Source of the DNA: an uncultured Bacteroidota bacterium
GTDB lineage: Bacteria > Bacteroidota > Bacteroidia > Bacteroidales > CG2-30-32-10
Assembly: GCA_903847905.1 (NCBI GenBank)
Contig: CAINEZ010000045.1
Coordinates: 1-36,098 of the forward strand
Length of the DNA: 36,098 bases
Reading direction: 5' to 3'
Shown here: positions 1-36,098 of the stretch, piece by piece
Layout: every line of letters begins with the position of its first letter
How positions within the stretch are numbered: position 1 is the first letter of the stretch
Notes under the pieces: generated by a model
Seen by the model: only the letters and a program-made list of their open reading frames with translations
The model's database searches: none
Told to the model about the DNA's origin: nothing
Made by a program: the position numbers and the translations under genes

Positions 1-1
1 A

Positions 2-103
2 TCTCTGCTTGACAAAACTCCTGTAAAAGAGCTGTTTATAAAAATAGATTACAAAGATGTCAAAGAACTATATAATAACCAGCTGTCAATCAACTTGTTT
101 TAA
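2..103 (+). CDS. C-terminal end of an unidentified protein (5' truncated by window edge)
   Basis: One frame is open from the window edge to a TAA at 101-103 and gives 33 residues ending in NNQLSINLF. The mix of charged and hydrophobic residues (KELFIKIDYKDVKELY) looks like ordinary protein. It is too short to assign a family. It converges on the minus-strand genes that follow. No start is visible, so it is annotated as a 3' fragment. Confidence 0.5.
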   Translation, partial: SLLDKTPVKELFIKIDYKDVKELYNNQLSINLF

Positions 104-123
104 GTGGACAGCAATGAATATTT

Positions 124-144
124 TTATTTATTATTAATAAATAA
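124..144. terminator. AT-only inverted repeat between convergent genes
   Basis: Nine-base arms TTATTTATT (124-132) and AATAAATAA (136-144) flank a 3-nt loop. The element lies between the plus-strand fragment ending at 103 and the minus-strand gene ending at 155. The position suits a bidirectional terminator, but a stem of only A-T pairs is weak and may be chance in such AT-rich DNA. Confidence 0.25.
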
Positions 145-154
145 TACACATAAT

Positions 155-304
155 TTATTTTGATAATTTTTTATTAAAAATTATCGTGACTAGCACAATC
201 AATCCGGCTAGTACTAGAAGCACATGAACAAATTCGGTTGGTTTAAAAACAATTATCCAAATTACTATAAGTAGTCCGGCAATTATATAAAGTAAATTTT
301 TCAT
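155..304 (-). CDS. Small Lmo0937-type membrane protein
   Basis: A 49-residue protein starting MKNLLYIIAGLLIVIWII and ending IIFNKKLSK. It has two hydrophobic segments, about residues 4-20 and 26-43, separated by a short KPTEF linker. Size, the NLLY start and the HVLLVLAGLIVLV second helix resemble the Lmo0937/DUF5670 family of tiny membrane proteins of unknown function. That assignment is from memory of the family pattern, not a search. The start ATG lies 20 nt after the stop of the barrel-protein gene, so both probably share the promoter element at 1003-1070. A role in envelope stress is inference only. Confidence 0.7.
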   Translation of the reverse strand: MKNLLYIIAGLLIVIWIIVFKPTEFVHVLLVLAGLIVLVTIIFNKKLSK

Positions 305-324
305 GTTTTTCAGATCTATAATAA

Positions 325-942
325 TTAATGAATAGCCAGACCAATAGTTGAAACACCGGTTGACAGGTCAAGGAATATTCCAATCGCTTTATTTATGTGG
401 TATTCTGTTCCTGCATGTATATCAAGAAATAAAGGACTTGCATTTTGGTAGTAATTTCTATCGCCATAATAACCGTTATCCCATCTTGAATTTACTATTG
501 CAAATCCTAATGAACCTGCCAGGTAAAAATCCCAGTCTGAATTTGCTTCGAGTAACTGATCAAAATAGTAAGTGCCTTTAACACCTATCGGGATAACCGT
601 TTCGTGATAGTAATAATATTTATAAGGGTTATCATGGTTACCCCAATAATATTCGTTTTTGTATGAATAAAAACTAACAAAAGGAGCTAACGTAAAATTC
701 TTTAACACATCAAATTCATAGTCGATATGAAAAACAGGCATATCATGCCCAACATATCCATAATAGCCAGAATAACCGCCAATGCCTAAGCCTAAGTTTA
801 AGGTTTTCCCAAATTTTTCCGAAGAATAATTCGATGATGATGTTGTAGTAGTAGTTGTAACTGTTGTTGTTGTTTGTTGAGCATAGATATTAAAACTTAA
901 TACCGATGAGAAGAACAGCGAAATGATAAATGTTTTTTTCAT
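325..942 (-). CDS. Secreted outer-membrane beta-barrel-like protein
   Basis: 205 residues from the ATG at 942. The frame is open further upstream, but MKKTFIISLFFSSVLSF is a classic signal peptide, probably cleaved after IYAQ, so this start is preferred. A threonine/serine-rich stretch (about residues 24-42) follows. The rest alternates hydrophobic and polar residues with much Tyr and Gly (GIGGYSGYYGYVGHD, FVSFYSYKNEYYW, HAGTEYHINKAIGIFLDLS), as expected of a small 8-strand outer-membrane barrel. No enzymatic motif is visible. It is first in a probable two-gene operon with the small membrane protein, and the 68-nt promoter element ends 61 nt before its start. Function is unknown; a porin-like or structural envelope role is inferred. 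Confidence 0.75.
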   Translation of the reverse strand: MKKTFIISLFFSSVLSFNIYAQQTTTTVTTTTTTSSSNYSSEKFGKTLNLGLGIGGYSGYYGYVGHDMPVFHIDYEFDVLKNFTLAPFVSFYSYKNEYYWGNHDNPYKYYYYHETVIPIGVKGTYYFDQLLEANSDWDFYLAGSLGFAIVNSRWDNGYYGDRNYYQNASPLFLDIHAGTEYHINKAIGIFLDLSTGVSTIGLAIH

Positions 943-1002
943 GATTTTTATTTTTAAAATTCCAGCAACTGGCAGGACAGGTGTGAATAAATTTTCACGA
1001 TA

Positions 1003-1070
1003 CAAAGGTGAGTACATAAATTCAGGAAGGTGTTACATAATTCAGGAAAAGAGTTACATCATTCACACAC
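1003..1070 (-). promoter_or_regulatory. 68-nt promoter-like element, copy A
   Basis: Read on the minus strand it begins GTGTGTGAATGATGTAAC and ends CACCTTTG, close to the Bacteroidota -7 box TAnnTTTG. It contains three half-site-like units: GTTACATCATTCA (1053-1065), GTTACATAATTCA (1032-1044) and GTACATAAATTCA (1012-1024), written on the plus strand. They are spaced 21 and 20 bp apart, about two helical turns. Copies B (5245-5312) and C (4643-4710) align with it without gaps. No good -33 box is seen, which suggests activator dependence. Its target is the barrel-protein gene starting at 942. Confidence 0.7.
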
Positions 1071-1155
1071 TTGTCTGTGGTATAATTTCGAAAGGGGGCA
1101 ATATACGGCGAGAAAGGTTATTATGTAATAAACATGATAAAATCTTGCATTTATT

Positions 1156-1229
1156 AAGTCCCAAATACCAAGAGGGCTTATACGCGCAGGACTTGGTCCC
1201 GATAATTATCGGGATGAGATTTGGAACTT
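1156..1229 (-). other. Potential three-way-junction structure in a gene-free stretch
   Basis: The 943-1303 gap holds promoter copy A and this structure. Outer arms 1156-1166 and 1219-1229 pair over 11 positions; the one mismatch becomes a G-U pair in a minus-strand transcript. Inside are two adjacent hairpins: ACCAAG (1167-1172) with CTTGGT (1192-1197), and the perfect palindrome CCCGATAATTATCGGG (1198-1213). It follows the receiver gene on the same strand, so it could fold in that 3' untranslated region, or it may be a repeat remnant. Confidence 0.4.
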
Positions 1230-1303
1230 GGGCTTTGCGTCTTTTTTTATAATGTATAATGCTGAAATTCCTGCCTTCCGTCAAGCAAGTATCACGTTCA
1301 GCA

Positions 1304-1738
1304 CTACATTCTTTCCATATACCAATTCAGTTCCTTTTCCATTTTTTGGTAACGGAAAATTGTAGTGATGATTTTTTGTAAGCGTATGAATGCGGTTTCG
1401 CTTTTTACTACATAATCAAAAGCCCTGTGATGCATACAGTTTATTGCCACATCAATTTTATCCTGACCTGATAGCATCACTACGGGAATATCCGGATTAT
1501 AAGCTTTTATTTTATCTAATGTTTCTATTCCGTTCATGGCGTTTTTATCAATGCCGTCAAGAAGATAATCTAAAATGATTACATCAGGGGAGTGCGATAA
1601 ATTCTCCATGCAAAGTTCTCCTGTTGCATAAGTTTCAATGGCAAAATCAGCGTGCTGGAGAAATTCCATTTCTAATGATTTTAAAAAAACGGCATCGTCA
1701 TCCACCAGGAAAAGTTTTATTTTATTTTCATTTTTCAT
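1304..1738 (-). CDS. Stand-alone response regulator receiver (CheY-like)
   Basis: 144 residues that are essentially one receiver domain. The acidic pocket is D13-D15 (LVDDDAVFL), the phospho-acceptor is D57 (VIILDYLLDG), the switch Ser is S90 (VVMLSGQD) and the conserved Lys is K112 (DYVVKSE). The last 25 residues form a short charged helix, and there is no DNA-binding or enzymatic output domain. The ATG at 1738 lies inside the end of the hybrid kinase gene (11-nt overlap), which implies translational coupling. It probably receives phosphate from the kinase's C-terminal Hpt domain and signals by protein contact; that partnership is inferred from gene order. Confidence 0.9.
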   Translation of the reverse strand: MKNENKIKLFLVDDDAVFLKSLEMEFLQHADFAIETYATGELCMENLSHSPDVIILDYLLDGIDKNAMNGIETLDKIKAYNPDIPVVMLSGQDKIDVAINCMHHRAFDYVVKSETAFIRLQKIITTIFRYQKMEKELNWYMERM

Positions 1739-4002
1739 TTTTAGTGTTTTTAATCATATTAAATTCTTCTTGTAACTCCATACATGCCTGCGCACATACG
1801 TCCTCAAGTTGCAATACCAATGCAGGTATTCCGTCTGTCTGAAGTTGTGTGCTTGCATATTCCTGAACTTGTTTTGCCATATTTTCAAAATCTGTACTAA
1901 TACCCATTATTGAAAACGAAGGTATCATTTTATGTACTGCCGCGTACAATAATTTCCAATCTTTATCGTGCAAGCTTTTTTTCATTGCGCTAATTAATGG
2001 AGGAGTTTGCTCCAGGTAAAGCGAAATCATTTCCATCATTAATGTAGGATCAGATTTCGTACGGTGGATCAAATAATCAAGATCAATACATTTTGACTTT
2101 TTACTTTTACCGTTTCCATTTTCTTTATGTTCATCTGTTTTTATAATTACTGGTTTCTTTACCAGCCCAAGTATTTTACTGTATAATATTCTTTCGTCAA
2201 CCGGCTTTGCGATGTAATCATTCATGCCAACAGCTTTGCATTTTGCCAGATCAACCGTGGTTACATCGGCAGTTAAAGCTATAATAGGGATTTTAGAATT
2301 CATTTTATTGCGAATGTATTCTGTGGCTTCAAACCCGTTCATTTCAGGCATCTGCAAATCCATCAAAATAATATCGTAAGATTTATTTTGTAATTTTTCG
2401 ATTGCTATTTTCCCGTTGGTGGCGATATCACGTTCAAATCCGAAATCGTCCAATAGGGTTTTCATCAGTAATTGATTAAGCGCAATGTCTTCAACCACCA
2501 ATACTTTTATGTTTTTAATTTCTGTATCCAATTCCACTACTTCTGTTTCTAATTCAGCTTCGGCTTTTGTTTTCAAGAAACTTAATTTAAAACTAAAAGT
2601 TGAGCCCTTACCTATTTTACTTTTTACATTAATGCTTCCACCCTGCGGTTCTACTAATTGCTTAACAATGGAAAGCCCTAAACCCGTGCCCCCATATATC
2701 CTTGAAGTGCCGCTGGTTGCCTGACGGAAAGTTTCAAAAATATCTTCTAATTTACTTTCCGCTATTCCAATTCCTGTATCAGTAACTGCAAATTCGATGG
2801 TTGCTTTCTCTTCATCTTCATTCAACAAACGAACGCTAACAGTAATTTTTCCTTCTGTTGTAAACTTAACTGCATTACTCACAAGATTTAAAATAATCTG
2901 GTGCAAGCGTACGGGGTCGCCAACCAATACTTCAGGAATTTTATTATCGTATTCTTTAACTAATTCTAAATTTTTTTCCTGAATTTTTGTCTCAAACAAA
3001 TGAAGCATGGCTGATATTGATAACGCCATTTTAAAAGGTGTTTGCTCAAATAACATTTTTCCTGCATCTACTTTTGCCAGATCGAGTATGTCGTTAATGA
3101 GTACGATCAATGCGTCGCCACTCATTTTTATGGCTGTTAAATATTCTTTTTGTTTTGCTGAAAGATCTGTTTTTAATACCACTTTTGTAAATCCGATAAT
3201 CGCATTCATAGGAGTGCGAATTTCATGACTCATGTTCGATAAAAACTGCTGTTTAGCTTTCACAGCATTTTCTGCTATTAATGCGGCGCTTTGGGCTTTA
3301 CTTTTTTCCTCTTCTGCAATCGCTGTTGCTAACTCAGCAAATACTTTCGCCTCCAGCATTTCTTTTTCTATTCTTTTTTGTTCAGTAACATCTCTCGCCA
3401 CTACAACTGCACCGAGCACATTACCTTTTTCATCTTTATAAACCGAACCGTTAAACAACACGTCTGTTAACTTGCCATCCCTTATGGTTAGTGGATAATC
3501 TACCACAAAACCTTTTGCAAATACTTCCTGGTAAACTTCACGGGCTTTTTGTGAATCGGTAAAATAATCAAAAAAGTCAGTGCCTGTAAGTTTTTCATGA
3601 GTCATCTCCGTAATGTTAGCAAATGCTTTATTCATATCAGTTATCTTGCCTTCGTTACTTATGGTAACCAATGGATCGCGGCTCGCTTCAATAAGACTAC
3701 GGGCATAGTTAGCAACGATTAACTCTGCTGCACGTTTTTCTTTCTCTTCGTTTTGAAATGCAAGTTCTTTGTCAGCAATGATTAACTCTGCTGCACGTTT
3801 TTTTTTCTCTCCGGTTTGAAAGACAAGTTCTTTGTTCGCAATGCTTAGCTCTGCTGCACGTTTTTTTTTTCTCTCTGGTTTGAAAGACAAGTTCTTTGTT
3901 GGCAATACTTAATTCCGCTGCACGTTTTTCTTTCTCTTTGTTTTGAAAAGCAAGTTCTTTACGAGCAATTATCAACTCCTCTTTATCAGATTTTTTTATC
4001 AT
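1728..4002 (-). CDS. Hybrid sensor histidine kinase (coiled coil-PAS-HisKA-HATPase-REC-Hpt), frame broken near its 5' end
   Basis: From the ATG at 4002 the protein begins MIKKSDKEELIIARKEL, then four 21-residue coiled-coil repeats. The frame is lost in a run of ten A (minus strand, 3861-3870); with nine A, as in the next repeat, it stays open to 1728 and gives 757 residues. Domains follow: PAS (LIEASRDPLVTISNEGKITD), HisKA with the phospho-His in SHEIRTPMNAIIGF (about residue 259), HATPase with LVSNAVKF, DTGIGI and GGTGLGLSI, a receiver with Asp in ILMDLQMPEMNG (about 547), and an Hpt with VHKMIPSFSIMG (about 690). There is no membrane segment, so it is likely cytoplasmic. It starts 12 nt after the AraC-type gene and overlaps the receiver gene by 11 nt, so the three form an operon. 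The broken frame may be real decay, phase variation or a sequencing error. Confidence 0.85.
3714..3966 (-). repeat. Four tandem 63-bp repeats coding a 21-residue coiled-coil unit
   Basis: Four copies of a unit of the form A[NDR]KEL[VA]FQ[TN]xEKxKRAAEL[SI][IV] lie head to tail: 3966-3904, 3903-3840 (64 nt, carrying the extra base), 3839-3777 and 3776-3714. Twenty-one residues equal three heptads, so copy-number change would lengthen the helix without breaking its register. Such repeats upstream of PAS domains are known from other hybrid kinases. Confidence 0.85.
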
Positions 4003-4014
4003 AATTATAAGTTT

Positions 4015-4614
4015 TCAATTTAATTTAACCTGACTGCCGTCAGGCAGGTTTCCAATTTCTTCTATCGGGCTTCGCCTTTTATCCTTCAATTGTTTAAAAT
4101 GAGAAGGTGAGAGCCCTGTAACTTTTTTAAATTGATTAGATAAATGAGCAACACTGCTGTAATTCATTTTCCATGCAATTTCTGTAATATTTAATTCATC
4201 ATAAATAATCAATTCTTTTATCCTTTCAATTTTGTGAGAAATGATGAATTGCTCAATAGTAGTTCCTTGTACTTCTGAAAATAAATTTGCCAGGTAAGTA
4301 TAATCGTGATTTAATTTTTTACTTAAAAAATCGGAAAAGTTTATTTTTATTATTTCGTCATTTGTATGGTGAACCATTTCAATAATTGTATTTTTTATTT
4401 TTTCAATCAATACAGCTCTCTTGTCGTCCATTAATTCAAGTCCTGAGTTGAGTAAAGCAATTTTTACCTGCTCTCGCTGTTCCGCAGAAATGTTTTCCAT
4501 TATCTCCACTTCACCTAAATCTACAACAATAAAATGCAGTCCAAGTTTTTTTAACTCTTCTTTCACCGCCATTTTACAGCGGTTACTTACCATGTATTTA
4601 ATGTATAATTTCAA
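4015..4614 (-). CDS. AraC-type regulator with HMA-like N-terminal domain, paralogue 1
   Basis: 199 residues from TTG at 4614. Residues 1-65 (KLYIKYMVSNRCKMAVKEEL ... VVDLGEVEI ... LLNSGLELMDD) match the pattern of a heavy-metal-associated ferredoxin-like fold, but the usual MxCxxC reads MVSNRC, with the first Cys replaced by Ser. Residues about 95-185 are a double helix-turn-helix of the AraC type (YLANLFSEVQGTTIEQFI; ITEIAWKMNYSSVAHLSNQFKKVTGLSPSHF). TTG is preferred over the ATG seven codons later because KLYIKY is conserved with the paralogue through synonymous changes. The C-terminal LPDGSQ is encoded by a dispersed GC palindrome. It heads the operon with the hybrid kinase and receiver, behind promoter copy C. 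The ligand is unknown. Confidence 0.85.
   Translation of the reverse strand: MKLYIKYMVSNRCKMAVKEELKKLGLHFIVVDLGEVEIMENISAEQREQVKIALLNSGLELMDDKRAVLIEKIKNTIIEMVHHTNDEIIKINFSDFLSKKLNHDYTYLANLFSEVQGTTIEQFIISHKIERIKELIIYDELNITEIAWKMNYSSVAHLSNQFKKVTGLSPSHFKQLKDKRRSPIEEIGNLPDGSQVKLN
4029..4048. repeat. GC-rich dispersed palindrome overlapping a gene end
   Basis: CCTGACTGCCGTCAGGCAGG is an imperfect palindrome related to those at 6089-6109, 10397-10417 and 29611-29630. Here it lies within the last codons of the AraC-type gene and encodes LPDGSQ, which the paralogue lacks. Confidence 0.6.
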
Positions 4615-4642
4615 ATAAATAATTTGTTTAAACAAATGATTA

Positions 4643-4710
4643 CAAAGTTGCGCAGCTTTTTATTGAAAAGTGTTATACAATTAAAGAGAAAAATTGTATA
4701 ATTCACACAT
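4643..4710 (-). promoter_or_regulatory. 68-nt promoter-like element, copy C
   Basis: On the minus strand it runs from ATGTGTGAATTATACAAT to CAACTTTG. The half-site-like units, on the plus strand, are ATTGTATAATTCA (4693-4705) and GTTATACAATTAA (4672-4684), 21 bp apart. The distance from the inner unit to the TTTG box equals that in copies A and B. The box ends 29 nt before the TTG start of AraC-type gene 1, so it probably drives the regulator-kinase-receiver operon. Confidence 0.7.
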
Positions 4711-4804
4711 TGTGCCAATGTGGCATCTGTAATAATATTTTATATGTGAAATATTTTTCTTTTTTGATTAAGCAATCAACCTGGTTTATGAAGGAAAAGC
4801 AGAG

Positions 4805-4981
4805 TTATAAAACTTCTTTTATTTCTTCAAAATGAGTATGATAAAAATTGTCTATAACCCATGATTTAAACTTACATAGTTCTTCACGATGCAAGTAACT
4901 AATTGACTTAATCAGTTCTTTCTTGAACAACTCATTATTAAAACTTACTTTTTGAAGAATTACTTTTTCATATTCAAACAT
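4805..4981 (-). CDS. Small conserved-looking protein, 58 residues
   Basis: ATG at 4981 to TAA at 4805. The product begins MFEYEKVILQKVSFNNELF and ends HFEEIKEVL. It is soluble, charged and helical, with one Cys and one Trp and no signal peptide or membrane segment. Composition and codon use look like a true gene rather than a chance frame. It resembles short Bacteroidota hypothetical proteins starting MFxYEK that I recall, but I cannot name a function. Promoter copy B lies 264 nt upstream, with a hairpin element (5023-5214) in between. It sits between the two AraC-type genes, in the same direction. Confidence 0.6.
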   Translation of the reverse strand: MFEYEKVILQKVSFNNELFKKELIKSISYLHREELCKFKSWVIDNFYHTHFEEIKEVL

Positions 4982-5022
4982 AATTGATGGTTTTTTATAA
5001 TTAATATTTGGAAAATAAATTA

Positions 5023-5214
5023 TTAGATATTACCAGTTGTGCTATTAACATATAAAAGATTGATTGTCAGACTGATTAATGTCAGCCTGAGTTCATCGAA
5101 GGCTAATAGAAGTCATATTTCGATATGGCTTCGACAGGCTCAGCCTGATATTGCTCAATATGACACTTGATTATTAATCAGTTACTTTTTCAATAGCACA
5201 AGGCGTTAGATATT
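5023..5214. mobile_element. Candidate MITE-like hairpin element with 9-bp target duplication
   Basis: TTAGATATT occurs at 5023-5031 and again at 5206-5214. The 174 bp between them has terminal inverted repeats TTGTGCTATT (5037-5046) and AATAGCACAA (5192-5201), inner inverted ACTGATTAAT (5071-5080) and ATTAATCAGT (5173-5182), and inner arms related to the CTTCGA...CTCAGCCTGA repeat family (5081-5101 and 5129-5148). There is no coding sequence. This fits a non-autonomous transposon. The flank is AT-rich and a third TTAGATATT occurs at 5912-5920, so chance is not excluded. It also fills most of the 4982-5304 gap. Confidence 0.5.
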
Positions 5215-5244
5215 TTTTAAATTGTATGTAAATATATTACAGTG

Positions 5245-5312
5245 CAAAGGAGAGCCCTTTAATTCATGGAAGCATTACACAAAAAAAGAAAATTGTTACA
5301 TCATTCACACAT
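5245..5312 (-). promoter_or_regulatory. 68-nt promoter-like element, copy B
   Basis: On the minus strand it runs from ATGTGTGAATGATGTAAC to CTCCTTTG. GTTACATCATTCACACA (5295-5311) matches copy A exactly over 17 nt (1053-1069). The inner unit at 5274-5286 (ATTACACAAAAAA) is weaker but has the same 21-bp phase. The element overlaps the last codon of AraC-type gene 2. Its nearest downstream gene is the 58-residue protein starting at 4981. Confidence 0.65.
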
Positions 5313-5883
5313 CTGTGCCGATAAGCAGATTATCAAGTGTGTCGCGTTTTTTGTGTTTAAGCTGCTTGTAGAAGGTAGGTGTTAATCCTGTAACTTTCTT
5401 AAATTGTTTGGATAAATGCGATACGCTGCTGTAATTAAGCTTGTAGGATATTTGGGTAAGGTTTAGCTCATCATATAAAAGTAATTCTTTTACCCGTTCT
5501 ATTTTGTGAGCGATAATAAAATGTTCAATGGTGATGCCTGTTACCTCCGAAAATAGGTTGGCGAGGTATGTGTAGTCGTAATGGAGCTTCCCGCTTAGGT
5601 AATCGGAAAAATTTATTTTGGGAAATTCGTCTGCATAATGTACCATCTCAATAATTACATTTTTTATTTTTTCAATCAGAATGGCTTTTTTGTCATCCAT
5701 CAACTCAAGCCCTGATTTCAATAAAGCTATCTTCAATTGGTCACGCTGCTCAGCAGTAATATTCTCTTTAACCTCTACTTCACCTAAATCCACCATGATG
5801 TAATGCAGCCCGAGTTTATCCAGCTCTGACTTCACCATCATTTTGCAGCGAATAGAAACCATATATTTGATGTAGAGTTTCAA
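5305..5883 (-). CDS. AraC-type regulator with HMA-like N-terminal domain, paralogue 2
   Basis: 192 residues from TTG at 5883. It is strongly similar along its whole length to the regulator at 4015-4614: the same KLYIKYMVS start, the VDLGEVEV and LLKSGLELMDDKKA segments, and the same AraC-type helix-turn-helix (YLANLFSEVTGITIEHFI; LTQISYKLNYSSVSHLSKQFKKVTGLTPTFY). The metal-type MxCxxC is again MVSIRC, so the first Cys is missing in both copies. They probably arose by tandem duplication before the intervening small gene was separated or inserted. The stop codon lies inside promoter copy B. The effector is unknown; a degenerate metal sensor or a protein-interaction domain are both possible. Confidence 0.85.
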   Translation of the reverse strand: MKLYIKYMVSIRCKMMVKSELDKLGLHYIMVDLGEVEVKENITAEQRDQLKIALLKSGLELMDDKKAILIEKIKNVIIEMVHYADEFPKINFSDYLSGKLHYDYTYLANLFSEVTGITIEHFIIAHKIERVKELLLYDELNLTQISYKLNYSSVSHLSKQFKKVTGLTPTFYKQLKHKKRDTLDNLLIGTDV

Positions 5884-6345
5884 TTTATTCTTTATTTACA
5901 GTGTATAAGTTTTAGATATTGCCTGTAAGATATTAAAATAATCACAAATAAAAAAAGTAAAAAATAATTTTTTAAAATTCTTTTTTTATTTTCAACAAAT
6001 CAAATATATTGTATTTTTTAATAACTGCTTATCCACTATAAGCAAGTTGACGTTTATTTTAATATTTTGTATCTCTTATTACCACATACCTGCCTGCCGG
6101 CAAGGCAGGGACACAATAGATACATAGTAAAAACACATAGTTTTATTCACAATTACCGATGCAAATAAAGAGTAAGTCTATGCGAAACCTATGTTTCTAT
6201 GATACTCATATGTAGTGAAAATTTATAAAATAAAAGTTTGTTTTTCCAAATTTAAAATTTAATCATAAATACAAATATTTTTTTACTTGCTCGAAGCAGA
6301 TTAAGCAGGCTTTTATATTATCAGAAGTTCATTCGATAGAGTATT
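5884..6345. other. Gene-free stretch with dispersed repeats
   Basis: I see no open frame with protein-like content. It holds the GC palindrome at 6089-6109 (CCTGCCTGCCGGCAAGGCAGG) and imperfect inverted ACATAG/CTATGT stretches at about 6122-6140 and 6178-6210. The promoter of AraC-type gene 2 should lie near 5884-5960, but no clear -7 box is evident; TTTATTTG (5945-5952, minus) is the nearest. Confidence 0.5.
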
Positions 6346-8868
6346 TTAAAGCTTAACTTTTTTATAAAAAATTGTTTTGGTAATTTCTGCTGCAATAATG
6401 TAAACCGCCACGATCAGCAATAAAAGTAAATATGTAGAAAGATTAAGCGGGCTGAATCCAAAAACATTTCCAAGTGGAGTGAAAGGTAAAATCAACGTTA
6501 TAACAGCAATAGAAAGCGTTGCCATTAAAAGATATTTACCCGGTCTGCTTCTGAAAAAAGGTTTTCTGCTTCGAATAACAAGTACAATGATAGATGCTGA
6601 GATAACCGATTCTATGAACCATCCTGTCCTGAACTGAGCCTCATTGGCGCGAAGGACAAGCAAAAGCAAGCCAAATGTGAGGTAATCAAATATAGAACTT
6701 ACCAAGCCGAAAGTAATCATAAACTTGCGGATAGCCTTGATATCCCAGCGCCTTGGATGGTCAACCATTTCATTATCTACCCTGTCGGTAGCAATGGTCA
6801 TTTCCGGAAAGTCAGTCATCAGGTTGGTGAGCAGGATTTGCTTGGGAAGCAAAGGAAGAAATGGAATAAATAACGATACTCCAGCCATACTGAACATATT
6901 GCCAAAGTTAGCGCTTGTAGCCATAAACACATACTTCAGCGTATTGGCGAAAGTGGTTCGCCCTTCGCGAACACCTTCCAACAGAACGCCAAGATCCTTT
7001 TCGAGTAATACAATATCGGCGGCATCCTTGGCAACATCGGCAGCAGTATCCACTGAAATTCCAACATCGGCAGCATGAAGCGCAGATGCATCATTTATAC
7101 CATCGCCCATATATCCCACAACATTTCCCGCTTTTCGCATGGCAATAATAATCCGTTCTTTCTGATTGGGTTCTATTTCGGCAAAAACATCCACTTTGCC
7201 CACGCTTCTGAGGAGTGCGTTATCACTCATCTTGCGAAGTTCGGGTCCCGTAATGATTTTATTATCTAACAATCCCATCTTCTTACTTAAGCTTGCTGCA
7301 ACAAGATGATTATCGCCGGTGATAATTTTAAGCGAAACATCAAGCTTTTTAAGTTCGGCAATGGTGTTAATGATATTTGCTTTTGGCGGATCAAAAAGAG
7401 TGAGAAAGCCTAAAAAAGTCATATTCTTCTCATCGCTTTTGTTTATAAGCGATCCTGAAGGTATATTTTTATATGCAATTCCTAAAGTGCGAAAGCCACG
7501 ATCGCTTAACTCTGCAAAGCGCTTCTGAATCTGATCTTGCATGGATGCTATTTCAACTACGCTTCCTTCATTAGTTTCCGCCGACGAACATACCTCAAGT
7601 ATATTAGCCAAAGCGCCTTTGGTAACCATAAAATGTGTATCGCCGTGCGCAACCGCTATACTCAAACGTTTTCGAATAAAATCATAGGGAATCTCATCTT
7701 GTTTCTTGTATTCTGAAAGGTCAATTTTGCGATAGTCAAGGATGGCAGCATCTATTGGATTTGTAAAGCCGGTTTCGTATGAAGCATTGAGATAAGAAAA
7801 CAAAAATACTTTTTCGCTTGCGTCTCCATTCACATCAAGCGCGGATTCTACCTTCACGGTTCCTTCGGTGAGAGTGCCTGTTTTATCGGAACATATAATA
7901 TTCATGCTGCCGAAGTTTTCGATAGAAGCAAGACGCTTTACGATAACTTTTTTCTGAGCCATTTTTTTCGCGCCATGTGCAAGATTGATGCTGATGATGG
8001 CAGGTAATAACTGCGGGGTTAAGCCAACAGCAAGCGCTAATGAAAAAAGAAAAGATTCCAATACAGGTCTGTGCAAATAAACATTGATGGCAAATATTAA
8101 AACCACCAATATCAATGTTACTTCCCCAAGAAAAAATCCGAATCTTCTTATACCACGTTCAAATTCTGTTTCCGGCTCCTTATGTTTAAGCCGTTCCGAT
8201 ACTTTACCAAATTCTGTTTCTTTGCCGGTAAGCGTAACTATTGCCTTTGCAGTACCGCTTACAATATGAGTGCCCATCCAAACTGTGTTTATTCGCTGTG
8301 CAAGGGCAGTATCTGAAGGTAACACCGAAACATCTTTTTCAACAGGAAAGGTTTCGCCTGTCAGCATGGCTTCATCAACAAACAAATCTTTCGATTCAAG
8401 GAGCAGGCAGTCGCCGGGCACAATATCACCGGCATTCAGGATAACGATATCACCTGGCACAATATCTTCTATATGAATTTCCTGTTGATTCCCGTCACGA
8501 AGCACTGCTGCTTTGATTTGCACTATGGCAAGTAATTTCTTCACAGCATTGGAAGCGCTGTGTTCCTGCCAAAAGCCAAGTAGCCCGCTTATGACGACTA
8601 TGATAAGAATAATTGAAGCATCAACTATGTTATGCAAAAATAATGACAAGCCTGTTGCAGCTAAGAGAATGAGAATAATAGGGCTTTTAAACTGTGCAAC
8701 AAAAAGTGTTAATGCATCCGATCGTTTTTGGGGTTTCAGGCGATTTGCGCCATAATTTGTGAGCCTCTTCCTGGCTTCATCGCTTGTAAGTCCATTGACT
8801 GTAGCCTGAAGTCGTTTAAGTAATTCTGTAGCGGAGATGCTCCAAAAGGGTTGAGGGTTTTGGTCCAT
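6346..8868 (-). CDS. mgtA: P-type ATPase, magnesium-transporter (MgtA/IIIB) type
   Basis: 840 residues, close to the usual MgtA length. The N-terminal cation-ATPase domain is followed by two membrane helices (about 55-100), the actuator loop with TGE (MLTGETFPVEK, about 168), the phosphorylation site DKTGT (IICSDKTGTLTEG, about 328), nucleotide-binding KGA (MVTKGALAN) and the hinge GDGIND. The C-terminal membrane region carries NFGNMFSMAGVSLFIPFLP and LPKQILLTNLMTD, which resemble the Mg-importing IIIB subgroup rather than Ca, Na or heavy-metal pumps. No CPC metal motif is present. It follows cbpM on the same strand after 66 nt, so it may be co-transcribed with the co-chaperone genes. No Mg-sensing leader is visible. 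Confidence 0.85.
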   Translation of the reverse strand: MDQNPQPFWSISATELLKRLQATVNGLTSDEARKRLTNYGANRLKPQKRSDALTLFVAQFKSPIILILLAATGLSLFLHNIVDASIILIIVVISGLLGFWQEHSASNAVKKLLAIVQIKAAVLRDGNQQEIHIEDIVPGDIVILNAGDIVPGDCLLLESKDLFVDEAMLTGETFPVEKDVSVLPSDTALAQRINTVWMGTHIVSGTAKAIVTLTGKETEFGKVSERLKHKEPETEFERGIRRFGFFLGEVTLILVVLIFAINVYLHRPVLESFLFSLALAVGLTPQLLPAIISINLAHGAKKMAQKKVIVKRLASIENFGSMNIICSDKTGTLTEGTVKVESALDVNGDASEKVFLFSYLNASYETGFTNPIDAAILDYRKIDLSEYKKQDEIPYDFIRKRLSIAVAHGDTHFMVTKGALANILEVCSSAETNEGSVVEIASMQDQIQKRFAELSDRGFRTLGIAYKNIPSGSLINKSDEKNMTFLGFLTLFDPPKANIINTIAELKKLDVSLKIITGDNHLVAASLSKKMGLLDNKIITGPELRKMSDNALLRSVGKVDVFAEIEPNQKERIIIAMRKAGNVVGYMGDGINDASALHAADVGISVDTAADVAKDAADIVLLEKDLGVLLEGVREGRTTFANTLKYVFMATSANFGNMFSMAGVSLFIPFLPLLPKQILLTNLMTDFPEMTIATDRVDNEMVDHPRRWDIKAIRKFMITFGLVSSIFDYLTFGLLLLVLRANEAQFRTGWFIESVISASIIVLVIRSRKPFFRSRPGKYLLMATLSIAVITLILPFTPLGNVFGFSPLNLSTYLLLLLIVAVYIIAAEITKTIFYKKVKL

Positions 8869-8934
8869 AATTTACCATATTATTCGTCTATACTTCTGCT
8901 GAATGAGTTTGCAAATAAAAGCAATCTCATTAGT

Positions 8935-9231
8935 TCAGTATATTTCATAAAGATTAAGCCTGTTTCTGAGCGCAACAATTTCATTTTGCATAGAATTTAT
9001 TCGTTGTAATAAATGATTGATAGTCTCAATACCTTCCATGTTAATATCTAACTCGTAATAAAAGCGAATAAATTTCTCTATTTGCTGAAGCTGGCTTACA
9101 TCAATAAATTTTGTTTCTTCAATGGTAATAATTTTTATAAGTCCTGTTTGATGCAATGAACTGATAAATGAAATCTCAATGCTGTGGCTGGCGCAGAATT
9201 CATCAATAGCTATTAAATTTTCTTTTTGCAT
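8935..9231 (-). CDS. cbpM: Chaperone modulator CbpM-like
   Basis: 98 residues. The N-terminal half has a MerR-like winged-helix pattern (LIAIDEFCASHSIEISFISSLHQTGLIKII) and the rest is a long helix ending in a heptad pattern (INHLLQRINSMQNEIVALRNRL). Size and pattern match CbpM, which in Escherichia coli binds the J domain of CbpA and inhibits it. It lies 16 nt downstream of cbpA on the same strand, the classic arrangement. The function is assigned from family pattern and context. Confidence 0.8.
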   Translation of the reverse strand: MQKENLIAIDEFCASHSIEISFISSLHQTGLIKIITIEETKFIDVSQLQQIEKFIRFYYELDINMEGIETINHLLQRINSMQNEIVALRNRLNLYEIY

Positions 9232-9247
9232 TATTTATATTTTAAAA

Positions 9248-10135
9248 TTACGATTTAGATAATTCGGTAAATAATAATTTTTGTTTATCGGTTAAATTTG
9301 TTGGGATTTTGATGGAATAAGTTACATATAAATCTCCAAAACACCCTTCATTTTTATAAACAGGAAAGCCCTTTCCTTTTAATTTTATTTTACTTCCATT
9401 TTGTGTTTCAGGTTTTACTTTTAGTTTTACTTTTCCATTTAAAGTATCAATAGTAATATCGCCCCCCAACACAGCTGTATATAAATCTAAATCTACAGTC
9501 GAAAATAAATCATTTCCCAAACGTTTAATTTTAGAATGATTGGTTACTGAAAACGTAATATATAAATCGCCATTCGGTCCGCCATTTATTCCCATGCCTC
9601 CATGTTCTGAAATTTTAATTGTTTGTCCATTTTCAATTCCTGCCGGAATAGTAATTCTTATGTTTTTCCCGTTTACTGTTAACGTTTGTTTGTGGGTTTT
9701 ATATGCGTCAATGAGGTCGAGATGTAATTCAGCATTGTAATCTTCGCCTCTGTATTTTACCTGCCTGCTTCTGCCGGCGCTTGCTGCCCCGCCAAACAGA
9801 GATTCAAAAAAATCAGAGAAATCTTCTTCAGATTGTGCGCCTGAGTACTTTGCTCCACGCGAATTTGATGATTGTTCCTGATAATATTTTGATTTTTCAA
9901 ATTCTTCAGCATGTTGCCAGTCATTTCCGTATTGATCGTATTTCTTGCGTTTTTCCGGATCGCTTAATACTTCATTTGCTTCATTAATTTGCTGAAAATT
10001 CTTTTTAGCATCTTTATCATTAGGATTCAAATCGGGGTGATATTTTCTTGCCAATTTCCTGTAGGCGCTTTTGATGTCCTTTGGCGTTGCCGTTTTATCT
10101 ATTCCTAATATTTTGTAATAATCTATGAAAGTCAT
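9248..10135 (-). CDS. cbpA: DnaJ-type co-chaperone CbpA-like
   Basis: 295 residues. The J domain (1-70) has the HPD motif in ARKYHPDLNPNDKDAKK. A Gly/Ser/Phe-rich linker follows (about 80-120, FSDFFESLFGGAASAGR), then two DnaJ C-terminal beta domains (NGKNIRITIPAGIENGQTI; GGDITIDTLNGKVKLKV; GSKIKLKGKGFPVYKN). The cysteine zinc-finger of DnaJ is absent, which makes it CbpA-type. It should stimulate DnaK. It is first in the cbpA-cbpM pair, possibly followed by mgtA. A -7 box is proposed at 10188-10195. Confidence 0.9.
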   Translation of the reverse strand: MTFIDYYKILGIDKTATPKDIKSAYRKLARKYHPDLNPNDKDAKKNFQQINEANEVLSDPEKRKKYDQYGNDWQHAEEFEKSKYYQEQSSNSRGAKYSGAQSEEDFSDFFESLFGGAASAGRSRQVKYRGEDYNAELHLDLIDAYKTHKQTLTVNGKNIRITIPAGIENGQTIKISEHGGMGINGGPNGDLYITFSVTNHSKIKRLGNDLFSTVDLDLYTAVLGGDITIDTLNGKVKLKVKPETQNGSKIKLKGKGFPVYKNEGCFGDLYVTYSIKIPTNLTDKQKLLFTELSKS

Positions 10136-10187
10136 GTATTTATTAAATTGTGTAAGTCATCATAAATAATAATCAGTATTTTTTTAT

Positions 10188-10195
10188 CAAAAATA
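10188..10195 (-). promoter_or_regulatory. Putative -7 box for cbpA-cbpM
   Basis: TATTTTTG on the minus strand fits TAnnTTTG and lies 53 nt before the cbpA start. No clear TTTG -33 partner is seen. No heat-shock inverted repeat of the CIRCE type was noticed. Confidence 0.35.
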
Positions 10196-10349
10196 CAAAA
10201 TAAATTTTTAAGAAAATCTTGCGATAAAAGCTAATTATTTTTTAAACTCTTAACAATATATGGGTTGTAGTATATGGTTGTATAAGTAACACACTTCTTC
10301 AGAGAAGTATTATTTAACTGATGTTACGCAAATCGTAAAATTTATTTAT

Positions 10350-10530
10350 CAGTGTCACTCAGAGCCAGACACTGTGTTGGCTTGTGAATTGGCGTCCCTG
10401 ACTTGCCGGCAGGCAGGTGTGTCGAAGATTGACTATGTATTGGTCGGGCTTCGACATATCCCGATCCTTCGATGAGGCTTCGATAAACTCAGCCTGACAT
10501 TATTCAGGATGTCGGGACAGCTCTACCTGA
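10350..10530. repeat. Cluster of dispersed repeats between pyk and cbpA
   Basis: The 10136-10597 gap has no convincing gene. It contains a hairpin CAGTGTC (10350-10356) / GACACTG (10368-10374), the GC palindrome at 10397-10417, a TCGGG...CCCGA inverted pair around 10443-10463, and a copy of CTTCGATAAACTCAGCCTGAC (10478-10498). The pyruvate kinase stop lies downstream on the minus strand, so this region may also hold its terminator, but no hairpin with a U-tail was found. Confidence 0.5.
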
Positions 10531-10597
10531 TTTCCGAATTTAGTATTTATTTATGCTGAAGGCATTTGCTTAACATCAGTTATTTAAAAACAAAATT

Positions 10598-12028
10598 TCA
10601 CAAAACATTGCTGACTTTTATAATGTTTGTTTTTCCGTGTTCATTAAGGGGCGAGCTGCCGACATGAATCACGCAATCGCCTTTAGCCAAAAGATTTTTT
10701 TCTTCAAGTATTTTTAATGATTCACTGATAGCTTCTTCTAAATGCTCGACTGATTGTAAATAAAAAACTTTTACGCCCCACACAAGCGACAGGTATTGCA
10801 ACAATTTTTTATTGTTTGTAAAAGCAAAAATATTGGCTTCCGGTCTGTGGCTTGATATACGTAATGCTGTATAGCCCGAATGTGTAAAAGTGATGATTGC
10901 TTTTGCTTTGATTTCTTTAGCTAAGGTTGATGCATTATAACAAATTGAATCTGCAAGAAAAGTGGAAGTTCCTTCCATCGGAAAATATTTTTTATTGAAA
11001 GGTTTTCCAAATGCTTCGGTGTAATAAATAATTTTTTGCATACTAAAAATCGTTTCAACAGGATATTTACCAACTGAAGTTTCACCGCTAAGCATGAGCG
11101 CATCAGCGCAATCAAGCACGGCGTTTGCAACATCGGTGGCTTCGGCGCGTGTAGGCGTGAAATTCGTAATCATGCTTTCCATCATTTGAGTTGCAACGAT
11201 TACCGGTTTCGATTGCCCGATACATTTCTCAATAATTTGTTTTTGAATTAAAGGAACTTCATCAAAAGGCATTTCCACACCAAGGTCGCCGCGCGCTATC
11301 ATTATCCCATCTGCCAGATCAATGATGTGGTCAATTTCCGCAAGGGCTTCAGGCTTTTCAATTTTAGCAATTACGCCCGCATGACCTTTATGTTTCTTTA
11401 TCAAATTTTTTAATTCGATAACATCAGCAGCTTTTCGTACAAACGACAAAGCTATCCAATCAACATCCCGGGCAATGGCAAAAATCACATTTGAAATATC
11501 TTCATCAGTAAGGCATGGAAGCGAAACTTTGGTGTCGGGCAAGTTCACTCCTTTATGCGACGAGAGCGGTCCACCGAAAATAACTTTTGCTTTAACAGTA
11601 TCTTTTTTATTTGTTTCTGTAACTTCCAGTTTTATTTTTCCGTCATCAATAAATATCATTTCGCCTGTATTCACATCCTTCGGGAATTCCCGGTAACTCA
11701 TATATACACGGTTTTTATTTCCGATACATTTTTCTGAAACAAAGGTTATGATATCGCCTGAAACCAAATCAATAAAATTGTTTTCAATTTCGCCAATTCT
11801 TAATTTAGGTCCTTGTAAATCGGCGAGAACAGGCACATGAGAACCTAATTCAACATTTAATTCTTTTATAAGATTTGACAAGTTTAAAAATTCTTCCTTT
11901 TTTGAATGAGAAAAATTTATCCTGAAAACATCCACGCCTCCATCAATCATTCTTTTTATAATACTTTTTGAAGAAGAGGCGGGACCTAAGGTTGCCACTA
12001 TTTTTGTTTTAGAAAGAGGTTGTTTCAT
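10598..12028 (-). CDS. pyk: Pyruvate kinase
   Basis: 476 residues, full length for the family. Visible landmarks are TKIVATLGPASSS at the start, FRINFSHS, VLADLQGPKLRIGEI, the catalytic-Lys motif AKIEKPEAL, the Mg/substrate motif IMIARGDLGVEMP, and IVATQMMESMITNFTPTRAEATDVANAVLD. A C-terminal regulatory-type domain follows (ITFTHSGYTALRISSHRPEANIFAFT). It converts phosphoenolpyruvate and ADP to pyruvate and ATP, feeding the pyruvate:ferredoxin oxidoreductase encoded later in the window. Its ATG lies 20 nt inside the end of the restriction-modification gene, an unusual link for a housekeeping gene. Confidence 0.97.
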   Translation of the reverse strand: MKQPLSKTKIVATLGPASSSKSIIKRMIDGGVDVFRINFSHSKKEEFLNLSNLIKELNVELGSHVPVLADLQGPKLRIGEIENNFIDLVSGDIITFVSEKCIGNKNRVYMSYREFPKDVNTGEMIFIDDGKIKLEVTETNKKDTVKAKVIFGGPLSSHKGVNLPDTKVSLPCLTDEDISNVIFAIARDVDWIALSFVRKAADVIELKNLIKKHKGHAGVIAKIEKPEALAEIDHIIDLADGIMIARGDLGVEMPFDEVPLIQKQIIEKCIGQSKPVIVATQMMESMITNFTPTRAEATDVANAVLDCADALMLSGETSVGKYPVETIFSMQKIIYYTEAFGKPFNKKYFPMEGTSTFLADSICYNASTLAKEIKAKAIITFTHSGYTALRISSHRPEANIFAFTNNKKLLQYLSLVWGVKVFYLQSVEHLEEAISESLKILEEKNLLAKGDCVIHVGSSPLNEHGKTNIIKVSNVL

Positions 12029-15000
12029 CTGCTATTCCTTTATAAAGAAAATCTACATACCGGTTTATCAGGTATTGAATACAGTGAAGATTATTGATTT
12101 TATTGAGGGATGCTATTTCCCGTTTTTCAAATATTTCATCAAGCCTTTTCTTTAGCTTAGCATTTAAAGGAGAAAGGGCTTCAAAAATAAAGGATTGTTT
12201 TTCCTGAATAAATTCATGGATTGATTTATTAGTTATTGGAAATGAAATCAATGTTTCATAAGAAAGTGTTTTCACTTTCTTTAAATATTGTGAAATCAAT
12301 TCAACCAGATAAGCTGCATTCTCTTGAGTTTTGCATGCTATTTCAATGCAACGATTATCTGTTGTAATTAAATCGAATGAACATTCAAAACCATACGTCT
12401 CAAAACCGCCGGAATCATTGAATAATGAAATCAAACGATCTGATTTTACGTCTTTAATAATAATATCCTTTGAGGTTGATTTTATAAAATATGCGCATTT
12501 TTTCAGCAATATTTTTACCTCTTCTTTTTCAACTGAATTGAAACTATAAAGTGTTGGATCGTTCAATATTGACGGGTAATATAACAATACCTCTTTCACG
12601 TAATTTATTTCAGAAATATTATTTTCGGATATAAAATCAGCGAGCGTAAATAGATTTATTTTTATTACTGAAACTTCATTAATTACTGATTCGGGATCAA
12701 ATTCAAATCCTGCAGTTTTAAGTTTGTAGAGTTCGGTTTTCAAAGTAATATACAAATCCGCCAATCCCTTTTGTTTTATATAGGTTTGAGTGATTTCATC
12801 AAAATGAAAATTTTTATCTTTAGTTTGAACGCTGCTGTAAATACCGCCGAGAATGTTATGTATAGCAACTTCATCTTCATTAGTAAAATCAATTTTGCGG
12901 ACAGGTAATTTTGATAAAGGCGTAAAATAAAATTCGCGGATATTACCCTTCATCTTCGTGTTTTTTCCATACCATTCGTTCAGGAAATCAGAATTAAGAA
13001 GCGATAGAAGGTATTTCAGATTTTCATGCGTGCCTTGTTTGGGAGTGATTAATGTAATATCCGATTGCGGATATGTTTTCACATTCTCATAAGCGAAAGT
13101 ATTTTCTTTTGCCCTGCGCGAAGTAACTAATTTTTCGTTTTCAAAAATGGATTGTTCTCTTTGCCACCAAAGATCAAACCAACGTATTCTTCTATTTTCA
13201 ACTTCTCTGCGTGGATTTAAAATTCCTTTAAATTTTCCGAGATGATTTATAATATTTTTAATTGCCTGTTCATTATCACAACTATTCACATAAAAGACAA
13301 ATTGCATTTCACTCAAATCAACAAAGCCGCGATGGATGTTAGAATTTTTATAAAAAGGTTTTACAAATTTCATTTCATCATCTGGAAGTTGCAAGGTTTC
13401 CAATTGTTTTTTATCAAAAATGAAAATAGGATCGCCTGGTTTTATGCCATATTCCTGCTGTTCGGCTATCGGAATTTTTTTAATATTTTCAGCAGTTATT
13501 TTATCGGCGCCGGAAACGATGCCCTGGTTCACATTAAACAAATCAATAAGCACTACACAATTTCCGGCAAGTTTTACTGCTTTCTCGCGCGAATAAATAT
13601 GCCATGCGTTTTCGTCTAACTCTCCTTGAATTATTCCACTGTAATAAACATCGGCAATGCTTTCCTTTTTATCTTTTCCCAACTCAAAATTTACTTTATC
13701 GGGGTCGGCAAACAACTCAAATTGCTTAGGGTTGGTAAGCAAGTCAATCCACCTATCATAATTTGTAATGACTTTGTTTTGCGAGTCAATATATTTTTGA
13801 TCAGAGTTTACCCATTCATTTTTGAACTGAATAATTTTTATTTTATTGTTTGCGCGTTCCTCATCATTGCTGCATTTTTCCAAAACAAAAATAATATTTT
13901 CCTGACCCTGCGCTTCCGGGAAAAGTTTTATTCCTTTGAAATCAATTATCTCAATTATTTTGGAATGTTCAAGAATGTACTTTCTTAGGGTAGAAGCTCC
14001 ATCGGCGGTTAGCCAATACTGTGTTGTTATAAATCCGAATTTCCCGCCTTCAACTAATTTGCTTAATCCAAGGATAATAAAATAATACAGGTAATCACTT
14101 TTGCCCTGGTAATAATGTTTCCAGTAAGGATGATTTTGCAGCGGACGGAACATTTCCTTGTGTCCCTTTTCGCCAACATAAGGGGGATTTCCAACCACAA
14201 AATCAAAATCATTTTTGTTAGCGGTAAGATAAAAAAAAGTATCTCTATCAGGTGAAGTGAAATCCGATTTGCCAAAGTCAACTTTACCTGAATCAGGAAA
14301 TTCTTCGTGATTATAAATCCGGAGCAATGAATCTGTCGTACAAATACTGAATGATTGTGTTTGTCGTTCTTCCTCATTTTCTATCCTTTTAACAAGCGAC
14401 AAAATCTGGATAATTAAATTGAGTTCAGCGAGCCTGCTTGCAAACCCTGTCAATTCTGAACCATATAAGTTGTCAATGATATTTCGTTTCGCTTCAGCTT
14501 CACAATTAAGGGCAGCATTACGTATCCTTATAGCTGCTTCAACAAGAAAACTGCCTGAACCGCAGGATGGGTCAAGCAAAGTTTTATTATTTATTTTCCC
14601 TTTAATCAGCCCATAAAATCCAACGCGGTTCAGTATAAATTCTACTATGTAATGCGGTGTATAATATTGCCCCTTATCCTTTCTCTCATCGGCATTCAGG
14701 TAATGTTCATAAAGGTCGCCAATCAGGTCAAAATTGATTTCTGAAAAATTTATTTTCGATAATTCATACAGCAGATTAATAAGCAATGGCTCATCTTTGG
14801 TTATTTCAAAATTATAAGGAAATTTATCTTCAAAGTAAGTGAACAACCTCCATGCTTTCACATGGGCATCATCAAGAATGTCCTGAAACGTCATGCTAAA
14901 TGGAGGCTCCAGTTTCATCTTAAAGCCGCCATTGTAAAGATTTTTCGGAATTAGCTCGTTATCTTCAAAGATTCGGATAAGAATAAATTTTAATAAAATA

Positions 15001-15851
15001 ACGTAACTGATTTGTTTAATCAGCTCTTCGGCTGCGATAGAATATTTTTCTGTTTCTTCACTAACGTTAATTTCCCTGATAATTTTATTAAGTTCAAATT
15101 TCATCCGAATATGATGATCCATATCCTTTACCAACGGCATGACCTGCCTGCGAACATTATCCTGAATTTTAAAAATCATGCCATAAACAAGAGTTTTAAG
15201 TAATTTTTTATCAGGTATAATCAGGTCTTCTTTTTTCCTGTTTTTTATTATTTCAACATATTCTTCGGGTGAAATCTTTTCAAACTTGAAATTGTCGTAG
15301 AACCATTTAAAATTTTCAAAGTCGTGTGTTCCTTCTGCTTTATTATCAGAAAAATTTTTAATTAATTCAACTAAATTTATTGAGCGATCTTCAAGGCGAA
15401 TAATTTTTATTGTATCCATTTCGATTTGCCGTTCAAAAAATTCAAAATGTTTCAGGTTGAATAATATTCCATATTCGTAACCTTTAAAAGATTCGATGTA
15501 TCGTACAATCTGCTGTACTGCCGACTTTTCATCACGGCTACTTAAAATATCAACGCCAGTTGACTTTGCATCAAGAATAAATTTATTGGTTTCAATAGTT
15601 CTGAAATCGGGCTTATCTCCATCTTTTATTTCCTGTTGAAGAATATTTACGCCCGAACGGAAATCAAAAATTTTTAAAAGTTCAAGAAGGATAGGAGTAA
15701 CCACAATATCTTCGTCGCCTTTATGTTCCCGTTCGAAATCCCTTAGTTTACAATATTCAAAGAAAGAAACTTTTTGTCCTTTAATATTTCGGAATCTCCC
15801 CTCGTTAAAAACGGAACATATTTTTTTTAAAACGGAATCGTAATTTATCAT
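12009..15851 (-). CDS. One-polypeptide restriction-modification enzyme (type IIG-like, N6-adenine methylase)
   Basis: 1280 residues. The N-terminal part has a plausible PD-(D/E)xK nuclease core: P81-D82 followed by D94-A95-K96 (FILDAKS). A helical segment follows, then an Eco57I-type adenine methylase domain with motif I DPSCGSGSFLVEA (about 425) and catalytic motif IV NPPY (FVVGNPPYVGEK, about 555). The region from about 770 to 1010, with SRRAKENTFAYENVKTYPQSD and LLSLLNSDFLNEWYGK, looks like a target-recognition domain, and a helical C-terminus ends YKGIADETTSF. One protein would recognise, methylate and cut DNA; no separate specificity subunit is present. It overlaps pyk by 20 nt and appears intact. 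Such genes move between genomes, so acquisition is likely but not shown. Confidence 0.85.
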   Translation of the reverse strand: MINYDSVLKKICSVFNEGRFRNIKGQKVSFFEYCKLRDFEREHKGDEDIVVTPILLELLKIFDFRSGVNILQQEIKDGDKPDFRTIETNKFILDAKSTGVDILSSRDEKSAVQQIVRYIESFKGYEYGILFNLKHFEFFERQIEMDTIKIIRLEDRSINLVELIKNFSDNKAEGTHDFENFKWFYDNFKFEKISPEEYVEIIKNRKKEDLIIPDKKLLKTLVYGMIFKIQDNVRRQVMPLVKDMDHHIRMKFELNKIIREINVSEETEKYSIAAEELIKQISYVILLKFILIRIFEDNELIPKNLYNGGFKMKLEPPFSMTFQDILDDAHVKAWRLFTYFEDKFPYNFEITKDEPLLINLLYELSKINFSEINFDLIGDLYEHYLNADERKDKGQYYTPHYIVEFILNRVGFYGLIKGKINNKTLLDPSCGSGSFLVEAAIRIRNAALNCEAEAKRNIIDNLYGSELTGFASRLAELNLIIQILSLVKRIENEEERQTQSFSICTTDSLLRIYNHEEFPDSGKVDFGKSDFTSPDRDTFFYLTANKNDFDFVVGNPPYVGEKGHKEMFRPLQNHPYWKHYYQGKSDYLYYFIILGLSKLVEGGKFGFITTQYWLTADGASTLRKYILEHSKIIEIIDFKGIKLFPEAQGQENIIFVLEKCSNDEERANNKIKIIQFKNEWVNSDQKYIDSQNKVITNYDRWIDLLTNPKQFELFADPDKVNFELGKDKKESIADVYYSGIIQGELDENAWHIYSREKAVKLAGNCVVLIDLFNVNQGIVSGADKITAENIKKIPIAEQQEYGIKPGDPIFIFDKKQLETLQLPDDEMKFVKPFYKNSNIHRGFVDLSEMQFVFYVNSCDNEQAIKNIINHLGKFKGILNPRREVENRRIRWFDLWWQREQSIFENEKLVTSRRAKENTFAYENVKTYPQSDITLITPKQGTHENLKYLLSLLNSDFLNEWYGKNTKMKGNIREFYFTPLSKLPVRKIDFTNEDEVAIHNILGGIYSSVQTKDKNFHFDEITQTYIKQKGLADLYITLKTELYKLKTAGFEFDPESVINEVSVIKINLFTLADFISENNISEINYVKEVLLYYPSILNDPTLYSFNSVEKEEVKILLKKCAYFIKSTSKDIIIKDVKSDRLISLFNDSGGFETYGFECSFDLITTDNRCIEIACKTQENAAYLVELISQYLKKVKTLSYETLISFPITNKSIHEFIQEKQSFIFEALSPLNAKLKKRLDEIFEKREIASLNKINNLHCIQYLINRYVDFLYKGIADETTSF

Positions 15852-16199
15852 CTTTACTTTATTACAAGGACTACAAAAAAAGACTTATTCGAAATGAAAA
15901 ATAAAAAAGCAAATATATGTATCTTTTTTTAAAAATGGTGTTGTTCTCTATCATCAAAAAGCAAAGAAGAATTTTTATGAAAATTATTGAAATGTTTGTT
16001 TTCGCAGATTTATACCTTTTAGACATTTCTTTTAGACTATCTAATTTTTCATTTAATTCTCTGCGTCCTTTGCGATAAACTTTGCGCATCTTTGCGTTAA
16101 AACATTTTAGACTGCTATTAAACTCTAAATGGTAATACATCTTTTATATCACTGCTTGCTGTAAACAGGAAGAAAAAATATTATAAAGCAAATTTGAAA
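15852..16199. repeat. Gene-free stretch with CGCAAAG-rich repeat
   Basis: Between the restriction-modification gene and mutS2. On the minus strand at about 16058-16099 the phrase CGCAAAG recurs three times in some 40 nt (near GATGCGCAAAG and ATCGCAAAGGACGC). Related CAAAG-rich DNA lies at 29555-29680. This repeat accounts for the short open frame 15871-16140. The upstream promoter of the restriction-modification gene should be here, but I see no clear box. Confidence 0.55.
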
Positions 16200-18647
16200 T
16201 TATCTAAAATACACCACTGTAATACCAAATCCTCCTTTTTCCAACGCTTCATCTTCGAAACGCTTTACCTCTTGTATGCTTTGCAGATATTGCCTTACAA
16301 GATGACGCAAAACACCATTTCCTTTGCCATGTAAAATTCGGACTTCAGGAACAGTAAGAAGTATGGCATCATCAATAAAATGCTGAATGGCTGAAAGAGC
16401 TTCATCAACGCGCATTCCACGAAGGTCAATGGTGGGTTTAAAATTTTTAATTTTTTCGGTAAGGTCAATTGACGGGCGTTTGCCTGATCGTAAATTTTTT
16501 TTTGATTGATTTTGGAAATCATCATAACTCACTTTTTCTAATTTGTCAATTTTCGTTTTAAGTTGTGCCGTTCCAAAATTTACAAAAACTTCTTTAGTAT
16601 CTATGCCTACAACTTCACCAATAATTTCCTGCCCTGCAATTCTTACGTAATCTCCTTTTTCAATAGGTGTTTTCAGTATTTTTATTTCAGGTTCTTTTTC
16701 TTTGTTTTTTTTGATTTGTTTTTTTGATTGCAGACTGCTAACGGAAGACTGTGAATTATTTTCCTCTTCAATTTCCAGGGTGTATTCTGAAAGTTTTTTT
16801 CTCGCTTCTTTTGTAATCTCTTTATCTGCCTTGTTTTCTTTTATCTCACGTATAGTATTTTCAATAATTTTATTTGTGTTTTCGAGTAAATCCGCAGCCT
16901 GTGATTTCGCTTTTGCAATAATATCTTTCTTCGATTTTTCAAGCTCCTCGGTAAGTTTTTGATATTTATCAATCATTTCAGAAATAAAATCATCAGCTAC
17001 ACGAAACTGAATTTCTTTTTTATCCAATTCGTTTTTTTGAGCATCCAGGTTCTGTAACTGCCTGTCGAAACTAAGTTGTTTAATTCCTGCTTTTTGTTTG
17101 GCTACGATTATAACATCTTTTTGCAAGCCTGTTGTTTCAGCAATTTCAAAAGCAAAAGAACTTCCCGGTTTGCCTGTTTGCATCACATACAGGGGTTTCA
17201 TCTTTTCCGAATCGAAAAGCATGGCTCCGTTGAAAATACCTGTTTCTCGGTCAGCCAACAATTTCAGGTTTGAATAATGCGATGTTATAACTCCATAAGC
17301 TTTTTTACTGTTAAGCTTTTCAAGTATTGCTTCTGCTATTGCTCCGCCAAGCTGAGGTTCTGTTCCCGTGCCGAATTCATCAATAAGAAATAAAGTATGC
17401 TCACTGGAGTATTCAATGAAATGACGCATGTTAAGCAAATGAGAACTATAAGTGCTCAAATCATTTTCGAGCGATTGTTCGTCGCCGATATCAATAAAAA
17501 TATTTTTAAAAATTCCTGCTTCCGAAAATTCCTTCATTGGCGCAAGCAAACCACATTGCAGCATATATTGCAATAGCCCGACAGTTTTAAGGCAAACAGA
17601 TTTCCCTCCGGCATTAGGACCTGAAATTACAAGTATCCTTTCAGTTTTATTCAGAAAAATATCAAGAGGAATAACTTCCTTTTTTTGAATTTTGTGATTT
17701 AAAAAAAGTAATGGATGTTTAGCTTTCATCCAGTTAATATAAGGTTTATCAAAAAGAGCAGGTTTCAAAGATTCTGTTTGAATAGCATATCGTGCTTTTG
17801 CTCTGGCAAAATCCATCAATCCTAAAAAATGAAAACATTTTTTTATTTCATCAATAGAAGTTCTGATAGATTCAGAAAAAGCAATAAGTATTTTTATGAT
17901 CTCCCGTTTCTCTGCATTTTCAAGCTGGCGTATATCATTATTTATTTCGAAAACATCGGCAGGTTCAATAAAAACAGTATGACCTGTTGCGGATTCATCA
18001 TGAATAAAACCTTTAATATTTCTTTTGTACGCTGCAATAACAGGAATAACAACCCTTCCATTGCGTACAGTCATTTCTATATCATCTGTTCCCCATCCCT
18101 GTTTTCGCACATTATTTATTACCTGAGCGATTTTTTTATTTACAGACGACTGTTTGGAAATAAGTTCCTGCCTTATCTTCAAAAGCTCAGGCGAGGCATT
18201 ATCCCTTATTTTTCCTTTATCATCAATAATAAAATCGAGCCGTTTAGTGATAGTGTTATCAAGGTAAGCTGAAGATGATATTTCTTTAAGACGTGGGTAA
18301 AGTTCATCCTTATCTTTATTAAAAAAGTTGATACACTCGGTAATTGTTTTAAAGCTGCGTTTTAAATCGAACAATACATCGGCATCCATGTAAGTTCCCT
18401 CAATGCGTGCATTTTCAAGTTCTGCGGTAAGATCATAATAATTCTCCGATGGGAAGTTACTTCCGGCAAGCAGTATTTGCCTGAACTCTTCTGTTTGTTC
18501 AAGTAATTTTTTAATGTGATCATAATCGTCGGAGAAATGAATTTTATCAACAAAATGTTTTCCCAGCGGGCTAATACAAAATGTTTTCAAGGATTCGCGG
18601 ATAATATCAAACCCTATTTTATTTTCAAAATTTTCCGGATATATCAC
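16200..18647 (-). CDS. mutS2: MutS2-type ATPase/endonuclease with Smr domain
   Basis: 815 residues from a GTG at 18647; an in-frame stop lies shortly upstream and no ATG is available. A helical clamp region is followed by the ATPase: Walker A VISGPNAGGKSVCLK (about 340), Walker B LFLIDEFGTGTEP (about 420) and the ITSHYSNLK switch. A long coiled coil runs from about 510 to 610. The C-terminal Smr nuclease domain has IDLRGMRVDEAL and the HGKGNG motif (ILHGKGNGVLRHLVRQYL). MutS2 proteins act on branched DNA or collided ribosomes rather than in mismatch repair. A -7 box lies at 18681-18688, back to back with the promoter of the next gene. Confidence 0.95.
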   Translation of the reverse strand: MIYPENFENKIGFDIIRESLKTFCISPLGKHFVDKIHFSDDYDHIKKLLEQTEEFRQILLAGSNFPSENYYDLTAELENARIEGTYMDADVLFDLKRSFKTITECINFFNKDKDELYPRLKEISSSAYLDNTITKRLDFIIDDKGKIRDNASPELLKIRQELISKQSSVNKKIAQVINNVRKQGWGTDDIEMTVRNGRVVIPVIAAYKRNIKGFIHDESATGHTVFIEPADVFEINNDIRQLENAEKREIIKILIAFSESIRTSIDEIKKCFHFLGLMDFARAKARYAIQTESLKPALFDKPYINWMKAKHPLLFLNHKIQKKEVIPLDIFLNKTERILVISGPNAGGKSVCLKTVGLLQYMLQCGLLAPMKEFSEAGIFKNIFIDIGDEQSLENDLSTYSSHLLNMRHFIEYSSEHTLFLIDEFGTGTEPQLGGAIAEAILEKLNSKKAYGVITSHYSNLKLLADRETGIFNGAMLFDSEKMKPLYVMQTGKPGSSFAFEIAETTGLQKDVIIVAKQKAGIKQLSFDRQLQNLDAQKNELDKKEIQFRVADDFISEMIDKYQKLTEELEKSKKDIIAKAKSQAADLLENTNKIIENTIREIKENKADKEITKEARKKLSEYTLEIEEENNSQSSVSSLQSKKQIKKNKEKEPEIKILKTPIEKGDYVRIAGQEIIGEVVGIDTKEVFVNFGTAQLKTKIDKLEKVSYDDFQNQSKKNLRSGKRPSIDLTEKIKNFKPTIDLRGMRVDEALSAIQHFIDDAILLTVPEVRILHGKGNGVLRHLVRQYLQSIQEVKRFEDEALEKGGFGITVVYFR

Positions 18648-18680
18648 TTGATTGTAAAATTGTAAATCATTTTATTAATG

Positions 18681-18688
18681 CAAAGTTA
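18681..18688 (-). promoter_or_regulatory. Putative -7 box for mutS2
   Basis: TAACTTTG on the minus strand fits TAnnTTTG and lies 33 nt before the GTG start. It is 19 nt from the oppositely oriented box at 18708-18715, so the two genes share a compact divergent promoter region. Confidence 0.45.
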
Positions 18689-18707
18689 GATTTTAAAAAT
18701 TAATTGT

Positions 18708-18715
18708 TACTTTTG
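18708..18715 (+). promoter_or_regulatory. Putative -7 box for the small secreted protein gene
   Basis: TACTTTTG fits TAnnTTTG and lies 24 nt before the ATG at 18740. A weak TTAG at 18686-18689 could serve as the -33 region with an 18-nt spacer. Confidence 0.45.
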
Positions 18716-18739
18716 TTATTCAGATAAAAAAATATTTTT

Positions 18740-19129
18740 ATGACACGAAACCTAATTTTGCCATTTGTTTTTGTAGTTTTTCTTTCAATTTCGTTTAATT
18801 TGTATTCACAGGGTAATTCTGTTAATATTAAGGATACGGTTAAATATGAAATTCGGGGAACCATACTTTCTAAAAGCAGTAATATTGTTACGGTTCAATT
18901 AGCAGGTACGGGAGATACCCCTAAAGAAAATACCGAAGGAATGTTTTCAAGATATTTTGATAAAGTTTTATTTGGCTGGATTACTATCGGTAAAATGAAA
19001 GTAACTGCAGTAAATAAAGAAACCATTACTTTTAAAATTCTTGAAGAAAAAAGCCAGATTACATTATCTGGACAAACACAAAACTATTTCGAACCGGGGG
19101 CTTCGGTAAAGTTTACATGGAATAAATAG
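18740..19129 (+). CDS. Small secreted protein of unknown function
   Basis: 129 residues. MTRNLILPFVFVVFLSISFNLYSQ is a signal peptide, probably cleaved after YSQ. The mature part is rich in beta-strand pattern (YEIRGTILSKSSNIVTVQL; WITIGKMKVTAVNKETITFKIL; SVKFTWNK) and may be one small beta-barrel or OB-like fold. There are no cysteines, no lipobox and no type IX sorting domain, so a periplasmic location is likely. It has its own promoter, divergent from mutS2. The family is not recognised. Confidence 0.75.
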   Translation: MTRNLILPFVFVVFLSISFNLYSQGNSVNIKDTVKYEIRGTILSKSSNIVTVQLAGTGDTPKENTEGMFSRYFDKVLFGWITIGKMKVTAVNKETITFKILEEKSQITLSGQTQNYFEPGASVKFTWNK

Positions 19130-19212
19130 GATGATTATTTTTTTATTTCACACAAATCTTTGATATTGCTGAAAATATATTAAAACTCAAGATACCTTTT
19201 TGAAAAAGAATT

Positions 19213-19220
19213 TATCTTTG
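19213..19220 (+). promoter_or_regulatory. Putative -7 box for the type IX-secreted protein gene
   Basis: TATCTTTG fits TAnnTTTG, 118 nt before the ATG at 19338. The leader that follows contains CCCGTTGACT (19251-19260) and AGTTAACGGG (19320-19329), which can pair with one G-U and would place a stem just before the start codon. Confidence 0.4.
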
Positions 19221-19337
19221 AAGTTTATTAATTTATTTTATCATAAACAACCCGTTGACTGACGGATGAAATGAAACTTTGCAAAATCAAATTTATTAAA
19301 AAAGTAAAATTTTTTAAGTAGTTAACGGGATAGTATT

Positions 19338-21251
19338 ATGAAAATTTTCAGAACACTTTTTTTTTACAAAAGAATATTCGTTTTTATATTTACGGGATGT
19401 GTGCTCTTTCCAAATTTTACTCAATCTCAAATCACAGTAAACAGCTCTATAACGCCTACTAACCTTGTTCAGAACGTGCTTCTCGGCGGCGGAGTAAGTG
19501 TAAGCAATGTAACATATACCGGCTGTCCCACCTGCAGAGGAACTTTTCAGGGGACTTCAAACATTGGAATGACCAATGGCATTTTGCTTACAACTGGCCA
19601 TTTGTCGATTGCCATTGGTCCTAATAATAATGATGCCGCAGGTGATGATGTCGGACAACCAGGCGATGCCGATCTTCAAGCCATAGTGGGAAATTCAACG
19701 TATGATGCTTCTGTCCTTGAGTTTGATTTTATTCCTTCTTCCGATACAATTAAATTTAATTATGTATTTGCATCCGAAGAATACCCCGAATTTGTATGTT
19801 CCGAATATAATGATGTATTTGCTTTTTTCCTTACAGGACAGAATCCATCAGGAGGTAATTATACAAATACAAATATTGCATTAATCCCGGGCACCACAAT
19901 ATCGGTGGCTATTAACTCAGTGAACAACGGACAGGTTGGTTCCTGGGGAACTTCAGGCGGCTGCACTTCCTTATCGTATAGCAATTATTATATAGATAAT
20001 ACAGGCGGAGCAACAATTCAATATGACGGATTTACAAAAGTATTAACAGCTATTGCACCTGTAGTTAAATGTACTTCATATCATATTAAAATCGCGATTG
20101 CTGATGTTGGCGATGGCGTTCTTGATTCAGGTGTGTTTCTTGATGCCCATAGTTTCACTTCACCAGGAGTAAATGTAACGGCAATCTCATCTACCGGAGA
20201 TTCTACTATGGCTGAAGGCTGCGGAGCAGCGACTTATTTTTTTACTCGCAGTGGTGTTATTGATGATACGCTTTCTATCTGCTACCAGATAGGAGGAACA
20301 GCTACAAATGGAATTGATTATACCGACCTTTCAGGGAGTCCTATAGGTAGTTGTGTAACATTTTTACCAGGGCAAGACACAGTTATTCTCTCAATTAATC
20401 CCAAATGGGATGGCGTTTTTGAGCCTACGGAAACAATTACACTCACAATCCCACAGTTGCTTGGATGCGATACTGTTCCCATTTCTGCAACGATATATAT
20501 ATTAAATGTAGATTCTTTACAAATTAGTGTTACAAACGATTCAGTTATTTGTAATGGAGAATCTAAAACATTTACAGTTACGCCATTAGATGGTATAGCG
20601 CCTTACACATACAATTGGGATAACGGAGCGTCTGTTAATAATACCTATACGGTTTCTCCTCCTGTGGGAGTTTATAATTATACTATTGAAGTTACCGACT
20701 CTTGCGGAAATTTTGCTTCCAAAGAAGTAGCTTTGACAGTAAATCCAATACCCACCTCATTATTTACACTCCCTGATTTAATATGTGACTTGCAAGATGC
20801 GCAAATATCATATACTGGAGATGCGCCATCTAATTCCACTTATTTATGGAATTTTGGTGGTGGATCAGTATTAAGTGGGACAGGGCAGGGACCTTATATG
20901 ATAAATTGGCAGCAACCGGGTATATCGAATGTTTCGCTTGCAGTAACAAGTCTTTCATGTACAAGTACTACTACCACTGATTCTATTGAAATTGTAATTT
21001 GTCCTCTAATTATTCCAAATGTATTCACGCCTAATGGCGATGTTGCTAATCAGTATTTCGTAATAAAAAACATAGAATATTATAATAATCCGCATCTGCT
21101 CATATATAACAGATGGGGTAATAAAGTTTTTGAAAGCAATAATTATCAGAATGAATGGAACGGAAGCGACTGTTCTGATGGTACGTATTACTATGTCCTT
21201 ATTTTAGAAGATGGTACTTCATACCACGGAATAATTACGATTTTAAGATAA
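19338..21251 (+). CDS. Secreted multidomain surface protein with type IX secretion (gliding-type) C-terminal domain
   Basis: 637 residues with an N-terminal signal sequence (FFYKRIFVFIFTGCVLF, end near FTQSQ). Residues about 35-275 match the choice-of-anchor-L pattern (GGGVSVSNVTYTG, GILLTTGHLSIAIGPNN, FNYVFASEEYPEFVCSEYND, FLDAHSF). About 280-395 is Calx-beta-like (AEGCGAATYFFTRSG; GTATNGIDYTDL; FEPTETITLTIP). Two Ig/PKD-like modules follow (about 396-470 and 471-555). The last 80 residues are the CHU-type sorting domain: IPNVFTPNGD, YNRWGNKVFES and EWNGSDCSDGTYYYVLIL. It should be exported by the type IX system and anchored or released at the surface, probably as an adhesin. No catalytic domain is seen. 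Confidence 0.9.
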   Translation: MKIFRTLFFYKRIFVFIFTGCVLFPNFTQSQITVNSSITPTNLVQNVLLGGGVSVSNVTYTGCPTCRGTFQGTSNIGMTNGILLTTGHLSIAIGPNNNDAAGDDVGQPGDADLQAIVGNSTYDASVLEFDFIPSSDTIKFNYVFASEEYPEFVCSEYNDVFAFFLTGQNPSGGNYTNTNIALIPGTTISVAINSVNNGQVGSWGTSGGCTSLSYSNYYIDNTGGATIQYDGFTKVLTAIAPVVKCTSYHIKIAIADVGDGVLDSGVFLDAHSFTSPGVNVTAISSTGDSTMAEGCGAATYFFTRSGVIDDTLSICYQIGGTATNGIDYTDLSGSPIGSCVTFLPGQDTVILSINPKWDGVFEPTETITLTIPQLLGCDTVPISATIYILNVDSLQISVTNDSVICNGESKTFTVTPLDGIAPYTYNWDNGASVNNTYTVSPPVGVYNYTIEVTDSCGNFASKEVALTVNPIPTSLFTLPDLICDLQDAQISYTGDAPSNSTYLWNFGGGSVLSGTGQGPYMINWQQPGISNVSLAVTSLSCTSTTTTDSIEIVICPLIIPNVFTPNGDVANQYFVIKNIEYYNNPHLLIYNRWGNKVFESNNYQNEWNGSDCSDGTYYYVLILEDGTSYHGIITILR

Positions 21252-21252
21252 T

Positions 21253-21519
21253 TTCTTTTTCCTGCGAAGCCTCCCCTTTCTGTACCACAGCAATATCAAG
21301 CGCTGAATGTTTCGGCGTTAACCAATTATTCCCACCATTACCAATAGCTACAACGTTATCGGTTCCGAGTTTTGTAATATAATCAAGCTTCTGCGGTTAC
21401 CGATCATTTTCATCTGCGATCTTTACTATAAAAATACTTCTAAAATTATTGATTTTTAAGATTGTTTTTATAACTTCGCTGCTTCTTTGAGTTGTTAATA
21501 AATTAACAGTTACAGACAT
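21253..21519 (-). pseudogene. Decayed HAD-type (soluble P-type ATPase-like) phosphatase remnant
   Basis: Read on the minus strand, one frame gives MSVTVNLLTTQRSSEVIKTI ... IVKIADENDR, then a TAA (21397-21399), then PQKLDYITKLGTDNVVAIGN and SALDIAVVQKGEASQE. The segment after the stop resembles the C-terminal part of small HAD phosphatases of the soluble P-type ATPase kind, in which KLGAENVVAIGNGRND and ALGIAVIQKEGA are typical. The expected GNGRND Asp is changed (GNGGNNW), the N-terminal nucleophile domain is missing and the frame is interrupted. It fills the gap between the type IX-secreted protein and nifJ, and its 5' end abuts the nifJ start. Confidence 0.6.
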
Positions 21520-21538
21520 TTTAAATAAATTATCTATC

Positions 21539-24500
21539 ATGGAAAAGAAAAATTTTATAACATGCGACGGCAATTATGCAGCAGCGCATATTGCTTACAT
21601 GTTTAGTGAAGTGGCAGCCATTTTCCCTATCACTCCATCATCAACAATGGCAGAATTAGTTGACGAATGGGCAGCTAATGGCAAAAAGAATATTTTTGGC
21701 GAAACTGTAAAAGTGGCGGAAATGCAATCTGAAGCTGGCGCTGCCGGCGCCGTGCATGGCTCTCTTCAGTCAGGAGCTCTTACAACAACATTCACCGCTT
21801 CGCAGGGTTTGTTATTGATGATACCGAATATGTTTAAAATCTCCGGTGAATTATTACCCGGCGTATTTCACGTTTCAGCCCGTAGTGTTGCTGCTCAGGC
21901 GCTTTCGATTTTCGGCGATCACAGCGATGTAATGAGTACCCGTTCCTGTGGTTTTGCATTACTTGCTACCGGAAGCGTTCAGGAAATTATGGATCTTGCA
22001 GGTGTAGCTCACCTTACAGCTATAAAGTCAAGAGTCCCATTCATGCACTTCTTCGACGGTTTCCGCACTTCAGCCGAAGTTCAGAAAATAGAAGCGCTAA
22101 ATATGGATCAATTGGCTTCCCTTCTCGATTATAAAGCATTGCAGTCCTATAGAGACAGATCATTGAATCCCGAACATCCTGTAACCCGCGGCTCTGCTCA
22201 AAATCCGGATATTTATTTCCAGTCAAGGGAAGCGGCAAATAAATTTTATGATGCAGTCCCCGATATGGTTGAAGATTACATGCAGCAACTGAAAAAATTC
22301 ACAGGACGCGAATATCATCCATTCGATTATTACGGACCTAAAGATGCTGAAAATATTATTGTAGCTATGGGTTCCATAACAGAAACAATTAAAGAAGTAA
22401 TTGATTATCTAAATACGAAAGGTGAAAAACTCGGATTAATTTCTGTTCATCTTTACAGACCTTTTTCTTCAAAATATTTCTTTAATGTATTACCAAAATC
22501 TGCAAAGAGAATATGCGTTCTTGATCGTACAAAAGAACCCGGCGCTAACGGAGATCCTTTATACCTTGATATTCGCGATATATTTTATGAATCATCTGTA
22601 AAACCAATGATTATAGGCGGAAGATATGGTTTAAGTTCAAAAGATACCACTCCTGCCATGATGCTTTCAGTTCACGAAAATCTGAAATCGTCAAATCCTA
22701 AAAATCATTTTACTGTAGGGATAGAAGATGATGTTACAAAACTTTCCCTTCCTATTTTACCTGAAATCAGTGTATCTCCAAAGGGAACTTACGAAGCAAA
22801 ATTTTATGGATTGGGCGCTGACGGCACTGTGGGTGCAAACAAAAACTCCATTAAAATTATTGGCGACAACACTGAAAAATATTGTCAGGCATATTTTGCT
22901 TACGACTCTAAGAAGTCTGGCGGCATTACAGTTTCGCATCTTCGCTTTGGCGACAACTTAATACGTTCTCCTTATCTTGTGAATACTCCCGATTTCGTTG
23001 CTTGCCATGTTCCCGCATATCTTGAAAAATATGATATGTTGAAGGGTTTGAAAAAAGGCGGTTCTTTTCTTCTAAACAGTATCTGGGATGAAGAGGAAAC
23101 TAAAAAAAGATTACCCGACCACATGAAAAAATATCTCGCTGAAAATGAAATTAAATTTTATGTGATCAATGCTACGGCTATCGCCGAAGGTATCGGAATG
23201 GGCAACCGCACCAACTCCATAATGCAAGCAGCATTTTTTAAGGTTTCAAATGTTATTCCTTATGAACTTGCTGTGCAAGCAATGAAGAAGGCAATTGTGA
23301 AAACGTATGGTATTAAAGGTGAAAACATAGTAAACATGAATTATACCTCCATTGACAAAGGTGGTGAAGTTATTCAGATTAAAGTTCCGGCTGAATGGAA
23401 AAATATTGAAGTAAAGCCAAAAAAAGATGACAGGAAAATTCCGGCGTTTATTAAAAACGTTATGGAGCCCATCAATTTTATGAAAGGCGACACTCTTCCT
23501 GTAAGCGCATTTTCTGAAAGAGAAGATGGCACATTCCCATGTGGAACTACTGAATTTGAAAAGAGAGGTGTTGCAGTTAATGTTCCGCAATGGATACCCG
23601 AAAATTGTACCCAGTGTAATCAGTGCTCTTATATATGTCCTCACGCAGTGATAAGACCATTCCTGTTTACAAAAGAAGAACTTGATAAAGCTCCTGCAAA
23701 TACGGTAACATTAAAAGCTATTGGGAAAGACGTTGAAGGATACCAGTTCAGGATACAGGTCAGCGTGCTCGACTGTACAGGTTGTGGTAATTGTCTTGAT
23801 GTTTGTCCTGCTAAGATAAAAGCTTTAGAAATGAAGCCACTCGGAACACAATCAGCAGAAATTGAAAGATGGAACTACATTGAAAAAAATGTTACTTACA
23901 AGGATAATGTAATTGATAAATTCAAGACTTTTAAAAACAGCCAGTTTGCTCAGCCATTGTTTGAGTTCTCAGGCGCCTGTGGCGGTTGCGGTGAAACACC
24001 TTATATAAAAGTTATTACGCAATTATTCGGAGAACGAATGATGGTGGCAAATGCAACAGGGTGTTCTTCTATTTATGGCGGTTCTGCTCCTGCCACCCCT
24101 TATCGTGCATGCAACAGAAACGGAAAAGGTGTTGCCTGGGCAAATTCTCTTTTTGAAGATAATGCAGAATATGGCTTTGGAATGACTCTGGGTGTAAGTA
24201 AAATGAGAGACCGTATAAAGCGATTGATGGAAGAAGCTATAACTACTGAGATTCCTTCCGAAATGAAAGAAGCATTTAAGGTATGGATAGATTCAAAAGA
24301 CAAAGCAGAAGAATCAATTGTAGCTTCTGAGAAAGTTTTAAAAGTTATTGAAAAAAGCAATCTCCCTATCGCTAAGCAAATCACGGATTACAAACAATAC
24401 CTTATAAAAAAATCAATATGGGCATTTGGTGGCGATGGATGGGCTTATGATATCGGATACGGCGGAATTGACCATGTGCTTGCTTCAGGCGAAGACATTA

Positions 24501-25072
24501 ACATGCTCGTGCTTGATACAGAAGTATATTCCAATACCGGAGGACAGTCGTCGAAAGCAACACCAATAGGCGCTGTAGCAAAGTTTGCCGCTTCCGGAAA
24601 AAGAATCAGGAAAAAAGACCTTGGCATGATGGCAATATCTTATGGATATGTTTATGTTGCTCAGGTTGCCATGGGCGCCAACAACGGACAGTACTTCCGC
24701 GCAATTAAAGAAGCGGAAGCATATCCCGGTCCTTCGCTAATTATTGCTTATGCGCCTTGCATAAATCATGGATTAAAAAACGGTATGGGTAAATCACAGG
24801 ATCAAGCTGACCAGGCTGTAAAAAGCGGATACTGGCATTTGTACAGGTATAACCCACTTCTCGAAAAAGAAGGAAAGAATCCTTTTAAACTGGATTCAAA
24901 TGAACCTAACTGGCCAGAATTTCAGAAATTTCTTAGCAGCGAAGTACGTTACTCTTCACTGAAAAAATTATTTCCAAAAGAAGCAGATGAACTTTACTCT
25001 GCAGCTGAAGCCGCCGCCAAATGGCGTTATAATTCTTACAAGCGTTTGTCTTTAATGGAATACGGTAAATAG
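21539..25072 (+). CDS. nifJ: Pyruvate:ferredoxin (flavodoxin) oxidoreductase, single-chain
   Basis: 1177 residues, the usual length for the homodimeric fused enzyme. In order: pyruvate-binding domain I (GNYAAAHIAYMFSEVAAIFP, ITPSSTMAE), domain II (about 260-365), the gamma domain (about 425-610, GADGTVGANKNSIKIIGD), the EKR linker, a two-cluster ferredoxin domain with CTQCNQCSYICP (about 690) and CTGCGNCLDVCP (about 745), and the thiamine-diphosphate domain with CGGCGETPY (about 813), NATGCSSIYGG and the GDGWAYDIGYGG motif. It oxidises pyruvate and CoA to acetyl-CoA and CO2, reducing ferredoxin, and so points to anaerobic or low-oxygen metabolism. It appears monocistronic, with a strong terminator 20 nt downstream. 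Confidence 0.97.
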   Translation: MEKKNFITCDGNYAAAHIAYMFSEVAAIFPITPSSTMAELVDEWAANGKKNIFGETVKVAEMQSEAGAAGAVHGSLQSGALTTTFTASQGLLLMIPNMFKISGELLPGVFHVSARSVAAQALSIFGDHSDVMSTRSCGFALLATGSVQEIMDLAGVAHLTAIKSRVPFMHFFDGFRTSAEVQKIEALNMDQLASLLDYKALQSYRDRSLNPEHPVTRGSAQNPDIYFQSREAANKFYDAVPDMVEDYMQQLKKFTGREYHPFDYYGPKDAENIIVAMGSITETIKEVIDYLNTKGEKLGLISVHLYRPFSSKYFFNVLPKSAKRICVLDRTKEPGANGDPLYLDIRDIFYESSVKPMIIGGRYGLSSKDTTPAMMLSVHENLKSSNPKNHFTVGIEDDVTKLSLPILPEISVSPKGTYEAKFYGLGADGTVGANKNSIKIIGDNTEKYCQAYFAYDSKKSGGITVSHLRFGDNLIRSPYLVNTPDFVACHVPAYLEKYDMLKGLKKGGSFLLNSIWDEEETKKRLPDHMKKYLAENEIKFYVINATAIAEGIGMGNRTNSIMQAAFFKVSNVIPYELAVQAMKKAIVKTYGIKGENIVNMNYTSIDKGGEVIQIKVPAEWKNIEVKPKKDDRKIPAFIKNVMEPINFMKGDTLPVSAFSEREDGTFPCGTTEFEKRGVAVNVPQWIPENCTQCNQCSYICPHAVIRPFLFTKEELDKAPANTVTLKAIGKDVEGYQFRIQVSVLDCTGCGNCLDVCPAKIKALEMKPLGTQSAEIERWNYIEKNVTYKDNVIDKFKTFKNSQFAQPLFEFSGACGGCGETPYIKVITQLFGERMMVANATGCSSIYGGSAPATPYRACNRNGKGVAWANSLFEDNAEYGFGMTLGVSKMRDRIKRLMEEAITTEIPSEMKEAFKVWIDSKDKAEESIVASEKVLKVIEKSNLPIAKQITDYKQYLIKKSIWAFGGDGWAYDIGYGGIDHVLASGEDINMLVLDTEVYSNTGGQSSKATPIGAVAKFAASGKRIRKKDLGMMAISYGYVYVAQVAMGANNGQYFRAIKEAEAYPGPSLIIAYAPCINHGLKNGMGKSQDQADQAVKSGYWHLYRYNPLLEKEGKNPFKLDSNEPNWPEFQKFLSSEVRYSSLKKLFPKEADELYSAAEAAAKWRYNSYKRLSLMEYGK

Positions 25073-25091
25073 AAAATTGCGTAATAATAAA

Positions 25092-25131
25092 AACAGCCCG
25101 ATGCAATGTAAATGTTCGGGCTGTTTTTTTA
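25092..25131 (+). terminator. Rho-independent terminator of nifJ
   Basis: AACAGCCCGA (25092-25101) pairs perfectly with TCGGGCTGTT (25116-25125) across a 14-nt loop, followed by a run of T. It begins 20 nt after the nifJ stop. This is the clearest terminator in the window. Confidence 0.9.
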
Positions 25132-25181
25132 TTTATTACTAAAACTATTATCGCGTCAAACCTAAAATATCATTTTGAGAT

Positions 25182-25240
25182 TGTCTTCGATAAACTCAGA
25201 CTGACTTTAGGGTAGTGTCAGTCTGAGTTTATCGAAGACA
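25182..25240. repeat. Perfect 24-bp inverted repeat of the CTTCGATAAACTCAG family
   Basis: The arm at 25182-25205 (TGTCTTCGATAAACTCAGAC plus four bases) is the exact reverse complement of 25217-25240, with an 11-nt loop. Related single arms occur at 5081-5101, 5129-5148 and 10478-10498. No target duplication is seen at its edges. The terminator, this hairpin, a possible -7 box and another hairpin occupy the 25073-25505 gap. Confidence 0.75.
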
Positions 25241-25292
25241 GAATCTATGCGTCATATTATTCTTGACATAACACTAACTTTATTATTATCAA

Positions 25293-25300
25293 TATATTTG
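25293..25300 (+). promoter_or_regulatory. Putative -7 box for the FISUMP lipoprotein gene
   Basis: TATATTTG fits TAnnTTTG, but it lies 206 nt before the ATG at 25506 and no spaced -33 box is seen. The intervening leader can form a hairpin, AAAATAGTTCAAT (25399-25411) with ATTGGACTATTTT (25426-25438), with one G-U pair. Confidence 0.3.
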
Positions 25301-25505
25301 TATCTATTATTTTATACCAAATTGTATTTATTTTTTAGTCTAATAAAAAAATAAATTATGCCGATGCTATCCCGACCTACGGTACGGGACAGGCTATGAA
25401 AATAGTTCAATAAGACGAAGTCGCAATTGGACTATTTTGAATGTGCTATCGGTATTAGGCTTAAAAAAAGCATTAATTTTGTCCATTATACCCAATTTGA
25501 TAATT

Positions 25506-26324
25506 ATGAAAAAGAGCAACAAAATCTGGCATTACTCAATAATAGTAATGGTATTTGTATTTATATTTATGCTTACCAATAGTTGTAAGAAAAAAGATAA
25601 AGATGAAGTTAAAGATACTGATACTGATACTGATACTATAACAACACCTTTCCAGATACCAAATGGTGCAATAATATTTAACCCTGATTTAACTTATGGA
25701 ACGGTTATAGATATTGACAGTAATGTATATAAAACCATAACTATTGGAACACAAACCTGGATGGCGGAAAACCTGAAAGTAACAAGATACCGGAATGGAG
25801 ATGCCATACCAAATGTAACAGATACCTCAGCATGGAATCATATTACAACAGGCGCTTATTGTGATTACAATAATACACAAAGTAATAGTACAATTTATGG
25901 ACGACTTTACAATTGGTATGCTGTAAACGACAGTCGTAAGATTGCCCCCGCCGGCTGGCATATTCCAAGTGATGGAGAATGGAATATTCTGGAAAAATAT
26001 CTTGACAATACTGTTGACACTACCGCCACAGGTTGCGTAGGAACTGATATAGGAAAAAAACTAAAAGAAGCAGGAACAACACATTGGAATAGCCCAAACA
26101 CTGGCGCTGATAATAGCAGTGGATTTACTGCCCTTCCAAGTGGTGGAGCTCATATGAGCGAAAGTCCATTTTTAAGCATTTGTTCCTACGGTTACTGGTG
26201 GACGGCTTCAGAGTCATATACTAATATCGCACTATACCGGTACTTATTCTACAATAGTTCGACCGTAGCTCGTTATAACAGCTACAAAATTTACGGCTTT
26301 AGTGTAAGGTGTTTGAAAGATTAA
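25506..26324 (+). CDS. FISUMP-domain lipoprotein
   Basis: 272 residues from the ATG at 25506. The frame is open upstream, but MKKSNKIWHYSIIVMVFVFI followed by the lipobox LTNSC (Cys about 27) fixes this start. After KKKDKDEVK comes an Asp-Thr tract (DTDTDTDT) encoded by four GATACT repeats. Residues about 65-272 follow the Fibrobacter succinogenes major paralogous (FISUMP) domain pattern: GTQTWMAENLKVTRYRNGD, YGRLYNWYAV, APAGWHIPSDGEW, GKKLKEAGTTHW, FTALPSGG, YWWTASES and GFSVRCLKD. These are surface lipoproteins of unknown function, abundant in Bacteroidota. No partner is encoded beside it. Confidence 0.85.
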   Translation: MKKSNKIWHYSIIVMVFVFIFMLTNSCKKKDKDEVKDTDTDTDTITTPFQIPNGAIIFNPDLTYGTVIDIDSNVYKTITIGTQTWMAENLKVTRYRNGDAIPNVTDTSAWNHITTGAYCDYNNTQSNSTIYGRLYNWYAVNDSRKIAPAGWHIPSDGEWNILEKYLDNTVDTTATGCVGTDIGKKLKEAGTTHWNSPNTGADNSSGFTALPSGGAHMSESPFLSICSYGYWWTASESYTNIALYRYLFYNSSTVARYNSYKIYGFSVRCLKD

Positions 26325-26403
26325 TATACGCCTCGAAAACGCAGCGATTGCGACGCACATCACAGATAGTATATGTCGATTTGCGTTGTGTTTACATTAT
26401 TTT

Positions 26404-27150
26404 TTATAATGTCTTGTTAAGTAATTTTCCTGAAATTACAAGCTTTTCAAGGTGTTTTGAAAATCTGCTTTTATCTACTTCGTTAAGATAAATGTTATTG
26501 TGCAGGTCGGTTCCCACAAATTCAATCATATTATTATCTATGAGTTGTTCTGCTATTTTTTGAACCTGTGATGAGTAATAACCCGATAATGAAGGAAGAT
26601 TGATCTGAAAAAAAACACCCCTGTCTTTTAATGAAGCATAGTGTTCCATATTATAATGCCAGTAAGAATACCTTTCAGGATGAGCCAGAATAGGATTATA
26701 TCCATCAATTTTAAGATTAAAAATAGTTTGTAAAAGCTCATTAGGAGGTGTGAAAGCAGGTAATTCCAACAGAATATATTTTTCCCCGAATGTGAGTAAT
26801 TCCCCGGAACGGTATTTTTTTATAAAGCTGTCATCAAACATGTATTCTGCTGCAACTTCAAGCTGAATGGGTATTTGAGCTTCTGATATAGCCAGCTTTA
26901 AATTATCAAATCCTTTAATAATAATTTCCGTGGTATTATTATAATAATCAGTAAAAATATGAGGAGTAGTGATTATTTTTTTATAGCCAAAATCATATAA
27001 TGACTTAATTAATTCGATAGATTCTTCAATTGTTTTAGAACCATCGTCAATTCCGGGGACAAGATGGGAATGCATATCTGTCCCTATCAGTGAAAGATCC
27101 ACGGGCTCCTTAAGTTTGTCGGATTTAAAAATGTTGCCAAGAAAGCTCAT
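26404..27150 (-). CDS. PHP-domain tyrosine-protein phosphatase (CpsB/YwqE type)
   Basis: 248 residues. The metal-binding PHP motifs are visible: DMHSHLVPGIDDGSKTIEES near residue 25, ITTPHIF near 62, LAHPERYSYW near 157 and VGTDLHN near 214. This family comprises Mn-dependent protein-tyrosine phosphatases that act on BY-kinases controlling capsule or exopolysaccharide synthesis. No polysaccharide genes are adjacent here, so its partner is encoded elsewhere. It converges with the FISUMP gene; the 79-nt gap shows no strong terminator. Its ATG is 85 nt from the end of the LolC/E-type permease gene, so co-transcription is possible. Confidence 0.85.
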   Translation of the reverse strand: MSFLGNIFKSDKLKEPVDLSLIGTDMHSHLVPGIDDGSKTIEESIELIKSLYDFGYKKIITTPHIFTDYYNNTTEIIIKGFDNLKLAISEAQIPIQLEVAAEYMFDDSFIKKYRSGELLTFGEKYILLELPAFTPPNELLQTIFNLKIDGYNPILAHPERYSYWHYNMEHYASLKDRGVFFQINLPSLSGYYSSQVQKIAEQLIDNNMIEFVGTDLHNNIYLNEVDKSRFSKHLEKLVISGKLLNKTL

Positions 27151-27235
27151 TGTGTTTATAATTTGTGTAAATCAATGGTAAAAAAAATCAAATACATATC
27201 ACGTAAATTTTAGTTTCAAAAGGAATAGATATTAT

Positions 27236-28468
27236 TTAAAATTTCTTCTCCAGTTCTATTGTCCTCTTTGAAATTTGCCTTACAGGATACCATGATGTAA
27301 CAATGCCAATCACAACATCAATAATAAAGACATAAACAAAATCCAGTAATTTCATGTGAACAGGATATGCCGTTATAACAAACGAACCATTTTCAGGCAT
27401 GTGAACAAAGCCATAATGCTGCTGAAGCCAACAGACAATTGCTCCAAGCGCCAGCCCTAAAAATGCGCCTGTAAAAGTAATCATCATTCCTTCGGCAAAG
27501 AAAATTTGGCGAATCAGTTTGCGGTCTGCGCCCATGCTCCAGAGAACTGCAATGTCTTTCTTTTTATCAAGAATAAGCATTGTAAGTGTTCCAACCACAT
27601 TGAAAGTCGCAATTAGCAATATAAACGAAAGGATAAGAATAATAGCCCATTTTTCGGATTTCATTATTTTATAAAGCAGTTCCTGCTGCTGAAACCTGTT
27701 CTTAACGGTAAATTTTTCACCGGCAATTTTTTCAATTTGTTCCTGAACCATTTCCCTGTCAGCATTAGAAGTAAGCCCGATTTCTTCTGAAGTAACCTCT
27801 TTATCATAATCAAGCAGTTTGCGGGCAAACCGGATTGGTATCAGCACATACTTAATATCAAAATCCTGCTGAACGGAAAATATACCGGATGGAAATAATA
27901 CTTCCGAATTAAAAGCTTCGAGAGGGTTTGCGAAACTTGTGGTTCCTCTGCGGGGAACGTAAATTTCAAGCGGATTAAGATAATCGTTCAAATTTAATCC
28001 AAGATTGTATGCTACTCCCTGTCCTACAACAGCGTAATTATTACTGTCTTTCTGAAGAATAAATTCACCCTGCGCCATCATTGTATCAAGACCACTCAGC
28101 TTCTGATAATCGGGGCTCACACCTTTTAGTGTTGCAATAAACTGTTTTTCCTGATATTTGAGCAGAGCATTTTCTTCAATCACATCTGTAAGATATACGA
28201 CACCCGGAATCTGCCTGATCTTTTCAACCGGAAGAGTATTTATATTAAAGGTTTTCCCTTCTTTTGGTGTGATTTGTATTTCAGGATTAAATGTGTTGAA
28301 CAAACCTACAACAACAGTTTCAAAGCCGTTAAATACCGACAGTACAATTATCAATGCCATAGTGCCAATCATAAACCCGATGATCGAAATTCCGGAAATA
28401 ATATTGATAATATTATGAGACTTCCCTGAAAAGAGGTATCGCCTGGCTATGTATAAGGAGGTGTTCAA
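27236..28468 (-). CDS. ABC transporter permease, LolC/LolE (FtsX) type
   Basis: 410 residues. The start is a TTG at 28468: an in-frame TAA lies just upstream (28472-28474), and NTSLYIARRYLFS matches where the family begins. The first membrane helix is ISIIGFMIGTMALIIVLSV (about 29-47). A large periplasmic domain (about 50-260) is followed by three helices: WAIILILSFILLIATFNVVG, MITFTGAFLGLALGAIVCW and LLDFVYVFIIDVVIGIVTSW. KKKDIAVLWSMGADRKLIRQIF is the coupling segment. The protein should form the membrane part of a lipoprotein-releasing exporter with an ATPase encoded elsewhere. It is downstream of rbfA and the methyltransferase. Confidence 0.85.
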   Translation of the reverse strand: MNTSLYIARRYLFSGKSHNIINIISGISIIGFMIGTMALIIVLSVFNGFETVVVGLFNTFNPEIQITPKEGKTFNINTLPVEKIRQIPGVVYLTDVIEENALLKYQEKQFIATLKGVSPDYQKLSGLDTMMAQGEFILQKDSNNYAVVGQGVAYNLGLNLNDYLNPLEIYVPRRGTTSFANPLEAFNSEVLFPSGIFSVQQDFDIKYVLIPIRFARKLLDYDKEVTSEEIGLTSNADREMVQEQIEKIAGEKFTVKNRFQQQELLYKIMKSEKWAIILILSFILLIATFNVVGTLTMLILDKKKDIAVLWSMGADRKLIRQIFFAEGMMITFTGAFLGLALGAIVCWLQQHYGFVHMPENGSFVITAYPVHMKLLDFVYVFIIDVVIGIVTSWYPVRQISKRTIELEKKF

Positions 28469-28659
28469 GGTTTAAAGTCTGTTTGTTGTTAGTAGTGTGT
28501 TGTAAAATGCCATTGTTGTCTATTGTTTCTTGTTTTTTTAAAGTTATACGGTATAGAGAATAAGAGTATATGGAATTTATTAAAATATTATTATTTCCAA
28601 TGTTTATGTTTTATTCTCCTATACCTTATACCTTTATACCTCAATACTTAATCACTTCA

Positions 28660-29469
28660 TCACTTCCATGCTTTTACAATTAATCCTGTTCCTGTTTTAT
28701 GTTTTCCGGTAAGATCAAAATAATTCAATAATAAACAAAATGGAAAAGTGACAAGGTAATAAAACGGAAGAAAAACGAAAAACAATTTTGATACACCAAG
28801 CAACAAAATTGGATATTTCATTGACAAACGCCATGAAATTTTACCCGGAATACCATAAACAAATCGCGTATCAACTTTTGAGAATCCGGCTTTTAATAGC
28901 TTTTCACCAATTTCCTTTATATTGTAACCATCCCTTACATGTTCGCCAATAAAAGATTCTCCGCCGTCATGACCATGCGCATCCGAACCTCCCTGATCCG
29001 AAGGTGTTGAAATAAGCAACATCGCTCCTTGTTTCAGAGATGAACAAAAATTTTCAAAAACTTTCACATCATCCTTAATATGCTCCATTACATCAACACA
29101 AAGAATAAGATCGAATTTTTCATTTTCACGGAAAGTAGTAAGGTCGCAGGTTTTAAAAAAAGTATTTGTCCTGCCGATATTTTTAAAAAATTTATTACAA
29201 TCTTCTATTTGTTCTTCCTTTACATCTACTCCGGTAATATTTGCTTTGGGTTTTAGTGCTGATAAAAAATAAGAATATTGCCCGAAGCCAGAGCCCGCAT
29301 CAAGTATCTCCGATTCGTTTATTCGCGTCCTCGTCCATTTTTTTACATCTTTTTTAATGTGCCAGGTGCGTAAAAGTAAAATGTCGAGTAATTTATAAAA
29401 TACTATTCTTAAAAAAGGTGATTTATTGAAAACCTTGCCCAGGCTGCTTTTTATAGGATCGTATTGCAT
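28660..29469 (-). CDS. SAM-dependent methyltransferase (class I)
   Basis: 269 residues. The SAM-binding motif I is EILDAGSGFGQYSYFLSALK (about 54-73), followed by the acidic GVDVKEEQIE and the motif LILCVDVMEHIKDD (about 120). The C-terminal third has a strongly hydrophobic stretch (PILLLGVSKLFFVFLPFYYL, then VTFPFCLLLNYF), which suggests membrane association and a lipid-like or quinone-like substrate. The substrate cannot be named. It lies 191 nt upstream of the LolC/E-type gene and 229 nt downstream of rbfA, on the same strand. Confidence 0.8.
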   Translation of the reverse strand: MQYDPIKSSLGKVFNKSPFLRIVFYKLLDILLLRTWHIKKDVKKWTRTRINESEILDAGSGFGQYSYFLSALKPKANITGVDVKEEQIEDCNKFFKNIGRTNTFFKTCDLTTFRENEKFDLILCVDVMEHIKDDVKVFENFCSSLKQGAMLLISTPSDQGGSDAHGHDGGESFIGEHVRDGYNIKEIGEKLLKAGFSKVDTRFVYGIPGKISWRLSMKYPILLLGVSKLFFVFLPFYYLVTFPFCLLLNYFDLTGKHKTGTGLIVKAWK

Positions 29470-29554
29470 TTTTCAAATCAAATTTAATTTATTTTTTTGA
29501 ATCATTAATCTGGTATAGTAATATATCCTGCATGTGCGGGATTATAATTTTATT

Positions 29555-29680
29555 TTGTGAATCTTTGTGTAAAAACTTTGTGTTCTTAGTGGTAAAAAAA
29601 GAATAACCCCGTCTGCCGACAAGGCAGGCACAAAGCTCGCAAAGAATCCGCTATCGGGATCGCAAAGTGCACAAAGAACT
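29555..29680. repeat. CAAAG-rich dispersed repeat interrupted by a GC palindrome
   Basis: On the minus strand this stretch repeats ACAAAG-like phrases on both sides of a GC palindrome, GTCTGCCGACAAGGCAGGCA on the plus strand (29611-29630). It resembles the CGCAAAG stretch at 16058-16099. It lies between rbfA and the methyltransferase gene, and I see no coding sequence. Confidence 0.5.
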
Positions 29681-29698
29681 ATACCTGGTTAACAATAT

Positions 29699-30043
29699 CT
29701 ATTTTTTAAGCAAATTTTCAATATTTTCAATATAATCAAGAGAATCATCAATAAAAAATTCTAGTTCAGGTATTGCTCTTAGCTGATGTTTTACCCTGTT
29801 GCCCAAATTCCATCGTATTTCTTTTGTATGCAGGTTAATGTTTTTCAGCACATCTTCTTTTACAGTCTGGCCTGTAGCAAAGATACTAAGGTAAACTTTT
29901 GCAGTAGTCAAATCAGGAGCTACTCTGACTTTGGTTACTGTTACCATTGCGTTTACGTAGTATCGGCGTCCTTCAATCTGAAAGATTTCGCTGATGTCTT
30001 TCTGTAAAAGACGTGCTATTTTATTTTGTCTTGTCGAATCCAT
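29699..30043 (-). CDS. rbfA: 30S ribosome-binding factor RbfA
   Basis: 114 residues from the ATG at 30043; a TTG three codons upstream is less likely. MDSTRQNKIARLLQKDISEI, VTVTKVRVAPDLTTAKVYLSIF and RWNLGNRVKHQLRAIPELEFFIDDSLDYIENIENLL match the single KH-like domain of RbfA, including the PEL.F..D motif. It binds the 30S subunit late in assembly and helps 16S rRNA 5' end maturation. A -7 box at 30050-30057 would give a very short leader. Confidence 0.95.
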   Translation of the reverse strand: MDSTRQNKIARLLQKDISEIFQIEGRRYYVNAMVTVTKVRVAPDLTTAKVYLSIFATGQTVKEDVLKNINLHTKEIRWNLGNRVKHQLRAIPELEFFIDDSLDYIENIENLLKK

Positions 30044-30049
30044 AATGAG

Positions 30050-30057
30050 CAAAAGTA
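30050..30057 (-). promoter_or_regulatory. Putative -7 box for rbfA
   Basis: TACTTTTG on the minus strand fits TAnnTTTG and ends 6 nt before the ATG at 30043, so the transcript would be nearly leaderless. No clear -33 box is seen. Confidence 0.35.
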
Positions 30058-30169
30058 AATATTATTTTTTCAATATGTTTTCTCTTCATCATAAATGATT
30101 ATTAATTTCGTTTTTACGGCTTAACAGAATTTAGCAGAAAGTTTTTTACAAAATTTTCTTAATTCAGTA

Positions 30170-30177
30170 TATCTTTG
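30170..30177 (+). promoter_or_regulatory. Putative -7 box for the ABC exporter operon
   Basis: TATCTTTG matches TAnnTTTG exactly and ends 5 nt before the ATG at 30183. A T-run at 30142-30147 could act as a -33 element with a spacer of about 22 nt. The start site would fall at or next to the ATG, so the leader is very short. Confidence 0.5.
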
Positions 30178-30182
30178 CATTT

Positions 30183-32003
30183 ATGAAAAACATAATGCGC
30201 ATTTTCAAATATGTTATCCCTTACTGGGGACTTGCTTTACTGAATATTATTTTCAATATCTTTTCGGTTTTATTTTCTTTGGTTTCCCTTGCCATGGTAG
30301 TTCCATTTCTTGGATTGCTTTTTGGCACCCAAAAACTTGTTATTATAAAACCTGCTTTTGAATTATCTGTAAATTCTGTTAGCGGTAACTTTAATTATTT
30401 TATAAGTAAGATTATTTTAGATTACGGAAAAGTTGATGCGCTCATATTTATCTGTATTCTTGTTGTGATATTATTTTTTCTCAAGAATTTTTTTCGTTAC
30501 ATGGCTATGTTTTATCTTGCCCCGGTAAGAAATGGCGTGGTAAAGGACATACGAAATGACTTATATGAAAAAATTCTCATATTACCTCTTTCTTACTATT
30601 CTGAACAAAAGAAAGGCGATATTATTGCCCGTATGACCACAGACGTTCAGGAAGTGGAATGGTCAATAATGAGTTCGCTTGAAATGATTTTCAGAGATCC
30701 ATTGAACATTGTTATCTTCCTTATTACACTAATGATAATGAGTTCCCAGCTTACACTTTTTGTACTTATTTTATTACCATTTACAGCTTTTCTTATAGGC
30801 AGAATAGGCAAAAGCCTGAAGAGAAGTTCGGACAAAGTACAGAAAAAAATGGGAGTCATTTTATCTGTTATTGAAGAAACTCTTTCGGGACTTAGAATAA
30901 TTAAAGCTTTTAATGCTATTGATTATTCTCAAAATAAATTCCAAAAAATTAACACCAACTATACTAAAGTGATGATAAGGGTTTACAGGAAACGCGACCT
31001 TGCAAATCCATTAAGTGAGTTTATCGGGGCATTGGTTCTGGTGGTTATAATGTGGTTTGGCGGCAAATTAGTTCTTGGTAATAATGCCAATATTTCTCCT
31101 GAAGTATTTATTGCTTATGTGGTTATTTTTTCGCAGTTGATAGTCCCTGTGAAATCGTTTGTTACCGCTTATTATAATATTCAGAAAGGCGCTGCCAGCG
31201 CTGAACGCATAAAACAAGTATTAGATGCCGAAGAAGTTATTGAGGAAAAACCTGATGCTATTGCAATAAAAGAATTTCAAAAAGATATAGTTTATAATAA
31301 TGTAAGTTTCACTTACGAAAAAGAAGAAGTACTTTCTAATGTTCTTTTAACTATTGAAAAAGGTAAAACCATAGCCCTTGTAGGCCCTTCAGGTGGAGGC
31401 AAATCTACCATGGTGGATCTTCTTCCACGCTTTTATGATTGCACCAAAGGCGAAATAATAATTGACGGAACACCGATAAAAGATTATAAGATATCTGATC
31501 TGCGAGGATTGATGGGCATTGTAACACAAGAATCTATTTTATTCAATGATACCGTTTTTAATAATATTGCCTTTGGTCTTTATAATGTTGAAGAAGAAAA
31601 AGTGGTAGAAGCCGCCAGAATCGCCAATGCTCATGAGTTTATTACCGAACTGGAAAATGGTTATCATACATTTATCGGTGACCGCGGCTGTAAACTTTCG
31701 GGTGGTCAGCGACAACGGTTAAGTATTGCACGCGCTATTCTGAAAAACCCGCCAATTCTTATTCTTGACGAAGCCACTTCATCGCTTGACACAGAATCGG
31801 AACGACTTGTTCAGGACGCTCTTGAAAAACTGATGATGAACAGAACATCCATTGTTATTGCTCATCGGCTCTCTACAATTCAACATGCTGACGAGATTAT
31901 TGTTCTGCAAAAAGGTGAGATTGTTGAACGAGGTAAACATGCAGAACTGCTTGAAAAAAACGGCATTTATAAAAAATTATGCGAACTTCAGTCATTCGAT
32001 TAA
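30183..32003 (+). CDS. MsbA-like ABC exporter (fused membrane and ATPase domains)
   Basis: 606 residues. Six membrane helices occupy about 1-330 (YWGLALLNIIFNIFSVLFSL; ALIFICILVVILFFLKNFF; IVIFLITLMIM). The ATPase domain has Walker A GPSGGGKST (about 401), the Q-loop IVTQESILFND, signature LSGGQRQRLSIARA (about 505), Walker B ILILDEATSSLD (about 524) and the H-loop IAHRLSTI. The order fits half-size exporters such as MsbA, which flips lipid A-core, but drug or peptide export cannot be excluded from sequence alone. It is followed after 2 nt by a sensor kinase gene, so it is the first gene of a likely three-gene operon with a two-component system. Confidence 0.9.
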   Translation: MKNIMRIFKYVIPYWGLALLNIIFNIFSVLFSLVSLAMVVPFLGLLFGTQKLVIIKPAFELSVNSVSGNFNYFISKIILDYGKVDALIFICILVVILFFLKNFFRYMAMFYLAPVRNGVVKDIRNDLYEKILILPLSYYSEQKKGDIIARMTTDVQEVEWSIMSSLEMIFRDPLNIVIFLITLMIMSSQLTLFVLILLPFTAFLIGRIGKSLKRSSDKVQKKMGVILSVIEETLSGLRIIKAFNAIDYSQNKFQKINTNYTKVMIRVYRKRDLANPLSEFIGALVLVVIMWFGGKLVLGNNANISPEVFIAYVVIFSQLIVPVKSFVTAYYNIQKGAASAERIKQVLDAEEVIEEKPDAIAIKEFQKDIVYNNVSFTYEKEEVLSNVLLTIEKGKTIALVGPSGGGKSTMVDLLPRFYDCTKGEIIIDGTPIKDYKISDLRGLMGIVTQESILFNDTVFNNIAFGLYNVEEEKVVEAARIANAHEFITELENGYHTFIGDRGCKLSGGQRQRLSIARAILKNPPILILDEATSSLDTESERLVQDALEKLMMNRTSIVIAHRLSTIQHADEIIVLQKGEIVERGKHAELLEKNGIYKKLCELQSFD

Positions 32004-32005
32004 AT

Positions 32006-35000
32006 ATGTGTTGTAACCGCTTCCTTTTTTCAACTTTCCGACATTCTCAATTATTGAAAATTAATTTATTACTATTTTTCTTTCTTATTTTTTCTGCCTC
32101 AATTTTCTCCCAGCAAGTTTATTACAAAAATTACACGACTATTGATGGACTTCCCAGCAATGAGGTTTACCAGGTAATGCAGGATTCCAAAGGGTATATG
32201 TGGTTTGCTACAAACTTTGGCGTAAGTCGATTTGACGGATATACATTTACAAATTTTGATTCTCAAAAAGGATTACCCGATAACACAATTTTTGAAATTT
32301 ACGAAGATTATAAAGGACGTGTATGGTTTATTTCAAGTTCGGCGAAACTCTCATATTATTATAACGACAGTATTCACCTATACTGGAATAATACAGTTTT
32401 TCTTAATACAATAAAAAAAGTTCTTAATATTTTAAACAAAACATTTAGTGTTGACAAACAGGACAATGTTTATCTTGGTATTTATAATCTTGGTATTTAT
32501 AAAATCAGCAAAGACGGGAAAGTAACAAAAAAATATCCTTACGATTCCCGCTTACATAATATGACACTACATATTGAAAAGAATAATGCTTATTATGATG
32601 CTAAACCTTTTCATAATGAACTAAAAGAACAAGTGTCTATTGTTAAAGGGAATAGTGTCTTTAAATTGGAATTAGAATCAGTTTCAAATAGCTCGTCAGT
32701 ACGACTTGGAATGATCGGGAAAAACGGAGAAATTTATTATTCCCAGAATAATACTTTGTATTGTATTTACGACTCAATATATCACATAGTGTATCGGTTT
32801 AAAAATGATAAAATCATTTCGCTTTATATTGACCCTGACAACAACTTATGGGTAGGTACTTATTTCGGAGGATTTAGCTGTTTTAAGGAAGGAGATATTT
32901 CCAAAGAGCCCGAACTCCATTTTTTTAATGGCAGAGCCGGATCGGGTTTAACGCGTGATAAAGAAGGTGGGTATTGGTTTTCTACAATAGGAGATGGCGT
33001 TTATTATATGCCATCTATTAATTATAAAACTTATACTTCAGCAGATGGTTTGGCTGAAAATACTTTGAATATGCTGGAATCCGATGGTAAAGCGATAATT
33101 GGCGCTAAATTTTTAAGTCCATATATCAACAATTTCTCTAATGAAAAAATAAAAAAAACAAAACTTGTTAACGCCACTGATATATCTATTACCGCAATAT
33201 ATTATGATAAAACCGAAAACACCCTTTGGCTTGGTACAAGAGACGGTGTTTACTGGTACAAAGACGGCAGGGTTAAAAAATTAGACTCATATATCGGCAT
33301 ATCTGATTCGACTATTCATAATTTTAGTGGTTATTCTGCTTATGAAATTGCTAAAGGTAATGATGGAAATATCTGGTTAGGTACAAATGGGGGTATATTT
33401 AAAATATGCCAAAACCAAATATATCGGTATGATACAAAAAGTTATTTTTTTCGCGTATTTTGCATGCAAGAGGATAAAGAGAATAGTTTTTGGATTGGAA
33501 GTAGCGACGGGCTTTATAAGTTTATTAATGGAAAGTATATTTATTATGGAAATAAAAATCCTTTACTGAAAAACAGGATTACTTTTATCAGGAAATGCGC
33601 TTATGATAACAACTTCTGGCTTGCAACCAAAGGATCTGGTATTTTGATAATGAAAGGCGACTCTGTAAAACAATTACTCCAGAAAGACGGTTTGTTAAGC
33701 AATCACATAAAACATTTATTTATTGATAATAATATTATTTGGGCATCAAGTAGTAACGGACTTAATAAAATTACAATATCAAAAAAAAACAAGCAATCAT
33801 ATACTATAGAAGGATTCACTCAGGCTGATGGATTATACTCCAATGAAGTGAATAGTGTTTATGTATTGAATGGTATTGTTTATGTAGCAACAAACGAAGG
33901 GCTATGTGTTTTTAATAGTAAAAAAGTTACAACAAATAAAACACCACCAATTGTATTCATTACAAGCCTGAAAATTAAGGACAGAGATACTACCATACAA
34001 GATAACTATACTTTGCCATTCAACAAGAATTTTATTGAGATTGGATTTGTTGGTTTAACATACAGAACAGCCGGCAATGTAATGTATAAATATAAATTAT
34101 CGGGCGTAAATGACGGATGGGTATTTACAAAAAACGTAAAGATATTATATTCTTTACTACCCGATGGTGAATATAAATTTGAAGTATATGCAATAAATAA
34201 AGATGGAGTATGTAGTAAAGTTCCCGCAGTAATTACATTTATAATAAATCCTCCTTTCTGGAAAACATGGTGGTTTGTAAGTATCTGCATAATGTTTATT
34301 CTTGCATTAGCGCGATTATTTTTTTACTTTAGAATAAAAGCTATAAAAAAAAGAAATACTTTGCGTTTAAAACTGAATAAATACATGCAGCAAGCACTGG
34401 GACAACAAATGAATCCGCATTTTATTTTTAACTCCCTTAACTCTATCCAATATTATATTTTAAAAAATGACAGGACATCATCGAATAAATATCTTTCAAA
34501 GTTTGCTAGTCTTATGCGGATTATCCTCGACAATTCACAGCATCAGCTAATACCATTAAAAGACGAACTAAATGCATTGAATTTGTATATTGAACTTGAA
34601 GCGATGAGGTTTAAGGAAAAATTTGAATATACCATTACTGTTGATGAAAAGTTAGATACCGATTTATATAAAATACCACCTTTGCTAATTCAGCCTTATG
34701 TTGAGAATGCCATATGGCATGGGCTTATGCATAAGGAAGAAAACGGAATTTTATCGGTCGACTTACGCTTAAAAGAAAACATTATAGTGTGCACCATTAC
34801 AGATAATGGAATAGGAAGAGAAAAAGCAGCAGAAATTAAAAGTAAAAAAACCCAAACACATGAATCGCGCGGAACCAAGATAACAGGCGATAGGCTAAAA
34901 CTGATAAACACTTTAAATAATATACAAATGCTAATAAATTATATTGATTTAAAGGATGATTCAGGTAATGCCGCGGGCACTAAGGTGGAAATTACAATTC

Positions 35001-35014
35001 CGCTGATAAAATAA
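32006..35014 (+). CDS. Propeller/Y_Y_Y sensor histidine kinase (LytS-type kinase domain)
   Basis: 1002 residues from the ATG at 32006, 2 nt after the exporter stop; another ATG at 31979, inside the exporter gene, is possible. LLKINLLLFFFLIFSASIFSQQ is a signal-like segment. At least eight propeller blades follow (GYMWFATNFGVSRFDG, NLWVGTYFGGFSCF, TLWLGTRDGVYWY, NIWLGTNGGIFKI, SFWIGSSDGLYKF), then a Y_Y_Y domain (YKYKLSGVNDGWVFT ... LPDGEYKFEVYAINKDG) and a membrane helix (WWFVSICIMFILALARLFFY). The cytoplasmic kinase has NPHFIFNSLNSIQ (His about 805), YVENAIWHG and TDNGIGREKA. There is no AraC output domain, unlike the hybrid one-component relatives. It should sense a periplasmic ligand and phosphorylate the LytTR regulator downstream. 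Confidence 0.92.
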   Translation: MCCNRFLFSTFRHSQLLKINLLLFFFLIFSASIFSQQVYYKNYTTIDGLPSNEVYQVMQDSKGYMWFATNFGVSRFDGYTFTNFDSQKGLPDNTIFEIYEDYKGRVWFISSSAKLSYYYNDSIHLYWNNTVFLNTIKKVLNILNKTFSVDKQDNVYLGIYNLGIYKISKDGKVTKKYPYDSRLHNMTLHIEKNNAYYDAKPFHNELKEQVSIVKGNSVFKLELESVSNSSSVRLGMIGKNGEIYYSQNNTLYCIYDSIYHIVYRFKNDKIISLYIDPDNNLWVGTYFGGFSCFKEGDISKEPELHFFNGRAGSGLTRDKEGGYWFSTIGDGVYYMPSINYKTYTSADGLAENTLNMLESDGKAIIGAKFLSPYINNFSNEKIKKTKLVNATDISITAIYYDKTENTLWLGTRDGVYWYKDGRVKKLDSYIGISDSTIHNFSGYSAYEIAKGNDGNIWLGTNGGIFKICQNQIYRYDTKSYFFRVFCMQEDKENSFWIGSSDGLYKFINGKYIYYGNKNPLLKNRITFIRKCAYDNNFWLATKGSGILIMKGDSVKQLLQKDGLLSNHIKHLFIDNNIIWASSSNGLNKITISKKNKQSYTIEGFTQADGLYSNEVNSVYVLNGIVYVATNEGLCVFNSKKVTTNKTPPIVFITSLKIKDRDTTIQDNYTLPFNKNFIEIGFVGLTYRTAGNVMYKYKLSGVNDGWVFTKNVKILYSLLPDGEYKFEVYAINKDGVCSKVPAVITFIINPPFWKTWWFVSICIMFILALARLFFYFRIKAIKKRNTLRLKLNKYMQQALGQQMNPHFIFNSLNSIQYYILKNDRTSSNKYLSKFASLMRIILDNSQHQLIPLKDELNALNLYIELEAMRFKEKFEYTITVDEKLDTDLYKIPPLLIQPYVENAIWHGLMHKEENGILSVDLRLKENIIVCTITDNGIGREKAAEIKSKKTQTHESRGTKITGDRLKLINTLNNIQMLINYIDLKDDSGNAAGTKVEITIPLIK

Positions 35015-35070
35015 AATTTCTTTTCTAAATATTTTTTACATTTGTACAGATAAATCGAAAATCAATACAG

Positions 35071-35820
35071 ATGAAAATAGTAATTGTTGACGACGAAAAG
35101 GATGCTGTCCACTCGCTCGAACTTATGCTAAATGAATACTGTTCCGACATAACTATTGTTGGAAAAGCGTTTTCCGTAATTGAAGCTATCAAGGAAATAC
35201 AGAATAAAAAACCCGATATCGTTTTTCTTGATATTGAAATGCCGCATGGTACCGGTTTTGATGTGCTGGAAAGTATTCCCGATAGAAAATTTGCAGTAAT
35301 ATTTACTACAGCATATAACAATTATGCTATCAAGGCTATCAAAGCCAGCGCTATTGATTATATTTTAAAACCGGTTGGCATTGATGAATTGCTTACCGCT
35401 GTAAAAAAAGCGCAAGAACAAATCCAAAAATCAATATTTCCGCCATTGATTAAAGAAATTCCTGATCTTCAAAATATTTCCGCTTTACATAAAAAAATTG
35501 CAATAAACACAGCAGATGGATTGGAATATGTGAATACCACAGATATTATAAGAATAGAAGCAGATGGCAGTTATTCCAATATATTTTTAACTAATAACAA
35601 AAAGATATTAGCTTCAAAAAATCTGAAAGAATTTCAAAATATTTTACCTAATGATATCTTTTACAGGGCGCATAATTCTCATCTTATTAATTTGCTTCAT
35701 GTAAAAAGATTTATACGAACCGATGGAGGAATGGTAGAAATGAACGATGGTTCTCTGATGACTCTTTCGCGCCGCAACAGAGACGAATTTATTCAGCAAA
35801 TGGATAAATTGGCGCAATAG
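35071..35820 (+). CDS. LytTR-family response regulator
   Basis: 249 residues. The receiver domain has D7-D8 in IVIVDDEKDA, phospho-acceptor D54 (VFLDIEMPHG), T80 (VIFTTAYN) and K100 (DYILKPVG). The C-terminal LytTR DNA-binding domain (about 145-245) shows IAINTADGLEYVNTTDIIRI, EADGSYSNIFLTNNKKILAS, FYRAHNSHLINLLHVKRF and MTLSRRNRDEF. It starts 56 nt after the sensor kinase gene on the same strand and is its evident partner. LytTR proteins bind imperfect direct repeats; no obvious pair is seen before the exporter gene. Confidence 0.95.
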   Translation: MKIVIVDDEKDAVHSLELMLNEYCSDITIVGKAFSVIEAIKEIQNKKPDIVFLDIEMPHGTGFDVLESIPDRKFAVIFTTAYNNYAIKAIKASAIDYILKPVGIDELLTAVKKAQEQIQKSIFPPLIKEIPDLQNISALHKKIAINTADGLEYVNTTDIIRIEADGSYSNIFLTNNKKILASKNLKEFQNILPNDIFYRAHNSHLINLLHVKRFIRTDGGMVEMNDGSLMTLSRRNRDEFIQQMDKLAQ

Positions 35821-36098
35821 ATTTCTTTCTCTCTTTCAACATATTTTGATAAAACGGATGAATTATTTGCCTATATGAAAAATCTTTCGTTCAAGTATAA
35901 TTATTCTTCCATGATTAATTCACTTTCGGGTAATACGCCCTTATAAACGATAGCGTACCTGTTATAGTATCCATGTAATAAAAAAAGTCTCGGTATACAA
36001 ACCAAAGATAAACACAGGGCTTTGTCAGATGTTTACACAACGTACGAAATATTTAATTACTTCCTTTCTATACTTTCCAAGAACGGCACCCAGATAAG
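35821..36098. other. Window end: no confident gene; two short minus-strand open fragments
   Basis: On the minus strand one frame gives YLGAVLGKYRKEVIKYF and stops at 36025-36027. Another, 35901-36032, gives HGYYNRYAIVYKGVLPESEL before a TAA. Both look protein-like, and together they could be the C-terminus of one frame-damaged gene entering from beyond the window. Nothing can be named. No terminator for the LytTR gene was found. Confidence 0.3.

Follow-up and report, generated by a model that had tools for sequence, protein, structure and literature searches.

Tandem boxes 21 bp apart at Bacteroidota -7 promoters and a putative stress regulon of AraC-type regulators with an HMA-like N-terminal domain

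Activators of the AraC/XylS family (AraC, MelR, RhaS, MarA/SoxS) possess a double-HTH DNA-binding domain, use tandem sites about two helix turns apart by the core promoter and are autoregulated. General stress regulons of other phyla are controlled by sigma-B or EcfG, and to our knowledge no general stress response regulator is known for Bacteroidota. In the AraC-type HTCS proteins of Bacteroides, the sensor, histidine kinase, receiver and AraC domain follow one another in a single chain that serves polysaccharide use; their predicted sites are direct repeats with an average distance of 21 bp (PMC3878776). A further point of comparison is provided by the HMA metalloproteins Atx1 and CopZ and by copper regulators, which have the b-a-b-b-a-b fold.

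The locus described here resembles each of these systems in part. It lies in the window, that is, the whole 36,098-nt stretch of DNA that was analysed, from an uncultured member of the Bacteroidales. Its two regulators, AraC1 and AraC2, have the double-HTH domain, the tandem sites and, as a prediction, the autoregulation of AraC/XylS activators, but their N-terminal part is a predicted HMA-like domain of about 60 aa rather than the AraC cupin arm, the sites can extend over the 3' end of a regulator gene, and the promoter is of the Bacteroidota -7 type. The AraC-type domain, the 21-bp direct repeats and a link to a hybrid histidine kinase are shared with the HTCS. However, the one-chain order is replaced by separate genes in the window, the AraC part is separate from the kinase or fused N-terminally to it and does not itself include a receiver domain, and the putative regulon concerns stress. 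The predicted fold is common to Atx1/CopZ, and distant homologs carry CxxC near CopA-type genes, whereas the window proteins have SxxC, fall below the Pfam HMA cut-off and are joined to an AraC domain. The sigma-B and EcfG regulons have target kinds in common with this one (CsbD, Dps/ferritin-like and small membrane proteins); here, however, an AraC-type protein would act at primary-sigma-like -7 promoters, with no alternative sigma factor. Neither the motif nor an HMA-AraC protein was found described in the open-licence literature on AraC, copper and stress regulons; in a flavobacterium copper paper, 'AraC' is absent from the main text (PMC11213822).

Promoter unit and its conservation

A repeat search of the window aligned three copies (A, B and C) over 72 nt in one register, at 1003-1074, 4643-4714 and 5245-5316, the plus strand of each opening with CAAAG. 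The -7 box of Bacteroidota is TAnnTTTG (PMC7366714). Since plus-strand CAAAG is minus-strand CTTTG, the end of a -7 box, the functional unit lies on the minus strand, along which all three promoters point; the initial annotation had read the copies on the opposite strand. In minus-strand order, each promoter consists of ATGTGTGAATNATGTAAC (box 1), TTATGTAACAC (box 2) 21 bp further on, and a -7 box of the form xAnnTTTG at a fixed distance, without a -33 TTG. The scores given below are those of a 43-nt profile (PWM).

1053..1071, minus strand: copy A box 1 (AGTGTGTGAATGATGTAAC), PWM score 52.8
1030..1045, minus strand: copy A box 2 (TGAATTATGTAACACC region), following box 1 at 21 bp, from the site alignment
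1012..1024, minus strand: third unit of the initial annotation, between -33 and -7, unconserved, judged to be no binding unit
1003..1010, minus strand: copy A -7 box CACCTTTG, spaced as is conserved among the sites, from the site alignment
4693..4711, minus strand: copy B box 1 (AATGTGTGAATTATACAAT), PWM score 37.4
4670..4685, minus strand: copy B box 2, from the profile match and site alignment
4643..4650, minus strand: copy B -7 box CAACTTTG, from the site alignment
5295..5313, minus strand: copy C box 1, holding the araC2 TGA stop codon (5305-5307), PWM score 45.0
5272..5287, minus strand: copy C box 2, from the profile match and site alignment
5245..5252, minus strand: copy C -7 box CTCCTTTG, from the site alignment

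With up to three mismatches, the single 13-mer occurs 41 times in the window against 38.6 expected from shuffles. It is thus not enriched and by itself is no proof, which comes instead from the exact words and the way they are arranged. A single mononucleotide shuffle of the collected loci, scored on one strand with the PWM, gave no score of 8 or above. An alignment of 167 distinct sites, anchored on box 1, shows conservation of both boxes and of a -7 box that lies outside the search pattern; information was also found in an upstream ATGT outside that pattern. A complete -7 box (A plus TTTG) is located at +56 in 236 of the 366 sites scoring at least 20 and at +55 in another 21, with at most three at every other position. 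The -33 element is rare, TTG starting at positions 34-37 (the expected -33 region) being counted 13 times in 378 sites.

The 21-bp step was assessed without bias, in regions and loci picked by protein, so that this distance was not built in. Among box-1 matches in loci fetched by protein, 135 of 163 have another TGTAA-like box at a distance of exactly 21 bp. Pairs of TGTAA with this spacing were found in 24 of the 61 regions downstream of 57-74% homologs and in 21 of the 95 regions upstream of homologs with at least 75% identity (expected, at most 0.12 in either set), compared with 0/94 and 3/92 control regions. Such repeats persist in five of the 31 regions of distant CxxC homologs. The half-sites are real and far beyond chance, with two units per promoter and not three.

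The initial annotation had proposed phased AraC-type half-sites with steps of 21 and 20 bp. Its three plus-strand words do start at 1053, 1032 and 1012, and copies B and C keep two units in 21-bp phase, as it had noted, each holding box 1 and box 2. Whereas the 21-bp step stands, the third unit does not: the 167-site alignment carries no information at its place, TGTA at position 49 or 50 was counted in 7 of 378 sites, a frequency not above that of adjacent positions, and the segment has the -33 region on one side and the -7 box on the other.

A pair of boxes with this spacing is most naturally read as two AraC monomers on one face of the helix. LytTR-type 21-bp repeats are not favoured, with no LytTR domain in the window proteins scanned and a LytTR consensus that does not fit GTTACAT. 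Nor is a CRP-like palindrome, box 1 being asymmetric by eye.

Genes behind the sites and the HMA-like regulators

The genes around the three copies are all located on the minus strand.

155..304, minus strand: 49-aa membrane ORF that follows the copy A gene, similar by eye to the 51-aa DUF5670 proteins
325..942, minus strand: copy A gene, predicted outer-membrane beta-barrel protein (class judged from sequence)
1304..1738, minus strand: stand-alone receiver-domain protein, end of the araC1 operon
1728..3905, minus strand: PAS/hybrid histidine kinase (HisKA, HATPase_c, REC), downstream of araC1
4015..4614, minus strand: araC1, HMA-like N-terminal domain (MVSNRC) and AraC DNA-binding domain, TTG start by alignment with araC2
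4805..4981, minus strand: 58-aa ORF between copies C and B, first gene downstream of promoter C
5305..5883, minus strand: araC2, AraC1 paralog (72% identical, MVSIRC), with copy C at its 3' end

The product of the copy A gene has no Pfam match, and members of its cluster also lie behind sites elsewhere (six genes), as do the 51-aa DUF5670 proteins. Autoregulation had initially been suggested for copy C, which in fact points away from araC2 from its 3' end, and no site was found upstream of araC2. Copy B precedes araC1 by about 90-120 nt, so copy B would be the autoregulatory one. The 58-aa ORF has no family match; it is separated from promoter C by a palindromic, by eye REP-like stretch (5069-5170), so this promoter may be parted from its original target.

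Several further features of the window were observed. The kinase gene contains tandem 63-nt units encoding a 21-aa repeat (EELIIARKELAFQNKEKEKRAA-like; 3672-3988, minus strand), whose reading frame seems broken near a long T run at about 3858-3870, by assembly error, decay or phase variation. Beside the araC genes, and without a site, are a Mg-type P-type ATPase gene (NCBIfam TIGR01524; 6346-8868, minus strand), a MerR_2 gene (8935-9231, minus strand) and a DnaJ-type gene (9248-10135, minus strand), the latter two presumably resembling CbpA/CbpM.

In the 4.56-Mb genome to which the window belongs, TGTGTGAATNATRTAA has six exact copies and, with at most one mismatch, 11 places. Ten of these 11, including copies A, B and C, have both boxes and a gene behind; the match at C173:7003 has box 1 only, in a coding frame, and was dropped as chance. 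Besides copies A, B and C, the genome thus has seven or more instances of the promoter, which precede stress-type genes. Among them are a CsbD gene (Pfam match), a DUF6600 gene (Pfam match in a close homolog of the own-genome protein) and a gene for a 66-aa His-rich protein, followed by genes that, by the look of their sequences, we take to be rubrerythrin-like or NRAMP-like; other targets are presumably a decarboxylase-like gene, a Mla-like permease and a PepSY-like protein. We infer that these promoters form one regulon of stress-type and envelope genes. Over all loci, the sites precede many unrelated genes (83 clusters), and CsbD, Ig-like, DUF5670, OmpA-like and Dps/ferritin-like genes dominate, not metal efflux.

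Two AraC-type regulators, as initially noted, are encoded in the window (Pfam HTH_18, 3e-16 for AraC1 and 1.2e-17 for AraC2), both of about 190 aa. The AlphaFold2 model (pLDDT 89.7, pTM 0.79) consists of a b-a-b-b-a-b domain (residues 2-61), a long helix and the AraC domain. In Foldseek searches, the C-terminal part matched the double-HTH domains of MarA, AraC and AdpA, and the best full-fold match of the N-terminal part was the copper chaperone Atx1 (2xmv), a weak one (E 0.54, prob 0.98). The N-terminus is therefore predicted to adopt an HMA (copper-chaperone)-like ferredoxin-like fold. Pfam HMA does not match AraC1 or AraC2 and is sub-threshold in a distant homolog (17.8 bits against a cut-off of 24.8). 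The M-x-C-x-x-C metal ligands are absent from both proteins (MVSNRC and MVSIRC), the first cysteine being a serine (SxxC) in all 95 AraC1 types (at least 75% identity), and distant homologs have MVCxxC where AraC1 types have MVSxRC. A third HMA-AraC gene of the own genome (contig C88:98-643) shares 36% identity with AraC1; its cysteines are intact (MVCKCC), and it has no adjacent site.

Distant CxxC homologs often precede copper-efflux genes encoding CopA-type ATPases and HMA proteins, and also permeases that we take to be SO_0444-like. A histidine-kinase H-box within 3 kb downstream, or a kinase fusion, was identified for 77 of the 95 AraC1 types, and 12 of the 18 loci without a kinase end too soon; among CxxC homologs this link was seen in 1 of 46. 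In two loci (L046 and L283), AraC1 is fused in frame, N-terminal to a PAS/histidine kinase, the reverse of the Bacteroides HTCS domain order.

AraC1 and AraC2 might still sense copper or another metal, the regulon being one of metal stress. The HMA fold, the efflux and permease genes behind the CxxC homologs and the presumed NRAMP-like gene speak for this, but the uniform replacement of the first cysteine and the scarcity of metal efflux among the targets speak against it, and we consider it unlikely. The best reading is that the regulator descends from an HMA AraC metal regulator and lost one ligand cysteine in the branch of the window. Given the lost cysteine and the coupled kinase, the signal is probably no longer plain metal binding, although the remaining cysteine could still convey a metal or thiol signal.

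Linkage, co-occurrence and spread

Linkage was defined as a site with a PWM score of at least 15 on the same strand, at most 350 nt upstream of the araC gene or around its stop codon. Among 105 full-length homologs, such a site adjoins araC in 62, compared with two on the other strand. By identity, the counts are 17/22 at 75% or above, 32/42 at 60-74%, 11/27 at 50-59%, 2/8 at 42-49% and 0/6 below. Part of the loci on which the PWM was trained bear araC genes. In a larger set of 187 araC genes, some of which come from motif-selected loci, 123 have an adjoining site; 64 have none at the threshold, including 25 of the 95 AraC1 types. Forty of the 123 sites occupy one identical place, in which box 1 contains the araC stop codon as its TGA or TAA. 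Copy C belongs to this stop-codon type, and copy B is of the upstream type. The recognition-helix words YTYLANLFS and SSVAHLSNQF are nearly constant throughout the homologs.

We searched 295 genomes of the order with a bipartite pattern, allowing three mismatches, and found matches in 110, while the AraC1 query had a homolog at E<=1e-20 in 135. Close homologs (E<=1e-60) are present in 39 of the 45 genomes with at least four sites, as opposed to 19 of the 250 with fewer (tallied by hand; Fisher p 7e-28 over the 295 genomes, kinship ignored). Co-occurrence of motif and regulator family is a check that the initial annotation had proposed. A reversed control pattern had at least four matches in none of the 295 genomes. 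In the 33 families with both genome kinds, homolog carriers have more sites in 26, fewer in three and equal numbers in four (family table entered by hand). Fewer than four sites were found in 19 of the 58 genomes with a homolog. Among the exceptions within the 45 genomes, G107 carries a site upstream of an N-terminal AraC1 fragment that lies at a contig end, G262 and G279 have homologs at 54% and 47%, and G241 has four scattered three-mismatch matches without a homolog, which are probably background.

The motif without the family is seen in two real cases, G046 and G150, MAG-like assemblies of 94% and 90% completeness that have convincing site clusters and no HMA-AraC match in the genome; we judged them too few to refute the link. 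Their site clusters stand before OmpA-like and lipoprotein genes (L176 and L177, respectively). In a phylum sample of 395 genomes, at least four sites occur in 19, of which 17 carry a homolog at E<=1e-60 (also tallied by hand). G305 and G310, the other two, combine good sites with an HMA-AraC homolog of no more than 36-37% identity that has CPRC. In these genomes (L304-L316), which belong to another class, several sites have a -7 box ending in TTTA, not TTTG. The same sample includes several motif-rich, AT-rich genomes of one genus (g190), with mostly three-mismatch matches that may be background.

Counterparts of AraC1 with 82-91% identity are found in records named Flavobacterium, Mucilaginibacter, Labilibaculum, Sunxiuqinia, Prolixibacteraceae and Ignavibacteria MAGs, and the sites are concentrated in islands, tens of kb long, that surround the araC gene (e.g., in G257 and G147). 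Such high identity across these names, together with the site islands, points to horizontal spread of the regulon.

Another DNA-binding protein of the same mobile islands might bind the repeats, with the araC genes as passengers or targets, and linkage and co-occurrence do not identify the binder, nor do the two genomes with the motif and without the family sit easily with an AraC protein. However, the two AraCs are the only recognised DNA-binding proteins in the first 6 kb of the window, no site adjoins the MerR_2 gene, the sites adjoin araC in most full-length homologs, and the 21-bp form is that predicted for Bacteroides AraC-type domains. We give this alternative a slim chance. AraC-type sites, as proposed initially, are supported by the spacing, linkage and co-occurrence; that idea was right in kind and wrong in its third unit and autoregulating copy.

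Predicted mechanism and its meaning

We propose that AraC1 and/or AraC2 occupy both boxes as two monomers bound 21 bp apart to the same face of the DNA, immediately upstream of the -33 region and in contact with it, at a promoter with a good -7 box and no -33 element. The bound protein would stand in for the missing -33 contact and recruit RNA polymerase (class II-like activation). Copy B would make the araC1 and kinase operon self-activating, and copies A and C would activate the outer-membrane gene and the 58-aa ORF, respectively, through one or both proteins. Cotranscription or fusion of araC1-type genes with a hybrid histidine kinase may supply an input other than plain metal. We consider it likely that these tandem sites serve AraC1/AraC2 as activators replacing the -33 element, with a self-activating araC1 and a stress regulon that traces back to a metal regulator.

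A protein bound at box 2, which borders the -33 region, might instead obstruct RNA polymerase, and the unit might thus be a switch in which stress releases a repressor. But the -33 TTG is nearly absent, as in activator-dependent promoters, and AraC activators usually have tandem sites on one face of the helix immediately before the core promoter, so that we consider repression very improbable. That the three copies are chance or dispersed repeats, functionless remnants of a duplication, deserves practically no credence: araC is indeed present in duplicate, and 74% of a 72-nt stretch is common to copies A and C, but sites before many unrelated genes with only the two boxes and the -7 box conserved, the PWM shuffle and the spacing test exclude it.

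On the activator reading, a wider scenario can be put forward tentatively, its chances being somewhat short of even: a stress regulon spread horizontally across many Bacteroidota under HMA-AraC activators, in which a copper-efflux regulator had its metal site broken, its input was taken over by a cotranscribed or fused kinase, and sites within the stop codon of a sister gene let each regulator gene feed the next stress gene.

For a phylum whose stress control is poorly known, the locus would offer a regulator, its site and a gene list for a stress regulon. It may also represent a metal sensor turned to something else, with the same DNA sites kept, one ligand cysteine lost and a kinase gained. 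Two boxes at 21 bp, a fixed -7 box and no -33 element would provide a clean model for activator-dependent promoters in Bacteroidota, with a site for which any genome can be scanned.

Follow-up and report, generated by a model that had tools for sequence, protein, structure and literature searches.

Insertion sequences of the IS982 family have AC ends, identical repeats of 11-32 bp and target duplications of 2-10 bp (PMC7335449). A MITE derived from this family has been published, MITECca01 of Cardinium cOegib (PMC9769881), which is about 240 bp long and whose likely parent, ISCca4, is intact in the same genome (PMC9769881). The family described here resembles MITECca01 in its Bacteroidota host, its non-coding sequence of a few hundred bp, its IS982-type repeats, its many copies and its restriction to one lineage (PMC9769881), but ranges from 118 to 305 bp, has no assembled parent and carries a dispersed 21-bp repeat inside. 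IS982-derived MITEs as such are thus already published, and what is new here is this MITE family and its interior.

The segment lies in a window of 36,098 nucleotides, the whole stretch of DNA that we analysed, which is contig 45 of a 4.56-Mb draft genome in 704 contigs. We confirmed the observation of a flanked hairpin element: its inverted ends, ACCAGTTGTGCTATT...AATAGCACAAGGCGT, delimit 5032-5206, with inverted arms TTGTGCTATT/AATAGCACAA at 5037-5046 and 5192-5201 and nested arms ACTGATTAAT/ATTAATCAGT at 5071-5080 and 5173-5182, the arms lying where a preliminary description had placed them. That description gave a non-coding segment of 174 bp with a 9-bp duplication. The non-coding character held, with no open reading frame of at least 50 residues listed within the element, whereas the 22 complete copies, compared along with their target duplications, set the limits at A...T, 5032-5206, or 175 bp, with no strand assigned. 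Likewise, the 9-mer TTAGATATT does occur at 5023-5031 and 5206-5214, but the best reading is an 8-bp direct repeat, TAGATATT, at 5024-5031 and 5207-5214, to which the 9-mer adds the T at 5023; the ninth base belongs to the element, whose terminal T it is. With mismatches, the terminal inverted repeat reaches 15-17 bp, ACCAGTTGTGCTATT(AA) / ACGCCTTGTGCTATT(GA). As a DNA strand, the element folded far better than its shuffled versions (z = -4.5).

When the segment was used as a query against its own genome, 58 matches were found, some covering the whole element and others interior parts only. By searching for the ends and then pairing opposed ends, we obtained 22 complete copies, together with partial copies, several of them at contig ends, giving a family of about 30 copies. 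The B end, ACGCCTTGTGCTATTGA in its minus-strand reading (5190-5206), is exact at 8 listed places of this genome. Prokaryotic MITEs are short, as a rule below about 300 bp, and lack a transposase gene; the complete copies here range from 118 to 305 bp, the window's element being 175 bp long, and none of the 22 interrupts an open reading frame of at least 80 codons. Alignment showed about 50 bp conserved at each end, with 15-bp and 21-bp units present in differing numbers in the interior. The nearest copy, located on contig 135, shares 95% identity and is flanked by another repeat.

The target duplication varies from copy to copy, as is characteristic of a MITE. Exact repeats of 7-10 bp, counted within one base of the element ends, flank 14 of the 22 complete copies; the remaining 8 lack a duplication of at least 7 bp, which counts against the MITE reading. 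Since the flanks of the copies are 88% A+T, we compared left flanks with the right flanks of other copies as a control, and these mismatched pairs gave a 7-10 bp repeat in 9 of 462 cases (2%). Duplication length differs by one base among the copies, as with other IS982 elements, and IS982 itself has an 8-bp duplication, as has the window's element.

A pattern search for the ends, covering 393 genomes of the order, returned ACCCGTTGTGCTATTAA at three places, each of them a contig end in a single genome, G129. One of these follows directly on the 111-residue C-terminus of a transposase, at the end of a contig piece, and this C-terminus matches NF033520 IS982 (E = 3e-24); the N-terminal part of the transposase lies on another contig and is preceded by ACCTGTTGTGCTATTAA. 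Both outer flanks of the G129 element have AGATACA(A) in common, a duplication of 7-8 bp, and plasmid-borne relatives of its transposase mostly carry an IS982-family annotation. The left end of the MITE and the inverted repeats of the G129 element, ACCYGTTGTGCTATTAA, share AC termini and 16-17 of 17 bases; the A end of the window's element, ACCAGTTGTGCTATTAA (5032-5048, plus strand), agrees at 16 of 17 with both G129 ends. Against the right repeat, the window's copy matches at 16 of 17 positions and copies C233 and C476 at all 17. AC ends are also shared with IS1187 (ACCYGTTGGCGGAATTAA), which has a 7-bp duplication, and with the right end of ISRa1 (ACTCGTTGTGCATTTTAA). From the G129 match, the AC ends and a duplication of 8 bp, inside the 2-10 bp range of the family (PMC7335449), we therefore assign IS982-type ends to the window's element. 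Insertion sequences of the IS982 family are about 1 kb long and encode a transposase, whereas the window's element encodes nothing, and the G129 element shares with it only the outer 17-19 bp. As the likeness stops there, the G129 element points to the source family of the MITE and not to its exact parent.

The search for a full transposon with the same ends, a check proposed in the preliminary description, led to an IS982-family insertion sequence in a relative. In the own genome no IS982 transposase with these ends has been assembled, the best matches being an IS5-type gene and unrelated remnants, which counts against the IS982 reading. For an IS982-derived element, a parental insertion sequence in the same genome is usual but not required. 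As this is a draft of 704 contigs, the missing gene is not proof of absence, and the gap may reflect either loss or incomplete assembly. The candidates inspected as sources were rejected: the neighbourhood of the IS5-type transposase at C250 lacks these ends, no such end adjoins an IS982 remnant on C621 of the own genome, and single end matches in four genomes of the same order (G018, G230, G361 and G323) have no second end.

Beyond the own genome, no copy of the MITE was found in 60 relatives or in plasmids or phages. The segment is accordingly not conserved at the same place in those relatives, an outcome that would have spoken against insertion; no empty orthologous site, which would have spoken for it, was found either, none of the relatives compared being close enough to align the locus. 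Viral contigs gave one chance match and no relative of the transposase. When 84,980 genomes were scanned for exact occurrences of ACGCCTTGTGCTATTGAAA, four loci were returned, three of which lie in coding-like sequence and look like matches by chance. The fourth, in Chitinophaga hostae (L097:7011-7068), is a palindrome of 58 bp with arms identical to the B end of the MITE (ACGCCTTGTGCTATTG); allowing 0-1 mismatch per arm, it occurs once in that genome, and it has no clear target duplication. We did not retain a resemblance of the ends to integron attC sites (GCGTTA/TAAC), since the copies do not form an array but are scattered and carry target duplications.

The interior of the element contains, at 5081-5101 on the plus strand, a copy with one mismatch of a 21-bp repeat, GTCAGSCTGAGTTTATCGAAG, that is dispersed through the genome. 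With up to 3 mismatches allowed, a pattern search of the genome gave 97 matches, compared with 0 for the reversed-pattern control. The repeat is present in 20 of the 22 complete MITE copies, and many of its copies are located outside the MITE. It often occurs as inverted pairs or together with tandem units of 15 bp; it is seen in the window at 10478-10498 (minus strand) and, as an inverted pair, at 25185-25237, besides about 95 places in the genome. No cognate transposase for the 21-mer was identified, and a literature search for the motif found nothing. Tentatively, and with a good deal more doubt than confidence, we suggest that this separately dispersed, palindrome-forming repeat was captured by IS982-type ends or invaded them repeatedly, such that the MITE would spread a REP-like hairpin of variable unit number through intergenic DNA, with some copies serving as long structured leaders.

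Read on the minus strand, the insertion separates an upstream module (5219-5311) from a 58-residue open reading frame (4805-4981). The latter belongs to a family of unknown function that is widespread in the order (homologues in 54 of 295 genomes, own included) and follows the pattern ML-Y-K-VLQKVSF...LF; the window's member has no Pfam match. The module, termed promoter copy B, reads TGTGTGAATGATGTAA...TTGTGTAATGCTT...TTTGCAC followed by a weak TACAAT box, and is 77% identical, over 97 bases of DNA, to a module that genome G005 has upstream of a different gene; its weak sigma-type match is no commoner than in shuffled sequences. A perfect TGTGTGAATGATGTAA core occurs at 5296-5311 and again at 1054-1069. 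In the form TGTGTGAATGATGTAA...TTGTGTAATGCTTTCC...TTTGCAC, the module is seen on the minus strand at 5219-5311, 1003-1069 and, weakly, 4673-4719, and also at L057, L059, L069 and L070. Similar modules in relatives precede CsbD-like, cold-shock-like and other genes, and the conserved upstream module has the look of a signal shared by a regulon. The locus is flanked by two similar HTH proteins of AraC type, at 4015-4635 and 5305-5883 (both minus strand), apparently a local duplication.

The leader lengths given in the preliminary description were reproduced: from CAAAGG at 5245 to the ATG at 4981 there are 264 nt, or 81 once the 183 bp gained by insertion are subtracted, and at copy A there are 61 nt from 1003 to the start codon near 942 (MKKTF...). 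Since the homologues of the 58-residue gene examined in relatives lack the upstream module, the role of copy B as promoter of this gene is an assumption, and altered expression of the gene through a lengthened leader is a plausible conjecture.

The same position invites a different explanation, namely that the hairpin does not move and is kept to regulate the 58-residue gene, as a leader element, an attenuator or a bidirectional terminator. It stands between a conserved upstream module and the reading frame, and its minus-strand RNA is predicted to be strongly structured (-52.2 kcal/mol, z = -5.0 against shuffles). However, many unrelated genes have this element next to them, with target duplications of its own, no promoter or terminator above chance was found inside it, an Rfam search matched no family, and homologues in relatives have neither the module nor such a hairpin in the 120 bases before them. 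We consider a purely regulatory origin very improbable.

Duplications of 8-9 bp fit several transposase families, for example those of IS1, IS256, IS66, ISL3 and ISAs1 type, so that length alone would be compatible with a MITE mobilized by one of them; the end letters and the 16-17 of 17 bases shared with an insertion sequence of the IS982 family from the same order leave very little probability for such a mover. The abundance of the 21-bp repeat and the four Y1_Tnp genes of the genome could instead suggest a REP-type palindromic repeat carried by a Y1 (RAYT/IS200-like) transposase, its TIR-like ends being incidental. Y1 transposases are not known to make a target duplication, whereas the copies have them, and it is their ends rather than the interior that are conserved. 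Nor does the 21-mer occur in the loci of the four Y1 genes; the short Y1 (IS200/RAYT-like) genes at C135:19202, C183:11922 and C222:3969 (L188, L189 and L191) have, by eye, small palindromes of their own on both sides, unlike the 21-mer. The target duplications contradict a Y1 origin of the element as a whole, which is extremely unlikely, although it could apply to the interior repeat alone.

These comparisons support the preliminary suggestion of a MITE-like insertion, with many copies in the own genome that share their ends and differ in their target duplications, and with a same-ended IS982-family element in a relative. The segment is very probably a MITE whose terminal repeats are recognised by an IS982-family DDE transposase and which was moved in trans with an 8-bp duplication. 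In the proposed mechanism, such a transposase, since lost from this genome or missing from its assembly, would have inserted the element into an AT-rich intergenic target, duplicating TAGATATT, and the element might then be transcribed as 183 nt of additional hairpin leader ahead of the 58-residue gene.

As mobile DNA the element is ordinary and well supported. It adds a further IS982-derived MITE family in Bacteroidota, in a larger genome and with its parent not assembled, and it ties a repeat dispersed in high copy number to a known transposition system. It also shows that a non-coding hairpin found between a small gene and a promoter-like module may prove to be an insertion and not a regulator.
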